64,000 nucleotides of DNA from positions 1 through 64,000 of the forward strand of contig NZ_JASJOU010000001.1 in assembly GCF_030068605.1 (NCBI RefSeq), written 5' to 3'. This DNA comes from Xanthocytophaga agilis (GTDB lineage Bacteria; Bacteroidota; Bacteroidia; Cytophagales; 172606-1). Below are positions 1 through 64,000 of the stretch, piece by piece (positions within the stretch are counted from its first letter, which is position 1; the number at the start of each line of letters is the position of its first letter). A model generated the notes under the pieces. It was not told the DNA's origin and did not search any database. It saw only the letters and a list, made by a program, of their open reading frames with translations. Both the position numbers and the translations under genes were made by a program.

Positions 1-2
1 TA

Positions 3-152
3 GGCAGATCGGTAGGGTATCAGACTAGTTGGGATGCAGATGGCACAATGAAAGTAACCTTTAGTGAAAGACTGGCTGCCGGTACGTATGTGGCTATTCT
101 GGTAGCAAAAGATGGATCTTCTTCTTCGCGATTTAAATTTGTGGTGCAGTAA
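3..152 (+). CDS. C-terminal end of a secreted protein with a Por/T9SS-like tail (partial)
   Basis: An open frame enters from the left edge and stops with TAA at 150-152; 49 codons are visible. The translation has the pattern of a type IX secretion C-terminal domain of the Bacteroidota: a hydrophobic strand, then LAAGTYVAILV, a polar turn and a final FKFVVQ. In such proteins this domain directs export across the outer membrane by the Por system and is removed or anchored. The catalytic or binding part of the protein lies outside the window, so its function cannot be stated. The assignment rests on the tail pattern only. An ordinary immunoglobulin-like C-terminal domain is the alternative. Confidence 0.5.
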   Translation, partial: GRSVGYQTSWDADGTMKVTFSERLAAGTYVAILVAKDGSSSSRFKFVVQ

Positions 153-182
153 GCTTTTGCTTAATCTTGTAAATAAAATTTC

Positions 183-218
183 AAAAGGGGGCAGCAAAAA
201 ATGTTGCCCCCTTTTGTA
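183..218 (+). terminator. Rho-independent terminator
   Basis: A GC-rich stem (AAAAGGGGGCAGC paired with GTTGCCCCCTTTT, one G-T pair) closes a 7-base loop and ends in a T-run. It sits 30 bases after the stop of the partial gene at the left edge. Confidence 0.75.
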
Positions 219-568
219 TTATGATAGTTATGAAATAGCTTTACAAATTATTGTTTTTTAAATCTATTTCTTAAGGTAGCTGGATGGTGCTTGAATTAAT
301 GATTCCTTAACTCAGTAATAGAATAAGGCAGCTTTATCTGCAATCAGTAATATAAAGATCTATTTCTTCTCTGATAAGCTTGATGAAATTAGATAATATT
401 GATTCCGAGTTTATTGAATGAAAAAAATCTAAAAAAAATATCTTTAGAATAGAAGAAAAGTATATTCATTTACGTTTGCTCGTATAGAATACTACATGTA
501 TTTCTGAGTCAGATTACGCAATTGTTTCACAATGCACTAATCTAGTGTTTAATTACTTGATTTAAAGA
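219..568. other. AT-rich intergenic region
   Basis: About 350 bases without a credible reading frame or RNA gene. It is very AT-rich with several A-runs. The only signal I can point to is a TAnnTTTG match at 471-478, listed separately. Confidence 0.6.
471..478 (+). promoter_or_regulatory. Candidate -7 box (TACGTTTG)
   Basis: This matches the Bacteroidota -7 consensus TAnnTTTG upstream of the serine hydrolase gene. No TTG lies at the 17-base spacing seen at better promoters in this window, so the call is weak. Confidence 0.3.
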
Positions 569-1822
569 ATGACCAGCTTTTGTAGAAAAAAAGAATCCTA
601 TGGTAATGGTATAGGAGTAAAAATTTTTGTCCTGTGTTGGATGATTGTAAGTGTGATTGCCTTTGCTGCTTGTGAGTCACATTCACAAGAGAAACAAGCC
701 CGACAGGATGCCTTACTAGTGGATAGCGTTTCTTTGTTGTTTAGCCCTGAAGATTCAGCTATAAAAGCCGCACAATTAGATACTTTCTTTCATAATCTGA
801 ATCAGAAACATGGATTCAATGGGACTGTTCTGGTCGCTCAATATGGGAAACCCATCTATAAAGGAGCTTTTGGATACAAAAATTTCTCTTCGCATGACAC
901 CCTTGCTCTGAATACTCCTTTCCAGTTAGCATCGGTTTCAAAGCAGTTTACTGCTGTTGCCATCATGCAGTTACAGGAAAAGGGCTTGTTGAGTTATGAA
1001 GACTCTATACAAAAGTTCTTTCCTGATTTTCCTTATCATGAGATTACCGTTCGATCTATGTTGACTCATCGTTCCGGACTTCCCAATTATATGTACGCCT
1101 TTGAAAAGATTATCCGGGATAAAAATAAACCTCTTACCAATGCAGAAGTAATTGACTTATTTATCAAGCATAAGCCTGGAATCTATTATTTGCCTAATAA
1201 GAAGTTTAACTACAGTAATACCGGGTATTTTTTACTGGCAGCTATTGTTGAGAAAATCACAGGTGAACGTTTCAAAGAGTATGTAGCAAAACATATTTTT
1301 GGACCAGCTGGAATGACTCATAGCTTTATCTTTGATGGTACAGACTCTGCAAAAGTAGCGAAGGCAGCTATCGGATATGTGGGAGGAAGATATATTCGAC
1401 CTGTTACAGATAATTATTATTTAGAGGGTGTAACAGGTGACAAAGGAGTATATTCGACTGTAGAAGATATGTTTAAATGGGATCAGGCTCTGTATACTGG
1501 CAAAATACTTAAAACATGTACCCTTGAAGAAGCCTTTACTCCCAAACACTTTGATGTTAAAACGTATGCAAACTATGGCTTTGGATGGCGTACGTATTAT
1601 GCGCCAGGTGGAGAACCACTAGTATTTCATGCTGGATGGTGGCATGGTTTTAAATCTTATTTTATGCGTAATCAGCGGGATCACAGCACCATTGTGATTC
1701 TGAGTAATAGAGCCTCTAATCATAGCTTGAGCCGGGTAAATGTAGTGCAGGCAATTTTATGGCCTAAAAGAGCCAACTTCTATCTGCATCGGGCTGACAC
1801 AACCCAGCATACGACCGAATAA
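569..1822 (+). CDS. Serine hydrolase, class C beta-lactamase-like lipoprotein
   Basis: A 417-residue member of the beta-lactamase/penicillin-binding-protein-like serine hydrolases. The visible catalytic motifs are SVSK (Ser122-Lys125), YSN (Tyr215) and HAG (His354-Gly356), the usual SxxK, YxN and HxG triad. An N-terminal hydrophobic segment ends in a lipobox with Cys35, so the protein is probably a lipoprotein facing the periplasm. Family members hydrolyse beta-lactams, D-amino-acid peptides or esters; the substrate cannot be read from sequence. The first 16 residues are charged and atypical before a signal, so an internal start (for example a GTG at codon 17) is possible. It is monocistronic, with its own terminator. 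Confidence 0.85.
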   Translation: MTSFCRKKESYGNGIGVKIFVLCWMIVSVIAFAACESHSQEKQARQDALLVDSVSLLFSPEDSAIKAAQLDTFFHNLNQKHGFNGTVLVAQYGKPIYKGAFGYKNFSSHDTLALNTPFQLASVSKQFTAVAIMQLQEKGLLSYEDSIQKFFPDFPYHEITVRSMLTHRSGLPNYMYAFEKIIRDKNKPLTNAEVIDLFIKHKPGIYYLPNKKFNYSNTGYFLLAAIVEKITGERFKEYVAKHIFGPAGMTHSFIFDGTDSAKVAKAAIGYVGGRYIRPVTDNYYLEGVTGDKGVYSTVEDMFKWDQALYTGKILKTCTLEEAFTPKHFDVKTYANYGFGWRTYYAPGGEPLVFHAGWWHGFKSYFMRNQRDHSTIVILSNRASNHSLSRVNVVQAILWPKRANFYLHRADTTQHTTE

Positions 1823-1827
1823 TATTT

Positions 1828-1866
1828 TAGAGTGAGATTGAATCTTCTCATCTCACTCTACTTTTC
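1828..1866. terminator. Terminator between convergent genes
   Basis: An 11-bp perfect stem (TAGAGTGAGAT with ATCTCACTCTA) and 11-base loop, followed by CTTTTC. It lies between the serine hydrolase (+) and the small membrane protein (-) and could serve both. Confidence 0.65.
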
Positions 1867-1874
1867 TGCAAAGA

Positions 1875-2087
1875 TTATCCGGCAGCACACATTGTTCCTC
1901 CAGCCAGGAAACATCCCAAACCAATCAGACAAAATATTTTTCCAACCTTTCTGCTGGGTTTGGGTATCAATAATATCAAGCCTATAAACAAGATAAAAGC
2001 TGCCAGTAGCAGAAAGAAGAAGCCCATACCAGCCATTTCACTGATATGAACCTCGGCAAAAATAAAGGCAGGTAGAATGCTTTTCAT
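1875..2087 (-). CDS. Small two-helix membrane protein, unknown function
   Basis: I do not recognise this protein. The frame is open to 2213, but the first 42 residues are polar and coding-unlike, so I place the start at the ATG at 2085-2087 (70 residues); an ATG at 2034-2036 giving 53 residues is also possible. The C-terminal half has two hydrophobic segments separated by a short basic loop (PKPSRK), suggesting a hairpin in the inner membrane with basic residues in the cytoplasm, and ends in a Gly- and Cys-containing tail. It is divergent from the photolyase gene. It may be a conserved small membrane protein or, less likely, a chance frame. Confidence 0.45.
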   Translation of the reverse strand: MKSILPAFIFAEVHISEMAGMGFFFLLLAAFILFIGLILLIPKPSRKVGKIFCLIGLGCFLAGGTMCAAG

Positions 2088-2250
2088 ATGTGTGAAAAAT
2101 ATATATCGAATCGAAAATACAATCTTTTTTGGCATAGAGAATAATTTATCAAAACAATTTAGTGCTTTTTGGATTTGTATAGAATCTGATTGATGTCCGA
2201 ACGATTGACTCACTCTATCAGGGACATTGATAACAATTTTATTCTATCAC

Positions 2251-3549
2251 ATGAAAATTGCAATTTTTTGGTTTCGGCGCGATCTGCGCCTGGAAGATAA
2301 TGCCGGTTTCTCTGCTGCGCTGCAAAGTAAATATCCTGTATTGCCATTATTCATTTTTGATCAAACAATTCTCTCACAGCTTGAGGATCAGGATGATCCC
2401 CGTGTAACATTTATTTATGAGACAATTCAAAAAATGAGATCAGAGCTGGAAGCTGCTGGGAGTACATTGTTGGCTTACTATGGCAAACCTACTGACATAT
2501 GGAAAAAGTTAATAACTGATTATGAGGTTGCAGAGGTTTATACCAATCATGATTATGAAACCTATGCGATACAACGGGATGATGAAATACAGACCATACT
2601 CAAAACACACAATATTCCGTTGAGGACATATAAAGATCAGGTGATCTTTGAAAAAAGAGAGGTTTTGAATGGAAGAAATGAACCCTATACAGTATTTACA
2701 CCTTACAGCAAAAAGTGGAAAAGCCAGTTAACAGATAAAGATCTGGCTGCATATAACTGCAATCAGTATTTTACAAACTTATATGCTGGAAAGGTAGATG
2801 TATTACCCACTCTAGCAGATATGGGTTTTGTACGATCTCCACTGCATATTCCTTCTTCTGAAGTTGATGAAAATACAGTGGTTTCCTACGCAAAAAAAAG
2901 GGATTATCCAGCTTTGGACGCAACCACACATCTTGGAATACATTTACGATTTGGAACAGCAAGCATTCGGCAGTTGGTAACAAAAGCCAGACAGTGGAAT
3001 GAAGTCTGGTTGAATGAATTAATATGGAGGGAGTTTTTTATGATGATACTGGCAAACTTTCCACAGGTGGAGAAACACGCTTTTAAGCCTGCCTATGATC
3101 GTATCCAATGGCGCAATAATCCTGACGAATTTCAAAAATGGTGTGATGGACAAACAGGTTATCCTATTGTAGATGCAGGTATGAGACAATTGAATGAAAC
3201 AGGCTTTATGCACAACCGGGTACGAATGATCACAGCCAGCTTTTTAATAAAACATCTGTTGATTGACTGGCGTTGGGGAGAGGCTTACTTTGCCCGTAAG
3301 TTATTGGATTATGAATTAGCAAGTAATAATGGCAACTGGCAATGGGCTGCAGGTAGTGGATGTGATGCTGCTCCATATTTTCGGGTTTTTAATCCAGCAT
3401 TACAAACACAAAAATTTGATAAGTCTCAGGCATATATCAAAAAGTGGGTGCCAGAGGTAGGAACTAAAGACTATCCTGATCCTATAGTAGAACATGAATC
3501 TGCCAGAGAGAGAGTTTTAAAAGCTTACAAAAAGGCTCTTCAAAGTTAA
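2251..3549 (+). CDS. phrB: Deoxyribodipyrimidine photolyase (cryptochrome/photolyase family)
   Basis: A 432-residue flavoprotein that repairs UV-induced cyclobutane pyrimidine dimers using blue light. The N-terminal Rossmann-like photolyase domain begins IFWFRRDLRLEDN. The C-terminal FAD-binding helical domain carries TGYPIVDAGMRQL, the MHNRVRM segment and the hallmark NNGNWQWAAGSGCDAAPYFR, all close to class I photolyase consensus. Length fits class I CPD photolyases. The frame is open from 2227, but the ATG at 2251 gives the typical family N-terminus directly. Photolyase is much more likely than cryptochrome because the catalytic-domain motifs are intact and there is no C-terminal extension. 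Confidence 0.93.
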   Translation: MKIAIFWFRRDLRLEDNAGFSAALQSKYPVLPLFIFDQTILSQLEDQDDPRVTFIYETIQKMRSELEAAGSTLLAYYGKPTDIWKKLITDYEVAEVYTNHDYETYAIQRDDEIQTILKTHNIPLRTYKDQVIFEKREVLNGRNEPYTVFTPYSKKWKSQLTDKDLAAYNCNQYFTNLYAGKVDVLPTLADMGFVRSPLHIPSSEVDENTVVSYAKKRDYPALDATTHLGIHLRFGTASIRQLVTKARQWNEVWLNELIWREFFMMILANFPQVEKHAFKPAYDRIQWRNNPDEFQKWCDGQTGYPIVDAGMRQLNETGFMHNRVRMITASFLIKHLLIDWRWGEAYFARKLLDYELASNNGNWQWAAGSGCDAAPYFRVFNPALQTQKFDKSQAYIKKWVPEVGTKDYPDPIVEHESARERVLKAYKKALQS

Positions 3550-3556
3550 GTGTATG

Positions 3557-3589
3557 TTTCTCTGAAATGGACTATCTATTTCAGAGAAA
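3557..3589. terminator. Bidirectional terminator hairpin
   Basis: A 12-bp perfect stem (TTTCTCTGAAAT with ATTTCAGAGAAA) and 9-base loop between the convergent phrB and kdsB genes. Confidence 0.6.
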
Positions 3590-3599
3590 CAGCTACAAT

Positions 3600-4334
3600 C
3601 TATAGTGTTTTCAATACTCGCTCTAGGTCTTCGGGCGTTTCTATACAGACACTTTCCATTTCTGTAAAAGCAACCTTGATACGATATCCATTTTCAATCC
3701 AGCGCAACTGTTCCAGCGATTCTGCCTTTTCTAAAGAAGATACAGGTAATTGAGTAATAGCCTTCAGAATATCAGTACGATAGGCATATAACCCTACATG
3801 TTTGTAAAATGTATGCTTATGAAGCCAGTTTTCAGTAGCTTCACCCCGAACAAAAGGAATAATGCTACGACTAAAATAAATAGCCTCCTGACGTGTGTTA
3901 ATTACAACATGCGCTTCTCCAATATCTGTTAAGGTATGATAGTCTTCAATGGTCTTTATCAACGTAGATAACTCAGCTTCAGGAGATAATACAGATGTAA
4001 GTGTGTCAATTTGTGCGGGTTGAATAAATGGTTCATCCCCCTGAATATTTACGACAAAATCGTAGTGTCCACCAGTTTTCTGAAATGCTTCATAACAGCG
4101 ATCCGTACCACTGGGATGCTCTTCAGCTGTCATCACAACCTCACCTCCAAAGTTTTGTACATGATTAAAAATCAATTCATTGTCTGTTGCCACAATTACT
4201 TTGGCTAACGATTCTGCTTTTTTAGCTTGTTCGTACACTCGTTGTACCATGGATTTACCAGCAATATCTGCCAGCATTTTTCCAGGAAAACGTGTAGATG
4301 CATAACGAGCCGGAATAATTCCAAGTATATTCAT
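3600..4334 (-). CDS. kdsB: 3-deoxy-manno-octulosonate cytidylyltransferase (CMP-Kdo synthetase)
   Basis: A 244-residue cytosolic enzyme that activates Kdo with CTP to CMP-Kdo for lipopolysaccharide inner core assembly. The N-terminus carries the nucleotide-binding IPARYASTRFPGK motif, followed by VATDN, EHPSGTDR and NIQGDEPF, all typical of KdsB. Length is normal for the family. The frame is open to 4553, but the family N-terminus begins at the ATG at 4332-4334, and a TATCTTTG box at 4361-4368 lies just upstream, so the longer start would precede the promoter. It is divergent from the PQQ dehydrogenase gene. Confidence 0.95.
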   Translation of the reverse strand: MNILGIIPARYASTRFPGKMLADIAGKSMVQRVYEQAKKAESLAKVIVATDNELIFNHVQNFGGEVVMTAEEHPSGTDRCYEAFQKTGGHYDFVVNIQGDEPFIQPAQIDTLTSVLSPEAELSTLIKTIEDYHTLTDIGEAHVVINTRQEAIYFSRSIIPFVRGEATENWLHKHTFYKHVGLYAYRTDILKAITQLPVSSLEKAESLEQLRWIENGYRIKVAFTEMESVCIETPEDLERVLKTL

Positions 4335-4360
4335 AACGTTTGGATAGAAATATGAGGCAG

Positions 4361-4368
4361 CAAAGATA
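4361..4368 (-). promoter_or_regulatory. Candidate kdsB -7 box (TATCTTTG)
   Basis: On the minus strand this reads TATCTTTG, a full match to the Bacteroidota -7 consensus. The expected transcription start is about 20 bases before the kdsB ATG. At the 17-base spacing the upstream element reads TTT rather than TTG, so the -33 half is imperfect. Confidence 0.5.
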
Positions 4369-4491
4369 GAAGGTTTTGTTTTTGGAAAAGATGTTTTTTG
4401 AACAGACTTGGTATATATTTGAACATTTGTAAGAATTTCTATTACTTTGGGGAGATAGATATCTACATTTACATGTATACCTACTTTATCC

Positions 4492-6648
4492 ATGATACAT
4501 CTTTCCCGATTATTCCATCTTAGTTTATTATTTCTTTTATTTAATTCCTGCACTCAACAAAAAGACTCCTTATCTGGGCAATCTGGTAATGACTGGCCTG
4601 AATATCTTGGAAATGCGGCCAGAAGCCACTACTCAACGCTTGAGCAGATTAATTTACAAAATGTAAACCAGTTGCAGGTTGCCTGGACATACCAGTCTGG
4701 AGGAAGGGATACAACCAATAACCAAACACAAATACAATGTAATCCGATAATCATAGATGGAATACTCTATGCTACTTCGCCTCGAATTGAGGTGTTTGCG
4801 TTGAATGCCGCTACAGGAAAGGAAATCTGGAAGTTTAGTGCGGCTGATTTTTGGGGTGGAAAAAATGCAAGTGCAGGAACAAACAGAGGCGTAACATACT
4901 GGAAGTCTGATTCGGATGATGATCAGCGAATCCTCTTTACCGCAGGTTCGTTTTTATTTGCCTTGGATGCCAGAACTGGGAAACCTATTGAAAGTTTCGG
5001 AGATAGTGGACGAGTGGATATGCGCGAAGAACTGGATTATGCTAAGAAAGATTTTTTCATTGTTTCCAATACACCCGGGGTAGTATACAAAGACTTTTTG
5101 ATTATGGGTATGCGTTTGTCTGAAACAGCTGATGCTGCTCCAGGGCATGTACGAGCCTATAATATTCGGACTGGTAAACGGGAATGGATTTTTCATACGA
5201 TTCCCCAACCCGGAGAATATGGATATGATACATGGGAGGATAAGGACTCCTGGACAAAGATAGGAGGCGCCAATTGCTGGACTGGTATGGCTGTAGATCA
5301 ACAGCGAGGAATTGTGTTTGTTCCTACAGGGTCAGCAGCTTTTGATTTTTATGGCGGAAATAGGAAAGGACAAAATTTATTTGCCAACTGTTTGATTGCC
5401 TTGGATGCCAGAACTGGTAAACGAATATGGCATTTTCAGACTGTACATCATGATATATGGGATCGGGATTTGCCATCACCACCCAACCTGATTACAGTAA
5501 CACAAAATGGTAAAAAGATCGATGCTGTAGCACAGACTACCAAATCCGGTTTTGTATTTTTGTTTGAACGGGAAACCGGACGACCTCTCTTTCCAATAGA
5601 AGAAAAGCCTGTACAGGAATCTACTATGTCCGGAGAAAAAGCCTGGCCTACACAACCCAGACCTGTAAAACCTCAACCATTTGCCAGACAATCATTTGAG
5701 GTCGCAGATGCAAACTCTTTCTCTACACAAAAAGATTCGTTGATTGCCAAGCTTAAAACTGTTAAAACAGGCGAGAATTTTATTCCACCCAGTCGTGAGG
5801 GTACTGTAATCTTGCCTGGATTTGATGGTGGTGCAGAATGGGGTGGGGCTGCGGCTGATCCTGATGGGATCTTATACATCAATTCCAATGAGATGCCCTG
5901 GATATTGCAAATGATAGATATTCCGACTGTTAATGCCAGTGACCCACATAGTGAGGCCAAGCAGTTATTTGCAACCAATTGTACCAGTTGTCATGGTGCA
6001 AACCGACAAGGAAATGGTGTATATCCATCCCTTATAGATGTAAAGAAACGACGTACAGAGACTTATGCACTTAATCTTCTGAAAACAGGAAAAGGATTTA
6101 TGCCCGCATTTGCAGCTTTAAAGGATTCAGAACGTGAGGCATTAGTGAATTTTTTATTTGACAAGGTTCCTCAGCAGAAAGAACCGGGCTCATTAGCTGA
6201 TATGCGTACATTAGGGGTACCTTATACTATTACCGGATACAATCGGTTTGTAGACAAGGATGGTTATCCTGCAATCAAGCCACCTTGGGGTACTTTGAAT
6301 GCTATTGATATGAATACAGGTGAATACTTATGGAAAGTACCTTTGGGAGAATATACGAATTTGACAGCAAAAGGCATTGCTGTTACAGGTACAGAGAATT
6401 ATGGCGGTCCTGTCGTAACCGCTGGCGGATTACTTTTTATCGCAGCAACGAAAGATGAAAAATTCAGGGCTTTTGATAAGAAAACAGGCAAGATAGTATG
6501 GGAGACTCAACTTCCTGCTGGTGGATATGCTACCCCCAGTACCTATGCCGTAAACGGAAAGCAATATGTGGTAATTGCTTGTGGTGGTGGAAAGATGAAC
6601 ACAAAGTCAGGAGATAGCTATGTAGCCTTTGCTTTACCTGAAAAATGA
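4492..6648 (+). CDS. PQQ-dependent dehydrogenase with embedded cytochrome c domain, lipoprotein
   Basis: A 718-residue quinoprotein of the membrane glucose dehydrogenase-like type. It starts with a lipoprotein signal (lipobox Cys20). The following DWPEYLGNAARSHYSTL segment and repeated beta-propeller blades (for example ALNAATGKEIWKF, ALDARTGKRIWHF, DKKTGKIVWE) are characteristic of PQQ-binding eight-blade propellers. A single haem motif CTSCH (Cys497, Cys500, His501) lies inside the protein, and propeller blades resume after it, so the cytochrome c domain is inserted rather than appended. The likely role is periplasmic oxidation of a sugar or alcohol, with electrons passing from PQQ to the haem and on to the respiratory chain. 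The substrate is not determinable. No PQQ synthesis gene is in the window. Confidence 0.88.
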   Translation: MIHLSRLFHLSLLFLLFNSCTQQKDSLSGQSGNDWPEYLGNAARSHYSTLEQINLQNVNQLQVAWTYQSGGRDTTNNQTQIQCNPIIIDGILYATSPRIEVFALNAATGKEIWKFSAADFWGGKNASAGTNRGVTYWKSDSDDDQRILFTAGSFLFALDARTGKPIESFGDSGRVDMREELDYAKKDFFIVSNTPGVVYKDFLIMGMRLSETADAAPGHVRAYNIRTGKREWIFHTIPQPGEYGYDTWEDKDSWTKIGGANCWTGMAVDQQRGIVFVPTGSAAFDFYGGNRKGQNLFANCLIALDARTGKRIWHFQTVHHDIWDRDLPSPPNLITVTQNGKKIDAVAQTTKSGFVFLFERETGRPLFPIEEKPVQESTMSGEKAWPTQPRPVKPQPFARQSFEVADANSFSTQKDSLIAKLKTVKTGENFIPPSREGTVILPGFDGGAEWGGAAADPDGILYINSNEMPWILQMIDIPTVNASDPHSEAKQLFATNCTSCHGANRQGNGVYPSLIDVKKRRTETYALNLLKTGKGFMPAFAALKDSEREALVNFLFDKVPQQKEPGSLADMRTLGVPYTITGYNRFVDKDGYPAIKPPWGTLNAIDMNTGEYLWKVPLGEYTNLTAKGIAVTGTENYGGPVVTAGGLLFIAATKDEKFRAFDKKTGKIVWETQLPAGGYATPSTYAVNGKQYVVIACGGGKMNTKSGDSYVAFALPEK

Positions 6649-6697
6649 GAAGAAAATACTAAGGAATTAACTGTATACATAAAATATACACAGTTTA

Positions 6698-7210
6698 ATG
6701 GAATTACAATTGCCACCTTATAAAGAGTATCCTATTGTAAGTAATGAAAGAATTTTGCTGAGACAGATTAAATCAGAAGAGATCAAAGATATTCTGGAGA
6801 TTTCATTTTACGATGGTAAAAGGGCTTCAACTATAGAAGAAGCGTCTGCTATGCTACAAAAAATTGACGTTGATTATCAGGATGGTACTTCTATCCATTG
6901 GGGAATTTTTGATAAACTTACTACTATACTGGTAGGAACTTGTGGTTATTATCGTGGTTTTGCAGATGCAACAGGAGAACTGGGATGTATTTTAAGACCA
7001 GCATATTATGGAAAAGGGTATATGACTTCTGCACTTCAGTTGGCTATTGGGTTTGGAAAAGAACAGATGGGACTAAAGAAAATAATCGCTATTACAACCA
7101 AACATAATAATCCAGCATTGCACCTTTTGAATCGCCTAAGTTTTGTTAAGACACAAGACCTTATGGGTGATGACGTAGAATATGAGTTTATAATCCGGAA
7201 GTCTGATTAA
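6698..7210 (+). CDS. GNAT family N-acetyltransferase (RimJ/RimL-like)
   Basis: A 170-residue acetyltransferase using acetyl-CoA. It begins with the RimJ/RimL-type pattern (NERILLRQIKSEE), continues with IHWGIFDK and GTCGYYRGF strands, and has the CoA-binding region around RPAYYGKGYMTSALQLAIGFG, followed by HNNPALHLLNRLSFVK, the usual N...S..L..k.GF element. Such proteins acetylate ribosomal proteins, amino groups of small molecules or antibiotics; the acceptor cannot be predicted. It lies 49 bases after the PQQ dehydrogenase and 40 bases before the lactonase start on the same strand, so cotranscription is possible. Confidence 0.85.
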   Translation: MELQLPPYKEYPIVSNERILLRQIKSEEIKDILEISFYDGKRASTIEEASAMLQKIDVDYQDGTSIHWGIFDKLTTILVGTCGYYRGFADATGELGCILRPAYYGKGYMTSALQLAIGFGKEQMGLKKIIAITTKHNNPALHLLNRLSFVKTQDLMGDDVEYEFIIRKSD

Positions 7211-7250
7211 AAGTTGTTCAATGAACCACAAAACTTGTTTCTGTTATTTT

Positions 7251-8387
7251 ATGAGGGTATTTAAATTACTACTTGTATTTATAATCATTTTTTTACAAAC
7301 ACTCGGCGGATTTGCTCAGAACTTCTATCTCTTTATAGGAACATTTACAGGTCCTGCAGGAGGAGATGGAATACATGTATATCGTTTTGATAGCAAAGCA
7401 GGTACATTAACCAAAGTTAGTAATACGCAGAAACTTGTTAATCCATCCTATCTGACTGTCTCACCTGATGGTAAATTTGTGTATTCCTGTACTGAAAGCC
7501 GACTACCAGGATCAGGCAATGTGAGTTGTTTCGCCTTTAGTAAACAGACTGGTGTACTTACATTTGTGAATAAACAACCTTGCGGTGGCGATAATCCTGT
7601 GTATGTAGCTGAGCACAGTAGCCGGAAATGGTTAATTAGTGGTAGTTATACAGGAACCAGTATTACCGTATTTCCACTGGCAAACGATGGAAGTATTCTT
7701 CCTGCTGGCCAGATAATTCGTTATACTGACAGCACCATTGTAAATCAAAGAGACAATAAGTCTCATATTCATGCTACCGTTTTTGCTCCTGATGAAAAGT
7801 TTGTTTTTGTGCCTGATTTGGGTGCAGATAAGATCCGGTGTTTTTCTTTTGATGCTTTAGTTACTAAACCTTTACAGTTTGCATCAACACCTGCCACGTA
7901 TGTTGTTCCAGGAAGTGGCCCAAGACATTTTGTTTTCCATCCCAATAAAAAGTTTGCCTATTGTGCTGAGGAATTGAGTGGAACGGTTGCTGCTTATACC
8001 TATACCAATGGAAAGCTTGATTCTATTCAACGCATCCTTGCTCATGAGGCAGCTACACCAAGCCCTTATGCCAGTGCAGACATTCATATTTCTCCAGATG
8101 GTCGTTTCCTATATGTTTCCAATCGGGCAAAAGAAAATACTATTGCTATTTTCAAAATTGATCAGAAGAGTGGTAAGCTTACAAGTATAGGATATGAGTC
8201 TACTTATGGAGAGCATCCCAGAAACTTTATGATTGATCCTACTGGAAGATACCTGTTAGTTGCGAATGAAATATCTAATTCGGTAGTTGTTCTAAAGAGA
8301 GATCGTAAAACAGGATTGTTAACTAAGACAAATACCACAATCAATATACCTGGGCCGTCCTGCCTGAAAATGTTGGCAGTCAATTAA
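7251..8387 (+). CDS. Secreted lactonase, seven-bladed beta-propeller (PF10282-type)
   Basis: A protein of about 378 residues with an N-terminal signal peptide ending near GGFAQ, so it is exported. The body is a repeat of propeller blades: FIGTFTGPAGGDGIHVYRFD, SYLTVSPDGKFVYSC, HIHATVFAPDEKFVFVPDLG, GSGPRHFVFHPNKKFAYCAEE and ADIHISPDGRFLYVSNR, the pattern of the 6-phosphogluconolactonase (YbhE-like) family. Cytosolic relatives hydrolyse 6-phosphogluconolactone. An exported member next to a quinoprotein dehydrogenase could hydrolyse aldonolactones made by that enzyme, but this is inference. The frame is open from 7221; the ATG at 7251 gives a cleaner signal peptide. Confidence 0.85.
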   Translation: MRVFKLLLVFIIIFLQTLGGFAQNFYLFIGTFTGPAGGDGIHVYRFDSKAGTLTKVSNTQKLVNPSYLTVSPDGKFVYSCTESRLPGSGNVSCFAFSKQTGVLTFVNKQPCGGDNPVYVAEHSSRKWLISGSYTGTSITVFPLANDGSILPAGQIIRYTDSTIVNQRDNKSHIHATVFAPDEKFVFVPDLGADKIRCFSFDALVTKPLQFASTPATYVVPGSGPRHFVFHPNKKFAYCAEELSGTVAAYTYTNGKLDSIQRILAHEAATPSPYASADIHISPDGRFLYVSNRAKENTIAIFKIDQKSGKLTSIGYESTYGEHPRNFMIDPTGRYLLVANEISNSVVVLKRDRKTGLLTKTNTTINIPGPSCLKMLAVN

Positions 8388-8782
8388 GAAATTCTATAAC
8401 AATAACAATAGAAGAAGCATTATATACTTTTGCTTTCCAGATTGTTTACAATATTTTCGCAAATAGTTCGTCTGTGTGGGAGTACTCTAACTAATCACTA
8501 TAACTTCTTCACCTATTCTATACAATATTTGTTATAGCTGTATTGTTATCTTTTAGGAAAGGTTTACAAAAAGCAGAATTTTGCTATAAATGTTATAATT
8601 TTTTAGGAAGGGGATGGTTGTGTAAATGGTTGATAAGTAGATGGTTGTATTTGTTTGTTGAGTGTTAGAGAATAATGTGTGTATGCTGTTTTTGATTTTT
8701 ATAGGGTTACCAATTATAGGAGTTTCCCATCAAGAGTTGTTCTATTGAAAAAACAGTTTTGCTATATATAATTTGAATAATT
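8388..8782. other. AT-rich intergenic region upstream of pspA
   Basis: About 395 bases with no credible gene. Three copies of ATGGTTG lie at 8614, 8626 and 8641. A TACTTTTG match to the -7 consensus is at 8425-8432 but has no TTG at the right distance. No tRNA or riboswitch fold was recognised. Confidence 0.5.
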
Positions 8783-9601
8783 ATGTGGTCATCCTTACTA
8801 CAAAGACTCTTTAATATTGGTAAAGCCAAAGCCAATGATGCCCTGGATCATATAGAAGATCCTGTACAGATGATCAAGCTTGCTACTGTAGAGTTAGAGC
8901 AAGCTATTGGGAAAGCTACAAAGGCATTGGCAGTAGCTATGGCAAACCAGAAAAAGCTGGAGAAAGATCATGATCAGTTTAAGCTGGAAAGTATGAACTG
9001 GTATCAGAAAGCGGCCGCAGCTCTACAGTCCGGCAAAGAAGATCTGGCTCAAAAAGCGTTGACGCAAAAAGCGCTGGCAGATAAGAAAGAGGTTGAATAC
9101 AAACTTTTGGCTGAGAATGCTGCTAAAATAGTGGGACAGTTACAAGAACAACTGGACGATTACAAACTTAAACTGGAAGAGTTAAAGACTCGTCAGTCTA
9201 TCTATACAGCGAAAGCTGAAAGTGCCAAAGCTCAAAAACAGATCGCGGAATCTCTTAGTGGAGTAAATGGTTCTGCTTTGGCGAACATTGAGAAATACGA
9301 GAATACTATTAATCAGATGGAGGCTGAGGCCGAAAGCTTAACCCAACTGAATAGTGATAAAAATAAGTTGGAAAAAGAGTTTAAAGCACTGGAAAATACT
9401 ATCAGTGTACAATCTGATCTGGATAAGCTGAAAGAAGAACTAGCGTTGAAGAGCAAACAAAAAGAAGAACAGAAAATTGTGGACATTCAGCAAAAGTTTG
9501 ATGAGCTAAACCGGAGTACCAACACCAACCAGTTGAAGATCCAACCTACTCCTAAGGAAGACATCAACAAAAAAATCGACGACTTCTTTAATAAAAAGTA
9601 A
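8783..9601 (+). CDS. pspA: PspA/IM30 family membrane-stress protein
   Basis: A 272-residue, almost entirely alpha-helical coiled-coil protein. The N-terminus (LLQRLFNIGKAKANDALDHIEDP) matches the amphipathic helix and start of the PspA/IM30 family, and the following long charged helices with many Lys, Glu, Ala and Gln fit the ESCRT-III-like core. Family members assemble on the inner face of the cytoplasmic membrane and preserve its integrity under stress. The C-terminal tail (about residues 250-272) is short and basic. It is followed on the same strand by two TerD genes. The symbol follows family membership; no pspF or pspBC partner is present. Confidence 0.88.
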   Translation: MWSSLLQRLFNIGKAKANDALDHIEDPVQMIKLATVELEQAIGKATKALAVAMANQKKLEKDHDQFKLESMNWYQKAAAALQSGKEDLAQKALTQKALADKKEVEYKLLAENAAKIVGQLQEQLDDYKLKLEELKTRQSIYTAKAESAKAQKQIAESLSGVNGSALANIEKYENTINQMEAEAESLTQLNSDKNKLEKEFKALENTISVQSDLDKLKEELALKSKQKEEQKIVDIQQKFDELNRSTNTNQLKIQPTPKEDINKKIDDFFNKK

Positions 9602-9636
9602 TCAGATTTCTGATAAAGAGATTGTTTACTTTTCGA

Positions 9637-9681
9637 TCCTGACAAATTGTTCTGAATCATTTCAGATATAATTTGTCAGGA
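9637..9681 (+). other. Long interrupted stem-loop between pspA and terD
   Basis: The 12-bp arms TCCTGACAAATT and AATTTGTCAGGA enclose an inner stem TCTGAA/TTCAGA with a TCAT loop. There is no T-run after it, so it may be a processing or stabilising hairpin, an operator, or an imperfect terminator of pspA. Confidence 0.5.
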
Positions 9682-9757
9682 GTAGGAATACTATTTTCAT
9701 TACAAACATCAAAATAAAAACTTTACATATCCAAACACACACTTAACTCACACACTT

Positions 9758-10315
9758 ATGTCAATCAATCTGAAAAAAGGCGGTTCTATTAATCTGACCA
9801 AGCAAATGCCCAAACTGAACAAAGTTATGGTTGGATTGGGTTGGGAAATGTCTTCCTACACACTTGATTTGGATGCCTCAGTTTTTATACTGAGTGCGAA
9901 CAACAGGCTGATCTCAGATGAATACTTTGTATTTTATAATAACCTGAAATCTCCAGATGGTTCTGTACAACATTTGGGTGATAACCGAAGTGGTTCTGCT
10001 GATGACGATGATGAAGTAATACTGGTAAATTTGGAAAATATCAACCCTGCTGCCGAAGATCTGGTAATCTGTGTTTCTATTCACGATGCCATCGCCCGTC
10101 GTCATAATTATGGCTTATTGAAAGATGCCTATATTCGTATTGTAGATGTCGATAATCAGAAAGAGATTGCTCGTTACGACCTGGATGCGAGCCATACTGG
10201 TGAGAATGCAGTAGTTTTTGGCCGCATTCGTAAGTCTGGTGGTGAGTGGCACTTTCATGCTGCATCTCAGGGAACTCAAAATGAGTTACAGGGATTGGTC
10301 GATATGTTTGCGTAA
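9758..10315 (+). CDS. TerD family protein
   Basis: A 185-residue TerD-domain protein. It starts INLKKGGSINLTKQ and contains the calcium-binding core motifs GLGWEMSS, LDLDASVFIL, DDDDEVILVNLENI, RIVDVDNQKEIARYDL and GENAVVFGRI, all standard for TerD. TerD proteins are cytosolic or membrane-associated Ca2+-binding proteins of tellurite, oxidative and envelope stress responses; their biochemical activity is not established. Pairing with PspA and a second TerD gene suggests a stress or envelope-integrity role here. The full ter operon (terA, terB, terC, terZ) is not present. The length is typical. Confidence 0.92.
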   Translation: MSINLKKGGSINLTKQMPKLNKVMVGLGWEMSSYTLDLDASVFILSANNRLISDEYFVFYNNLKSPDGSVQHLGDNRSGSADDDDEVILVNLENINPAAEDLVICVSIHDAIARRHNYGLLKDAYIRIVDVDNQKEIARYDLDASHTGENAVVFGRIRKSGGEWHFHAASQGTQNELQGLVDMFA

Positions 10316-10380
10316 AGATCTTCATACAAGATAAGAGGTTGTAATTCTCTTTTACTTATTTGCATATTATATTTATTACA

Positions 10381-10989
10381 ATGATCAATTTAAAGAAGAA
10401 CTCACAAATCTCTCTGGAAAAAAACGGAGAAGATTTCAAACATATATGTATTGGCCTTGACTGGGGTGTAATCAATAAAAAATCTTTCTTTGGCCTTTTC
10501 AACGATAAAGAATCTGTCGATCTGGATGGATCTGTGACCATGTTTGATTCCAAAAAGAAAGAGAAGGATACGGTATATTATCGCAAGCTTGTGTCTAATG
10601 ATAAAGCGATTCGCCACAGTGGCGATGATAGAGTAGGGGATAGTTCTGCCGATAACAAAGACAATGAAGTTATTTACATTGATCTGCAAAAGGTTTCTGT
10701 AGATGTAGATACGATCGTATTTTACCTAAACTCCTTCAAGCAACAGGATTTTTCAGATATTCCGTATTCAAAGATTAGAATTATAGAAGGTGAACATCAT
10801 AATCCTAATAAGGTATTTGCCAGTTATGATTTGTCAGGAGATTCTTCATTCAAAGGATTTACCTCTATGGTAATGGCTAAAATGAATCGTGCCCCCGGTG
10901 GAAGATGGACCTTCACAGCCATTGGTGAACCTATAGAAGCCAAAGACATAGCCGGAACAATAAAAGTTATTCGGGAAAAATATCTGTAA
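10381..10989 (+). CDS. TerD family protein, second copy (divergent)
   Basis: A 202-residue TerD-like protein 65 bases after the first. It shares the INLKKNSQISL start, a GLDWG segment, the VDLDGSVTMFD acidic motif, a HSGDDRVGD loop, a DNEVIYIDL strand and a SFKGFTSMVMAKMNR strand. It carries an extra insert (NKKSFFGLFNDKES) near the N-terminus relative to the first copy, so the two are paralogues rather than a recent duplication. The family binds Ca2+ and is linked to stress. The frame is open from 10360, but the ATG at 10381 aligns with the TerD N-terminus. A terminator follows. Confidence 0.88.
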   Translation: MINLKKNSQISLEKNGEDFKHICIGLDWGVINKKSFFGLFNDKESVDLDGSVTMFDSKKKEKDTVYYRKLVSNDKAIRHSGDDRVGDSSADNKDNEVIYIDLQKVSVDVDTIVFYLNSFKQQDFSDIPYSKIRIIEGEHHNPNKVFASYDLSGDSSFKGFTSMVMAKMNRAPGGRWTFTAIGEPIEAKDIAGTIKVIREKYL

Positions 10990-11012
10990 CTAGGAAAGAT
11001 CATAAATATTTG

Positions 11013-11060
11013 AACACCTCAGAGAATAGTTTTAGTACTATAATCTGAGGTGTTTTTTTA
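11013..11060 (+). terminator. Rho-independent terminator of the terD pair
   Basis: A 10-bp perfect stem (AACACCTCAG with CTGAGGTGTT) followed directly by TTTTT, 24 bases after the second terD stop. Confidence 0.8.
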
Positions 11061-11144
11061 TGACCCATTCCCTCTCATTTTAGTAAGATGTATGGGAATG
11101 ATGACAGAAATTGCCATACTTTGTGTAGTCAATTTATAAAAACA

Positions 11145-12023
11145 ATGCAATTAACAATTACAGGCTATTCAACAGCTCTTTTTTCAACCTGGTATTTTAT
11201 TGAAGAGCTTGGGATCTTATTTGATGCCGGAGATGGTGTTTCTTCAGGACTCCTGCAAAAAAGTCGTAAAATAGAGCATATCTTAATTTCACATGCAGAT
11301 CGGGATCATTTAACAGGTTTGCTCCAACTCAATCAGTTAAATGCAAGACCAGGGTATCCTGTTATTTATTATCCGCAGAATAGTGGTTCATTCCCTCCAC
11401 TGGAGGCATTCTCAAAGAAATTTGATCCACATGTGAATGGAACTCAATGGATTCCGACGAAAGAAGGTGTGGAGATTCGTATTCGGGAAGATATATTGGC
11501 TATTCCTGTTCAAAATGGTCATGTAGTGACGCAGGGAGAAGGGATCAAAAGTTTGAGTTACCATATTGTACAGACCAAACGAAAATTAAAACCAGAATTG
11601 GCAAAGCTATCAGGACAGGAAATAAAACGAATGGTAGAAGAGCTGGGAAAAGAAAATACAACAGTAGAAGTTCGCACTAATCTGATAAGCTATTCAGGTG
11701 ATACTCCTGTCGAAGATCCCCAACGCTGGAAAGACACAAAGATCCTGATTCATGAAGCTACTTTTCTGGATGGAGAAGAAGACACTAAAATCCGTCCCCA
11801 TAGTAATAAACATAGTACCTTGGAGGAGGTAATGGAGATGGTAGGGGCTAGTACTATTGAAACCCTGATTTTAGGACATTTTTCGTCACGTTATTCTGCA
11901 GAACAGATTGATCTGCGTATTAAACAACTATGTGAAAAGTATGCCATTACTATTCCTGTTTTTCGAGTATTGCCTGGAGAGATCAGTCGGAATATTCTAA
12001 ATGGAGTACCTGTGAATCAGTAG
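11145..12023 (+). CDS. MBL-fold metallohydrolase (RNase Z-like)
   Basis: A 292-residue metallo-beta-lactamase-fold hydrolase. The metal-binding motif HADRDHLTG (His50, Asp52, Asp54, His55) is intact, preceded by LFDAGDGVSSG, the usual Asp strand. Later elements include SYSGDTPVED, ILIHEATFLDGEED and HSNKHSTLEEV, with a final LILGHFSSRYS, an arrangement close to RNase Z and related phosphodiesterases. It may process RNA ends or another phosphodiester; it lacks an obvious full RNase Z exosite arm, so I do not assign tRNA 3' processing. The frame is open from 11088, but the family-like N-terminus starts at the ATG at 11145. Confidence 0.8.
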   Translation: MQLTITGYSTALFSTWYFIEELGILFDAGDGVSSGLLQKSRKIEHILISHADRDHLTGLLQLNQLNARPGYPVIYYPQNSGSFPPLEAFSKKFDPHVNGTQWIPTKEGVEIRIREDILAIPVQNGHVVTQGEGIKSLSYHIVQTKRKLKPELAKLSGQEIKRMVEELGKENTTVEVRTNLISYSGDTPVEDPQRWKDTKILIHEATFLDGEEDTKIRPHSNKHSTLEEVMEMVGASTIETLILGHFSSRYSAEQIDLRIKQLCEKYAITIPVFRVLPGEISRNILNGVPVNQ

Positions 12024-12079
12024 CATTTGTCTATTTTGATATTCTTTATTTGCCTTTAAAAGCGTATTTGTTTTTGTAG

Positions 12080-12811
12080 ATGTATATGTACAAATCTGTT
12101 CTTATTGTATTTTTTATTAGTTTATTAAGTGGGTGTGGTAATGATTCAACTGTAAAGGAAAGTAGCACTCCCAGTCCAGATACCACCCTTGTTTCTGATT
12201 CTATACTAATAGAAAGATATTTTGCCTGGCAAGATTCAATTGAGTATACAGATGATGATGATAACTACTATAAAAATACTATTAGAGACCATGAGAAAAT
12301 ACGCGATACAATATTGATTACTTACTATGCACAACAACTAGCAGACTCTCTGACAAAAAGAACAGGGCTTACTTTATCTCTTGAAGGATGGGCTAAATAT
12401 CTTCATACTATTGATTTGAATGGGGATAATCAGTTGGATCTAATCTATGAAGGACAATCTGGAGGCGAACCATTTCTTACAGAATTTTTTCTGATAGATA
12501 CTCTAGGGATTAAAAAGATATTTTCCGGTTATCAGGTTGTTACTAAAATGAATTTCAAGGAAGCTAAACTATCTTCATTCTCAATAATAAATCCTGGATG
12601 TTGTACTGATCCTGCTATCGTGGAATATTTTTATACAATAAAGTTTGATAGCTCGAAAGTGTCTTTGACGTTAGTAAATACTTTAGGTTATTTAAATCGT
12701 CTAGAAAAACCAACACAGAAACTAAGTGCTTCAGTTGCTTTTACTTTGAAAAAAATATCTAAGTTGAGGTGTGAGGCAGCTTCATTTGATGGATTTGAAA
12801 ATCCAGTTTAG
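12080..12811 (+). CDS. Hypothetical lipoprotein, ended by an in-frame TAG
   Basis: A 243-residue protein of unknown function. The N-terminus is a lipoprotein signal with lipobox LLSGC. The mature part is acidic, begins with a Ser/Thr-rich linker, and contains IDLNGDNQLDLIYEGQSGGEP, reminiscent of FG-GAP/EF-hand-like calcium-binding or VCBS-type propeller strands. The stop is TAG at 12809-12811, and the same frame then stays open for another 69 codons that look protein coding (next entry). The gene is therefore probably interrupted by a nonsense mutation, and this product may lack its last domain. Neighbours on both sides are unrelated. Confidence 0.6.
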   Translation: MYMYKSVLIVFFISLLSGCGNDSTVKESSTPSPDTTLVSDSILIERYFAWQDSIEYTDDDDNYYKNTIRDHEKIRDTILITYYAQQLADSLTKRTGLTLSLEGWAKYLHTIDLNGDNQLDLIYEGQSGGEPFLTEFFLIDTLGIKKIFSGYQVVTKMNFKEAKLSSFSIINPGCCTDPAIVEYFYTIKFDSSKVSLTLVNTLGYLNRLEKPTQKLSASVAFTLKKISKLRCEAASFDGFENPV

Positions 12812-13021
12812 GGTAATGAAGGTAATTCTATAAGTTTATACTCAATAGGGAGTAAAGGAATAGTATATGGTAGTAAAAGATATCAGGACGAAGAATGGTT
12901 GTATGTATCTATGAATCCCGAATCCAAGCCAGTAAACAGTGAATTTCCTCAGTTTTTAGAGCAACCTACACAATTGTATGGATGGATTAGAAAGGAGGAT
13001 ACAGATTTGTACGCTGATTGA
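12812..13021 (+). pseudogene. In-frame continuation of the lipoprotein after TAG (SH3-like tail)
   Basis: The frame of the upstream lipoprotein continues from 12812 to a TGA at 13019-13021. The 69 residues include SIGSKGIVYGSKRY, EEWLYVSMNP and LYGWIRKED, a pattern of a bacterial SH3-like domain (a strand, a Trp-x-x-Val strand, then tyrosine-Gly-Trp). There is no separate upstream start codon near its beginning, so it is best read as the original C-terminal domain. Readthrough or stop-codon recoding would be the alternative. Confidence 0.55.
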
Positions 13022-13074
13022 TTCTGGATTGTTCTATCTGAATTTCTATATAATAATCAATACTTTTAGTCTGA

Positions 13075-13650
13075 ATGCTTATCTACCTGAAAAATCAGCA
13101 AAAGAACTTTCCTGTATTATTGGAGACATTCAAAAGGGTCTCAGTAATGCCTTATGATAGGACTAGACTGGTAGAAAAAGTCTCGGAAATTGTCCTTACC
13201 GTAGATAGGAATATAGAGGAACTGAATCTACAGACTTTGTTTTCCTATAAAGTATTTCCTGAGAATATTCTGATAGCTTTGGGACAATGGGAGATAGAAC
13301 ATAGAGATATGCAGGTTGGAGACACCATTGTACAACAAGTATTTATACCACCTATACAAATATTTTCGCAGAAAGCTGTATTTGGTGTAAGGATAAGTGA
13401 GATAATTGATGAACCACAGCAGAAAGGCTTTAGTTATGAAACATTGGAGGGACATATAGAGAAAGGAATTTCGACATTTACTATTGAGCAAACCAATAAA
13501 GGTCTAGTCTTTAAGATACATACTTTCTCTGTCCCTGGAAACTGGTTTACCAGGTTAGTGGGTCCGGTTTTCGCAATTCCTTATCAGACGTACTGTACAC
13601 AAGCTGCTTTAAAGAAAATCAAACATGATGTTAGTAATCGATTTATTTAA
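13075..13650 (+). CDS. DUF1990 family protein
   Basis: A 191-residue protein matching the DUF1990 (PF09348) pattern: GFSYETLEGHIEKGISTFTIE, a central beta strand (GLVFKIHTFSVPGNWFTRL) and a C-terminal PYQTYCTQAALKKI helix. DUF1990 proteins belong to the START/SRPBCC-like superfamily and may bind a hydrophobic ligand; no activity is known for this one. The family usually begins near the VLLETFK region, so the first 20 residues could be overpredicted. It ends 15 bases before the arm of the 76-bp palindrome, which probably terminates it. Confidence 0.7.
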   Translation: MLIYLKNQQKNFPVLLETFKRVSVMPYDRTRLVEKVSEIVLTVDRNIEELNLQTLFSYKVFPENILIALGQWEIEHRDMQVGDTIVQQVFIPPIQIFSQKAVFGVRISEIIDEPQQKGFSYETLEGHIEKGISTFTIEQTNKGLVFKIHTFSVPGNWFTRLVGPVFAIPYQTYCTQAALKKIKHDVSNRFI

Positions 13651-13664
13651 AAAAGTTTTTTCCT

Positions 13665-13740
13665 CTGGATTCAGTAGCTTGTTAACACAAAAGCCTCTTT
13701 ATATAAAGAGGCTTTTGTGTTAACAAGCTACTGAATCCAG
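13665..13740. repeat. Perfect 76-bp palindrome with terminator core
   Basis: The two 38-base halves are exact reverse complements with no loop, centred between 13702 and 13703. The centre, AAAAGCCTCTTTA facing TAAAGAGGCTTTT, resembles the terminator at 61218-61243. The outer parts extend the symmetry into the last codons of the minus-strand gene. It lies between convergent genes and probably works as a bidirectional terminator, but the length and perfection are exceptional. Confidence 0.85.
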
Positions 13741-13929
13741 GCGATGTTTAAGTTGTTGTTTTCTATAAAATTGAAGACATCGAATGATTTCCAATTGCCA
13801 TCTGAATTCAAATTGCAGATCCGTATTATTTTCAAGGGCTTCTTCAAATTGAGTTCGCTGTGAGATATTCAGGCGATTGAAAATATATTCTTCTATCAGA
13901 TCTTCGTAGAACATTCCTTCTGGAGGCAT
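13720..13929 (-). CDS. Small anti-sigma-factor-like helical protein
   Basis: A protein of about 69 residues. I choose the ATG at 13927-13929; the frame is open to 13965 and an ATG at 13912-13914 is also possible. The sequence EEYIFNRLNISQRTQFEEALENN followed by a helix to QFYRKQQ matches the N-terminal helical pattern (an LxxL/S-R-x-x-F-E-x-x-L motif) of Bacteroidota anti-sigma factors and related adaptors. The zinc-binding HxxxCxxC of classical anti-sigma factors is absent, and there is no sigma factor or membrane segment nearby. It lies 111 bases downstream of the DUF255 gene on the same strand. Its C-terminal codons fall in the 76-bp palindrome. Confidence 0.5.
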   Translation of the reverse strand: MPPEGMFYEDLIEEYIFNRLNISQRTQFEEALENNTDLQFEFRWQLEIIRCLQFYRKQQLKHRLDSVAC

Positions 13930-14040
13930 GGTTAGAAAAATTATCAGTGTAGTAGTGGTTTTCAAGAATTAATACTCCATTTCCCCAAATAGTAAACACA
14001 AATGGTATGTAACAATTTTTTATATAACCAGGAATAATTG

Positions 14041-16104
14041 TTATCTGGTATGCTGAATCAATTGTTGTAAGGCTTCTTCTGTTGAGAATACAGGTAATTG
14101 ACAACTCCGATTGTAACAGACATAAATAGTTGTCTGTCCATTTATTGCCTGCCGACTTTCCAAAAGAGGTATAGTAGTATCTGGTTGTTCTGCTAAAACA
14201 CTAATTAAAATTTTATTAGGATAGTAAGTCTGTTCAATTTCCTTTCGGAAGACAGGTGCTTGGGGACCAACTACAATTATCTCTGCTGTAGGTTGTACAA
14301 AATAGGTAAGTAAACAAGCCCAGTTAGATAAATATTGCCCATCTGTAAGAATCAGATTCTTAACACGTGCTAGCATTCGGCTTGCTATTGTATGATAGTC
14401 TGAACGATCTAAAAGGACACCAAGCAGATGAAGATTCTTGGCCATGGCAGAATTGGAGGCAGGAATAACATTGTCAAATAATTCCTTCTTTCTAACTATA
14501 AGTTTTTCAGCAGTTGCATCTGTAAAGAAAAACAGTTGTTCCTTTTCATCATAAAAATTATCAATAGTATAATCAAGCAGTTGTTGAGCCGAAGATAACC
14601 ACGTTTCATCTGTTGTTATCTGATACAAAGCTGTGTAAGCATCTATGACAAAGGCATAATCTTCCAGATATCCAGGCAATGTTGCCTTACTGTTTTTATA
14701 ATTGTGCCATAGTTGAGGCCCATTCTGCATTTTTTCTTTTAAGAAGGTTGCATTCTGTAATGCCAGATCAAGGAATCGTTTTTCTCCAAAAACAGCATAT
14801 GCATCAATTAGTCCTTTAAGCATAAGTCCATTCCATGAGCAAAGTATTTTGTCATCCAGACCAGGGCGTATACGATGCTGACGTGCTTCAAGAAGTTTAG
14901 TTTTAGACTTAGCTAACACTTCTAAAAATTCTTCTACAGGAAGCTCATTTTCTTCGGCAAATAGTTCTGGTTTTTGTGTACTATGTAAAATATTATTTCC
15001 ATGCTCCCAGTTGCCTTCTTCTGTAATTCCATAGTATGCACATATCCATTCAACATCATGACCAAGAATGGTTGAAATCTCCTTTTTTGTCCATACATAA
15101 AATTTCCCTTCTTCTCCTTCGCTGTCCGCATCCAGCGCTGAATAGAACCCTCCTTCTGAAGATGTGAGTTCCCGTTCTAAAAACTCAATAGTTTGATAGA
15201 CTACTTGTTTGTATAAAGGATCCTTAGTTGCAGCGAAGGCTTCACTGTAGAGACTGACCAACTGTCCGTTGTCATAAAGCATCTTCTCAAAATGAGGGGC
15301 AAACCATTCCGGATCTGTGGAATAACGAGCAAATCCCCCACCTGCCTGGTCATAAATACCTCCTAATGCCATTCGGTCTAAAGTAAGGCGAAGTTGTTTT
15401 AGGGCTGTAGAGTTTTGTGTAATCTGCCAGTAACGAAGAAGAAACAGATAAATACTTGGCATTGGGAATTTATTCCGTTCTTTACGCATACCTCCTCTTT
15501 CTGTATCAAACTGGCTGGATAGTTTGGTATATATTTGTTCCAGATCAGAATGGGTGTATTGAGTTTCATTGCTCTGTAACCGATATTTCTGACTTTCTGT
15601 AATTCCCAGATGTTCTGTAAATGATTCTGCAGATTCCAGAATCTTATCTCGCTGCTGATGGTACGCAACTGATATTTGTTTGAGAATGTCTACCCAATGC
15701 TGAGGAGGGAAATAGGTGCCGCCATAAAAAGGTTTAGCTTCTGAGGTTAGAAATACATTTAAAGGCCAGCCTCCTTGTAAGCCCATTGCATGAAGTGCAT
15801 CCATATATATCGCATCTACATCCGGACGTTCCTCACGGTCTACTTTGATGCATACATAATGTGTGTTCATAATCTCTGCAATAGGAGCTTTTTCGAAACA
15901 TTCCCGCTCCATAACATGACACCAGTGACAGGCCGAATAGCCAATACTGACAATAATGGGTTTGTCTTCTGCACGAGCTTTTTGTAAAGCTTCTTCCCCC
16001 CATGGATACCAGTCAACAGGATTGTAAGCATGTTGCAAAAGATAGGGGCTGGTTTCCTGTGCTAATCGATTGGGTGTATGTGATGTATGAACCGATGCTG
16101 TCAT
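14041..16104 (-). CDS. Thioredoxin-fold protein of the YyaL/DUF255 (SPATA20) family
   Basis: A 687-residue cytosolic protein. The N-terminal thioredoxin-like DUF255 domain includes the family signature [20 protein letters not shown] and a CHWC motif (Cys59, Cys62) followed by VMERECFE. The long C-terminal part is an (alpha/alpha) barrel of the six-hairpin glycosidase type. The family is widespread but its substrate is unknown; a role in redox-dependent carbohydrate or epimerase-type chemistry has been proposed. The length fits the family. The start is the ATG at 16104, giving [16 protein letters not shown]. The CxxC is intact. Confidence 0.88.
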
Positions 16105-16167
16105 AAAGATAGGAATATAGGTTGTCTGTGTAAACTATTGGTGACAACGAAAAGTTTATAGGATACA

Positions 16168-16200
16168 TAAAAAATCCGTACCTGTAGTAAGGTACGGATA
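16168..16200 (-). terminator. Rho-independent terminator of ridA
   Basis: A 9-bp perfect stem (ATCCGTACC with GGTACGGAT) and 8-base loop. On the minus strand it is followed by a TTTTTT run, just after the ridA stop. Confidence 0.75.
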
Positions 16201-16227
16201 AGATCTACAAAATATACTATAAAATGT

Positions 16228-16611
16228 CTATTCCACAATAGCTGTGAACTCAATTTCAACCATATATTCAGGAGCTACAAGTTTGCTGATTTCATAGAGA
16301 CTTGTAGTTGGCTTAATATCTTTAAAATAGGTTCCATGAGCTTTGGCTATATTGTCAAACTGTGTGATATCTGTTGTAAATATACGTGTACGCACTACAT
16401 CTTTCATGGTAGCACCAGCTTGCTCCAGTACCTTTTCAATTCGTTCCAGAATGTTTTGAGTTTGTGCATAAGCATCATCCGCTTTTACTTTTTCTCCATC
16501 CACAATAGCAACTGTTCCGGATACTTCTATGATATTTCCAATACGAACAGCACGGCAGTAGCCCATTTTATCTTCCCATGGAGATCCAGTCAAAATATTT
16601 TGTCTTGGCAT
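16228..16611 (-). CDS. RidA family protein
   Basis: A 127-residue member of the RidA/YjgF/YER057c superfamily, a small trimeric cytosolic enzyme that deaminates reactive enamine/imine intermediates made by PLP enzymes, protecting them from damage. The sequence contains SGTVAIVDGEK, AQTQNILERIEKVLEQAGATMKDVVRTRIFTTD and a C-terminal MVEIEFTAIVE, all characteristic of the family. The arginine of the VRTRIF motif that usually contacts the substrate carboxylate is present. It begins 75 bases from the end of the neighbouring ogt gene on the same strand and has its own terminator. Some members of the family act on other substrates. Confidence 0.88.
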   Translation of the reverse strand: MPRQNILTGSPWEDKMGYCRAVRIGNIIEVSGTVAIVDGEKVKADDAYAQTQNILERIEKVLEQAGATMKDVVRTRIFTTDITQFDNIAKAHGTYFKDIKPTTSLYEISKLVAPEYMVEIEFTAIVE

Positions 16612-16686
16612 TTTAAATTAGGTTACGTGATTAGTAAAATTGTGAGATTAAAACTAGATGTATTTTATAAAATCTATAGAAGGTCT

Positions 16687-17184
16687 TTAAAACAACTTTA
16701 ATTGCTGATAGCCACCTCCATTGCTGGCTTCATGTTCAATCAGCCATTCTTTGCGCCAGATTCCCCCTGCATATCCTACCATATTGGTATCACTACCCAC
16801 TACACGATGACAAGGTATAATCAAACACAGACGATTACGACTATTTGCATTACCGATAGCCCGAATGGCAGCTGGAGTTTTTAATTTATATGCTAAGGCT
16901 TTGTATGTAGTCAGCTTTCCATAAGGGATCTTTGCAAGTTCTTCCCAAACCTGTACTTGAAATTCAGTTCCTTTAACAATAAGAGGAAGATCAAAAGTAA
17001 GACGATGCCCTTTAAAATATTCATCTAATTGTATTTGACAATCGAGGATAAATTTAGGAAGATGTTCAGATACTGCTTTGGTTTGATTTTCGACAAATAG
17101 TACAGATGAAATTCCTTCATGAGTAGCTGTGATTTCAATCCAGCCAATAGGAGAGGAGTAGTACGAAATAAAAGAAGTATCCAT
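16687..17184 (-). CDS. ogt: Methylated-DNA-[protein]-cysteine S-methyltransferase
   Basis: A 165-residue suicide DNA-repair protein that removes alkyl groups from O6-alkylguanine in DNA onto its own cysteine. The active-site motif PCHRVV is present (Cys125), preceded by the DNA-binding helix-turn-helix region (YGKLTTYKALAYKL, AIRAIGNANSRN) and followed by GYAGGIWRKEWLIEHE. Its length and lack of an AraC-like N-terminal domain fit an Ogt-type rather than an Ada-type protein. The C-terminal extension after EHE is short. The start is the ATG at 17184. Confidence 0.92.
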   Translation of the reverse strand: MDTSFISYYSSPIGWIEITATHEGISSVLFVENQTKAVSEHLPKFILDCQIQLDEYFKGHRLTFDLPLIVKGTEFQVQVWEELAKIPYGKLTTYKALAYKLKTPAAIRAIGNANSRNRLCLIIPCHRVVGSDTNMVGYAGGIWRKEWLIEHEASNGGGYQQLKLF

Positions 17185-17364
17185 TTGTTTAATTCTCAGT
17201 TGTCTATGGACAATCTGTCAACTTTTATAGCCTGAATAGCACAGGTTTAGGTAAAATTATTCCTATTTCTCGAAAGTTACCTCAAATATAGGTCTTTGTC
17301 AAAATCATTTTATTTCCGCATTTTGCAGTATCCGAATTTTAACAAACCATTTTATCGATTTTCT

Positions 17365-19998
17365 ATGAAAAAAAGAGACTACCCGTTGTATAGTCAAAAT
17401 AATATATTGCACTTATGGGAGAATACCTACCTATGCGTAGTGAAAAATAAACTATGTGGATTTTTTTTCTTCCAGTTGTGTGTTATTCTTCTGTCGTTTC
17501 ATCCTACAACTGCACAGAATGTACCTACTCCAGAGAAATTTCTTGGCTATAAGCTTGGAGACCAGTTTACCCCACATGACCGTCTGGTGCGCTACTTTGA
17601 AACTATTGCAAGTCAGGCTACAGACCGTTGTAAACTCGTTCCTTATGGTCAAACTTATGAAGGACGCCCATTGATGGTAATGGTGGTAGCAACTCCTGAA
17701 AATATAAACAGACTGGAGGAAATTCGTACCAATAACCTGAAGATAACAGGTTTGGTATCAGGAACACCCTCTTCAGTTCAGCCTGCAATTGTCTGGTTGA
17801 GTTATAATGTCCATGGGAATGAGGCTGTTTCATCAGAAGCTGTCATGCAGGTCTTATATGATCTGGTAAACCCAGCAAATGCAGAGATGCAGGGATGGCT
17901 TAAAAATATGGTAGTGTTATTAGATCCTTGTTTAAATCCAGATGGACATGAGCGATATGTGCAATGGTACAAGCAAGTAGCTAATTTTCCTTATCAACCA
18001 TTACCTTTCTCAAGAGAACATCAGGAACCTTGGCCTGGAGGTCGTTTCAATCATTATTTATTTGATTTGAACAGAGACTGGGCTTGGCAGACCCAACAGG
18101 AAACACAACAGCGAGTAGCATTATATAATCAATGGATGCCTCATTTGCATGCCGATTTTCATGAAATGGGTCCCGAGTCTCCCTACTATTTTGCTCCGTC
18201 GGCTAAACCCTATCATGAAGCACTTACACCTTGGCAGCGCCAGTTTCAGCAGCATATAGGTGAGGCAAACAGAAAGTATTTTGATAAGAACTATTGGTTG
18301 TATTTTACACGTGAAAAGTATGATCTGCTTTATCCAAGTTTTGGTGATACCTGGCCTTCTTTCAATGGAGCAATCGGAATGACCTATGAGCAAGGTGGAA
18401 GTGGACGGGCTGGATTAGGTTATTTAACTTCTGAAGGAGATACCCTAACTTTAACAAAGCGAATTGCTCATCATGTAGCAGCTAGTTATGCCAGCATTGA
18501 AGCTGTTGCTTCACGAGGAGATCAGGTATTAAAAGAATTTAAGACTTATTTTGACCAATCCCGCAATAATCCACAAGGTGCCTATAAAGGGTATCTGATC
18601 AAAGCAAAGGGGGATGAATCGAAAGCGCAAAGCATTGCACAACTTCTGGATAGAAATGGTATCCGGTATGGTTATGCAAATAAAGAAGGCTCAGTAAAAG
18701 GATTTAACTATGCTACAGGAAAGAGTGAAGCGGCTAAAATAGAAGAAAATGATCTGGTTATTAGTGCTTACCAGCCTAAGTCAGTGATGCTGCGTGCTTT
18801 ATTTGATCCTAAACCTATGCTCGAAGATTCTCTTACCTATGACCTGACATCCTGGGCAATACCTTATGCATTTGGAGTGAAAGCCTATGGATTGCCTGAT
18901 GCAATTGCTAGTGGCAATACATCGGATAAACCTAAAAGTCCAACTTCTGCACAATCTCCTGTGGTAGTAAAACCCTATGCGTATCTGGTTGAATGGAAAG
19001 ATTTACGGGATGTTCAGTTTTTATCTGCTTTGCTAAAGAAAAAAATTAAGATCAGAAATAGTGAAGTCGCCTTTGAAATGAATGGAAAAACATTTGCTCC
19101 TGGAACTTTGTTAATTACACGGACAGGTAATGAAGCTTTGGGAGAAGCATTTGATACTTTTATTACTGATCAGGCCAAGTTAGCAGGTATTATACCAATG
19201 CCTGTATCTACTGGATTTGTTGATAAAGGGTTTGACTTTGGTTCTGACTATAATCATTTTATTAAGGCTCCACGTATTGGCCTTGTAACAGGAAGTGGCA
19301 TTAGTACAGATGGCTTTAGTTCTACATGGCACTTCTTTGAGCAACAGATTCATTATCCAATCTCTGTAATAGATGTAAGTCGGCTTAGTTCTGTTCCTTT
19401 GCAACAACTGGATATTCTTATTTTACCTTCCGGATCTTATAGTGGTATATGGAATGAACGAATGATAAACAAACTGAAAGAATGGATTCAGGATGGGGGG
19501 AAAGTAATTGCAATAGAAAATGCGGCTGAAGTATTAGGTGAGAAAGCTGATTTTGAATGGAAAAAGAAAGATGAAGGTAAACCTGCACCCAAAAAAGTTA
19601 ATTCACCTGCTGATACATTGAAGATCTATGGACACAGAGACCGAGAGTACATTGCAGAAGATATTCAAGGCAGCGTTTATCAGGTGACATTAGACAATAC
19701 ACATCCTTTGGCTTTTGGATATGATAAGAACATTGCTATACTTTTTAGAAACAACTCTCCTTATGAACTGATGAAAAAGGGATGGAATGTAGGCTATCTG
19801 CAAACTACAAATTATACAGCCGGGCATGTTGGCTATAAAACCAAAGCCAAACTGCAAAACTCTGCTATTTTTGGTGTACAGGAAATGGGACGTGGACAAA
19901 TAATTTATATGGCTGAAAATCCTGTTTTCCGCGCGTTCTGGCATGGAGGAAAGTTGTTATTTGGTAATGCTGTTTTTATGGTTGGACAAGCTTATTAA
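17365..19998 (+). CDS. Secreted M14-family zinc carboxypeptidase
   Basis: A protein of about 877 residues with an N-terminal carboxypeptidase domain: YGQTYEGRPLMVM, the zinc-binding HGNEAVSSEA (His and Glu ligands), DPCLNPDGHERY, and the third ligand region HADFHEMGPESPYYFAP. A C-terminal part after about residue 640 contains an RIGLVTGSGIS and ILILPSGSYSGIW pattern like the amidotransferase-type domain seen in related Bacteroidota peptidases. The export signal lies near GFFFFQLCVILLSFHPTTAQ. The start could be this ATG or a GTG at 17440, which would put the signal peptide at the very N-terminus. It likely digests proteins or peptides in the periplasm or outside the cell. Confidence 0.8.
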   Translation: MKKRDYPLYSQNNILHLWENTYLCVVKNKLCGFFFFQLCVILLSFHPTTAQNVPTPEKFLGYKLGDQFTPHDRLVRYFETIASQATDRCKLVPYGQTYEGRPLMVMVVATPENINRLEEIRTNNLKITGLVSGTPSSVQPAIVWLSYNVHGNEAVSSEAVMQVLYDLVNPANAEMQGWLKNMVVLLDPCLNPDGHERYVQWYKQVANFPYQPLPFSREHQEPWPGGRFNHYLFDLNRDWAWQTQQETQQRVALYNQWMPHLHADFHEMGPESPYYFAPSAKPYHEALTPWQRQFQQHIGEANRKYFDKNYWLYFTREKYDLLYPSFGDTWPSFNGAIGMTYEQGGSGRAGLGYLTSEGDTLTLTKRIAHHVAASYASIEAVASRGDQVLKEFKTYFDQSRNNPQGAYKGYLIKAKGDESKAQSIAQLLDRNGIRYGYANKEGSVKGFNYATGKSEAAKIEENDLVISAYQPKSVMLRALFDPKPMLEDSLTYDLTSWAIPYAFGVKAYGLPDAIASGNTSDKPKSPTSAQSPVVVKPYAYLVEWKDLRDVQFLSALLKKKIKIRNSEVAFEMNGKTFAPGTLLITRTGNEALGEAFDTFITDQAKLAGIIPMPVSTGFVDKGFDFGSDYNHFIKAPRIGLVTGSGISTDGFSSTWHFFEQQIHYPISVIDVSRLSSVPLQQLDILILPSGSYSGIWNERMINKLKEWIQDGGKVIAIENAAEVLGEKADFEWKKKDEGKPAPKKVNSPADTLKIYGHRDREYIAEDIQGSVYQVTLDNTHPLAFGYDKNIAILFRNNSPYELMKKGWNVGYLQTTNYTAGHVGYKTKAKLQNSAIFGVQEMGRGQIIYMAENPVFRAFWHGGKLLFGNAVFMVGQAY

Positions 19999-20124
19999 AC
20001 TAGACAAGCCTGAATATTGTCAACAACAGAGAATCAGGGCAGAAGTAGTGTATAATGAAATGGATCTGCCATAGTAAACAAGCATGAGTTCTGTATCTGT
20101 ATTCATATGGTGTTATTTCACGAA

Positions 20125-20154
20125 AGTCTGTAATCACTTACAGGCTTTTTTTTA
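20125..20154 (+). terminator. Rho-independent terminator
   Basis: A 9-bp stem (AGTCTGTAA with TTACAGGCT, one G-T pair) and TCAC loop followed by eight T. It is 127 bases after the M14 peptidase stop. Confidence 0.7.
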
Positions 20155-20236
20155 TGATTTTGAATCTGCTGGATTTTATTTTGCGTATACATGGCAAGTG
20201 TACATTTTTTTGCTAAAAACTGAACTTAAAACAGCA

Positions 20237-20264
20237 TTGTAACGTATTTTTTTTAATAGTTTTG
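20237..20264 (+). promoter_or_regulatory. Promoter of the arginine decarboxylase-like gene
   Basis: TTG at 20237-20239, a 17-base spacer, then TAGTTTTG at 20257-20264, followed by C. This fits the Bacteroidota -33/-7 consensus and the same 17-base spacing found at three other promoters here. It predicts a leader of roughly 145 bases. Confidence 0.55.
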
Positions 20265-20417
20265 CAACCAGCTTTGTTTAGATATAATTGTAATAGAATA
20301 ATTGTATTTTGCCAAGCCGATTTAAGAGAAAAGGTCTGTTAACTATAACAGAGAAATAGTAAACTTAATAATCTATTATTCGTATAAAATAACCATTTCT
20401 AACACCTTACACTGCCG

Positions 20418-21866
20418 ATGAACACAGCCGCCATGCGTGCGAAGAAGAAGCCTGCACCGAAAATGAAAGCACCACCAATGAAGAGTTACATAGACCTGGT
20501 GGACCAGACATTTGAGTTTCCGGAAGAACTGAAGGTGAAGAACAATGAGTTGTTATTTAATGGTGTCCCTTTGATGGATATTATTCGCAAATATGGCACC
20601 CCATTAAAGCTGACTTATCTACCAAAGATTAGCGAGCATATACAATATGCAAAAGAGATCTTTAATGATGCGATAAAAAAATTCAATTACGCAGGTTCTT
20701 ATACCTATTGTTATTGTACAAAGTCTTCGCATTTCCAGTTTGTGCTTGAAGAGGCATTAAAGAATGATATCCATATCGAAACTTCTTCTGCCTATGATAT
20801 TCCTATTGTAAGAGCACTGGAAAAAGCAGGATCACTGGACAAAAACAGATATATTGTTTGTAATGGCTATAAAAGACCACTCTATACTCAATATATTAGT
20901 GAATTAGTGAATGACGGTTTTGTCAATTGCATACCTGTATTGGATAATCTGAAGGAGTTGGATGCATATGATGCTGCTGTGAATGTACCTATGCAACTTG
21001 GCATTCGTGTTGCTGCAGATGAGGAGCCAAATTTTGAGTTTTATACCTCCCGTTTAGGTATTCGTTACAACGACATTACAGACTTCTATAAGAATCGTAT
21101 TCAGGATAATCCGAAGTATACATTGAAAATGCTTCATTTCTTCATTAATACAGGTGTGAAAGACACTGCCTATTACTGGAGTGAATTAAGTCGTTTTGTA
21201 TATAAATACTGTGAACTGAAAAAAGTTTGTCCTGAGTTAGATACAATTGATATCGGAGGCGGGTTTCCTATTCAAACATCTCTTCAGTTTGAATATGACT
21301 ATGAGTATATGGCTGAGCAGGTAATTGAAAATATTCAATGGATCTGCGAAAAGAACAACGTACCCGTACCAAATATCTTTACTGAGTTTGGTAGCTTCAC
21401 TGTTGGAGAAAGCGGTGCAGTTATCTATTCTGTTTTGGATCAGAAGTTGCAAAACGATAAAGAATTATGGTATATGATTGATGGTTCATTCATCACTCAG
21501 CTACCTGATTCATGGGGAATGAATCAAAAATTCATCATGCTGGCCATCAATAACTGGGATAATCCTTACCATAAAGTGAATTTAGGTGGATTAACGTGTG
21601 ATAGCTTAGATTATTATAATTCAGAAGCACATATTTCGGAGGTGTTCTTACCTCAGATTGAAGGAGATGAGGAATTATATCTTGGTTTCTTCCATACAGG
21701 AGCGTATCAGGAGTCGTTGGGAGGCTATGGTGGTATTCAACATTGCTTAATTCCTGCTCCGCAACATGTAATTATTGATCGGGATGAAAAGGGAAATATT
21801 GTTACTAGTTTATTTGCACCTGAACAGACTAGTGAATCAATGTTGAAAATATTAGGTTACAAATAG
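20418..21866 (+). CDS. PLP-dependent decarboxylase (arginine decarboxylase, Bacteroidota short type)
   Basis: A 482-residue member of the alanine-racemase-fold (Orn/DAP/Arg decarboxylase group 2) family. The PLP-lysine region is YCYCTKSSHFQFVLEEAL. Other family elements include ETSSAYDIPIVRALEKAG, YIVCNGYKR, RVAADEEPNFEFYTSRLGIR, TIDIGGGFP and HTGAYQESLGG. Bacteroidota proteins of this length and pattern are usually annotated as arginine decarboxylase, which makes agmatine for polyamine synthesis; this differs from the roughly 630-residue SpeA of proteobacteria. The N-terminus (about 25 residues) is basic and Met/Lys/Pro-rich, so a later start such as the ATG at residue 21 is possible. Confidence 0.8.
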   Translation: MNTAAMRAKKKPAPKMKAPPMKSYIDLVDQTFEFPEELKVKNNELLFNGVPLMDIIRKYGTPLKLTYLPKISEHIQYAKEIFNDAIKKFNYAGSYTYCYCTKSSHFQFVLEEALKNDIHIETSSAYDIPIVRALEKAGSLDKNRYIVCNGYKRPLYTQYISELVNDGFVNCIPVLDNLKELDAYDAAVNVPMQLGIRVAADEEPNFEFYTSRLGIRYNDITDFYKNRIQDNPKYTLKMLHFFINTGVKDTAYYWSELSRFVYKYCELKKVCPELDTIDIGGGFPIQTSLQFEYDYEYMAEQVIENIQWICEKNNVPVPNIFTEFGSFTVGESGAVIYSVLDQKLQNDKELWYMIDGSFITQLPDSWGMNQKFIMLAINNWDNPYHKVNLGGLTCDSLDYYNSEAHISEVFLPQIEGDEELYLGFFHTGAYQESLGGYGGIQHCLIPAPQHVIIDRDEKGNIVTSLFAPEQTSESMLKILGYK

Positions 21867-21910
21867 GCATGCTTATTGTACTAATATATAGAAACTTGTA
21901 AAATATTACA

Positions 21911-21932
21911 TTAGACTTCAACCTAAGTCTAA
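21911..21932 (+). terminator. Weak stem-loop after the decarboxylase gene
   Basis: An 8-bp stem (TTAGACTT with AAGTCTAA), 6-base loop, without a T-run. It could be a weak terminator or a 3'-end-protecting hairpin. Confidence 0.3.
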
Positions 21933-21953
21933 AGAAATCAATGACTTATTTAT

Positions 21954-21981
21954 TTGAAGTTAAAAAAGATCTGTATATTTG
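21954..21981 (+). promoter_or_regulatory. Promoter of the 48-residue lipoprotein
   Basis: TTTG ending at 21956, a 17-base spacer, then TATATTTG at 21974-21981. The predicted start of transcription is about 20 bases before the ATG at 22008. Confidence 0.6.
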
Positions 21982-22007
21982 ATTAACTAAAAAGAAAAAA
22001 TCATTCC

Positions 22008-22154
22008 ATGAAAAAGGTATTACTTATAGGATTGGTTGTTATTGCCAGTCTATCTGCTTGTGCTAAAAAATACACATGCCCTACTTATTCTAAGGCTAAT
22101 GGTGTAGAGAAACTACATGCAAGTGTAAAGCAAGCTGAAAAGGGTAATAATTAA
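22008..22154 (+). CDS. Small lipoprotein (48 residues)
   Basis: A short gene with its own promoter 27 bases upstream and its own terminator overlapping the stop. The product starts MKKVLLIGLVVIASLSAC: a basic n-region, hydrophobic core and lipobox with Cys18, so it is expected to be a lipid-anchored protein of only about 31 mature residues. The mature part contains a CPTY motif (Cys24) and a helix rich in Lys, Val and Glu. I recognise no function, but the promoter, lipobox and terminator argue that it is real. Being this short, it would be missed by a length filter. Confidence 0.75.
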   Translation: MKKVLLIGLVVIASLSACAKKYTCPTYSKANGVEKLHASVKQAEKGNN

Positions 22155-22167
22155 TATTACCCTTTTT
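22138..22167 (+). terminator. Terminator overlapping the lipoprotein stop codon
   Basis: AAAAGGGTAATA pairs with TATTACCCTTTT around a 5-base loop and runs into TTT. The loop contains the TAA stop. Confidence 0.7.
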
Positions 22168-22235
22168 CCAATATCTATTACATTATATGATCTTTACAAA
22201 GAGCGGATAGCTTCTGCTTTTCCTATGTATATTTT

Positions 22236-22272
22236 ATCCACAGGATTCTTAACGTAATCTTGTGGATTTTTT
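22236..22272 (+). terminator. Second terminator before the gmhB 3' end
   Basis: A 12-bp stem (ATCCACAGGATT with AATCTTGTGGAT, one G-T pair), 8-base loop and TTTTTT on the plus strand. It separates the small lipoprotein from the convergent phosphatase gene. Confidence 0.6.
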
Positions 22273-22273
22273 A

Positions 22274-22801
22274 TTAAGCCTCAGCAGAGAACTGGAGAAT
22301 GAACCGACTAGCCTCTAATAAATTTTTTGCATTATAAATTGCTGTAGAGGGAGTTGGTTCCTGAGTAGATATAAATATTCCTTTAATCTGTTGCTTATTT
22401 CCTGCTTCAATATCTCGTTGTCTATCACCAACCATCCAGGATTGATTGCGATCAATATTAAATTTAGCAATGGCCTTCTCTATCATCAATGAATCTGGTT
22501 TTCTTGTAAGAGATGCTGTGTCATAATCCGGATGATGTGGACAATAGTAAAGCGCATCCAACACGTTTCCGCAGGCTTCCTGTATTTTATTGTGACATTC
22601 AAGGACCTCTTTTCTGGTATATTTACCCATCGCTATACCTGCCTGATTAGTAACTACAACAAGTAGATAACCTGCTTTTTTTAATTGTTGAAGTGCTTCG
22701 GGCATTCCCTCAGGAATAATAAGATCCTCACGTTTATAAACATAGGTACCAATTTCTTCATTTAATACACCATCCCGATCTAAGAATATGCATTTATTCA
22801 T
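22274..22801 (-). CDS. gmhB: HAD-family D-glycero-manno-heptose-1,7-bisphosphate 7-phosphatase-like
   Basis: A 175-residue HAD-superfamily phosphatase with the GmhB/HisB-N pattern: catalytic FLDRDGVLNEE (Asp8 nucleophile, Asp10), TNQAG, and VGDRQRDIEAG (motif IV). GmhB removes the 7-phosphate during ADP-heptose synthesis for lipopolysaccharide. The zinc loop is unusual: Cys87-Pro-His89 is present (CPHHP), but the second Cys-x-Cys pair is missing, because the segment DYDTASLTRKP is short and has no cysteine. Zinc binding is therefore doubtful, and a related sugar-phosphate or histidinol-phosphate phosphatase role is possible. It is monocistronic. Confidence 0.75.
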   Translation of the reverse strand: MNKCIFLDRDGVLNEEIGTYVYKREDLIIPEGMPEALQQLKKAGYLLVVVTNQAGIAMGKYTRKEVLECHNKIQEACGNVLDALYYCPHHPDYDTASLTRKPDSLMIEKAIAKFNIDRNQSWMVGDRQRDIEAGNKQQIKGIFISTQEPTPSTAIYNAKNLLEASRFILQFSAEA

Positions 22802-23039
22802 AATAGTATCTGGTTGAATTTAGATTGCTGCTCTTTTAACTGACAAATAAATCTTTAGGTTTTGAAGATATGATTTTTACATGTTATTTGTCGAGAAATA
22901 TAAAGGGTAAGTATTTTGTATAGGTTTGAATAAAGAATATTAGGCCTGAAAGGATATTCAGTATTATTCACTTTGTATACTTATCTCTTGTTTTTTTGAC
23001 ACTTTATACCAAAAATCTTTTCAAGTAACCTTTATTCAT

Positions 23040-23414
23040 ATGCAAAAATTTCTTTTACTAAGTGGAGCCATACTGGGAGGTTTAGGAGTGGGACTGGGCG
23101 CTTTCGGTGCTCATGCTCTAAAACCTATGCTGGAAGCATCACAGCGATTAGATACCTATGAAACAGCTGTTAAATACCAGTTTTACCATGCATTCGCTTT
23201 ATTAATTACTGGATTGCTAGCCTATCGTATAGAGAATCGCTTATTAACCTACGCTGGATATTCTTTTTTAGGAGGAACACTGATTTTTTCGGGATCACTC
23301 TATATTCTGTGTTTATCAGGAATCCGTTGGTTAGGGGCAATTACACCAATTGGAGGCGTTTTAATGATTATAGGTTGGGTATTGGTTGCCTGGGTTGTTG
23401 CAACCGGAGAATAG
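23040..23414 (+). CDS. DUF423 small membrane protein
   Basis: A 124-residue integral membrane protein of the DUF423 (YgdD) family. The sequence includes the conserved LGAFGAHALK near the N-terminus, an ETAVKYQFYHAFALL segment and GGTLIFSGSLYIL, with four hydrophobic helices. No function is established for the family. It is monocistronic and convergent with the GH18 gene, with which it shares a terminator. Confidence 0.88.
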   Translation: MQKFLLLSGAILGGLGVGLGAFGAHALKPMLEASQRLDTYETAVKYQFYHAFALLITGLLAYRIENRLLTYAGYSFLGGTLIFSGSLYILCLSGIRWLGAITPIGGVLMIIGWVLVAWVVATGE

Positions 23415-23420
23415 ATAATA

Positions 23421-23466
23421 AATAAGAGAAGGCTTCTGCGTACTCTGACAAAAGCCTTTTCTTATT
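23421..23466. terminator. Bidirectional terminator between DUF423 and GH18 genes
   Basis: A 15-bp stem (AATAAGAGAAGGCTT with AAGCCTTTTCTTATT, one G-T pair) that overlaps the end of the GH18 reading frame. Confidence 0.65.
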
Positions 23467-24596
23467 TATTTTGTTTTAGTTAAACTATATTGTTTTACTG
23501 TTTTATCTATTGCGTCTAATAAGCCACCTGTGGGAACATCGTTATTTAATTCCCAGAACATGATACCATTTAATTTCTTATCAAGAGCATATTTGGTTTT
23601 AATTTGAATAGATCGAGGATCATCATAGGTAAAGAAAAGCTTTTGTGTAGCATCATACATATAGGGAGACTGAGCTGTGGAATCCCAAAACGAATGAAAG
23701 TTTTTATTCTTTGCCAGAAATTCAGGCAGTCCTTTGTAATCAACACCATGCTTGAATTTAGTACTCTGATTCAGGCCATTGTTTTCAGGAGCTACATTCT
23801 CAAAAATTCTTCCATAGAAGGCGGCACCAATTACAAGCTTATTTTTGGGTACCCCCAATGCTTCCAGATATTTAACGGCATTATCTGTTGATTCTTTTTG
23901 AACACTTGTAGAATAAAGAGGAGTATGGTGCCCTGTAGTGGTACTGTAACCATTTGTCAGATCGTATGTCATAAGGTTTACTCTATCTACAAGAGGCATT
24001 ACTTTCTTCCAGTCAATAGACTGTTCGAGATAAGTAGTAAATCCACCGGCTGCAAAGCTGATCTCATATTTGTTGCCCATAGTTGTGCGGAGGCGTTGTA
24101 CAAGATCTGTGAAATTGTCTTTATCTGCGGGAAGATACTGATGCCCGGGAACGCCTTCTATTGCAGGATATTCCCAATCCAGATCAATACCATCTGTTTT
24201 GAAATAAATCATTACCGCTTTAACAGACTCCGCAAATTCTTGTCTGGCCGCTGGTGTAGAAAATACTTGTGAACATGTCTCACAGCCTCCCCAACCTCCT
24301 AAAGAAAGCTGAATCTTCAGATTGGGATTACGTTTCTTAAGTGCTACCAGATGTTGAATAGTTAACGTATCTTCTTTTTTATCTACAGTAAACTTATTTC
24401 CTTTCAGATGTAAAAAGCTGAAAATGATGTGTGTTAATTTTTCAATAGGATACTGATCAATGTCTTTGGTACTACCTGCATAGTAGGCAATTACAGTAAA
24501 GTTGTTTTTAGGTGGATGACTTTTAATTGTTGCAGATGTAAATAATAAACCTGCTAGTACAAAGATTGTACTGAAGCGGATAAAAGAATAATGCAT
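23466..24596 (-). CDS. GH18 chitinase-like glycoside hydrolase, exported
   Basis: A protein of about 376 residues. The TIM-barrel catalytic motif DGIDLDWEYP is intact (catalytic Glu142 in this numbering), with the SLGGWGGCETC strand before it and later NLMTYDLTNGY and MFWELNNDV, as in chitinases and related endo-beta-N-acetylglucosaminidases. An N-terminal signal peptide makes it periplasmic or secreted. No chitin-binding domain is visible. With the GH20 hexosaminidase a few kilobases away, the pair could degrade chitin oligomers, although peptidoglycan or glycoprotein substrates are possible. The start is taken at the ATG at 24594-24596, which gives a proper signal; the frame extends to 24632. 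A TTG-N17-TAACTTTG promoter lies upstream. Confidence 0.85.
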   Translation of the reverse strand: MHYSFIRFSTIFVLAGLLFTSATIKSHPPKNNFTVIAYYAGSTKDIDQYPIEKLTHIIFSFLHLKGNKFTVDKKEDTLTIQHLVALKKRNPNLKIQLSLGGWGGCETCSQVFSTPAARQEFAESVKAVMIYFKTDGIDLDWEYPAIEGVPGHQYLPADKDNFTDLVQRLRTTMGNKYEISFAAGGFTTYLEQSIDWKKVMPLVDRVNLMTYDLTNGYSTTTGHHTPLYSTSVQKESTDNAVKYLEALGVPKNKLVIGAAFYGRIFENVAPENNGLNQSTKFKHGVDYKGLPEFLAKNKNFHSFWDSTAQSPYMYDATQKLFFTYDDPRSIQIKTKYALDKKLNGIMFWELNNDVPTGGLLDAIDKTVKQYSLTKTK

Positions 24597-24678
24597 ACTA
24601 AATGGTAAAATGAAGTGGTTGGGAAATAACAAACCAGCAGAAATACTATAAAGTATATTATTTCTGAGAGCTTGCGAT

Positions 24679-24706
24679 CAAAGTTATGCTTTAGAGAGAA
24701 AAACAA
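24679..24706 (-). promoter_or_regulatory. Promoter of the GH18 gene
   Basis: On the minus strand, TTG at 24706-24704, a 17-base spacer and TAACTTTG at 24686-24679. The predicted transcript starts near 24671, about 75 bases before the coding start. Confidence 0.55.
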
Positions 24707-24783
24707 AAAGTATTAAACAGGATAACCTGATAATTAGAGTTGGTATCACAGGCACTTTAGTTGGTAAAGCAATAAATAATATA

Positions 24784-25350
24784 TTATCGCTTTGGAAGAA
24801 CGTTACCTTGGATATATAGGCGTTCGTTACCTGTTGCCGCATTGGATACAACCGTAATGGTTTTGTTTTGCTGATTAAGAGAAGATTTACTATCAAAAGT
24901 AACCGTAATATCACCTGATTGCCCTGGAGGAATTGGAGTACGGGTCCATTCTGTTACAGTACAACCACAGGTTGGCTGAACTACACTTATAATCAGAGGA
25001 TCTTTGCCTGTGTTTTTGAATGGAAAAGTATGTGTAACTTTTTCACCTTGAATGATATCTCCGAAATCATACCATCGGTTGGCAAAAGAAAATGCAGCCT
25101 GACTACGTACTATGGTTGGGTTAGAGACGATAACGGAACTAACTAAATGACTGGAACGTGTGGGTTTACGATACGCTGTTTTAGAACGATATTTGGAAGA
25201 TGTTCTTGCACTGTATATTACCTTGCTTTTAGGCTTTGCTTTTCCTTTGTACTTACTTTTCTGAGCTTCTGCTGAAAATACTATGCATACAATACCTGAT
25301 AGTATAAGTAAAATAGTTTTTAGAGTGAGAATGCTTCGGTTCTTTTGCAT
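24784..25350 (-). CDS. DUF1573 domain protein, exported
   Basis: A 188-residue protein with a signal-like N-terminus ending near VFSAEAQK, a basic linker (about residues 30-75), and a C-terminal DUF1573 domain: WYDFGDIIQGEKVTHTFPFKNTG, VQPTCGCTVTEW, IPPGQSGDITVTFDS and the final strand YIQGNVL. The CGC motif is typical. DUF1573 domains have an immunoglobulin-like fold related to the ASPM-SPD-2-Hydin family; their function in Bacteroidota is unknown. The gene stands between the RecD-like and GH18 genes on the same strand but with gaps of about 70-190 bases, so it may have its own promoter. Confidence 0.85.
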   Translation of the reverse strand: MQKNRSILTLKTILLILSGIVCIVFSAEAQKSKYKGKAKPKSKVIYSARTSSKYRSKTAYRKPTRSSHLVSSVIVSNPTIVRSQAAFSFANRWYDFGDIIQGEKVTHTFPFKNTGKDPLIISVVQPTCGCTVTEWTRTPIPPGQSGDITVTFDSKSSLNQQNKTITVVSNAATGNERLYIQGNVLPKR

Positions 25351-25418
25351 GAGAATAACAGTAAGATATCAGATTAAGTACAAATTACATTCCATTTTTC
25401 TTAGAGACCAACTTCAAA

Positions 25419-26840
25419 TCAACTATTAAAGAACTTTGTATGAAAATTCATGAAATATACCTCTTCCGTTGCCCGAGTGATGGCAGTATAGAGCCAACGT
25501 AAAAACTCGGCATTCAGATTTTCATCCGTTAAATAACCCTGATCAACAAAAACAGCAGACCATTGTCCTCCTTGTGACTTGTGACAGGTAAGTGCATATG
25601 CAAACTTTACCTGCAGTGCATTCAGGTAAGGATCTTTCCGAATTGCTTCAACTCGCTCGGTTTTCCGTGGAATATGTGTGTAATCCTGTAAGACGCTATC
25701 ATATAATTTTTTATTGTCTTCGGAGCTTAAACTAGCAGCTACAGTATGTAATGTGTCCAGAAGTATCTTTGCCTCAAATGATGGATATTCAGGATAGTCA
25801 ATCAATGTTAGTTCAACATTGGCAAAGCGAAATCCGTGCATTTCTTCAAAGCTTCTCACTTTTTTTATCTCAACAAAGTCGCCATTGGCAATAAACCCTG
25901 CTGGAGCATCTTCACCCAACACTGTGTAATTATTTCGGACCACCATTAATAAATCTCCTGCATCAATTTCACTTTCTGAAGAGTTGATCTGTCGACGTAT
26001 ATATTGGTTGTATTGTACAGCTGTTTTGTTTGATCGTGTGATGATAATGGTATTTTCACGGCCAAATTTATCATAAGCATACCGTAAGCCATCTTCCAAA
26101 CGTTCACCTGTCATTTTATAGCAGTCTCTAAACCCACGAGTTTGTAACTCTATTGTTAGTTTTAGGTTAATGAGACTATTACGAATATAGGTAGCGTTGT
26201 GTAATATGCCTGATGCCTCTCCCTGACGGGTTACTTCGGTTAGTTCTTTTTCCCGTACACTAATGTCATACGTTCTCTGTAAATAGCTGCTATCCAGAGC
26301 TGGACTTAAGGTTTTGCCTACAGGGGGTAACTGTGCTGCATCACCTACCAGTAATAATTTATTGGATGGGTGTTCAAATACATAATCAATCAGTTCTGCA
26401 AGTAATCCTCGGCCTCCCATGAAGTCTGCCTCATCATCAATCATAGACGCCTCATCTATGATAAATAATGTACTGGTATTATAGTTAGGCTGGCGTTCAA
26501 ATACCATATTTCCAGAATAAGCATCTGTTTTCTGCCAGAATATCTTTTTATGTATTGTCCAGGCTTTTTTACCAGAGTACTGGGCCATTACCTTTGCTGC
26601 ACGTCCTGTCGGAGCCATAAGGATGGTTTTGTACCCAAACTTTTTGATAATCTTGACCAGTGTACTTAAGATCGTAGTTTTTCCGGTTCCTGCATATCCT
26701 CTCAAAAGAAAGACAGGAAGTAGTATTTCTTTGTCAGCAATAAATTCGTCCAGCATCTCAAATAATTCTGCTTGTCCCTGTGTAGGAGTGTGCGGAAATT
26801 TCTGTTTTAATAGTTCTGCTAGTGAAGTAGTAACGGGCAT
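25419..26840 (-). CDS. RecD-like superfamily 1 ATP-dependent DNA helicase
   Basis: A 473-residue helicase of the RecD/UvrD-C group. The Walker A motif GYAGTGKTT and Walker B IIDEASMID are present, followed by LLVGDAAQLPPVG (motif III) and the C-terminal RecD-type motif YALTCHKSQGGQWSAVFVDQ with RWLYTAITRATEEVYF (motif VI). It is shorter than RecD2 and lacks the long N-terminal region, so it belongs to the small stand-alone RecD-like/UvrD C-domain helicases common in Bacteroidota. It probably unwinds DNA during repair or recombination. No recB or recC neighbours. Start at the ATG at 26840. Confidence 0.85.
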   Translation of the reverse strand: MPVTTSLAELLKQKFPHTPTQGQAELFEMLDEFIADKEILLPVFLLRGYAGTGKTTILSTLVKIIKKFGYKTILMAPTGRAAKVMAQYSGKKAWTIHKKIFWQKTDAYSGNMVFERQPNYNTSTLFIIDEASMIDDEADFMGGRGLLAELIDYVFEHPSNKLLLVGDAAQLPPVGKTLSPALDSSYLQRTYDISVREKELTEVTRQGEASGILHNATYIRNSLINLKLTIELQTRGFRDCYKMTGERLEDGLRYAYDKFGRENTIIITRSNKTAVQYNQYIRRQINSSESEIDAGDLLMVVRNNYTVLGEDAPAGFIANGDFVEIKKVRSFEEMHGFRFANVELTLIDYPEYPSFEAKILLDTLHTVAASLSSEDNKKLYDSVLQDYTHIPRKTERVEAIRKDPYLNALQVKFAYALTCHKSQGGQWSAVFVDQGYLTDENLNAEFLRWLYTAITRATEEVYFMNFHTKFFNS

Positions 26841-27024
26841 TGGTTAAAATAAATAGTAAGTGTAAGCTGGGAGGATTTATATTTGCTGAGATCCTATTTT
26901 TTTACGAAGAATTACCTGTTATTTCTCATTTATAACGTCAATGATTAACTAAGAAACAATGTAAAGGTACGAAAAACTTTGGAAAGTACTATTTTAATTG
27001 AGGTATTCACATTTTAATAAAATT

Positions 27025-27507
27025 ATGCAATCAGAAGAGATATTGCAAAAATTCGGAAATAAACTGCGAGTCAGAGTATGTGGTATTTGTATTCAGGATG
27101 ATAAATTATTGCTTGTTAATCTACGCCATGTAACCCGGACAGGGGATTTATGGTGTCCACCGGGAGGAGGAATGCAGGTGGGAGAAACGGCCCCCGAAAC
27201 ACTGATTCGTGAATTTGAAGAGGAGACAGGATTAAAGATTGAAGTAGGAGAGTTTATGTTTGTAAATGAGTTTACAGGAAATTCATTGCATGCAGTTGAG
27301 CTTTTTTTTCGTGTAACTATCCTGGATGGAGTCTTACGTAAAGGATATGATCCTGAATTAGAGCAGCAGGTACTGGAAGATGTGGCTTTCCTGTCATTTG
27401 AAGAAATTCGCAAGTTTAAACCAGAAGAACTACATAATCTATTTAGATATTGTTCTTCTCTGGAAGAATTGGTAAATCTTCAGGGATATTATCAGTTAAA
27501 AATCTGA
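27025..27507 (+). CDS. Nudix hydrolase
   Basis: A 160-residue pyrophosphohydrolase. The Nudix box is complete: GGGMQVGETAPETLIREFEEETGLKIEVGEF, with the G-x5-E-x7-REuxEE pattern. The PPGGGMQ and FFRVTILDG surroundings fit the general Nudix hydrolase fold. Substrates in the family range from nucleotide sugars and ADP-ribose to oxidised nucleotides; the sequence does not decide among them. The frame is open from 26998, but that start would be a TTG; the ATG at 27025 is a better choice. It ends with a terminator shared with the convergent GH20 gene. Confidence 0.85.
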   Translation: MQSEEILQKFGNKLRVRVCGICIQDDKLLLVNLRHVTRTGDLWCPPGGGMQVGETAPETLIREFEEETGLKIEVGEFMFVNEFTGNSLHAVELFFRVTILDGVLRKGYDPELEQQVLEDVAFLSFEEIRKFKPEELHNLFRYCSSLEELVNLQGYYQLKI

Positions 27508-27536
27508 CATTTAGGTTTGAAAAGAGAAGATTTTAT

Positions 27537-27573
27537 AAAAAAGGCCTCATTTTTATAAAAATGAGGCCTTTTA
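27537..27573. terminator. Bidirectional terminator between Nudix and GH20 genes
   Basis: AAGGCCTCATTTTT faces AAAAATGAGGCCTT with flanking A- and T-runs on each side. Confidence 0.75.
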
Positions 27574-27577
27574 TTAT

Positions 27578-29239
27578 TTACTTACCATCAAATGCTGTTT
27601 TAGCATAATTGACATTCAGATACTTATATCGTTCTAGTTGCTGCGGAATACGCTTGGCAAAATCATCCCAGTTTTTTTGCTCTTTTGGCGACCAGACAAC
27701 TTCAGCTAAAGCACTGGCTCTGGGAAATACCATATATTCTGCATGTTCAGGTGTTTTTATGTATTCAGTCCATAGATTTGCCTGTGCTCCCAAAATGTAC
27801 TTGCTTTCTTCTACTGATAGTTCAGCAGGTATAGGTTCATAGGAGTATACTTTGGTTAATGGCAGGAATCCACCGATAGCCAGTGGTTCAGTTTTTTCTG
27901 GACCTTGATAATGATCAAAATATACAAATTCACCTGGAGTCATGACAGCATTGTGATGAGCTTTTGCAGCTGCAATACCTCCTTCTGTACCTCTCCATGA
28001 CATAATAGTTGCATTAGGTGCAATACCGCCTTCGAGGATTTCATCCCAGCCAATCAATTTCTTGTTTTTTGCATTTAAAAACTTCTCAATACGTTGAATA
28101 AAATAACTTTGTAATTCGTGTTCATCTTTTAATTTAAGATCCTTGATCTTTTTCTTAATCAGTGGGGAGGTTTTCCAGTAGTCTTTAATCGCTTCATCCC
28201 CACCTACATGTATATATTCACTTGGAAACAATGTAATCACTTCAGTTAGTACATCCTCCAAGAAAGAGAATGTTTTATCTTCTGCATTAAAAATATCTGG
28301 AAATACCCCCCATTTGGTTCCTACTTCAACAGGTTTTCCTGTTACGCCAAGTTCAGGGTAAGCCGCAATAGCAGCCATTGCATGTCCTGGCATCTCAATC
28401 TCTGGTACAACTGTGATGTAACGTTCTTTTGCATATTGCACAACCTCTTTTATTTCATCCTGTGTATAGAAACCTCCATACCGTTTGCCATCAAAGCGTT
28501 CCACTTTTTCACCTGCATGCCCAATTAATGTTTCTTTACGCCACCCTCCAATTTCTGTCAGTTTAGGATACTTCTTGATTTCAATACGCCATCCCTGGTC
28601 ATCTGTCAAGTGCCAATGGAAGGTATTTAACTTATGAAATGCCAGTAGATCAATGTATTTCTTGACAAACTCTTTCGGCATAAAGTGTCTGCAGACATCT
28701 AAGTGAAGACCTCTCCATACAAACCGAGGGGTATCTGTAATTTCAACTACAGGGAGGCTCCATGCAATACCATTCACGGCACTAGAGCTTTCAATGGCTG
28801 TAGGAAGCAACTGCCGAATGGTTTGATAACCATAGAAAACACCAGTGGCTTGATTGGCTTTCAGAGTTACCCCTTTATCTGTTACAGAAAGTGTATACCC
28901 CTCTTTACCAAGTGAATCCTGAGGAGTTTTTAATGTAAATACAATGTTGTTATCTGTATTTCCTGTATTTTCCTCCACTTTGATGGGAAGATTACCTGCT
29001 TTCTGAAACTGATCTGCAAGTGTTTGCGCAATCTTTTTTAACTCTTCATTTCCTGCATCTACTAGTATCTTTGTATCATTGTTTATCACAAAAGACCCTT
29101 CTCCTTTTTGCAGTTTCACTGGCTTAGGAATAATGGAAATGGCTGCTGATGTGGTTGTAGTTGTTTTCTCCTGCTTGGAAGTGCAACTACTTAACATTCC
29201 AATTGCTATGAGGAATGAAAGCAAGTAAGTAATTTTCAT
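27578..29239 (-). CDS. Beta-N-acetylhexosaminidase, GH20, lipoprotein
   Basis: A 553-residue exported enzyme. The lipobox at LSSC (Cys19) predicts lipid anchoring, probably to the outer membrane. The N-terminal domain (about residues 30-165) is the GH20b fold. The catalytic domain begins with RFVWRGLHLDVCRHFM and contains FHWHLTDDQGWRIEI, EIEMPGHAMA and the acid/base pair HVGGDEA (Asp348, Glu349), as in GH20 hexosaminidases that use substrate-assisted catalysis. It cleaves terminal GlcNAc or GalNAc from chitooligosaccharides, glycans or peptidoglycan fragments. Its proximity to the GH18 gene suggests a joint role in amino-sugar polymer use. Confidence 0.92.
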   Translation of the reverse strand: MKITYLLSFLIAIGMLSSCTSKQEKTTTTTSAAISIIPKPVKLQKGEGSFVINNDTKILVDAGNEELKKIAQTLADQFQKAGNLPIKVEENTGNTDNNIVFTLKTPQDSLGKEGYTLSVTDKGVTLKANQATGVFYGYQTIRQLLPTAIESSSAVNGIAWSLPVVEITDTPRFVWRGLHLDVCRHFMPKEFVKKYIDLLAFHKLNTFHWHLTDDQGWRIEIKKYPKLTEIGGWRKETLIGHAGEKVERFDGKRYGGFYTQDEIKEVVQYAKERYITVVPEIEMPGHAMAAIAAYPELGVTGKPVEVGTKWGVFPDIFNAEDKTFSFLEDVLTEVITLFPSEYIHVGGDEAIKDYWKTSPLIKKKIKDLKLKDEHELQSYFIQRIEKFLNAKNKKLIGWDEILEGGIAPNATIMSWRGTEGGIAAAKAHHNAVMTPGEFVYFDHYQGPEKTEPLAIGGFLPLTKVYSYEPIPAELSVEESKYILGAQANLWTEYIKTPEHAEYMVFPRASALAEVVWSPKEQKNWDDFAKRIPQQLERYKYLNVNYAKTAFDGK

Positions 29240-29383
29240 TTGATAAGAAGATAAATAGAATGGTATAACTTAGACGAGAAATACTTGCCTAAATATCAGA
29301 ATAATTATTAATTATTTTTTCTTTTGCAAGAAAAGAAGAGAAAAAAATTTAGAAACTATGTTTTGATAAAATAAAATTAGTTT

Positions 29384-29962
29384 ATGATTAATCAACCTGT
29401 TGTTCGATCATCTGGCTGGGAAACTGCAGATGCTATATTGGTAGAAACAACTTATCGGAAGATACAGTTTGAACTGTTTAGGAAAGAGCCTGCTACTACC
29501 ATACAGATTAATGACGTAAAAGCCCCAACTCGTGCGGAATATTTCGGATTATATGTCAGAGAGTTATTTACCTTCTACCAATCCGTTTTAACTACAATGC
29601 GTTCGAGTACACAATGGATAGCATTGAATGCTCATTCTACTTACCATACACGAAATATATTGGCTGACACTGTAACCATTACAACAGAGGAGGATGAAGT
29701 GGATGTAATCGGATATTGCTTTAATCCAGTTGTTTTCAATTTTGAATGGATTGACAATACACTAGATCCAAACTGGAAGCCATGGGGATGGAAGATTCCT
29801 ATTCTATCTGATGATCCGGATGATACGAACCTGTTTTACGATTTAACAGCCCATAAAGGAATTGTTCACCAAGGAACTACACCTGATAAGATCTTCTTTT
29901 ATGGGTTTAGTCCTGCAGATTTTAATGGATTGCAATTTTTTGAAAAAATACTTGCTCAATAA
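29384..29962 (+). CDS. Hypothetical protein, unknown family
   Basis: I do not recognise this 192-residue protein. It has no signal peptide or membrane segment and looks like a soluble globular protein of mixed composition, rich in Thr, Asn, Asp and aromatic residues in the second half (GWKIPILSDDPDD, DKIFFYGFSPADF). There are no obvious catalytic motifs, coiled coils or repeats. It is flanked by the divergent GH20 gene and the convergent arginyltransferase-like gene. The reading frame is intact and Bacteroidota-like in composition. Its function cannot be stated. Confidence 0.6.
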   Translation: MINQPVVRSSGWETADAILVETTYRKIQFELFRKEPATTIQINDVKAPTRAEYFGLYVRELFTFYQSVLTTMRSSTQWIALNAHSTYHTRNILADTVTITTEEDEVDVIGYCFNPVVFNFEWIDNTLDPNWKPWGWKIPILSDDPDDTNLFYDLTAHKGIVHQGTTPDKIFFYGFSPADFNGLQFFEKILAQ

Positions 29963-30001
29963 ATTGTAGTGAACTAATTCATTTTCGGAAAGCGTATTTT
30001 T

Positions 30002-31096
30002 TTAGGAAAGAGCAGACAGGTTTTCATTACTGACTTCCTGGTGAACGGGCATAATACGGGTATTTAAAATGTTTGCAATTTCCAGCGGCGTTTCTGCAGA
30101 AAAGATTTCTCTCTCTACTTTAAGCAGATAGGTTGCATATATAGTAGGCATGAGCTCCGGAATAGAGTTTTTACCGACAGCTCTGCAATGGAGCCAGTGA
30201 TAGCGCTGATCTCTTACATCGTAGACAATAACTGGTATCAAATTCGGATTGGAAGCATCAAAACAGTCCAGGAATAAAGGAAAGTCAAAAAGCTGGAGCT
30301 CTGCAAAGTCAGGATATAGGTTTGCATCAAAGAACTTGTATTGCCATATTTTTCCATCGATACGCATTTCATTCAAAGCAGTTCGAAGTAATTGTAACTG
30401 GAACTGCATTTGTTGATATGGCGTAAGCTGGTGTGCAAATTCTTCAATAGGGACCCATTGCTGAGTACTAACTTGTAAATACTGGAGTGATTTTTTGCCA
30501 ACATCTAGTTTATAATCAAAGAGGGAATAACCTGGAACAAAGTATCCAGGGTAAAAGTATTGCAGACCTTGCTGTTGGCAGTAAGCAATTTTTTGGTAGA
30601 TCAGGAATTTTCCCAGACTGTATTTTTTGTAGGCTGGATCATAAAAAGAAGTAATTCCTGCTGCACTTTTAGCCCCAATGTCAAAAAAGCCTGCTGCTAT
30701 TAAAACATCACCATCGTAAATAGTTACTTCATATGTGTTATATATAGATGTTAGGTGGGTTGAATTGCCATACAACAGATAATGAAGAGAAGAAGATGCG
30801 TCAAATGTAATTCCCTGCTTATAACGGGAAAATAATGATTCCTTTTCCTGGGTAAGAGAGGCTTTTTGAATAGAAACCTGAAATCTGGCATTTTGTTTAA
30901 GCAGTTTCAGCTGTGTTTTGCTGGGTACAAAATCTTGTAAGTCTGCTCTAAGCCATATAGCACTTAGTATTTTATTAGTAACATTTAGAAAATTAGTAGT
31001 AAATATGGTTTGATCCATGCGAAACCAACCCTGTTCAAGATAATTATCTAATTCTTCCGGATCTATTTTTTCAGGGTACTTTGCTTCTGCAAACAT
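30002..31096 (-). CDS. Arginyl-tRNA-protein transferase-like protein
   Basis: A 364-residue protein that resembles the ATE/Bpt-like aminoacyl-tRNA-protein transferases of Bacteroidota. The N-terminal part contains YLEQGWFRMDQTIF. The C-terminal acyltransferase (GNAT-fold) domain is visible in LFSRYKQGITFD, DVLIAAGFFDIG, SFYDPAYKKYSLGKFL and YFYPGYFVPGYSLFDYK. In other organisms these enzymes add Arg or Leu to proteins and mark them for degradation through an N-degron pathway. The N-terminal zinc/iron cysteine cluster of ATE1 is missing, so the activity is uncertain. It lies 131 bases downstream of the cobalamin operon on the same strand but is probably separate. Confidence 0.65.
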   Translation of the reverse strand: MFAEAKYPEKIDPEELDNYLEQGWFRMDQTIFTTNFLNVTNKILSAIWLRADLQDFVPSKTQLKLLKQNARFQVSIQKASLTQEKESLFSRYKQGITFDASSSLHYLLYGNSTHLTSIYNTYEVTIYDGDVLIAAGFFDIGAKSAAGITSFYDPAYKKYSLGKFLIYQKIAYCQQQGLQYFYPGYFVPGYSLFDYKLDVGKKSLQYLQVSTQQWVPIEEFAHQLTPYQQMQFQLQLLRTALNEMRIDGKIWQYKFFDANLYPDFAELQLFDFPLFLDCFDASNPNLIPVIVYDVRDQRYHWLHCRAVGKNSIPELMPTIYATYLLKVEREIFSAETPLEIANILNTRIMPVHQEVSNENLSALS

Positions 31097-31227
31097 AAAT
31101 TATGTGGTATTTTATCTAACTATCTGGTCATAGTTTTCCAGATATGCCTATCAATTTACAAATCTTTTCTTTCTTAACAATAAAGAAAAACAGCGTAAAA
31201 CATACAATGAATATCAGTGTCTGTAAA

Positions 31228-31935
31228 TCAGGAGAGAAATTCATGCAATGCATTGAAAATCCATATACAACCGATTCCTATAGAGAATAAACCTACAATA
31301 GCATTAATTAGTTTAAAGACAAACTGATTACGTTCAATGAATCTTGAGACAGAGAAAGCTAATACACAACTATAGATTGTCATAGAAAAAAGAATACCTA
31401 AACTTTGTAATAGAATGACAAGCATAGCAACGGATGTATTCTCAGAAGCCAGAACCAATGCTACAGTACACGCACCTCCTGTACCTGCAAGTCCATGTAA
31501 CATACCTATCCAAAATGAACGACTTAAAGGATTCATTGCAATTTCATCGCCTTGTTTTCCATGGATATGTAAGGCATTGGTAGTATGTAGGTGATCTGGG
31601 ATTGCTTTATGGCTAGCCATCATCTCTTTTAACTGATGATTTCTGCGAATAGCAGAAATACCAAGCCAGATCATAACAGGACCAACAGCTATTTCTGCAT
31701 AAGATGAAATATAAATAGGAAAAATAGCTTTTAGGAGTAATGCAAAAAAACTAAAAAGGATTAAGGATACCGAATGCCCAAGTGCCCATTGAGAAGATCT
31801 CCAGATAAGTTTTGCTATTCCCAGTCGTTGGCTGGATTTCTCGGAGGCTAGAACCGAAATTGCTGCCATGTGATCAGGTTCAAACGAATGTTGTATACCG
31901 AGTAGTATTGAATCAAGAAGCAATGGTGTAATCAA
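31228..31935 (-). CDS. UreH/NiCoT-like metal permease, probably cobalt
   Basis: A 235-residue integral membrane protein with about six hydrophobic helices. The first helix contains QHSFEPDH (His16, Asp21, His22), a HxxxxDH metal-recognition motif like that of Ni2+/Co2+ permeases. A cytoplasmic loop rich in histidine (DHLHTTNALHIHG) lies in the middle. The protein resembles UreH-type nickel transporters. Its place as the last gene of the cobalamin operon, 38 bases after cbiD, makes cobalt uptake or efflux the likely role. A second HxxxxDH permease opens the same operon. Confidence 0.75.
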   Translation of the reverse strand: MITPLLLDSILLGIQHSFEPDHMAAISVLASEKSSQRLGIAKLIWRSSQWALGHSVSLILFSFFALLLKAIFPIYISSYAEIAVGPVMIWLGISAIRRNHQLKEMMASHKAIPDHLHTTNALHIHGKQGDEIAMNPLSRSFWIGMLHGLAGTGGACTVALVLASENTSVAMLVILLQSLGILFSMTIYSCVLAFSVSRFIERNQFVFKLINAIVGLFSIGIGCIWIFNALHEFLS

Positions 31936-31973
31936 AGTATTACGGATTAAGTAGAGAATGAAACAAGAATTTA

Positions 31974-33068
31974 TTAGTGGTGTAAATGATAGGAAATCAT
32001 TTGGTCATGAGCATCAAATAATAAAAGAGAAAAGCTAACTTCTGGAATTACAGAGGTACATTGCCGATAACAGTAGCGGCAAAGTGTTTGATAAAATGGT
32101 TCATTTTCTGTAAATGGAAATAGTTCCGTGAGCCTTCGTGCCATTGTTAGTTCCTGAATCTGTGAACAGATTGCCGATGGGTATCCACTCTCTGTGGCAA
32201 CTCTGATGATAAAATCTTTATCCCAGGACGATTGATCGCTATGTGTATTGAAATCTCCTTTGGCAAGCTTTACCGCCTTGCCAAGCATAATTCCCATGAC
32301 AACTTTAGACACAGGTGTCATTTTTATTTTTTGGAGAGTTTCTCCAATCCAATTGCCATATTGGATAAATGCATAGTCAGGTAGATGTGGATAGCGTTTT
32401 TTGAGCTGCCTTTCTGTACGTCCACCGGAATTAATAATTAATTCCGTACACCCATTGGCAAGAGCTACATCTATTCCCTGTTCAATACTGGCAATATAAG
32501 CAGCGGCAGAAAATGGTTTGACAATACCTGTAGTACCTAGTATGGAAAGCCCTCCAACAATGCCCAAGCGAGCATTTAACGTTTTTTTTGCTAGTTCTGA
32601 GCCATTGATTACAAAGACCTCCAGATTCACGCCCTTCACTATATTCTGACTTTGTAAAACCTGACTCACTTCTCTGATCATCATCTGACGAGGGATAGGG
32701 TTAATTGCTGGCTCTCCAACTTCAATAGCCAGACCAGGAAGTGTGACAATACCTACGCCTTCTCCCCGTAAAAAGATAATCTGATTTATATTGTTCCAGC
32801 TAACCTTGCAACCTATTTCGGCTCCATGTGTAACATCCGGATCGTCACCTGCATCTTTAATCGTACTACAACTAGCAGATAGGAGTGTATATTGACAAGA
32901 GTTTATCAGAAAAGAGGCTATTCCTCCTATTGGCAGTTCTATCTCTACTTGTTTCACGGATGTTTGTTTAATCAATGCGAGCAAAGCAGCTTTTGCACAG
33001 GCCGTTGCACAAGATCCAGTAGTATAGCCTGTTCGTAAAGGTCCGGAAGGAATGGGCTGCAGACTCAT
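31974..33068 (-). CDS. cbiD: Cobalt-precorrin-5B (C1)-methyltransferase
   Basis: A 364-residue enzyme that adds the C1 methyl group in the cobalt-early route of cobalamin biosynthesis. The signature LRTGYTTGSCATACAKAAL is at the N-terminus, followed by IKDAGDDPDVTHG and FLRGEGVGIVTLPGLAIEVGEPAINP, all typical of CbiD. The length is normal. It overlaps cobK by four bases (ATGA), showing translational coupling in the operon. CbiD is specific to the anaerobic/cobalt-early pathway, in agreement with cbiX and cbiG in the same operon. Confidence 0.95.
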   Translation of the reverse strand: MSLQPIPSGPLRTGYTTGSCATACAKAALLALIKQTSVKQVEIELPIGGIASFLINSCQYTLLSASCSTIKDAGDDPDVTHGAEIGCKVSWNNINQIIFLRGEGVGIVTLPGLAIEVGEPAINPIPRQMMIREVSQVLQSQNIVKGVNLEVFVINGSELAKKTLNARLGIVGGLSILGTTGIVKPFSAAAYIASIEQGIDVALANGCTELIINSGGRTERQLKKRYPHLPDYAFIQYGNWIGETLQKIKMTPVSKVVMGIMLGKAVKLAKGDFNTHSDQSSWDKDFIIRVATESGYPSAICSQIQELTMARRLTELFPFTENEPFYQTLCRYCYRQCTSVIPEVSFSLLLFDAHDQMISYHLHH

Positions 33069-33823
33069 AAATAAAGTGTCTTTAACTGCTCTTCTAGTTC
33101 CTGTTCTGTGGATACAATTTGAAACGATTCAGGTATTGTTGGTCGTTCAACAATAATCAAATTGGTTTGGGTTTGAATTGCAGCTTCTATTTTACTCGAC
33201 AAAAAACCGGATTCTCCACTGTCCTTTGTAAGTATACAATCAACTTCCAGATTTTGTATCAGCAGTATTTCCTGTTTAACACCTTGACCAGGCATTGCTG
33301 CCAAAATATTTTTCTCCAGTAAGCCGGCTGCTAATGCCTGGTTAATGGAGGTCTCTCTGGGTAAAATCCGAAATGTAGTTTGTTTTTCCATCCAATATGA
33401 TTTCATAGGAGCAATACTTTGAACACCTGTAAGTGCAAGTAAATGATGGCATTCTATCTGATACAATTTTTCAATAGCAGCTCCAATGGAAGATACATAA
33501 TGAATTTTAGGATGAATGACTCTTTCGAAATATATCCTTTCAAAGCGTATAGCTGGAATAGAATGCCTTGCTATTACTTGGGCAATTGTCTGATGTAATT
33601 GTGAGGCAAAAGGATGGCTGGCATCCAAAATAAGTTTCACAGATTGTTTCTCTATATAGGTAGCAAGGTCATCTTCTGTAAATGCTCCATATCTGTATTG
33701 GACATGTGGATGTCTTTCAAACTCAATATTTGTTTTTGTTGAATAGATATAATCCAACTGCACTGTATTCAGATAGTGGGCAACTCGTTTGCCTTCGGTT
33801 GTTCCTCCAAATAACAAAATCAT
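33065..33823 (-). CDS. cobK: Precorrin-6A (cobalt-precorrin-6A) reductase
   Basis: A 252-residue NAD(P)H-dependent reductase that reduces (cobalt-)precorrin-6A. The sequence has the family pattern ILLFGGTTEGKRVAHYL at the N-terminus, LILDASHPFA, a central PAIRFERIYFER and a C-terminal DCILTKDSGESGF, as in CobK/CbiJ. It begins 2 bases from the stop of the CbiG-CobM fusion gene and overlaps cbiD by four bases, so it is part of a tightly packed operon. In this cobalt-early operon the enzyme is functionally CbiJ; I use cobK as the common symbol. Confidence 0.92.
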   Translation of the reverse strand: MILLFGGTTEGKRVAHYLNTVQLDYIYSTKTNIEFERHPHVQYRYGAFTEDDLATYIEKQSVKLILDASHPFASQLHQTIAQVIARHSIPAIRFERIYFERVIHPKIHYVSSIGAAIEKLYQIECHHLLALTGVQSIAPMKSYWMEKQTTFRILPRETSINQALAAGLLEKNILAAMPGQGVKQEILLIQNLEVDCILTKDSGESGFLSSKIEAAIQTQTNLIIVERPTIPESFQIVSTEQELEEQLKTLYL

Positions 33824-33825
33824 GT

Positions 33826-35661
33826 CTACAGTTTTACAGGTTTTCCAGTCCTGAAAATATGCTTGTGTTCCGGATGATATAATTGAGATCGGTTCTGGCG
33901 GGCTCCAATAGCCACTCCTACAATAATCAGAACGGTTCGGGTAAGTTTATGTTCCCGAATGATTGCTGCAAGTTCATTCAAGGTCCCTGTATACACTTCT
34001 TCATCCTTCCATGTAACTCTGTATAGAATGGCAATAGGAGTATCTTCCGAATAATGTTCAAGCAACTGAGCCTGGACAGTTTTAGCAATAGTTGCACTCA
34101 GGAAGATACACATGGTAGCTTTATGACGCGCCATTTCGTTGAGTTTTTCGTGTTCTGGTAAAGGTGTATTACCTTCACCCCGAGTTAATATAATGGTTTG
34201 AACTACTTCCGGAATCGTAAATTCTGATTTCAGGTAAGCTGCTGCTGCCTGAAAAGCTGAGATACCAGGGACAATAAAGTAATCCATGCCTCTTTCCTCA
34301 AATATACTAATCTGTTCCTGAATAGCTCCATAGATAGAAGGATCTCCTGAATGCAACCTTACAATCATTTTACCTTGGGTATAGTAGGCTACCATCAATT
34401 CAATCTGTTCTTCCAGGTTCATACTGGCTGAATTTCGTATGATTGTATCTGGCTTGGCATAGGTAAGTAATTCTTCGGGTACCAAACTGCCTGCGTATAA
34501 GATTAAATCTGCTTGCTCCAGTAATTGTTTGCCTTTGACACTAATTAGTTCAGGATCTCCAGGACCTGCCCCAACGATGGCAATCATCGCTTTTCTTTGT
34601 ACTGTCTTATCTAGAGTCAGTGCAAGTGTATATTTTTTTCCAGAAGATACTGTGATCTTTTGTTTTTCCAGCAACAGATCCTGATTCCTGGCTGATAACA
34701 TGGCAGATGCTTCCGACACGCTGTCTACTCCCAGTTTTTCACGAACCGTTTCTGACGGATTTTTAACCTGTTGGGTATTGAGTTGATCTGCAGTCCAGGT
34801 AACAAATGGAATCTCTAGGTTTTGTGCTAATTGAATAAACGCTTCTTCATCATATTTGATATCGATAGATCCAAGTGATTTTATGGATTCAATGGCTATC
34901 TTATGCTGCAACAGTTGATTCCTGAAAGATTCTTCCAAAAGATGAGTTTCAATACCTCTTGAACATCCCATTCCTACATGTAGAACCTGAGGATGATAGA
35001 GTAGGGTAGGCAGAGATGAATTATATATTTTATAGGTTACTGCTATGAAAAGTTCGTATTGACTAAAGTCAATCTGCAGGTAGTCATAATAAAAGTCAAC
35101 AAAATCGGGTTTATTCTTTTCCAGATAGGTTGTTCCCGGATCTTTGATATCCAGTAAGACAGCAGTTGGTTTATTATTGACAAACAATGAGATTAATGTA
35201 GTAAGGCTACTTGTTGTTCTTATTTTCCACCCAAATTGATTTGATATGGTATCCAGATGCCAGATGTTCTGGATATCACTGGAGGTCGTAATCACAGCCT
35301 GAGCTCCCGTAATAGCTGCTATTTTATGGGTGAGTTCATTCGCTCCTCCTATATGTCCGGAAAGAACAGATTGGGCAAACTTTCCATGATCATCTATATT
35401 GACAATAGCAGGATCTTCTTTCTTATCCTGAATATAAGGAGCAACACTACGAACACAAATTCCCAAAGCTCCAATAAAAATAAATGCATCAAAAGAGTGA
35501 AAAGAGGTTTGCAGAAAATCTGCAATAGAAGTAATTGATTGTACTTCTGTTTTAGTAGAAGAACGTGTAGATACCAGAGCAGATTTCTGAAACTCTTTTT
35601 GTACTATAAGTCCCAGAGTTACTCCCCGGTCTGTGCTGGCAATAATAGCTATTCGGTTCAT
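33826..35661 (-). CDS. cbiG-cobM: Fused CbiG and precorrin-4 C11-methyltransferase (CobM/CbiF)
   Basis: A 611-residue bifunctional protein. Residues 1-350 are CbiG, the enzyme that opens the lactone ring and releases acetaldehyde in the cobalt-early route: the N-terminus IAIIASTDRGVTLG, FIGALGICVRSVAPYIQDK, VLSGHIGGANELT and the C-terminal HVGMGCSRG are typical. Residues 358-611 are the SAM-dependent methyltransferase CobM/CbiF: AIVGAGPGDPELISVKG, LYAGSLVPEELL, RLHSGDPSIYGAIQEQ and PGISAFQAAAAYL. These two reactions are consecutive neighbours in the pathway, so fusion could channel the intermediate. The gene overlaps cobL by one base (TAATG). Confidence 0.93.
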   Translation of the reverse strand: MNRIAIIASTDRGVTLGLIVQKEFQKSALVSTRSSTKTEVQSITSIADFLQTSFHSFDAFIFIGALGICVRSVAPYIQDKKEDPAIVNIDDHGKFAQSVLSGHIGGANELTHKIAAITGAQAVITTSSDIQNIWHLDTISNQFGWKIRTTSSLTTLISLFVNNKPTAVLLDIKDPGTTYLEKNKPDFVDFYYDYLQIDFSQYELFIAVTYKIYNSSLPTLLYHPQVLHVGMGCSRGIETHLLEESFRNQLLQHKIAIESIKSLGSIDIKYDEEAFIQLAQNLEIPFVTWTADQLNTQQVKNPSETVREKLGVDSVSEASAMLSARNQDLLLEKQKITVSSGKKYTLALTLDKTVQRKAMIAIVGAGPGDPELISVKGKQLLEQADLILYAGSLVPEELLTYAKPDTIIRNSASMNLEEQIELMVAYYTQGKMIVRLHSGDPSIYGAIQEQISIFEERGMDYFIVPGISAFQAAAAYLKSEFTIPEVVQTIILTRGEGNTPLPEHEKLNEMARHKATMCIFLSATIAKTVQAQLLEHYSEDTPIAILYRVTWKDEEVYTGTLNELAAIIREHKLTRTVLIIVGVAIGARQNRSQLYHPEHKHIFRTGKPVKL

Positions 35662-36848
35662 TAGGGTTTTTCGGCGGCTAAAATGGTAATTGGATTATGT
35701 TCATCTACCCGAATGGTTATCTCTGGCAACAACACATAATTGAGTTTTTGAATGCTTTGTATAAAACTTGTTTTGCTTGTTTGTTGAACTACATTCATTA
35801 CAAGACGTCCTTTGGATTGCAGGTAGGTATCAACTTTGAAAATAAGTTCTTCTAATCTATTGCCGTGTCCTCCTATGAAGACTGCATCTGGTTGTTGAAG
35901 TGTAGTCAGATCTATCTCAAGAAAATCGCCCATTACTTTAGCAATTCCGGGTGTTGAATGTGTGCGGGTATTTACCTCAAATAATTGGTCACATTCTGGA
36001 CGCTTTTCGAAAGCAGTTACTTGCAGGTGAGGAAAACGACATCGTGCTTCAATAGCTACTGATCCTGTACAAAAGCCAATGTCCCACAAAGAGTGGCGTA
36101 TAGACAGGTCAAGTTGAGATAAACTTACCATACGCACAGGCATTTTTGTAATCATATTTGGACGATTGTCCAGGTAGGCAAATGATGAATCTGGAATACC
36201 AAAATGTTTCGGTTTCGGTTTTGTTTGTTTGAGTAAAATACAATTTAATGGATGACAGGTAGTATGAGCGGCTTCTTCCAGAGTCATATTTTTAATTTGC
36301 TCTTCGACACTTTCCAAGGCTTCACCAATTATCATTGTGTAATTATCAAACCGATAATCCAACATTCGTTGTGCAATAGACGCAGGTGCCTTCTGTGCAT
36401 CGGTGAGTACTCCAATCTGTGGCAATCCACGCAACAAGGCTGTATCCAGTTCATCCCAGGATCTGCCATGTACTGATATCGGAGTAACCTGATGATAAGG
36501 TAGCAGTAGTTTGTGACAGAGAAGCTGAATGCTGTTAAACCAGGGATATACTTTTAGTGTAGCCTTTGGATCAAATTTTTGTATAGTGCTTGCAAAGCCA
36601 TAAAACAGTGGGTCTCCAGATGCAAAAACAATAATAGGCTGGTTAATAGATTGAAACTCTTTGAACAAACCTTCCATATCCCCTTTAATATCAATCCATT
36701 GATGAATAGGAGGGAGCTTATCTTTGACCAGTGCATAGTGTCGTTTTCCTCCCGAGAAAATGGTATAGGAAGATAGGCAGGATAGTATATCTTCCTGTAA
36801 TCTAAACTCAGTAGAGTTTCCTAGTCCTATTACAATATAATCTGCCAC
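35661..36848 (-). CDS. cobL: Precorrin-6Y methyltransferase, CbiE-CbiT fusion (CobL)
   Basis: A 395-residue bifunctional enzyme. The N-terminal half (about residues 1-210) is the CbiE-type tetrapyrrole methyltransferase (IVIGLGNSTEF, FASGDPLFYGF); the C-terminal half (about 235-395) is the CbiT-type SAM methyltransferase with the Rossmann motif DIGFCTGSVAIEARC and FIGGHGNRLEELI. Together they methylate C5 and C15 and decarboxylate the acetate side chain. Length matches CobL. It starts six bases after the bluB stop and overlaps the downstream cbiG-cobM start by one base. Confidence 0.94.
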   Translation of the reverse strand: MADYIVIGLGNSTEFRLQEDILSCLSSYTIFSGGKRHYALVKDKLPPIHQWIDIKGDMEGLFKEFQSINQPIIVFASGDPLFYGFASTIQKFDPKATLKVYPWFNSIQLLCHKLLLPYHQVTPISVHGRSWDELDTALLRGLPQIGVLTDAQKAPASIAQRMLDYRFDNYTMIIGEALESVEEQIKNMTLEEAAHTTCHPLNCILLKQTKPKPKHFGIPDSSFAYLDNRPNMITKMPVRMVSLSQLDLSIRHSLWDIGFCTGSVAIEARCRFPHLQVTAFEKRPECDQLFEVNTRTHSTPGIAKVMGDFLEIDLTTLQQPDAVFIGGHGNRLEELIFKVDTYLQSKGRLVMNVVQQTSKTSFIQSIQKLNYVLLPEITIRVDEHNPITILAAEKP

Positions 36849-36854
36849 CTGCTG

Positions 36855-37502
36855 TCAATAGGTATTGTAAAAAACTACTTTATCTTTTTCTTTGCGTTTT
36901 TCCCATTGTAGGGTTTCCAGTTCAGGCTGTGTGAAAAATCTGTCTACATACCCCAGGCACAAATACGCTATCAATTGATTGGATGCTGGGGCAGATAGGA
37001 TTTGTTTTACTTTTTCTGCGTCAAGAATACTTACCCAACCTAATCCAATATTAAGTGCTCGTGCCATTAACCACATATTCTGAATCGCACAGACTACACT
37101 ATACAACCCCGCTTCCTTCATGCTGGTCTGACCCAGCACCACTTCTGCAGATGGTTTGTAGAAAATGGCAATGTTCACAGGGGCTTCCAGAATGCCCTCC
37201 AATTTTAACTTGATATATTGTTTTTGTTTTTCATCCGAAAAGCATTGGACTGCCTTTTCATTTTCTTCTTCAAAGCTTTCCCGAATCTGCTTTTTAATAG
37301 TCTCATCTTTGATGATGACAAACTCCCAGGGTTGTGAAAATCCAACGGAAGGGGCATGCAGGGCTGCCATCAGTAGTTTGTCCAGAGTATCATCTCCTAA
37401 TGGTTTATCCAGAAACCGATTTCCTCTTACATCCCGGCGGTTAAGAATAATCTCTTCCAGCAATTGTACATCTTCCTGAGTAAATAGTTTTCCTTCTGTC
37501 AT
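36855..37502 (-). CDS. bluB: 5,6-dimethylbenzimidazole synthase
   Basis: A 215-residue flavin-dependent, oxygen-requiring enzyme that breaks down reduced FMN to make dimethylbenzimidazole, the lower ligand of cobalamin. The sequence has the nitroreductase-like BluB pattern: RRDVRGNRFLDKPLGDDTL, LHAPSVGFSQPWEFVIIKD and a final LCLGYVDRF. It is embedded in the cobalt-early cob operon and overlaps cobJ-cobH by four bases. Its presence means the organism likely makes true cobalamin and lives with oxygen. The start ATG is at 37502. Confidence 0.93.
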   Translation of the reverse strand: MTEGKLFTQEDVQLLEEIILNRRDVRGNRFLDKPLGDDTLDKLLMAALHAPSVGFSQPWEFVIIKDETIKKQIRESFEEENEKAVQCFSDEKQKQYIKLKLEGILEAPVNIAIFYKPSAEVVLGQTSMKEAGLYSVVCAIQNMWLMARALNIGLGWVSILDAEKVKQILSAPASNQLIAYLCLGYVDRFFTQPELETLQWEKRKEKDKVVFYNTY

Positions 37503-38875
37503 ATACCTGTATCCGTTTGGTAAAATGAATCAAGTGTAAATGCTGCATTGACTATGCTTGCTGCTACATTACTTCCTCCTTTTTGCCCTTTTATTAGAAC
37601 ATAAGGAACAGTAGGAATAGCTTTTAGCTTTAATTTGGACTCTACTACATTAACAAAACCTACAGGAGCGGCAATAATGCCCGCAGGCTTAATCTTTTGG
37701 TCAATCAACTGATCACAAAGCTCAAACAAGGCAGTGGGAGCATTGCCTACTACAAATAAGGCAGTAGGATGTTCCTCTGTAGCAATTCGCATAGCAGCCT
37801 GACTACGAGTCAGTTCTTCTTGGATGGATAACTCTTCAACACGAGGGTCATTCAGATAACAAATAACCTGAGTTTTGTATTGTTGTGTAAAGGCTTTGGT
37901 GATACCAGCTTGTACCATCGTAACATCTGTGACAATGGTTCCACCTTGTTTTAGATAGAGATTCCATTGAGTCATAGCCTCCAAAGAAGATTCATACAGA
38001 TTTTCATATTCAAAGTCTGCTGTTGAGTGGATACAACGAATAACAGCCCATTGATCAGTTGGATGAAGATCTGTACGTTTTAACTGTTGTTGTATCTGAC
38101 GGAAACTTTCGTCCTGTATCTGTTGCCCTGTTTGCGGTTTGCGGGATAGATATCCTCGTGGAGTAACCAGAAAGTTTTGAAATGTATAGGTTTGGGAATT
38201 GCCTATCATCACCAGCGAAAACATATCTACCAGACTGGTATCCATCTTTTCCAGAGTGGTCAATGTAATCTGTTCAGCTGGTCGTGTAATCTGTCGGATG
38301 ATAGCGACAGGTGTATCCGGGCTTCTGTGCTGAAGAAATATCTCACGAAACCGCTCTAACTGCCAAAATCTTTTTTTGCTGCGGGGATTATAGATTGAGG
38401 TAACAAAATCACCCGTTGCTGCTCCCAAAATACGTTTTTCAATCGTACTCCAGGGAGTCATCAAATCAGATAATGAGATACAACAAAAGTCATGACCCAG
38501 TGGAGCTCCCAGTTTACCTGCTGATGCAATAAAAGCACTGATACCTGGAATGGTTTGAAGTTCTATATCTTTGTTTGCAGACAAACGGGCATATTCATAA
38601 ACAAGAGATGCCATCGCATAAATGCCTGCATCTCCGGAACTGATAACCGCTACATGTTTGCCATCCTCACATCTTTCAACTGCCAGTTGAGCTCGGGCTT
38701 CTTCCTCACTTAATTCTTTACCAATACATTCGCAGCCTGGTTTGAGTAAATGTTCAATAAACTGAAAGTAGTAACTATAACCAATCACAATATCCGCCTC
38801 CGATAGTACTTGCTGGGCTATAGGTAAAATATAATCTTTGTCACCCGGACCAATGCCTACAACACTTAACTTCAT
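37499..38875 (-). CDS. cobJ-cobH: Fused precorrin-3B C17-methyltransferase (CobJ) and precorrin-8X methylmutase (CobH)
   Basis: A 458-residue bifunctional protein. Residues 1 to about 245 are the CobJ/CbiH tetrapyrrole methyltransferase: VGIGPGDKDYILP, VISSGDAGIYAMA, PGISAFIASAGKLGAPLGHDF and SIYNPRSKKR. Residues about 265-458 are CobH/CbiC precorrin-8X methylmutase with RCIHSTADF (catalytic His283), TIVTDVTMVQAGI, VVGNAPTALFEL and AAPVGFVNVVESK. CobJ contracts the ring early while CobH migrates a methyl late, so this fusion joins non-consecutive steps. It overlaps cobI and bluB by four bases each. Confidence 0.93.
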   Translation of the reverse strand: MKLSVVGIGPGDKDYILPIAQQVLSEADIVIGYSYYFQFIEHLLKPGCECIGKELSEEEARAQLAVERCEDGKHVAVISSGDAGIYAMASLVYEYARLSANKDIELQTIPGISAFIASAGKLGAPLGHDFCCISLSDLMTPWSTIEKRILGAATGDFVTSIYNPRSKKRFWQLERFREIFLQHRSPDTPVAIIRQITRPAEQITLTTLEKMDTSLVDMFSLVMIGNSQTYTFQNFLVTPRGYLSRKPQTGQQIQDESFRQIQQQLKRTDLHPTDQWAVIRCIHSTADFEYENLYESSLEAMTQWNLYLKQGGTIVTDVTMVQAGITKAFTQQYKTQVICYLNDPRVEELSIQEELTRSQAAMRIATEEHPTALFVVGNAPTALFELCDQLIDQKIKPAGIIAAPVGFVNVVESKLKLKAIPTVPYVLIKGQKGGSNVAASIVNAAFTLDSFYQTDTGI

Positions 38876-39579
38876 AATTGTTTTTTGAGAATGAGCAATG
38901 AAAAATAGGGAATATCACGGTTCATGATTTCTTCCAGTGAGGTGCTGATGAATTGTTGTGCTGTACCCAAACGTTCACAATAGAAAAGCATTACCGCCTG
39001 TTGTTGGATGACAGGGATTATTTCCTGTAAAATGCTCCTGACTTTGATGAGAATTACCGTTTCAAAATCAGAAAGGTACTGTTGTAGTTGCAGAACATTG
39101 CTTGTACGAGGCAGAACGACAATTTTTTCAGTAAGTAAGGCCAACGGAATCTGATGCTCCGCTGCTCCCAATAGAAACGAAGGAACTCCAGCCACAATTT
39201 CTACTTCTAACTGATGTTGCTGAATGTAGGTTAACAGATAGGAAAAGGTACTATAAAAAGAAATATCCCCTTCACTAACAAACGCAATCTGCAGGCCATT
39301 CTGATAATCAGTAAGCATTTGCTTAAAGGTATTGGCATACGTTTGTTGGGCTTCATTCCGATTATCTGACATCTTCAAAAACATTCCTGTCAGTTTGTTT
39401 TCATCCAGATCATACGCTTTCAGGATAGGAAGAGAATAACTGGTTGTCGTACCTTCTTCAGTTACAGAGCCTGGATAGTAAATTCTATCCACTGTTTGTA
39501 ACAATCGCAGCCCTTTTACTGTAATCAAATCCGGATCTCCTGGACCCAGTGAAATACCATATATCTTTCCTTTTTTCAA
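38872..39579 (-). CDS. cobI: Precorrin-2 C20-methyltransferase
   Basis: A 235-residue SAM-dependent methyltransferase that adds the C20 methyl group to (cobalt-)precorrin-2. The N-terminus IYGISLGPGDPDLITVKGLRLL and the central AFVSEGDISFYSTFSYL with AGVPSFLLGAAEHQIPLAL are characteristic of CobI/CbiL. It overlaps cobJ-cobH by four bases and lies 21 bases after cbiX. In a cobalt-early route it is functionally CbiL. Confidence 0.94.
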   Translation of the reverse strand: MKKGKIYGISLGPGDPDLITVKGLRLLQTVDRIYYPGSVTEEGTTTSYSLPILKAYDLDENKLTGMFLKMSDNRNEAQQTYANTFKQMLTDYQNGLQIAFVSEGDISFYSTFSYLLTYIQQHQLEVEIVAGVPSFLLGAAEHQIPLALLTEKIVVLPRTSNVLQLQQYLSDFETVILIKVRSILQEIIPVIQQQAVMLFYCERLGTAQQFISTSLEEIMNRDIPYFSLLILKKQL

Positions 39580-39600
39580 TGAGTTAGTGTTGGTTTTTAC

Positions 39601-40578
39601 TTAAATGCCCAGAATCTTTTTTACACCAGAGAGAATCCCTTTCTTCTCTGCAATTTTCTCATCCTCTTCAAAAAGGATTCCTTTTACTGCTAAGTGATGC
39701 CCAACCTGTTCTTTTCCTACCTCATTTTCAAAGCCAACAATCTGTGTACGGTATTTACACAACTGGCAGTTCATATTAGGACTTCCTTTTTCTGCTTCTG
39801 TAATGCGTTCACTTAAGGCTTCGAGCAACAGATCATCTGTTTCAAAGGAACTGGTATAGAGAAATTCTTTCTCTGAGGTGCTATTGAAGGTATCTATCTG
39901 TTCGTAAATTCGTTTTAAAAGTACTCCGGTAAAAAGAAAGATTGGAAGTACTACCACACGTTGGAAAGGCAAATGTTCCAGCAAAGGCAGGGTGTCTTTG
40001 AGCAAAGGTGTTGTTACACCAATATAGGCTGTAGTTCCAAATCCAAAGCCCATTCCTTCCCATAACATACGCATAAGTTTAACCACATCTGAATTTGCAT
40101 CCGGATCAGACGTTCCTCTTCCAACCACCAGCAAACAAGTTTCTTTGCGATCTGTTTGTGGATGCTGAGCTTCCAGAACTTCAATGTTTTTCTTTGCCAG
40201 TTGGAGAATGGATGGTGTGATGCCTATATGACTGGCTAGCTTGATCGTTAATCCCTCATATTGTTGCTGGAGGCTATTCATCTCATATGGAATATCGTTC
40301 TTGGCATGCCCTCCGGCAAATAAAATGGCAGGCACAGCCGTAATTTCACGTACTCCTTCCAGATACATCCGTTCCACTGCCGCTGCATATACCGGATGAG
40401 AAAATTCCAGAAAGCCATAATCCACTATACGATCCGGATAACGGTGTTTAAGTAGTAACACCAGTTCCTTGAAGCCTTCAATGCCTTCTTTATCACGACT
40501 GCCGTGTCCACAAAGTAATATTCCTCTTTTCACTACTGACAGGTTAATAGATTTAGTGTTTGTTGATGCTTTTTTCAA
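39601..40578 (-). CDS. cbiX: Sirohydrochlorin cobaltochelatase, long form with C-terminal CxxC
   Basis: A 325-residue chelatase that inserts cobalt into sirohydrochlorin, the first committed step of the cobalt-early route. Two chelatase halves are visible: residues about 15-140 with the metal-binding CGHGS (His25) and AGGHAKND (His91), and about 145-260 with VVGRGTSDPDAN. The C-terminus carries MNCQLC (Met269, Cys271, Cys274), the MxCxxC motif reported for long CbiX proteins where it binds an Fe-S cluster. The ATG at 40578 overlaps the upstream SDR gene by 26 bases; a GTG at 40533 would remove the overlap. Confidence 0.92.
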   Translation of the reverse strand: MKKASTNTKSINLSVVKRGILLCGHGSRDKEGIEGFKELVLLLKHRYPDRIVDYGFLEFSHPVYAAAVERMYLEGVREITAVPAILFAGGHAKNDIPYEMNSLQQQYEGLTIKLASHIGITPSILQLAKKNIEVLEAQHPQTDRKETCLLVVGRGTSDPDANSDVVKLMRMLWEGMGFGFGTTAYIGVTTPLLKDTLPLLEHLPFQRVVVLPIFLFTGVLLKRIYEQIDTFNSTSEKEFLYTSSFETDDLLLEALSERITEAEKGSPNMNCQLCKYRTQIVGFENEVGKEQVGHHLAVKGILFEEDEKIAEKKGILSGVKKILGI

Positions 40579-41395
40579 TGGCTGAAATGGCCAGAATATC
40601 CGGATAGATAAATGTATAATCTAACCTTTGTTTGATTTTGTCAGAACGGACGATTTTATAACCTGTTGCTGATTTGTCTGAAAATTCAGGCAAAGATAAT
40701 CTATATACGGTTGCCTCTGTCATATAAAATTCTTTTCGTGTAGGATGGGTATCTGCACAGGCGTTAAATACTTCTCCCCATACATTTTGGTCAATAATTT
40801 TTTCAATCAGTTGGATACAATCATCTCTATGAATAAGATTCAATGGCGTATGGACATCTGTAACCCGCTTCTTATTGTGAAGATAATGATGGGGCATTCT
40901 GTCATAGCCGATCAGTCCTCCAAACCGCAGACAAGTAGTCGAAAATTGTTTTTGTAAAAGATATTCCGACAGATGCAACGCTTTTCCACTTCCTTTTTCT
41001 GCCAATTGTGTTTCTGCTTCTGTTACTTCCCGATTCACATCCCGATAGACAGAAGTAGAGCTGATAAATAAAATGTGTTGTAAAGATGATGTTTTCATGA
41101 CAGATACTAATTGCTGTATCTGAGCCGGATAATAGTGTTCAATGTCTTCTCTGCGAGATGGTGGAAAGCAGACAATCAAAATATCACAAGACAGAAATCC
41201 AGCAAGATCATCACAGAAAATACTTTGATCTGTGATTTCAAGATGATAAGGAATAATATTTCGATCTTTTAATTTTTCTATATCAGTAGTTGATGCAGTC
41301 GATCCTTTAATAGGATATCCTTTTTGTAAGAGATGTTCTGCCAGAGGTAATCCCAGCCAACCACAACCTAGTATACTGATAGTCAAAGAATTCAT
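40553..41395 (-). CDS. NAD(P)-dependent epimerase/SDR-like protein (YeeZ type)
   Basis: A 280-residue Rossmann-fold protein. The nucleotide-binding glycine motif ISILGCGWLGLPLAEHLL is clear, followed by VCFPPSRR, FISSTSVYRDVNREVTE and LRFGGLIGYDRMPHHYL, the pattern of atypical extended SDR proteins such as YeeZ. The classical YxxxK active site is not obvious, so catalysis is uncertain. It is the second gene of the riboswitch-controlled cobalamin operon, 9 bases after the cobalt transporter and overlapping cbiX, which suggests a role linked to corrinoid metabolism, but none is established. Confidence 0.75.
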   Translation of the reverse strand: MNSLTISILGCGWLGLPLAEHLLQKGYPIKGSTASTTDIEKLKDRNIIPYHLEITDQSIFCDDLAGFLSCDILIVCFPPSRREDIEHYYPAQIQQLVSVMKTSSLQHILFISSTSVYRDVNREVTEAETQLAEKGSGKALHLSEYLLQKQFSTTCLRFGGLIGYDRMPHHYLHNKKRVTDVHTPLNLIHRDDCIQLIEKIIDQNVWGEVFNACADTHPTRKEFYMTEATVYRLSLPEFSDKSATGYKIVRSDKIKQRLDYTFIYPDILAISAIEKSINKH

Positions 41396-41404
41396 CTGAT
41401 GAAA

Positions 41405-42214
41405 TTAGTGGGCTGTTCTACTATGTATTTTGTAACGGATGTAAAGGTCGATATACAACAATGCGATTAAACCTATAAATACAAGCCCCACTACATTGTT
41501 TTGGAAATCATCAAGTTCCAGTGCAGGATTAACCATACAGCTTAATTTATAGGCGGGAATTGCAAAACACATGAATGTAATCAATACATTGAGTTTAAAG
41601 CGATGGTTGCGAATCCGTTTCTGATCAAACTTCTGGAGTAATTTGCTAAGATAAAGAGAGTCGAAAGTACCTGTAAGCATCAAACCTCCTGAAAATACAC
41701 AACCTCCAATAACTGCATAAACCCATTGGTCAGAAGCAGAAACTGCATAGCCAAATGCAGCAATCTGAGTAGAGGTATCAAAGATGAATCCAAATATAAT
41801 TCCAGTTAAAATGATAGAGAATGGATTCAGGTGGGAGGTAAGTGATGTAGGCAGTAACCATTTACGTAGACTAACTGTCTTTACCTCTTGTTTTTGAGTG
41901 AGAGTAATGACATTGGAAATACCAATTATGACCAACATAATCAATGGAACCCATTCAATTAATAAGTTGAGAGATTCGGGTACTTCAAAACTGTTCCGCA
42001 GTAAGCTAAGGAATAAAGCAATTCCAGTAACCATAAGTCCATGACCGAATGTAAACAGAGTTCCTACCCAGCGAGCCCAACGGCTTTTGGTTTCATGAAG
42101 GCGGTAAGTAAATCCATCAATAACAGTAATGTGATCAGGGTCAAGTCCATGTCTCAAGCCTAATACGAAAAGTAAAAGTAATCCGGAAACATGATTCCCT
42201 GTAATTTCCAACAT
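41405..42214 (-). CDS. NiCoT-family nickel/cobalt transporter
   Basis: A 269-residue membrane protein with about eight hydrophobic helices. The first helix holds RHGLDPDHITVIDG, the HxxxxDH motif (His22, Asp27, His28) that is the metal-selectivity signature of HoxN/NixA-type permeases. FTFGHGLMVTG and GIIFGFIFDTST are further family motifs. It is the first gene behind the cobalamin riboswitch, so it is almost certainly a cobalt importer for cobalamin synthesis. The frame is open to 42352, but that N-terminus would start with TTG inside the riboswitch; the ATG at 42212-42214 starts just before the first helix. Confidence 0.9.
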   Translation of the reverse strand: MLEITGNHVSGLLLLFVLGLRHGLDPDHITVIDGFTYRLHETKSRWARWVGTLFTFGHGLMVTGIALFLSLLRNSFEVPESLNLLIEWVPLIMLVIIGISNVITLTQKQEVKTVSLRKWLLPTSLTSHLNPFSIILTGIIFGFIFDTSTQIAAFGYAVSASDQWVYAVIGGCVFSGGLMLTGTFDSLYLSKLLQKFDQKRIRNHRFKLNVLITFMCFAIPAYKLSCMVNPALELDDFQNNVVGLVFIGLIALLYIDLYIRYKIHSRTAH

Positions 42215-42352
42215 AAAGAGTAACAAATTTAGAGTGAACAGTAAGTCTGACTCCAAACCTGTAGGGATATATAAACTAAGAGGGGATTGGGCACACAAAG
42301 CCCATACATCTCTCTCTTCTGCTTTTTTCCCGAAGCAGGATGGATTGCACAA

Positions 42353-42516
42353 ATGGCAGGTCTTCTGACTTGTTCAGTTTTTAACGCCTTCCCATGAGAG
42401 ATCTCACAGTGGCTGGAGATGTTAAAAACGTGTAGAATGAACTTACAGCAGCGGGTACTGTCCCGGACTTACACCGGATTCCCTTTTAATCTTTAGAAAA
42501 TTATTCTGAAGAACCA
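42353..42516 (-). ncRNA. Cobalamin riboswitch
   Basis: On the minus strand this region reads in order GGTTCTTCAG, AAAAGGGAATCCGGTGTAAG, TCCGGGACAGTACCCGCTGCTG, the B12 box GCCACTGTGAG, TGGGAAGGCG and GTCAGAAGACCTGCC. These are the conserved elements of the adenosylcobalamin/cobalamin aptamer, in the right order and spacing. The first and last elements (GGTTCTTCAG and TCAGAAGACC) pair to close the aptamer as P1. It precedes the NiCoT transporter by about 140 bases, which hold the expression platform. Binding of cobalamin should repress the operon behind it. Confidence 0.95.
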
Positions 42517-42527
42517 GTTTGTGGTTG

Positions 42528-42559
42528 TAAAGATAGATATCTGTTTTAGATTTTTACAA
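42528..42559 (-). promoter_or_regulatory. Candidate promoter of the riboswitch operon
   Basis: On the minus strand TTG at 42559-42557 and TATCTTTA at 42535-42528 (one mismatch to TAnnTTTG, spacer 21 instead of 17). It would start transcription just before the riboswitch and overlaps the end of cbiB. Confidence 0.3.
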
Positions 42560-43525
42560 AAACCAGTGTATTTGTATATCCAATCTATTCAAAATATAAT
42601 ATGTAAGGCTAATAATAAGTAGAAATAGAAGTGTGGTTGCATGATTAATATAATAGATTCGATAGAATTCGTTATGGGTAATATCTCTGACAGTATGACC
42701 AATAAAAGGTTTTTCAACAAGTTTACCATGATAAACATTCGGGCCGCCAAATCTCGTATCCAAAATACCTGCTAATGCAGCTTCCGGATAGCCGGAGTTG
42801 GGACTGGCATGTTTATGACCATATTGGAAAATAAACTGAAGTCCACGTGTATTAAATGTCACCAGCACCATCAATAATGCAGTGAGTCGTGCAGGTATAA
42901 AGTTTACTATATCATCCAGACGAGCTGCAACTTTTCCAAAGTAAAAATACTTGTCGTTCTTGTAGCCAATCATAGAATCCAGTGTATTAATCATCTTGTA
43001 TGTCATCATACCTGGGACCCCTGCTAATGCATAATAAAATAAAGGAGCAATTACACCATCGCTCAGATTTTCAGATAGGGTTTCGCAGACTGCAGTACGT
43101 ATTTGGTTTGCATTCAGTTGACTGGTGTCTCTCCCCACAATCCACGACAAACGTTTACGACCTGCTTCCAAACCCTTTATATTGAGTTGATCGAAGACTT
43201 CTTTTCCCTCCTCTAAAAGGCTTTTATTGGCAAGACCATAAAAAAGAAATACTGAAGCGAATATGTAATAGAGTACAGGGTGTATGTAATAAAGGAATTT
43301 TATCACCCAATAGAAAAACAAAAATGTGCTTACACATAGAGTAGTTGTTAGGAGTGCTCCTTTTATAACTTGAAATGAGTCCTTATTGAGAAGTTTTTCT
43401 CCATAATAAATCAGATTGCCAAATAATCGGATAGGATGTGGAAGCCATCGGGGATCACCAAGACACAAGTCAAGCAAATAACCAATCCACAGAGGAATTA
43501 GAAATACTAAATAGGAGTGTGACAT
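42554..43525 (-). CDS. cbiB: Adenosylcobinamide-phosphate synthase
   Basis: A 323-residue integral membrane enzyme that attaches aminopropanol phosphate to adenosylcobyric acid. The sequence contains GYLLDLCLGDPRWLPHPIRLFG near the N-terminus, GRDTSQLNANQIRTAVCETLSENLSDGVIAPLFYY, and GYPEAALAGILDTRFGG, all hallmarks of CbiB (CobD in Pseudomonas nomenclature). Several hydrophobic helices are visible. It lies 20 bases after cbiA on the same strand and upstream of the riboswitch, so it probably belongs to a cbiA-cbiB transcript rather than to the riboswitch operon. Confidence 0.94.
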   Translation of the reverse strand: MSHSYLVFLIPLWIGYLLDLCLGDPRWLPHPIRLFGNLIYYGEKLLNKDSFQVIKGALLTTTLCVSTFLFFYWVIKFLYYIHPVLYYIFASVFLFYGLANKSLLEEGKEVFDQLNIKGLEAGRKRLSWIVGRDTSQLNANQIRTAVCETLSENLSDGVIAPLFYYALAGVPGMMTYKMINTLDSMIGYKNDKYFYFGKVAARLDDIVNFIPARLTALLMVLVTFNTRGLQFIFQYGHKHASPNSGYPEAALAGILDTRFGGPNVYHGKLVEKPFIGHTVRDITHNEFYRIYYINHATTLLFLLIISLTYYILNRLDIQIHWFL

Positions 43526-43545
43526 GTAGAATTATTCTGTATAAG

Positions 43546-44865
43546 TCAAAGATTGAGAAGATTCTTAATGCCTACCAGATCATATAGAAAACTGCAATCT
43601 TCTCCCCAATAAAAATGAATATAGGAAGCAAGTACATTATTCTTTCTATATACAGGTACATCAATATCTTTCAGACGTGCTGTTTTAACCTGAATATCTG
43701 TTGTACTTTCATTGTCTGTAGTCATTATTGAGTAATGGAATTCATGTCCTTTGTATATATTATCATTATGGTATACAGATCGATATCCTAACGAAAGTTT
43801 TGCATGCTGCATGGATGTGGTAATATCCAGAAATCCAATCATTGGATATTCTTCTCCTTCTGCATTGATAATAGATTTTCCCAGATACATCATACCTCCA
43901 CACTCTGCTAATACATACCCGTTGTTTTGGCAATAAGCCAACAAAGCATCTCTTAAGGATATGTTTTCTGATAGCTGTTTTAAATGTAGTTCAGGATAAC
44001 CTCCAGGCAGATAGATTAAATCTGCTTCAGGTAGAATAGTATCATGTAATGGGCTAAAAAAAGTGACTTGTCCTAATCGCTTTAGGACTTGAAGATTTTC
44101 CGGATAGGTGAAGTTAAACGCTTCATCTTGTGCAACTGCTATTTTTAGAGAAGCTATATTGGGAGTATTAGCAGGTGAAGTCTGAGCAGTTGGAATAGTG
44201 CAAAGATCTAATAGCCGATCTATTTGTACGGTTTTTGAAATATGTAGAGCCGCTTTCTCTATTATTTCTGAATAATTGTGTTCAGAAGAAACAGAAAGTC
44301 CAAGATGACGGGATGGGATACTTATTTCCGGATTGGCAGGAACATATCCAAGGCTTTCAAGTTCTACATCTTCACAAGCCTCTTTTAAAAACTGATAGTG
44401 ACTTTCTGTAGTAACAAAGTTGAAAATCACTCCTGCAATTTTAAGCCGGGAATCAAATGTCTTAAATCCATGCAGCAAGGGTGCAACCGAATAAGCCATG
44501 GCTTTGGCATTGACAACCAGAATAACAGGAAGATCCAATAATATTGCCATTTCTGCGCTACTGCCCTGCATTTTGTATGCACCATCAAAAAGACCCATAA
44601 CCCCTTCCACTACAGCTACATCTGCATTCTGTATATTCCATCTATAAAGAGAGTGAATATGTTCCTGACTCATCATAAATGCATCCAGGTTGATGCTTTG
44701 TTGACTGGCTGCCAATGTGTGATGTTTGGTATCCAGATAATCAGGACCACATTTGAAAGGTTGTACCTTATATCCTCTAAGACTTAATGCTTTTAATAAT
44801 CCAAGTGTTAGTGTAGTTTTGCCGCTATTACTGGTTGGAGCGGCAATCAGAAATTGAGGTTTCAT
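43546..44865 (-). CDS. cbiA: Cobyrinate a,c-diamide synthase
   Basis: A 439-residue glutamine-dependent amidotransferase that amidates the a and c acetate side chains of cobyrinate. The N-terminal ATPase part has AAPTSNSGKTTLTLGLL (Walker A) and VEGVMGLFDG; the C-terminal class I glutaminase-like part has YLPGGYPELHLKQLSEN and the Cys site LAECGGMMYLG. These are typical of CbiA/CobB. It is divergent from the PduX-like gene, with only 58 bases between, and is transcribed in the same direction as cbiB. Confidence 0.95.
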   Translation of the reverse strand: MKPQFLIAAPTSNSGKTTLTLGLLKALSLRGYKVQPFKCGPDYLDTKHHTLAASQQSINLDAFMMSQEHIHSLYRWNIQNADVAVVEGVMGLFDGAYKMQGSSAEMAILLDLPVILVVNAKAMAYSVAPLLHGFKTFDSRLKIAGVIFNFVTTESHYQFLKEACEDVELESLGYVPANPEISIPSRHLGLSVSSEHNYSEIIEKAALHISKTVQIDRLLDLCTIPTAQTSPANTPNIASLKIAVAQDEAFNFTYPENLQVLKRLGQVTFFSPLHDTILPEADLIYLPGGYPELHLKQLSENISLRDALLAYCQNNGYVLAECGGMMYLGKSIINAEGEEYPMIGFLDITTSMQHAKLSLGYRSVYHNDNIYKGHEFHYSIMTTDNESTTDIQVKTARLKDIDVPVYRKNNVLASYIHFYWGEDCSFLYDLVGIKNLLNL

Positions 44866-44869
44866 GCCT

Positions 44870-44877
44870 CAAAGATA
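44870..44877 (-). promoter_or_regulatory. Candidate -7 box directly upstream of cbiA
   Basis: On the minus strand this is TATCTTTG, 4 bases from the cbiA ATG. If used, it would give a nearly leaderless mRNA. No TTG lies at a 17-base spacing. Confidence 0.35.
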
Positions 44878-44923
44878 GAAGTTTTATTCCAGTACCTGCT
44901 TTTTCATTTGCTATAACAATTGA

Positions 44924-45781
44924 ATGTCTGTTAACACAAAAGTATATGCCAAACCGGGAGAACTTATTCAAGGGATGCTTCCGGATGGTACCCGGTTTCT
45001 GGTGAGTAATAAATCGTCGCAGCTGTTTTATACTAGTACAACTATTAGATCTCATGATAAAAATGCTGTACTTAATCCTCTTAAACCCAAAACTTGTCAG
45101 GCAATACATGTATTTTATGATTACCTGTCAAAAGATAAGTATATATCTAAACAGCAGATAATTCATATTCAACAGTCATCCAATATTCCACAAGGAAAAG
45201 GGTTGTCCTCCAGTTCAGCAGATATTCTCGGGGTTTTGAGTGCCTTGAATTTATTTTATCAAACTAACTATACAGCAGAGATTCTTTATCAACTGGCCGT
45301 TCAGGTTGATCCAACAGATCCTTGTTTACATGAAGGAAATATAGTATTTGACTCTTCTCAGGGAGCAGTAATGAAGAGTTTAAACGAAATTCCTTACTGT
45401 ATTCTCTACTTTGATACAGATTTTGATTCAACTGTTGATACTATTAGCTTTGGCCGATCTGTTCACTATTCTGAAGTACAAATGCAGAAATACGAGGAAA
45501 TAATACAGAATTTGCAAAGGGCTTTCAAAAATCAAGATTATACTCTTTTATATGAATGTACAAAACTAAGTGCCCAAATAAATAACCAGATCTTGCCTAA
45601 ACCTGGTTTTGATTTACTGAATGAATTTGCGCTGACACATGATTGTGGAGTTTTTGTAGCCCATAGTGGTACCTACATGGGATTGATTATGGATTTAGTA
45701 ACCTTTCAGCAAATTCATAAAAAGGCTATTGCCTGGATTAAAAAACATTGGAATACAACTATTTATTCTGAATATCTATGA
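44924..45781 (+). CDS. pduX: GHMP kinase, PduX-like L-threonine kinase
   Basis: A 285-residue GHMP-superfamily kinase. It begins VYAKPGELIQGML and contains the ATP-binding IPQGKGLSSSSADILG, the GHMP motif 2. PduX-type enzymes phosphorylate L-threonine to threonine phosphate, the precursor of the aminopropanol linker in cobalamin. The next genes encode cobyric acid synthase and threonine-phosphate decarboxylase, so pathway context supports this. The gene overlaps cobQ by four bases. Other GHMP kinases (homoserine kinase-like) are less likely in this setting. Confidence 0.88.
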   Translation: MSVNTKVYAKPGELIQGMLPDGTRFLVSNKSSQLFYTSTTIRSHDKNAVLNPLKPKTCQAIHVFYDYLSKDKYISKQQIIHIQQSSNIPQGKGLSSSSADILGVLSALNLFYQTNYTAEILYQLAVQVDPTDPCLHEGNIVFDSSQGAVMKSLNEIPYCILYFDTDFDSTVDTISFGRSVHYSEVQMQKYEEIIQNLQRAFKNQDYTLLYECTKLSAQINNQILPKPGFDLLNEFALTHDCGVFVAHSGTYMGLIMDLVTFQQIHKKAIAWIKKHWNTTIYSEYL

Positions 45782-47253
45782 CTGTTCTCAAACCCATTAT
45801 GTTTGTGGGTACGGCTTCTGATGTTGGAAAAAGCATTATTAATACTGGGTTTTGCCGGATCTTTAAACAAGACGGCTTTAACCCTGCACCGTTTAAGGCA
45901 CAAAACATGTCTTTAAACAGCTATGCAACACCTGATGGATTAGAGATTGGAAGAGCACAGGCAGTACAGGCAGAAGCCTGTGGGATTGACTGCCATACAG
46001 ACATGAATCCGGTGCTCTTAAAACCGTCTAGTGAAAAGAGCTCTCAGATAGTTCTTAACGGAAAGCCGGCTGGAAATCAATCAGCTTATGATTATTTCAT
46101 GGGAAATAATAAACAGGAATTATTTAAAGAGGTAATTGCTGCCTATGATAGGTTGTCCCAGAAATACAATCCAGTTGTGATGGAAGGAGCTGGAAGTATT
46201 TCAGAACTTAATCTGAAACACAGGGACATTACAAACATGCGTATGGCTTTGTATGCCAATGCAGATACATACCTGGTTGCTGATATTGATAGAGGAGGAG
46301 TATTTGCCAGCATTTATGGAACGATTGCTTTACTGCCTCCAGAGGAGAAGGCGTTGATCAAAGGAGTAATTATTAATAAATTCAGAGGCGATAGCCGATT
46401 GTTTGAGGATGGTCGTAAAAAAATAGAAGAGCTATGTGGAATTCCGGTTGTAGGAGTAGTCCCTTATTCAAAAGGTCTGGATATTGAGCAGGAAGATTCG
46501 GTAGCATTACAACAAAAGCAATTCCGTCAGAAAGAAGGGAGAGTAAATGTGGTAGTGGTGTTATTGAAAAGACTATCTAACTATACCGATTTCAGTGCCT
46601 TGGAAAGAGATGATCGTGTACATCTGTTTTATAGCCATGATCCATCAGAAATAGCAAAGGCTGATATTATTATCCTTCCAGGTAGTAAAAATACTATTGC
46701 AGATCTGATTGATATTAGAAACAGCGAGGTGGCACAAGTCATTGTTAGTGCATTTTATCAGAATAAAACTGTAATAGGAATTTGTGGTGGGTACCAGATG
46801 ATGGGATTAACAGTTAATGATCCGCTTCACATAGAAGGAGAAATAGAAACGATGCCAGGCTTGGGTTTATTGCCTGTACATACTACACTAACTGCTGAAA
46901 AGATTACTAGACAATGTCAGTTCAGATATAAAGCCCGCCATGAACTATGTGAGGGCTATGAAATCCATATGGGTATTTCTGAAACAGAGCAGAACAAACC
47001 TCTGACTAGTTCACTATCTGGACAAACGGATGGGTATTGGCTTTCAGATTTATGTTGGGGGTCGTATATACATGGCATACTGGATAATAAAATCGTTATA
47101 GACGATTTACTGAGTAGGTATCTCTCCCACGCTCATACTCTATCTGACTTCATTGATACGAAAACGTATAAAGAGCAACAATATGATCAACTGGCTCAAC
47201 ACTTGCGTACTCATATAGATATTGCTTACATTTACCAACAGCTTCAATCCTGA
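45778..47253 (+). CDS. cobQ: Cobyric acid synthase
   Basis: A 491-residue glutamine-dependent amidotransferase that amidates the b, d, e and g carboxylates of cobyrinic acid a,c-diamide. The N-terminal domain has MFVGTASDVGKSIINTGF (Walker A-like), AQNMSLNSYAT, MNPVLLKPSSEKSSQIVLNGK and VMEGAGSISELNL; the C-terminal glutaminase-like domain has GICGGYQMMG with the catalytic Cys. All are typical of CobQ/CbiP. It overlaps the PduX-like gene by four bases and is followed 3 bases later by the decarboxylase gene. Confidence 0.96.
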   Translation: MTVLKPIMFVGTASDVGKSIINTGFCRIFKQDGFNPAPFKAQNMSLNSYATPDGLEIGRAQAVQAEACGIDCHTDMNPVLLKPSSEKSSQIVLNGKPAGNQSAYDYFMGNNKQELFKEVIAAYDRLSQKYNPVVMEGAGSISELNLKHRDITNMRMALYANADTYLVADIDRGGVFASIYGTIALLPPEEKALIKGVIINKFRGDSRLFEDGRKKIEELCGIPVVGVVPYSKGLDIEQEDSVALQQKQFRQKEGRVNVVVVLLKRLSNYTDFSALERDDRVHLFYSHDPSEIAKADIIILPGSKNTIADLIDIRNSEVAQVIVSAFYQNKTVIGICGGYQMMGLTVNDPLHIEGEIETMPGLGLLPVHTTLTAEKITRQCQFRYKARHELCEGYEIHMGISETEQNKPLTSSLSGQTDGYWLSDLCWGSYIHGILDNKIVIDDLLSRYLSHAHTLSDFIDTKTYKEQQYDQLAQHLRTHIDIAYIYQQLQS

Positions 47254-47256
47254 TAT

Positions 47257-48285
47257 ATGTTAAATGGTCACGGAGACGATGGGTATTTATATCAAACTCC
47301 TATTGTTGCCAACTTCAGTTCCAATGTGTTTTATGATGGTTTTCCCGATTCCTTAAAAAATCATCTGGCTACTATATTAACAAATGTAAAAAGCTATCCG
47401 GAAGTAGATGCAAAGCAGTTGGCTAACTTATTAGCTTCAACAAACACTGTGGATACAGATCAGTTGATCGTTACTAATGGTGCTACAGAGGCTTTTTATC
47501 TTATTGCACATGTATTTAGAAGGAAGTCTGCCACTATAGTTATTCCCGCGTTTGCAGAGTATGAAGATGCCTGTAAAGCCAATGATATACAACTGGAGTT
47601 TTTGCATTGGGATAATCTTCATTCTGTTTCTAACTTAAGAACAGATTTGTTCTTCATCTGTAACCCCAATAATCCAACGGGAGCTGTTATTGAACAAGAT
47701 TTGTTGCAAGAGTGGATTATAGCAAATCCTCAGACTACCTTCATAATTGATGAGGCATACATAGATTTTACGCATTCCATTCACTCCTGCCTGCATTTTA
47801 CTCAGACGTATCGAAATGTGATTGTGGTTCGGTCTATGACAAAAGCCTACAGTATTCCTGGCTTGCGTTTGGGATATCTGGTTTCAGACTCAGCATTAGT
47901 CAAGCAGATCTTTGTTGTTAAAATGCCCTGGTCTGTGAATAGTTTAGCTATTGAGGCTGGTATATTTATTCTCAATCATAAGGAAAACTTTATTCTCCCT
48001 TTGGATGAGATCTTGTCTGAAACCAAACAATTACAAGATGAATTAGCCATATTACCTGGTATAGAGATAACTCCATCTCATACAAATTTCTTCCTGTGCC
48101 GAACCGGAAGGGAAACATCTGCTCTATTAAAAAACTATCTGATACAACAATATGGTCTTTTGATACGGGATGCTTCTAACTTCAGAAGTCTTAAACCACA
48201 ACATTTTCGTATTGCCAGTCAGGGCGAAAACAAAAATAAACTTTTGATTAATGCTTTAAAACAATGGTTGGATTCTGGAAAATAG
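47257..48285 (+). CDS. cobD: Threonine-phosphate decarboxylase (class I/II aminotransferase fold)
   Basis: A 342-residue PLP enzyme of the histidinol-phosphate aminotransferase type. The family motifs TNGATEAFYLIAH, FFICNPNNPTGAVIE, IDEAYIDFT and the PLP-lysine SMTKAYSIPGLRLGY are present. Proteins of this pattern beside cobQ and pduX decarboxylate threonine phosphate to aminopropanol phosphate (CobD in Salmonella, CobC in Pseudomonas). A histidinol-phosphate aminotransferase function is the alternative but the cob context makes it unlikely. It lies 3 bases after cobQ. Confidence 0.9.
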   Translation: MLNGHGDDGYLYQTPIVANFSSNVFYDGFPDSLKNHLATILTNVKSYPEVDAKQLANLLASTNTVDTDQLIVTNGATEAFYLIAHVFRRKSATIVIPAFAEYEDACKANDIQLEFLHWDNLHSVSNLRTDLFFICNPNNPTGAVIEQDLLQEWIIANPQTTFIIDEAYIDFTHSIHSCLHFTQTYRNVIVVRSMTKAYSIPGLRLGYLVSDSALVKQIFVVKMPWSVNSLAIEAGIFILNHKENFILPLDEILSETKQLQDELAILPGIEITPSHTNFFLCRTGRETSALLKNYLIQQYGLLIRDASNFRSLKPQHFRIASQGENKNKLLINALKQWLDSGK

Positions 48286-48369
48286 AGAAATGATGTAATT
48301 GCTACTATTGATAGTTCCTTATTTTTGTGTTCTGTAAAGATATTGTTTTCAAATTGAAAGTCTAATCTG

Positions 48370-48377
48370 TACCTTTG
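48370..48377 (+). promoter_or_regulatory. Candidate lspA -7 box (TACCTTTG)
   Basis: TACCTTTG followed by C, a full match to the Bacteroidota -7 consensus, about 55 bases before the lspA start. The nearest TTG is 13 bases away rather than 17. Confidence 0.45.
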
Positions 48378-48431
48378 CCCGAATTCTTATAATACAGGAA
48401 GATAATTATTTATTTAGTAGATCAGAAACAA

Positions 48432-49100
48432 GTGAAATATTACAAATACTTTCTGCTTAGTTTGGGTGTAATTATCCTTGATCAGGCTGTTAAAATGCTT
48501 GTACACCATACCATGTATCTTGGAGAAGAGTTTTCTGTGTTTGGTGATTGGTTTAAGATACACTATACCCGTAACCCGGGAATGGCCTTTGGAATTGTAC
48601 TTGATCATCAGTATGGAAAGCTGGTTTTAAGTGTATTTCGTTTGTTTGCTATGGTTGGGATAGGCTACTATCTGTATTATCTGGCACAAAAAGGTGTAAA
48701 TGAAGGTCTGCTATGGTGTACATCTCTTATATTAGGTGGCGCTATTGGTAACGTGATTGATAGCACTATTTATGGTGTTCTTTTTGATTTGACTACTCCT
48801 AATGCTCCCACACCCTGGTTTCATGGAGAAGTAATTGATATGTTTTATTTTGATCTGTGGAGAGGAACAATCCCTTCATGGGTACCACTATGGGGGGGAG
48901 TAGAAACCTCTCTCTGGCCTATCTTTAATATTGCAGATTCTTCTATTTTTGTAGGTGTTGCTATTATTCTTGTGATGCAGCGTACGTTTTTTGCACATCA
49001 ACAGGAGACAGAAAATCCAAAAGAAAACTCGTTGGAAGTGACCTCAGAGAACGAAACAAACTCTAATACTGGCTCTACAGAATCCACAACGGCTGGTTGA
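48432..49100 (+). CDS. lspA: Lipoprotein signal peptidase II
   Basis: A 222-residue inner-membrane aspartic protease that removes signal peptides from prolipoproteins. Four hydrophobic helices are visible with the family motifs DQAVKMLVHHTM, YTRNPGMAFGI, GNVIDSTIYGVLFD and FNIADSSIFVG, including the two catalytic aspartates. The start is GTG at 48432. The last ~30 residues are a Ser/Thr/Glu/Asn-rich acidic tail, which is longer than in E. coli LspA and typical of Bacteroidota. Many lipoproteins in this window are its likely substrates. Confidence 0.95.
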   Translation: MKYYKYFLLSLGVIILDQAVKMLVHHTMYLGEEFSVFGDWFKIHYTRNPGMAFGIVLDHQYGKLVLSVFRLFAMVGIGYYLYYLAQKGVNEGLLWCTSLILGGAIGNVIDSTIYGVLFDLTTPNAPTPWFHGEVIDMFYFDLWRGTIPSWVPLWGGVETSLWPIFNIADSSIFVGVAIILVMQRTFFAHQQETENPKENSLEVTSENETNSNTGSTESTTAG

Positions 49101-49134
49101 GGACAGTATTATTTTCATTTAGTATACAAACCAC

Positions 49135-49195
49135 TTAGCCATAGAACTAAATCGCGTCTATTTTACTTATAGATGTAATTTAGTTCTATGGCTAA
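49135..49195 (+). other. 18-bp inverted-repeat stem-loop after lspA
   Basis: Arms TTAGCCATAGAACTAAAT and ATTTAGTTCTATGGCTAA are exact reverse complements around a 25-base loop, followed by AATTTTA. It separates lspA from the cyclase gene and may be a terminator or a stabilising hairpin. Confidence 0.55.
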
Positions 49196-49257
49196 AATTT
49201 TATACCCGATAGTAAGAGGTGTTATTGCTATTTTTTTACTTTTTGCAGATTGATGAG

Positions 49258-50427
49258 ATGAGCTATACAAAACAATTAAGAAGGTTTGGTCAGGATGTTC
49301 CTGATAATGTAGTGAAGGAATTATCAGGCTATACCTGGAGAGACTGGTTGAGAGTTCCTAAGAATAAGCGGTTTGTTATTAGAGAAACTGTTTTTGTCTT
49401 TTTGATTTATGCGATATTTTCAAAAGGATGGTCTTGGCAACCTATTATCAGTTCCCTGTTTGTGAGTTTGCCAGCTGGGTATATACTCGCTAATTTTGAA
49501 GCTCATGCTTCTGAATTTCGAATGATATTTCGCAGGAGGCGATTTTGGACTTATGTTATATTTAAGACATTACGTCTCACTTTGATTCTAACAGTTATAT
49601 TTCATGTGATATTTTCCATTGCCTATGTTTTGAAGATATCCTGGTTATTTCCATATTCCATCTTTGTTGATAACTTTGAAGATTTTTATACAAGACAATT
49701 TTTCGAATTTTTAATAGTTACATTAGTATTAGAGATGTTTGTAAATGTCTATTTAACATTAGACAGGAAGCTTGGAAAGAATTCGCTTCTGAACCTGGTC
49801 ACAGGTAAGTATCATCAGGCGCAACGTCAGGAAAGAGTGTTTCTATTTCTGGATATTAAGAATTCAACAACGATTGCAGAATCAATGGGCGAACTGAAGT
49901 TTAGTGAGTTTTTACAGGATTTTTACTACGATATTAGTGATCCTATAGATCGTCAGGGAGGAGAGGTATACCAATATGTAGGAGATGAGGTAGTTGTTTC
50001 GTGGGAGGTATCAGAGGGTTTTAAAAATAATCACTGTGTAAGAGCATTTCTGGATGCGAAAACGAAAATTGAAAACTTCAGAGAGTATTATTATGATACC
50101 TATGGAATTGTTCCAGAATTCAAAGGTAGTTTACATTCGGGGTCTGTTATCGCTGCAGAAGTTGGAAAAATAAAATCAGAGATTGCATTCCATGGCGATG
50201 TATTGAATACTGCTTCACGAATGTTAGATTTGTGTAGAGAATTGCAGCAGGAGTTATTAATGTCTGAACGGGTATTCTCACAATTACAACCAACAGAACT
50301 TTTCTACACAGTTGATCTTGGACATTATAACCTTCGTGGCAAGAATCAGTCTGTGGGATTATATGGTGTAAAATCTTTAAAAGATTCCTTTAAAAAAGAA
50401 AATAGCAAAATAAAAGTAGAAGCATAG
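49258..50427 (+). CDS. Membrane-anchored class III nucleotide cyclase
   Basis: A 389-residue protein with about four membrane helices (residues about 41-57, 62-80, 98-125 and 147-165) and a C-terminal class III cyclase domain (about 193-370). Both metal-binding aspartates are present in FLFLDIKNST (Asp199) and YVGDEVVV (Asp243), and the transition-state pair Asn317 and Arg321 is present in GDVLNTASRM. The base-specificity positions are Gln239 and Ala310 by my alignment, where adenylate cyclases have Lys and Asp/Thr and guanylate cyclases Glu and Cys; the nucleotide is therefore open. The frame is open to a GTG at 49219 but the ATG at 49258 is preferred. The next gene, 40 bases on, encodes an HD/PycTM effector. 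Confidence 0.85.
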   Translation: MSYTKQLRRFGQDVPDNVVKELSGYTWRDWLRVPKNKRFVIRETVFVFLIYAIFSKGWSWQPIISSLFVSLPAGYILANFEAHASEFRMIFRRRRFWTYVIFKTLRLTLILTVIFHVIFSIAYVLKISWLFPYSIFVDNFEDFYTRQFFEFLIVTLVLEMFVNVYLTLDRKLGKNSLLNLVTGKYHQAQRQERVFLFLDIKNSTTIAESMGELKFSEFLQDFYYDISDPIDRQGGEVYQYVGDEVVVSWEVSEGFKNNHCVRAFLDAKTKIENFREYYYDTYGIVPEFKGSLHSGSVIAAEVGKIKSEIAFHGDVLNTASRMLDLCRELQQELLMSERVFSQLQPTELFYTVDLGHYNLRGKNQSVGLYGVKSLKDSFKKENSKIKVEA

Positions 50428-50467
50428 TATTTGACTTCTATTGCGAATGGGAAACAAGTGTTAGTAT

Positions 50468-51697
50468 ATGTTTAAAGAAACCGAACTCACTCAAAAAGCA
50501 CAGCAACAGGCTGAGGGTTTACTGCAAGGTCTGGATAATAGTACATTTATTTATCATAATCTGGCACATACCCAAAGTGTTGTCAAAGCAGTTGTAGAGA
50601 TTGGAGAAGCTAGTGGTGCATCTGAAAAAGAGATGGAAATATTGGTAATTGCTGCATGGTTTCATGATACTGGCTTTTTAAAAGATCCTTCTCATCATGA
50701 AGAGCATAGCATTAGTTTTGCTACTAATTTTTTAGGCGAAAATCATAAAGATGAACACTTTATCTCGCAAGTAGTTGGATGTATTCAGGCAACAAAAATG
50801 CCACAGAGTCCGCATAATTTTCTAGAGCAGATTATCTGTGACGCAGATTTATATAAATTAGGGACAAAGGACTTTTTTGAAAATACAGAATGCCTGAAAC
50901 AAGAACTTTCCTGTCGTTTTTCGAAGACCATAGCATTAGACCACTGGAGTGAAGAGAACATTAAGTTTTTAAAGGATCACCAGTATTTTACTGTATACGC
51001 AAAAGAACATTTGCAACCCAGAAAAGATAAAAATATTAAGAAGCTAAAAAAGAAGCTTCAGGAATATCAGGAATCCAATAATCCGGAAAATCATTCTGAG
51101 CAAACAGAACCAATTGAATTGAAGAAAGATAAAGAAAAGGATCAGACAAAAGATAATAAGTTTGGCAGAGGTGTAGAAACCATGTTTCGCACTACTTCTT
51201 CCAATCACCTGCAACTGAGTGGCATTGCAGATCAAAAGGCAAACATTATGATTTCAGTAAATGCTATCATTGTTTCTTTATTGATCTCTGTTCTTTTTCG
51301 AAAGTTTGAACAATTTCCGAATCTTATCATACCTACCTCTATTTTGGTTAGTTGTTGTCTCACAGCTATTGTCTTTGCTATTCTGGCTACACTGCCCAAT
51401 ATAAATTCAGGAAGATTCACACAAGAAGATGTAATGAAACAAAGAACAAATCTTTTATTCTTTGGAAACTTCCACCGAATGGAACTAAGAGAATATGAAT
51501 GGGGGATGAATCAGCTTATCAAAGATCCTAATTTGTTGTATACCAGTATGATCCATGATATCTATTTTTTAGGTAAAGTACTGGGCAGAAAATATAAACT
51601 AATCCGCATTTCCTATACAGTTTTCATGTTTGGATTTGTGATTTCTGTAATCTCTTTTGCAATTGCCTTAATATTTTTTCCTGTAGAATCATTTTAA
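50468..51697 (+). CDS. HD-domain protein with Pycsar-type PycTM membrane effector domain
   Basis: A 409-residue protein with two parts. Residues 1 to about 190 are an HD phosphohydrolase domain: YHNLAH (His30, His34), WFHDTGF (His66, Asp67) and CDADLYKLG (Asp125). A charged, Lys/Glu-rich linker (about 190-235) follows. The C-terminal part has three hydrophobic segments (about 260-277, 287-309, 381-404) and the PycTM/DUF5706 signature HLQLSGIADQKANIMISVN, as in membrane-disrupting effectors of the Pycsar defence system. The gene is 40 bases after a nucleotide cyclase gene, so cyclase-made cyclic nucleotide could trigger it and the HD domain might degrade the signal. That coupling is inferred. 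Confidence 0.85.
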   Translation: MFKETELTQKAQQQAEGLLQGLDNSTFIYHNLAHTQSVVKAVVEIGEASGASEKEMEILVIAAWFHDTGFLKDPSHHEEHSISFATNFLGENHKDEHFISQVVGCIQATKMPQSPHNFLEQIICDADLYKLGTKDFFENTECLKQELSCRFSKTIALDHWSEENIKFLKDHQYFTVYAKEHLQPRKDKNIKKLKKKLQEYQESNNPENHSEQTEPIELKKDKEKDQTKDNKFGRGVETMFRTTSSNHLQLSGIADQKANIMISVNAIIVSLLISVLFRKFEQFPNLIIPTSILVSCCLTAIVFAILATLPNINSGRFTQEDVMKQRTNLLFFGNFHRMELREYEWGMNQLIKDPNLLYTSMIHDIYFLGKVLGRKYKLIRISYTVFMFGFVISVISFAIALIFFPVESF

Positions 51698-51850
51698 GGT
51701 CAAAAATTATAGCTTATCTGGTATATACTTGCAACTAATGATCATTTTTGCCATATATAATAAGGCAAGATGTCATCCTTTTATCAATTATTCATTTATA
51801 GTTATTATTTTAAAACCGTCTTTTAAGATAGGTAGTGACATTATTATTTT

Positions 51851-52723
51851 ATGAGAACAATTTTACTAATAAGTATTTTCCTGGGGAGTTCATTTATAGG
51901 ATTTGCACAAAACCAATCTATAATGGATTCTGTGCAAATAGTAGCCATTCTAAACACAGTTGATACAGATAGCACAGCTCACCCAGTAAAGTTAGACTGG
52001 AACTATGTGAAAAGTTACTGGTATGATACAAAAGCTGTTGTGACAAGACCTTTTTCATGGAAGGAAAATAATATTACCCAATTCGCTCTTATTTCCTGGG
52101 TATCCGGAGCGTCTTATTTACTGGCTGATCAAAAAATAAAGAACTGGTCTCAGGAAAACCGGACAGATTTTACCAATACAGCATCAGAGATTGTTGACCC
52201 GTTGGGAAATGGCCGATATTTGTGGATTACTTCAGGCCTGGTATTTTTACATGGTCAGGTTTTTAAAAATCAGAAGAGTACCCGGGTTGGGTTGCTTATT
52301 CTTGAATCCCAATTGATTAATGGTGTACTGGGACAAATTATAAAACTATCTGCCGGGCGTAAACGTCCCTGGGATGGTGCTACCTCTCAGGAATGGGCCG
52401 GTCCTCAATATCCTCCTTATCATTCCTTCCCTTCAGGACATGCACAGACTGCTTTTGCGTTGGCTACCGTAGTAGCAATGGAGTTTAAACATATACGAGC
52501 TGTACCTATTGTTGCTTATTCACTAGCTACCCTAACTGTATTATCCAGAATCAATGCTAATGCACACTGGACTTCTGACTTGATTGTTGGAGCTGCATTA
52601 GGTCATTTTATTAGTAAAACTATCGTAAGACAACATCCTGAATCAGGTGATGGATATAAGAAGAAACTAGGTTGGCAATTACTTCCTACTGGTACAGGTT
52701 TTACTCTGGCAAAAAGCTTTTAA
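51851..52723 (+). CDS. PAP2-family phosphatase, exported
   Basis: A 290-residue acid phosphatase of the PAP2 superfamily. A signal peptide ends near FIGFAQ. The catalytic motifs are present in the usual order: KLSAGRKRPWDG (KxxxxxxRP), SFPSGHAQ (PSGH) and SRINANAHWTSD (SRxxxxxHxxxD). The helices around them fit membrane association. Family members dephosphorylate undecaprenyl pyrophosphate, phosphatidate or lipid A; the substrate is undetermined. It is followed 32 bases later by the SdiA-regulated-like gene. Confidence 0.88.
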   Translation: MRTILLISIFLGSSFIGFAQNQSIMDSVQIVAILNTVDTDSTAHPVKLDWNYVKSYWYDTKAVVTRPFSWKENNITQFALISWVSGASYLLADQKIKNWSQENRTDFTNTASEIVDPLGNGRYLWITSGLVFLHGQVFKNQKSTRVGLLILESQLINGVLGQIIKLSAGRKRPWDGATSQEWAGPQYPPYHSFPSGHAQTAFALATVVAMEFKHIRAVPIVAYSLATLTVLSRINANAHWTSDLIVGAALGHFISKTIVRQHPESGDGYKKKLGWQLLPTGTGFTLAKSF

Positions 52724-52755
52724 AATAATTTGGTTGCCAATACGTCTGAATAAAG

Positions 52756-53640
52756 ATGATGAGTAGTAAAAATTACATATTACTAGGATTGGCTTTCTTA
52801 TCACTGGGGTGTGATACACGGAGTTTAAAAGAAATTCCGAAAGTTCCCAGTGGTAAGCTTCGTTATGATATCAAACATCCTAGCCAGAAGTTTTTTATGC
52901 CGGATGAACTGGAAGAGATTTCAGGGATTACGTATTATAAACCGGGTCAGATAATGTGTGTACAGGATGAGGAGGGTAAAGTGTTTTTGTATAACCTGGA
53001 TGAACGAAAAGTAAGCCGACGAATACGTTTTGCTAAGGATGGAGATTATGAAGATCTGGTTTCCGTAGGAGAGGAGATATATGTAGCAAAGAGTAATGGT
53101 ACATTGCATCATTTTGTTGTTACAGATGAAAAAAAGGTCAATGACGATGAACTGGATACACCTTTAACAGAAGATAATGATATTGAAGGTATTTGCCTTG
53201 ATCCAGTGACTCAGCAATTATGGATAGCCTGTAAAGGAGACGCAGGAATTAACACGGATTCTTTGAAAGGACGTGCGGTCTATGCCTATGATATACAATC
53301 CAATGCAATGAATCCGAAGCCTGTTATCTTCTTGACCAGTGAAGATCTGGAGTCGTTTGTAAAACCTAATCTCAAACAGACAAAAAAGAAAAAGATATCA
53401 TTTAAACCTTCTGCTATTGCTGTAAATCCAGTGGATAAGAGAATTTATCTTTTGGCTGCTACTGGTAATTTATTAGTGGTTTTAAATAGAGATGGCTCTA
53501 TTTATGAGGCTATTCCTTTATCTCCTAAAGTATTTCGCCAGCCTGAAGGATTATGTTTTTCACCGGAAGGGGATATGTTTATTGCAAGTGAAGGTGACGG
53601 AGAAGTTGGATATATTGTACGTTTTGAATACCTGAAATAA
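52756..53640 (+). CDS. SdiA-regulated-like beta-propeller lipoprotein
   Basis: A 294-residue protein with an N-terminal lipoprotein signal (lipobox ending LGC). The body is a beta-propeller of YncE/SdiA-regulated type: LEEISGITYYKPGQIMCVQDEEG, GDYEDLVSVGEEIYVAKSNGTLHHF, DNDIEGICLDPVTQQLWIACKGD and PEGLCFSPEGDMFIASEGDGE. No enzymatic motif. The role is unknown; such proteins often sit at the cell surface. It lies between the PAP2 and metallophosphoesterase genes on the same strand. Confidence 0.75.
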   Translation: MMSSKNYILLGLAFLSLGCDTRSLKEIPKVPSGKLRYDIKHPSQKFFMPDELEEISGITYYKPGQIMCVQDEEGKVFLYNLDERKVSRRIRFAKDGDYEDLVSVGEEIYVAKSNGTLHHFVVTDEKKVNDDELDTPLTEDNDIEGICLDPVTQQLWIACKGDAGINTDSLKGRAVYAYDIQSNAMNPKPVIFLTSEDLESFVKPNLKQTKKKKISFKPSAIAVNPVDKRIYLLAATGNLLVVLNRDGSIYEAIPLSPKVFRQPEGLCFSPEGDMFIASEGDGEVGYIVRFEYLK

Positions 53641-53709
53641 AATACTTAACTTCTACACTATGGACCCTTTAGAAATTTGTTGTTCTCCATTTATATACGA
53701 GAATTAATT

Positions 53710-56700
53710 ATGAGGCATTTTTTTACTATTACTTTATTTATTTTTTATTCTTCTTTCCTTTCAGCTCAATCTCCTAAATACACACTTTTCTTATTAGGTG
53801 ATGCAGGAGCACCTGTGTTGAATGGTCAGGATCCAACCTTGCAGTTGCTGAAAACACAACTGGAAAAAACGCCCAATAGTGCTTTGATCATTTTGGGTGA
53901 TAATATTTATCAGAATGGAATGCCAGATGAGGAATCTTCGGCTCGGGAGAATGCAGAAGCCCGAATAGTTGCTCAGTTAAAAATCCTGGAAAGTTATAAA
54001 GGTAATACATATGTAGTACCGGGAAACCATGATTGGAAACGCGGTAAGGTTGGTGGCTGGAAATATCTGGAAAATCAGGAAAAGTTTGTTGAGAACTATC
54101 TTAAGAGAGGTAATGTGTTTTTACCAGATGAAGGATGTCCTGGACCTGTTGAAATAGCTTTAACTAATCAAGCTACCTTAGTGATTCTGGATACTCAGTG
54201 GTGGTTACAACCAAAAGAAGATCGTCCAGGAGAAGATTCAGATTGTGAGTGTAAAAATGAAGCGCAGGTAGTAGAGCGGTTACAAGATATAATGACCAGA
54301 AACCAAAGTAAGCAAGTTATAGTGGCTGCTCACCATCCAATGTATACATATGGAGAACATAATGGTGCTGCTACCTGGAAGGATCATATCTTTCCATTTA
54401 CTCATCTGAAAAAGAATTTGTATATACCATTGCCTATACTAGGTTCTATCATGCCTCTTTATCGGGGTGCATTTGGCGATATCCAGGATATGAAACATGG
54501 GAAGAATCGTTTTATGCGAAAGTCTATTCTTGATGTTTTAACAGCCTATCCTAATACAATTTATGTAAATGGTCATGACCACAATCTGCAATACATTAAA
54601 CGGGATAGTATGCATTTTATAACAAGTGGGGCTGGATCTAAACGAACTGTTGTGAGAAATGGGAAATATGCTTTGTTTACAGACAGTCAAAAAGGATTTG
54701 CTCGTTTGGATTTCTATGAAGATGGTACTGTAGGGCTAGAATTTTGGGAAGCAATTAAGCCTGAAAGCGCTGTATTTAAGCAAACCATTATCTCCAATGG
54801 AAAACCTGCTATTGCAGTTCAGCAAGATAGTATATCCCCTAAGAATATTGTATTGCCCAAAAGTCAGATAGTATCTGCCAGTCAACAATATGGTACGTCA
54901 AAATGGGGTGAAATATGGTTAGGAAAAAATTATCGTGCAGAGTGGAAACAGCCTATAGAAGTACCTGTATTTGATATTGAAAAGGAGAGATTAAAAATCC
55001 TTCAGAAGGGGGGAGGACAACAAACAAAATCACTTCGGTTAGAAGATGCGAGTGGTAAGCAGTTCGTTTTGCGGTCTATTGAAAAAGATCCGGAAAGTGC
55101 TATTCCTGAATTCATTCGTAAGACCGTTTTTGCTGATTTGGTACAGGATCAGATCTCTGCAGCACACCCCTATGGGGCCATTGCTGTACCTGGATTGGCT
55201 GAAGCAGCGGGTGTTCCTCATGCAAATCCCAAAGTTGTTTTTATTCCGGATGATCCCCATTTTGGACAATATCAAAAGTTATTTGCCAATACATTGGCTA
55301 TTTTTGAAGAAAGAAACCCTGGTAATGAAGAAGATGAGAATACTAAAAGCTATAGTACCATCAAGGTAGTGGAAAAGTTGGAGGATGATAATGACAATCG
55401 TGTAAACCAGCAGGCGGTAGTTCGGGCAAGATTATTTGATATGTTTATCTCAGACTGGGATCGCCATGATGATCAGTGGCGTTGGGTGGGACAGAAAACA
55501 GAGAAAGGAATAATTTTCAGCCCTGTGCCTCGTGATCGTGATCAGGCTTTTTTTATCAACGAGGGGTGGATTCCCAAGCTTGCCAGTCGCAAATGGGCCA
55601 TGCCAAAGATTCAAGGGTTTGGTTATACAATCAGGGATGTACGAACACTGAATTTTAATGCCCGTTACTTTGATAGATCGTTTTTAACAGAGTTATCTTT
55701 ACCTGATTGGCTTCAGGTTGCGAAAGATATACAACAGCGCATGACAGATGAGGTGATTGAAAAATCTGTTCATCAACTGCCGGATAGCGTTTTTAAAATC
55801 AGAGGTCAGGAGATTATCAATAAGTTGAAGTCTCGGAGAGAGATATTACCACAGGAGGCTGAAAAATTTTATCGCTTTCTGGCAAGGAAAGTAGATGTGG
55901 TAGGTAGTGACAAGAATGAATATTTTCTGGTAAATCATCTGAATGATACTCAGATTGAGATAAAAGTGTACAAGACTAACAAAGATGGAGATTCTACGAA
56001 AGCCTTATATACTAGAACATTTTCTTCTCCGGAAACCAAAGAAATCAGTTTATATGGATTAGGTGGAAAGGATCTCTTTATGATTTCTGGAAACACTAAT
56101 AAATCGATTAAAGTACGAATCATTGGTGGTGGTGGCAAGGATGTAATTGCTGATAATTCCAGAAATAGTGCCGGAAAGACAATTGTATATGATACCAAAG
56201 ATAATACAGAGATAAAAACATCTGCTTCTGTTCGGGACAAAACGTCAGATGATCCAAAAGTCAATGAGTACAATCGAAAAGCGTTTAAATATGATTTAGT
56301 ACTACCCTTATTGTCTGCTCAATATAATCCAGATGATGGGGTTTTCTTTGGTGGAGGTGTTCTGATTCGCAAACAAGGTTTTAGAAAAGAGCCATTTGCT
56401 GCCCAACATAAAATTACTGTTAATCATGCGGCTGCTACGGAAGCATATAACTTTGACTATCAGGGGACATTTACAAATGTTTTCCCTAAAACAGACCTTC
56501 AAATTAATGCGGAAATAAAGGCACCTAATTTTGTAAATAACTTTTTCGGACTAAGCAATGAGAGTGCGTATGATAAAGAACAACGCATCAATTACTATCG
56601 GGTACGATTTGAAAATCTGAGTCTGAATGCCTTATTTTTTAAGAAGCTCAGTTCTCAGACAAAGTTCTTTCTGGGACCACAAATTGAAAGTGTAGAAATA

Positions 56701-57345
56701 GAAAGTTCTTCGAGAAAGCGGTTCATCTATGAATATGCTTCTGAAAATAATTTACCGGAGAGTTTCTTTGACCGGAAAAGTTATGCTGGTTTGATGGCAG
56801 GTTTTCGAATTGATTCGCGGGATAATAAAGTATATCCTACCAACGGTGTTTTCTGGAATGCTGACTTGAAAGTGATGCGCACCCTGAATGACAATATCAC
56901 GCAGCCATACACGCAACTTTCTTCAGAGCTAGCCTTTTACTGGAGCATAAAGCTACCTGCCCGGGTGACTTTCGCAACCCGGTTTGGTGGAGGAGTTAAC
57001 TTTACCAATTATGAATTCTTTCAGGCAAATAGTTTGGGTGGCCTGACAAACCTAAGAGGCTATCGTCGTACCCGGTTTTCTGGAAGGGATAGCTTTTATA
57101 ACAACACAGAAGTTAGAGTTCGGTTATTTAGCTTTAGAACCTACCTATTCCCTGCGTTTGGGGGAATTGTTGGGTTTCATGATGTGGGTCGTGTGTGGGT
57201 GGACAATGAAAAATCCAATGTATGGCATACTGGTTATGGCGGAGGTATTTTCCTGGTGCCGTTTCAACAGGTAGTTATTACTGCCTTATACGGCTTCTCC
57301 AAAGAAGATAGTTTACCCGTGATACGGCTAGGCTTTTTCTTTTAG
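53710..57345 (+). CDS. Metallophosphoesterase fused to a BamA-like outer-membrane barrel
   Basis: A protein of about 1211 residues with a signal peptide ending near LSAQ. The N-terminal quarter is a calcineurin-like metallophosphoesterase: LFLLGDAGAP, IILGDNIYQNG, VPGNHDW, VVAAHHPMYTYG and YVNGHDHNLQYI give the complete set of metal ligands. A middle region of about 500 residues contains a phosphotransferase/lantibiotic-kinase-like part (FDMFISDWDRHDDQWRW, FSPVPRDRDQAF). The C-terminal ~350 residues are an outer-membrane beta-barrel of the Omp85/BamA type (NSLGGLTNLRGYRRTRFSG, ending in RLGFFF with a terminal Phe). It would place a phosphoesterase on or beneath the outer membrane. The frame opens at 53677, but the ATG at 53710 starts a proper signal. 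Confidence 0.88.
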   Translation: MRHFFTITLFIFYSSFLSAQSPKYTLFLLGDAGAPVLNGQDPTLQLLKTQLEKTPNSALIILGDNIYQNGMPDEESSARENAEARIVAQLKILESYKGNTYVVPGNHDWKRGKVGGWKYLENQEKFVENYLKRGNVFLPDEGCPGPVEIALTNQATLVILDTQWWLQPKEDRPGEDSDCECKNEAQVVERLQDIMTRNQSKQVIVAAHHPMYTYGEHNGAATWKDHIFPFTHLKKNLYIPLPILGSIMPLYRGAFGDIQDMKHGKNRFMRKSILDVLTAYPNTIYVNGHDHNLQYIKRDSMHFITSGAGSKRTVVRNGKYALFTDSQKGFARLDFYEDGTVGLEFWEAIKPESAVFKQTIISNGKPAIAVQQDSISPKNIVLPKSQIVSASQQYGTSKWGEIWLGKNYRAEWKQPIEVPVFDIEKERLKILQKGGGQQTKSLRLEDASGKQFVLRSIEKDPESAIPEFIRKTVFADLVQDQISAAHPYGAIAVPGLAEAAGVPHANPKVVFIPDDPHFGQYQKLFANTLAIFEERNPGNEEDENTKSYSTIKVVEKLEDDNDNRVNQQAVVRARLFDMFISDWDRHDDQWRWVGQKTEKGIIFSPVPRDRDQAFFINEGWIPKLASRKWAMPKIQGFGYTIRDVRTLNFNARYFDRSFLTELSLPDWLQVAKDIQQRMTDEVIEKSVHQLPDSVFKIRGQEIINKLKSRREILPQEAEKFYRFLARKVDVVGSDKNEYFLVNHLNDTQIEIKVYKTNKDGDSTKALYTRTFSSPETKEISLYGLGGKDLFMISGNTNKSIKVRIIGGGGKDVIADNSRNSAGKTIVYDTKDNTEIKTSASVRDKTSDDPKVNEYNRKAFKYDLVLPLLSAQYNPDDGVFFGGGVLIRKQGFRKEPFAAQHKITVNHAAATEAYNFDYQGTFTNVFPKTDLQINAEIKAPNFVNNFFGLSNESAYDKEQRINYYRVRFENLSLNALFFKKLSSQTKFFLGPQIESVEIESSSRKRFIYEYASENNLPESFFDRKSYAGLMAGFRIDSRDNKVYPTNGVFWNADLKVMRTLNDNITQPYTQLSSELAFYWSIKLPARVTFATRFGGGVNFTNYEFFQANSLGGLTNLRGYRRTRFSGRDSFYNNTEVRVRLFSFRTYLFPAFGGIVGFHDVGRVWVDNEKSNVWHTGYGGGIFLVPFQQVVITALYGFSKEDSLPVIRLGFFF

Positions 57346-57369
57346 AAAGAATCAAATCTATCGTTTATG

Positions 57370-57407
57370 ACAGGCTGATATACATAAGTATGTCAGCCTG
57401 TTTTTTA
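57370..57407. terminator. Bidirectional terminator
   Basis: A 14-bp stem (ACAGGCTGATATAC with GTATGTCAGCCTGT, one G-T pair), loop ATAA, followed by TTTTTT. It separates the BamA-like fusion gene from the convergent mocR gene. Confidence 0.75.
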
Positions 57408-58868
57408 TGCCATAACTTTTTGTAAGAGATGGATAGATTGTTCAATTTCTTCCAGATTAGAAGATGCAAATCCCATGCGAGTCATATTTTGCAGATTACA
57501 ATCATAGTTCTTTCCATTACCTAACAGTAAGCCTTGTTTTTGAGCTTCCAACGATAACGTTTCCAGATTGTGTCGTTGATAAAATGTAGCCCATACAGCC
57601 ATACCACCTTCTGGCACTTTAAATGAAATGGATTCAGGAAAGTAATTTTCTAACAGATCACAGAAGAAGTTCCGGCGTTCGTGATAAAGCTTCTGTGCTT
57701 TTTTGAGATGGCGCTTCAATTCTCCCTCTGCAATCAGTTCTGCCATCGCCTGTTCCAGTATAAGGTCTCCCTGTCTGTCAATAATTCTACGCAGATAACC
57801 TGCTTCTTCTATAAGGTTTTGTGGAGCAACAATGTATCCAACCCGAAAAGCAGGTGCAATTGCCTTGGTTAGAGAACCTACATAAACTACCATGCCATGC
57901 GTATCTGCACTGGCTAACGGTAGAATTGGACTACTGGTGTAATGGAAGTCGTAATCATAGTCATCTTCCAGGATGGCAAAATCGTATTGTGATGCCAATT
58001 GTAATAAACGTATTCGCCGTTCTGCACTCAGTGTAACTGTTGTTGGATAATGGTGGTGAGACGTAATATATAATAAACGTATAGATTGCTCTTCACAAAG
58101 TGTTTCAATTGAATCTACACATATTCCTTGTTCATCAACCGGAACACGAAGTAACTGTACACCTAGTTGTTGGAATATCATATTAGCTGCCGGATAATTG
58201 GCATCTGCTACGATTACTTTATCTCCTTGTTTACAGATAATTTTTGCTGCCAGGTGAATTCCCATAACACTACCTCGGGTAATACAAATATTATTTGAGG
58301 AAATTGCCAGTCCTCGGCTCTGATGGAGATAATCTGCCAAAACTTCGCGTAGGTATGGGTTGCCCTGCGTTTCACCATATAAAAGAAGCTTCTTTTGGAA
58401 ACTGCGTTGTAAAATAGTCCGGTAGGTACGTGAAAGTACTTCCACTGGAGCCAGGCGTACATCTGGAAATCCATCATCAAAACCTATGAGATTACCCGCT
58501 TTGATAATTGGCCGATGGAGAAGTGTATTAGATTCAATCCTAAAACCAGTTTGTACAGGGTAAGCAGGTGGTACATTAGTAGCTGAAGATATCTTCTCTG
58601 GTGTGATCTCAGGTAACTTTTTGCTTACAAAGGTTCCTTTGGCTGGTATCTGTTCTATCCAACCTTGTGTTAGAAGTTCTTCATAGGTTTTAATTACCGT
58701 TTTTCTATGCACTTGCAATTGTTCGGATAAAGCTCTACTACCAGGCAATTTAGTCCCCGCTCCGATAACTCCTTTCTTTATCTGCAAGATCATGTTATTG
58801 GTAATTTGCAGATAGACAGGAGTGCTGCTTTGTCTATCAATAGATAATAAAGTGGAGTAAGGAAGCAT
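57405..58868 (-). CDS. MocR/GntR-type transcriptional regulator with aminotransferase domain
   Basis: A 487-residue regulator. The N-terminal winged helix (residues about 15-80, PVYLQITNNMILQIKKGVI, GSRALSEQLQVHRKTVIKTYEEL) is GntR-type and the rest is a fold-type I aminotransferase domain with PLP-lysine region VGSLTKAIAPAFRVGYIVAP. MocR proteins such as PdxR sense PLP or its precursors or an amino compound and regulate the adjacent gene. Here the divergent genes encode a cupin and a flavin-dependent split-barrel protein of the pyridoxamine-phosphate-oxidase-like family, which supports a local control role. An inverted repeat GGACTAC-N27-GTAGTCC lies in the intergenic region. Confidence 0.88.
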   Translation of the reverse strand: MLPYSTLLSIDRQSSTPVYLQITNNMILQIKKGVIGAGTKLPGSRALSEQLQVHRKTVIKTYEELLTQGWIEQIPAKGTFVSKKLPEITPEKISSATNVPPAYPVQTGFRIESNTLLHRPIIKAGNLIGFDDGFPDVRLAPVEVLSRTYRTILQRSFQKKLLLYGETQGNPYLREVLADYLHQSRGLAISSNNICITRGSVMGIHLAAKIICKQGDKVIVADANYPAANMIFQQLGVQLLRVPVDEQGICVDSIETLCEEQSIRLLYITSHHHYPTTVTLSAERRIRLLQLASQYDFAILEDDYDYDFHYTSSPILPLASADTHGMVVYVGSLTKAIAPAFRVGYIVAPQNLIEEAGYLRRIIDRQGDLILEQAMAELIAEGELKRHLKKAQKLYHERRNFFCDLLENYFPESISFKVPEGGMAVWATFYQRHNLETLSLEAQKQGLLLGNGKNYDCNLQNMTRMGFASSNLEEIEQSIHLLQKVMA

Positions 58869-58873
58869 AAACC

Positions 58874-58914
58874 GGACTACTTGTTGTGTAAAAACTGGAT
58901 GCCTTTGGTAGTCC
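58874..58914. promoter_or_regulatory. Candidate MocR operator (inverted repeat)
   Basis: GGACTAC at 58874-58880 and GTAGTCC at 58908-58914 are exact reverse complements, 27 bases apart. The second half lies inside the spacer of the cupin promoter, so a bound regulator could block or activate it. Confidence 0.35.
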
Positions 58915-58932
58915 TGTAAATGTATACTTTTG
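58905..58932 (+). promoter_or_regulatory. Promoter of the cupin-split barrel operon
   Basis: TTG at 58905-58907, a 17-base spacer and TACTTTTG at 58925-58932. Predicted start of transcription about 15 bases before the cupin ATG. Confidence 0.6.
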
Positions 58933-58954
58933 AAAAGTAATCATCAAGTATATT

Positions 58955-59299
58955 ATGGTATTCTCTCCTGATACTTTTCTAAAAAATCTGCCTCTTCCTG
59001 CTACTGAGAAATGGAAGGATGGTGTCTGGTATATAGAGGTTTATCGTCATGGGACAATGCAACTGGAAATATTTGCTCCCAAAAATAAAGATTATCAGAC
59101 ACCACATGAGCAGGATGAGTTATACATTATTATTAGTGGTACAAGTGAATTTATTAAAGAGTCTGAACACTATACCTGTAAGGTTGGAGATGTCATTTTT
59201 GTGGAAGCAGGAAGAGTACATCGCTTTGAAAATTTTAGTGATGATTTTATCACCTGGGTCATTTTCTATGGCCCCAAAGGTGGTGAGACATCTGTATAA
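58955..59299 (+). CDS. Cupin domain protein
   Basis: A 114-residue single-domain cupin. The fold shows in YRHGTMQLEIFAPKNKDYQTPHEQDELYIIISGTSEF (cupin motif 1, HxxxE) and DVIFVEAGRVHRFENF (motif 2, with His). These are metal-binding small barrels; the role (dioxygenase, isomerase, binding protein) cannot be read from sequence. It is cotranscribed with the split-barrel gene 48 bases on, and lies divergent to a MocR regulator. Confidence 0.85.
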   Translation: MVFSPDTFLKNLPLPATEKWKDGVWYIEVYRHGTMQLEIFAPKNKDYQTPHEQDELYIIISGTSEFIKESEHYTCKVGDVIFVEAGRVHRFENFSDDFITWVIFYGPKGGETSV

Positions 59300-59346
59300 A
59301 CTTAGTAAAAATCCTTATATCCATCATTTTTAATCAATGCAAAACT

Positions 59347-60024
59347 ATGGAAAACACTTCTCAAACATTTGAACAAACAGAGCGGACTACGCTTACAAGA
59401 TCTCTCAAAAGAGGAACCTACGACAAGCAGACTATTTATGATATTCTGGATGAATCATTGGTTTGCCATGTATCGTATGTTCAAAATGGACAGCCTTTTA
59501 TGATTCCGATCAGCTATGGGCGAATGGATGACAAGCTATATATTCATGGTTCTGTGGGTAGTCATTTTTTTAGAGAGCTGGCCAAAGGAATAGATGTTTG
59601 TATTTGTATCACTCTGCTGGATGGACTGATTCTTGCGAGATCGACATTCCATCACTCTGTAAACTATCGGTCTGTGGTTATTTTTGGTAAGACAGAACTT
59701 GTTACAGATGAGGAAGAAAGATGGAAAGCTTTGGAATGTTTTACAGAACATATTATTCCTGGTCGTTGGAATGATGCCCGGCAACCCAATGCCAGTGAAA
59801 TGAAAAAGACAATGGTAATCTCTATCCCTCTGGAAGAAGCTTCTGCCAAAGTACGTACAGGCGGGGTAAATGATGACGAAGAGGATATGGACTTGAATGT
59901 ATGGGCAGGTGTACTACCATTAAAGCTGGTTCCTCAACTACCTGAACCAGATGCTGCTCTTGATTCCAGCATTGTATTACCTGACTACATTAAGAATTAC
60001 AATAATTCAGTGAAAATAGTATAA
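59347..60024 (+). CDS. Pyridoxamine 5'-phosphate oxidase-like flavin-binding split-barrel protein (NimA-like)
   Basis: A 225-residue protein with the FMN-binding split-barrel fold of the PNPOx-like superfamily. The pattern KRGTYDKQTIYDILDESLVCHVSYVQNGQPFMIPISYGR, followed by YIHGSVGSHFF and GLILARSTFHHSVNYRSVVIFG, matches the NimA/general-stress-protein branch rather than true PNPOx. Some relatives reduce nitroimidazoles; others have no known activity. Co-control with a PLP-sensing-type regulator hints at vitamin B6 or flavin metabolism, but this is inference. A stem-loop terminator follows. Confidence 0.85.
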   Translation: MENTSQTFEQTERTTLTRSLKRGTYDKQTIYDILDESLVCHVSYVQNGQPFMIPISYGRMDDKLYIHGSVGSHFFRELAKGIDVCICITLLDGLILARSTFHHSVNYRSVVIFGKTELVTDEEERWKALECFTEHIIPGRWNDARQPNASEMKKTMVISIPLEEASAKVRTGGVNDDEEDMDLNVWAGVLPLKLVPQLPEPDAALDSSIVLPDYIKNYNNSVKIV

Positions 60025-60054
60025 TGTAGTATTATTATAGAATTAACCTGATAA

Positions 60055-60095
60055 AAATGCCTGGGCGAAATCTGTTTCATTCAGGCATTTCCTCT
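60055..60095 (+). terminator. Terminator of the cupin-split barrel operon
   Basis: Stem AAATGCCTG with CAGGCATTT, with an inner GAAA/TTTC stem, then CCTCTTTATT. Confidence 0.55.
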
Positions 60096-60149
60096 TTATT
60101 GTAGAAACAATCATTTTATACTATTTTGAGGGCTTAATCTATTTTACCA

Positions 60150-61181
60150 ATGAAATATATCCTACTCTTTTTTGTTTGTCAGGCAACCTTTGCACAATGG
60201 ATAGTCCAGAACAGTAATACCCAGGCGAGTTTTCGAACGGTAAGTGCTGTTGATAAAAATACATGTTGGGTTAGTGGCTCCGGAGGTACAGTACTCCGAA
60301 CATTAGATGGTGGTGTCTCCTGGCAGAAGCTATCCGTTCCTGGTGCTGACCAACTTGATTTCAGAGATATTCATGCGTTTGATGCCCAAACAGCAGTTAT
60401 TATGAGTGCAGGCGATGGATCAGAAGGAAAGGCAAAATTATACAAGACTATAGATGGGGGAGCTAGCTGGAAGCTGGTCTATTCAACAGATCAGAAGGGC
60501 GTTTTCTTTGATTCCATAGATTTCTGGGATAGACAATACGGTATAGCTTTTAGTGATCCGATAGACGGCAAATTCTATATTATTACTACTTCTGATGGAG
60601 GGGAAACCTGGAAACGGATGAATCCTGAGAATATTCCTGCTGTTAAAAGTGGTGAAGCTGCGTTTGCCGCCAGTGGAACAGCCTTAGTAGTGCAGGGAAA
60701 TACAAACGCTTGGATTGGTACGGGTGGAGAAAATGGTGGAAGAGTTTTTTATTCTACAGATCAGGGCCAAACCTGGCAAGTATCAGAGACAACCATAAAG
60801 GCAGGAAAAACATCTGGCATATTTGGTGTACGCTTTCTGGATGCCAAAACTGGTATCGCCATTGGCGGAAATTACGAAGATGTAAAAGAGGCTTTTCTAA
60901 ATGTCAATGTAACGAAAGACGGAGGTAAGACCTGGACAGCCGCTTCGCAAACTATTCCTGCTGGTTTAAAAGAAGGAGTTGCTATCTACAATAAAAATAC
61001 GTTGGTGGCTGTAGGTCCATCAGGTACTTGTTATTCAATGAATTGGGGTAAGACCTGGACTAAAATTGACGACTCAGCTTTACATGCTGTTAGCTTTGCT
61101 GGAAAGGTTGGCTGGGCTGTAGGAGGGAAGGGGCAAATTGTAAAGTTTAACGATGTTATTCTGAATCAGGAGCCAAAATAG
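60150..61181 (+). CDS. BNR/Asp-box repeat protein, exported (YCF48-like)
   Basis: A 343-residue protein with a signal peptide (MKYILLFFVCQATFAQ) and repeated Asp-box/BNR elements: RTLDGGVSWQKLS, KTIDGGASWKLVY, TSDGGETWKRM, STDQGQTWQVS, KDGGKTWTAAS and NWGKTWTKI. These give a sialidase-type or YCF48 beta-propeller. Several blades share the S-x-D-x-G-x-T-W motif. It probably folds into a six- or seven-bladed propeller in the periplasm or outside the cell. The enzymatic residues of sialidases are not evident. No function is assigned. Confidence 0.82.
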   Translation: MKYILLFFVCQATFAQWIVQNSNTQASFRTVSAVDKNTCWVSGSGGTVLRTLDGGVSWQKLSVPGADQLDFRDIHAFDAQTAVIMSAGDGSEGKAKLYKTIDGGASWKLVYSTDQKGVFFDSIDFWDRQYGIAFSDPIDGKFYIITTSDGGETWKRMNPENIPAVKSGEAAFAASGTALVVQGNTNAWIGTGGENGGRVFYSTDQGQTWQVSETTIKAGKTSGIFGVRFLDAKTGIAIGGNYEDVKEAFLNVNVTKDGGKTWTAASQTIPAGLKEGVAIYNKNTLVAVGPSGTCYSMNWGKTWTKIDDSALHAVSFAGKVGWAVGGKGQIVKFNDVILNQEPK

Positions 61182-61217
61182 AAAGAACTGCATGTAACTA
61201 TAAATTCTCAAAAGTAA

Positions 61218-61246
61218 CAAAAGCCTCTACCAAGAGGCTTTTGTAT
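61218..61246. terminator. Bidirectional terminator between BNR and AIM24 genes
   Basis: A perfect 11-bp stem (CAAAAGCCTCT with AGAGGCTTTTG) and ACCA loop. The core is the same as in the centre of the 76-bp palindrome. Confidence 0.8.
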
Positions 61247-61269
61247 TATAAATGGTGTTTTGCAAACAA

Positions 61270-62052
61270 CTAATCACCATCCAGTAAATTACCCAGGCCA
61301 CCTAAAATAGAACCACCTTCTTTGTTGCTGTTACGTCCATAAGGAGCAAGAGCCTCTACTAGTTTGGATATAGGCATAGATTGTAGCCATACACGGCCTG
61401 TACCACGTAAGGTTGCCAGAAAGAGACCTTCTCCTCCAAACATCATAGAACGTAAACCTCCTGCCTGCTGAATATCAAACTGGATACTAGGTTCAAATGC
61501 TACCACACAACCTGTATCAACACGTAAAGTTTCGTTGTTAAGATATTTCTCAATTACTACACCACCTGCATGAATAAAGGCCAGTCCATCACCTTGTAGT
61601 TTTTCCAGAATGAACCCTTCTCCACCAAAAATACCGGAACCAAGTTTCCTGTTAAAGTGAATGGAAATTTTGGTACCTAGTGCTGCACACAGAAAGCTAT
61701 CTTTCTGAGCGATTAGTGTATTACCTTGTATCTGTGCCAAATCAATAGGCAGAATGGTACCAGGGTAAGGGGCTGCAAAAGCAACTTTGCTACGCTGATA
61801 GCCTCGGTTGGTGAAGTGAGTCATGAAAAGAGATTCACCTGTGAGTAAGCGGGAGCCAACCTGTTTAAGCATACCCATAAATCCACTATTGGCCTGTGAT
61901 CCATCTCCCATTTTCGTCTCAAACTGAATACCATCGTGCATATAAACCATTGCACCTGCTTCTGCTATGACAGTTTCATTTTGATCCAGTTCAATTTCTA
62001 CAATCTGAATGTCTTCACCAATGATTTTGTAGTCAATTTCGTGTGATTGCAT
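61270..62052 (-). CDS. AIM24/TIGR00266 family protein
   Basis: A 260-residue protein of the AIM24 family. The N-terminus matches the family ([21 protein letters not shown]), as do [53 protein letters not shown] and [26 protein letters not shown]. The fold is a triple-layered beta-prism and the function in bacteria is not known; the yeast mitochondrial protein affects membrane complexes. The C-terminus is Gly/Ser-rich. It is 40 bases after a 62-residue gene on the same strand. Confidence 0.9.
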
Positions 62053-62092
62053 GAGGTTAGATAGTTGTTTTTATAAAAAGGTTAAGGTTGCT

Positions 62093-62281
62093 TTAACTGC
62101 TTTTTTTGTCTTTGCGATTTCTTAGTTTTTTATCATCTACCTTTCTATTGAGAAACTCATTGATTTTATCAATGTCGTAGTTGGCTGTAATCTCACCAAA
62201 TGTATTGACCGTAAGTTCCAATCCATCTAGTTCGGGATGAACTTTGGGTTTATTTTCGGAATTTTCTTTCTTTTTTGCCAT
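62093..62281 (-). CDS. Small basic cytosolic protein, unknown function
   Basis: A 62-residue hydrophilic protein. It is Lys-rich at both ends, with a central segment (LDGLELTVNTFGEITANYDIDKINEFLN) that looks like a strand-helix unit. No known family is recognised. It lies directly upstream of the AIM24 gene and downstream of gltX on the same strand and could be cotranscribed with AIM24. The intact frame and clear internal secondary-structure pattern favour a real gene. Confidence 0.6.
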   Translation of the reverse strand: MAKKKENSENKPKVHPELDGLELTVNTFGEITANYDIDKINEFLNRKVDDKKLRNRKDKKSS

Positions 62282-62320
62282 GACTGTAAAGGATTAGAAG
62301 AAGTATAAAGAATTTTGATA

Positions 62321-62355
62321 AAAGCCTGTGCCTTGGTTTTTAACACAGGCACAGG
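62321..62355 (-). terminator. Terminator of gltX
   Basis: A 9-bp perfect stem (CCTGTGCCT with AGGCACAGG) and T-run on the minus strand, 25 bases after the gltX stop. Confidence 0.6.
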
Positions 62356-62379
62356 ATACTGAATATACAAATTTCTTGT

Positions 62380-63945
62380 TTAACCTATCACAACTAATTT
62401 ATCAATAGCTTTTTCAATTCTGTTACTGGTTTCTTCTTTTCCCAAAATGTCCATGATTTGCATAAGATCAGGTCCGTGTCCAGCGCCTGTCAATGCTAAT
62501 CGAAGTGCTGGCATAACTTTTCCAATTTTGACTCCTGCCTTTTCCAGGACTGTATGCAGCGTTGCTTTGGCTATTTCTGCATTGAACTCTGTTATAGTAA
62601 CCAATTCATCTTTAAATGCTGTTAATAGAGTCACAGATTCCTGATTCCACTTGCTTTGTACAACCGATTCTTCATACACTGCTGGTTCCTGGAAGAGGAA
62701 TTCTATTTGTTCATGAATTTCCTGAGGAAAGGTAACCCGTTCTTTCATCAGATGAACAATTTTACTTGCTTTCTCCTGAGAACAAGTGATATTTTTTTGC
62801 TGTAAGGCATTTATTAGTCCTTCTGCTAATTCTGAATCGGGTTTTTGACGCAAATAGTGCTGATTAAACCATTTGGCTTTCCGAATATCAAATTTAGACC
62901 CCGTTTTATGTATTCTTCCCAATGTGAAGCTGTCAATCAATTCATCCAGTGAAAATAACTCTTTATCTGTACCATCATTCCAGCCAAGTAAAGCAAGGAA
63001 ATTGATTAGTGCTTCTTTATAATATCCTGCTTCCCGATACCCAACAGATGTAATATCTTCACCATCGGCATTTGTTCCATTCCATGTTAATGGGAAGATT
63101 GGGAATCCCATCTCATCGGCATCCCGTTTGCTAAGTTTTCCATGTCGTTCTTCAATAATTTTACCTTTTTCATCCAATAAATCAGGCTTTAGAATCAACG
63201 GCAAATGGGCAAATTGAGGAGCTTCCCACCCAAGGAACTTGTACAATAATATATGCAAAGGAGCAGATGGAAGCCACTCGTCACCCCGAATCACGTGGGT
63301 GATCTGCATCAAGTGATCATCTACAATATTGGCCAGGTGATAGGTAGGTAATCCATCTGACTTCATCAATACTTTATCATCTAATGTATTGGCATGTACA
63401 ACCACCCAGTCACGAATTAAATCTTTGAAGCGGATTTCTTCCTTCATAGGAACCTTAATCCGAATTACATACGGCGTTCCTGCATCAATTAATTGCTTTG
63501 TCTGATCTTCATTCAATGTCAGAGAGTTACGCATTTGGGTACGTGTCAATGCATTATAGGACGTATTGGCTGCTCCTGCTGCTTTTAAGCGCTGACGCAT
63601 AGCCTCAAGTTCTATATCTGTATCAAAGGCATAATAGGCTTTCCCTTCATCCAGTAATTGCTGTACATATTTCTGATAAATTTCTTTCCGTTCAGACTGG
63701 CGGTAGGGGGCATGTGGACCTCCAACGCCCTGTCCTTCGTCAATATGAATACCTACCCACTTTAGTGATTCTATAATATATTCTTCCGCTCCGGGTACAA
63801 AACGCTTTTGATCAGTATCTTCAATGCGGAGTAACATTTTTCCGCCCATTTTCTTTGCAAACAGATAGTTAAATAGGGCTGTACGAACCCCACCAATGTG
63901 TAAAGCCCCCGTTGGGCTAGGTGCAAAACGAACTCTTACTTCCAT
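62380..63945 (-). CDS. gltX: Glutamyl-tRNA synthetase
   Basis: A 521-residue class I aminoacyl-tRNA synthetase that charges tRNA-Glu. The nucleotide-binding signature FAPSPTGALHIGG (HIGH motif) is at the N-terminus and HGKLSKRDADEM (KMSKS motif) about residue 270. The sequences RIEDTDQKRFVPGAEEYI, HVIRGDEWLPSAPLHILLY and the C-terminal anticodon-binding helical domain fit bacterial GltX. Start at ATG 63945. Length is typical. The gene sits near the right edge but is complete. Confidence 0.97.
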   Translation of the reverse strand: MEVRVRFAPSPTGALHIGGVRTALFNYLFAKKMGGKMLLRIEDTDQKRFVPGAEEYIIESLKWVGIHIDEGQGVGGPHAPYRQSERKEIYQKYVQQLLDEGKAYYAFDTDIELEAMRQRLKAAGAANTSYNALTRTQMRNSLTLNEDQTKQLIDAGTPYVIRIKVPMKEEIRFKDLIRDWVVVHANTLDDKVLMKSDGLPTYHLANIVDDHLMQITHVIRGDEWLPSAPLHILLYKFLGWEAPQFAHLPLILKPDLLDEKGKIIEERHGKLSKRDADEMGFPIFPLTWNGTNADGEDITSVGYREAGYYKEALINFLALLGWNDGTDKELFSLDELIDSFTLGRIHKTGSKFDIRKAKWFNQHYLRQKPDSELAEGLINALQQKNITCSQEKASKIVHLMKERVTFPQEIHEQIEFLFQEPAVYEESVVQSKWNQESVTLLTAFKDELVTITEFNAEIAKATLHTVLEKAGVKIGKVMPALRLALTGAGHGPDLMQIMDILGKEETSNRIEKAIDKLVVIG

Positions 63946-64000
63946 GTAGTCGATAAGTAAATAAATCTGGAAATGATATATTGCTACAGAGTTAGCAACT

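Follow-up and report, generated by a model that had tools for sequence, protein, structure and literature searches.

The origin of a perfect palindrome between two convergent genes

How does a bacterial chromosome come to carry, between the 3' ends of two genes, a long inverted repeat without a mismatch and without a loop? The question is raised by positions 13665-13740 of the window, the stretch of 64,000 nucleotides of Xanthocytophaga agilis analysed here. As the first-pass annotation had claimed, this segment is a perfect, loop-free palindrome of 76 bp: its arms (13665-13702 and 13703-13740) have 38 nt each, are 100% complementary and are separated by 0 nt. It is by far the longest inverted repeat of the window and is present in a single copy (n = 1) in the 9.77-Mb genome. 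The predicted RNA fold of the region has an energy of -64.9 kcal/mol (z -14.8), while that of its counterpart in Xanthocytophaga flavus is -30.4. A structure of this kind is far beyond chance.

Each arm has two parts (Table 1). The inner 14 nt form a terminator-like core (AAAAGCCTCTTTAT/ATAAAGAGGCTTTT), and the outer 24 nt carry the codons CTG GAT TCA GTA GCT TGT TAA, which read LDSVAC*. In the right arm they are the true end of the minus-strand ORF at 13720-13965, six amino acid codons and a stop, and the left arm repeats LDSVAC* on the plus strand. The mirror image described in the first-pass annotation is therefore real, but it had been placed at the end of the plus-strand gene, and this part of the description does not hold: the copy begins 14 nt past the stop of the DUF1990 ORF (13075-13650), downstream of the gene.

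Table 1. Features at the palindrome and in its flanks (positions in the window)
Feature	Position	Strand	Remarks
DUF1990 gene, 191 aa	13075-13650	+	Pfam PF09348, E 4.5e-18
Left breakpoint zone	13617-13664	.	Match to X. flavus C3 extends to 13616; DUF1990 stop codon 13648-13650; palindrome starts at 13665
Outer left arm, 24 nt	13665-13688	+	Perfect complement of 13717-13740; derived reverse-complement copy; LDSVAC* outside any gene
Terminator-like core AAAAGCCTCTTTATATAAAGAGGCTTTT	13689-13716	.	Common to X. flavus (16-bp stem, loop ATAC there)
Outer right arm, 24 nt	13717-13740	-	Ancestral minus-strand gene end (LDSVAC, stop) and 3 nt beyond; colinear with X. flavus C22
Short ORF (start ATG 13926: 68 aa; start TTG 13965: 81 aa)	13720-13965	-	
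DUF255 (Thioredox_DsbH) gene, 687 aa	14041-16104	-	Pfam PF03190, E 3.6e-71; anchor of the conserved right flank

The DUF1990 gene converges with the short ORF on its right. It was found in the window's genome and in X. flavus, where the orthologue lies elsewhere (contig C3:318350-318910, 83% amino acid identity), and was found in none of the five other relatives searched. The DUF255 protein is 96% identical at the amino acid level in X. flavus and 66% identical in G004, a more distant relative of the same family. The short ORF is similar to a segment of ~300-aa proteins that occur throughout the order, one of them a 310-aa paralogue in the window's genome (C24:88699). Note that it looks like a truncated copy, and that the truncation appears older than the split from X. 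flavus.

The right arm is inherited and the outer left arm is its copy

The sister genome used for comparison was that of X. flavus YF14B1, the nearest genome. On the right side, the short ORF and the DUF255 gene are ~94-95% identical to X. flavus at the DNA level, and this identity ends within the left arm, at 13685. At the end of the same minus-strand gene X. flavus carries a bidirectional terminator, ACTCAAAAGCCTCTTTATACAAAGAGGCTTTTGAGT, with a 16-bp stem and a 4-nt loop, so that an older and shorter inverted repeat exists at the site, as template switching would require. This short terminator faces a 243-aa outer-membrane-type gene (OMP, a label given from its sequence) and not DUF1990.

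In the nucleotide-level comparison, which sets the window against X. flavus alone and has no outgroup, the right arm is identical at 34 of its 38 positions; in the left arm, 6 of the outer 20 nt match, which is chance level. Moreover, the four differences of the right arm from X. flavus are all mirrored in the left arm, and the loop-free centre is one substitution away from the X. flavus loop. Since one arm is conserved, the other is not, and the differences are mirrored, the gene end was inherited in the right arm and copied from there into the outer left arm. The first-pass annotation had proposed to compare close relatives in order to see which arm is ancestral, and the answer is the right one; the outer left arm is new. 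In support of its other suggestion, that template switching had extended a terminator hairpin, one arm is conserved and the other is a newly made, exact reverse complement, with the arm of the minus-strand gene as the template.

The palindrome lies at a derived gene-order junction

Left of the palindrome, nucleotide similarity to X. flavus (C3) ends at 13616, the end of the DUF1990 gene, and the breakpoint lies at the left arm or within 50 nt of it. The short ORF stands beside DUF1990 here and beside OMP in X. flavus, and therefore the gene order breaks inside the left arm. With three further partners labelled X, Y and Z, the adjacencies form a closed set: X-DUF1990, OMP-81aa and Z-Y in X. flavus; DUF1990-81aa, OMP-Y and Z-X in the window's genome (81aa being the short ORF). 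A simple reciprocal inversion was rejected, because OMP and DUF1990 do not directly swap their partners and a third breakpoint (Z-Y there, Z-X here) is needed. No further breakpoints were present in the two long colinear blocks compared, of which about 193 and 141 kb were aligned.

Which of the two orders is the older one? In G004 the OMP homologue (70% identical over the last 69 residues) converges on DUF255, with other ORFs between them. The X. flavus order is therefore ancestral, and that of the window is derived. As expected of a fold-back junction, an inverted duplication sits at the breakpoint of a rearrangement: colinearity ends at 13616 on the left and at 13685 on the right, and G004 supports the derived state of the order. 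Thus, the extension by copying that the first-pass annotation had proposed stands, but the derived junction had been missed, as had the many smaller hairpins of the same class described below.

The annotation had also considered an assembly artefact, in which the assembler, or chimeric reads that fold back on themselves, would have produced the symmetric arm or the join. The X. flavus genome is a short-read NODE assembly and that of the window a 66-contig draft, which leaves some room for this reading. However, the palindrome is single-copy, so that no second locus exists to cause a false overlap, and the DUF1990-81aa join is exactly the adjacency required to close the three-way exchange with X. 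flavus. Moreover, dozens of smaller perfect hairpins are found in both species, several of them identical between the two. This explanation is weakened by these results and we consider it very unlikely.

The perfect symmetry of the palindrome and its place at a rearrangement junction might also suggest the end of a mobile element, a recognition site or part of a site-specific inversion system. Such elements would be expected in more than one copy or on mobile replicons; the palindrome is single-copy in 9.77 Mb, it had no match in plasmid or phage collections, one of its arms is host coding sequence, and no Rfam match reached its gathering score. A mobile-element end or a recombinase site was consequently rejected, and the probability that we leave to this group of explanations is close to nil. 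A known structured RNA was rejected as well, since all the Rfam matches were below the gathering scores and most were to microRNA models, which fit any perfect hairpin.

A model for the growth of the left arm

We favour, with a probability of about 0.72, the following explanation: a bidirectional terminator-like hairpin lies between the convergent genes, and its left arm grew when fold-back or template switching copied the right arm at a rearrangement junction. In the ancestor, the right-hand gene would have ended in a terminator with a 16-bp stem, opposite the outer-membrane-type gene. In this lineage, the chromosome would have been rejoined immediately left of the hairpin: a 3' end at a broken or stalled site would have folded back on the terminator, or switched strand there, the polymerase would then have copied about 20-24 nt of the coding end of the neighbouring gene, and the copied end would have been joined beside DUF1990. 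The perfect symmetry, the shared core, the new outer left arm, the derived gene order and the proximity of the breakpoint to the left arm are shown, and we infer the fold-back or template-switch step and its coupling to the rearrangement.

Processes of both kinds have been described. In E. coli lacking SbcCD and RecA, resected ends fold back at interrupted palindromes of 246 bp and 85 bp and become hairpin-capped (PMC3315005). Template switching, for its part, makes perfect RNA stems (PMC8794818). Against a simple intrastrand fold-back, a small loop would be expected, and the present centre is loop-free. Ku was not found in the window's genome, in X. flavus or in G002; therefore, the join is not one of classical end joining, and that route was ruled out.

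The rearrangement and the arm extension could also be separate events. DUF1990 would first have been set by an ordinary terminator, and a later replication template switch would have extended the left arm in place. This is a variant of the favoured explanation, with the same copying step in another order. Extension in place without rearrangement is seen at another locus, C1:97737 (see below), and loop-free centres are common in the window's genome, the scanned contig containing several hairpins with a loop of 0. However, the outer left arm begins less than 50 nt from the breakpoint, and one event accounts for this coincidence more simply. We regard the two-step history as possible, and as the less probable of the two orders.

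Long perfect hairpins are a genus-wide class

A scan of 1.26 Mb of the same contig, out of the 9.77-Mb genome, for perfect hairpins (arms of at least 14 bp, loops of up to 10) found 87 (69 per Mb), the longest arm being that of the window (38), followed by 29, 27, 26 and 26, while Markov-1 simulations of the same length (n = 3) gave at most one hairpin each, with a longest arm of 14. The density was 77 per Mb in X. flavus (0.74 Mb scanned) and 47.5 per Mb in a relative of the same family (0.4 Mb scanned). Long terminator-like hairpins are thus a class found across the genus, and the palindrome is its extreme member. Note that the window has other long terminator-like hairpins, at 23410-23477, 27539-27572 and 49135-49195, which fit this class.

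Two of the other hairpins deserve mention. At C1:97737-97796, the left arm includes the 3' end of a plus-strand gene (...DKSKKDR*), the arm length is 29 here against 13 in X. flavus, and the flanks are colinear. Over the distal 16 nt, the left arm matches X. flavus at 16/16 positions and the right arm at 6/16, with a 7-nt gap. The locus is an in-place twin of the palindrome, in which a coding end was copied across the terminator without rearrangement. The second, C1:979102-979152, is a hairpin between convergent genes with arms of 23 bp, its X. flavus counterpart (C60, about 455777-455840) having arms of 30 bp. At six pairs both arms have changed, in five cases by transversion, and the long perfect arms are kept in both species; the locus is a strong case of concerted arm evolution.

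When 28 hairpins were compared with X. flavus, 21 pairs had changed on both sides and were still paired (12 by transversion), and 38 were one-sided changes or broken pairs. Clean in-place rewriting of one arm was seen in one case among the 28 spanned hairpins; most of the other length differences were due to scattered changes in both arms. Arm copying is thus a process that occurs, and frequent one-arm rewriting is rejected. We claim no rate for the process, because the spanned hairpins gave one clean case besides the window.

These data bear on the possibility that selection built the long stem stepwise, by compensatory point mutations, a long terminator or cruciform being useful, for example, to stop convergent transcription. 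In its favour, convergent genes flank 21 of the 40 hairpins whose arms reach 19 bp or more, compared with 182 convergent pairs among 987 adjacent gene pairs, and some hairpins are identical in both species. However, the outer arm of the palindrome is an exact copy of a coding end and is sited at a derived junction, and a 16-bp stem is already strong. Moreover, the 12 transversions among the 21 double-changed pairs cannot have passed through a G-U intermediate. We therefore judge a selective origin unlikely.

A broader proposal would be that the intrinsic terminators between convergent genes in Xanthocytophaga are a population of growing palindromes, repeatedly lengthened by fold-back copying into the ends of adjacent genes, some of which also serve as break or fold-back points for rearrangements. 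If so, terminators would shape gene order. We put this forward as a speculation, more doubtful than it is probable. As a separate observation, the region at C1 about 115156-115430 is a dispersed repeat, to which the X. flavus contigs hold more than 50 partial matches at 70-90% identity.

Relation to known systems

The mutational mechanism is a known one, of which the palindrome is a real, striking and informative example. As occurs in the quasipalindrome template-switch mutations of E. coli and yeast (PMC7202029, PMC8794818), one arm has been turned into an exact reverse complement of its partner, and the stem has become longer and perfect. Unlike in those mutations, the extension is of at least 20 nt in one block, it lies over a transcription terminator, it coincides with a rearrangement junction, and it is deduced from comparison instead of being observed as a mutation. 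The fold-back inversions and hairpin-capped ends of E. coli sbcDC recA (PMC3315005) and of yeast (PMC7467729) share with it a short inverted repeat near a break that primes copying, and an inverted duplication at the junction; there, kilobases are duplicated, whereas here the duplication is of about 24 nt and the copied end was joined to unrelated sequence. Finally, as in bidirectional intrinsic terminators between convergent genes, an A-tract, a GC-containing stem and a T-tract are arranged symmetrically between two gene 3' ends, but here the stem measures 36-38 bp and includes the last codons of one gene.

The basic understanding of terminators and palindromes is unchanged by this locus. Its value is that one-step growth of a terminator stem has been caught naturally, and that one can still identify the template arm, the ancestral short form and the derived gene order. 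Arm copying at terminators is usually studied via reporter mutations. With 69 long perfect hairpins per Mb, compared with about 0-1 in simulated sequence, and their abundance at convergent gene ends, the genus is a handy one in which to measure it.

Termination and stability

By inspection, the core consists of GCCTCTTTATATAAAGAGGC followed by TTTTGTGTT between the two convergent stops. The automatic terminator scan made no call here, probably because the stem swallows the T-tract. Judged from this anatomy, both convergent transcripts probably still end at the core. The extra 24 nt show no sign of a role of their own; they need no function beyond termination and probably have no new one.

The first-pass annotation had stressed that long perfect palindromes are unstable in vivo, a concern that turns out to be overstated. 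An 85-bp interrupted palindrome is tolerated in SbcCD+ E. coli (PMC3315005), and for this reason a stable palindrome of 76 bp is unsurprising; an SbcD homologue is present in the window's genome.
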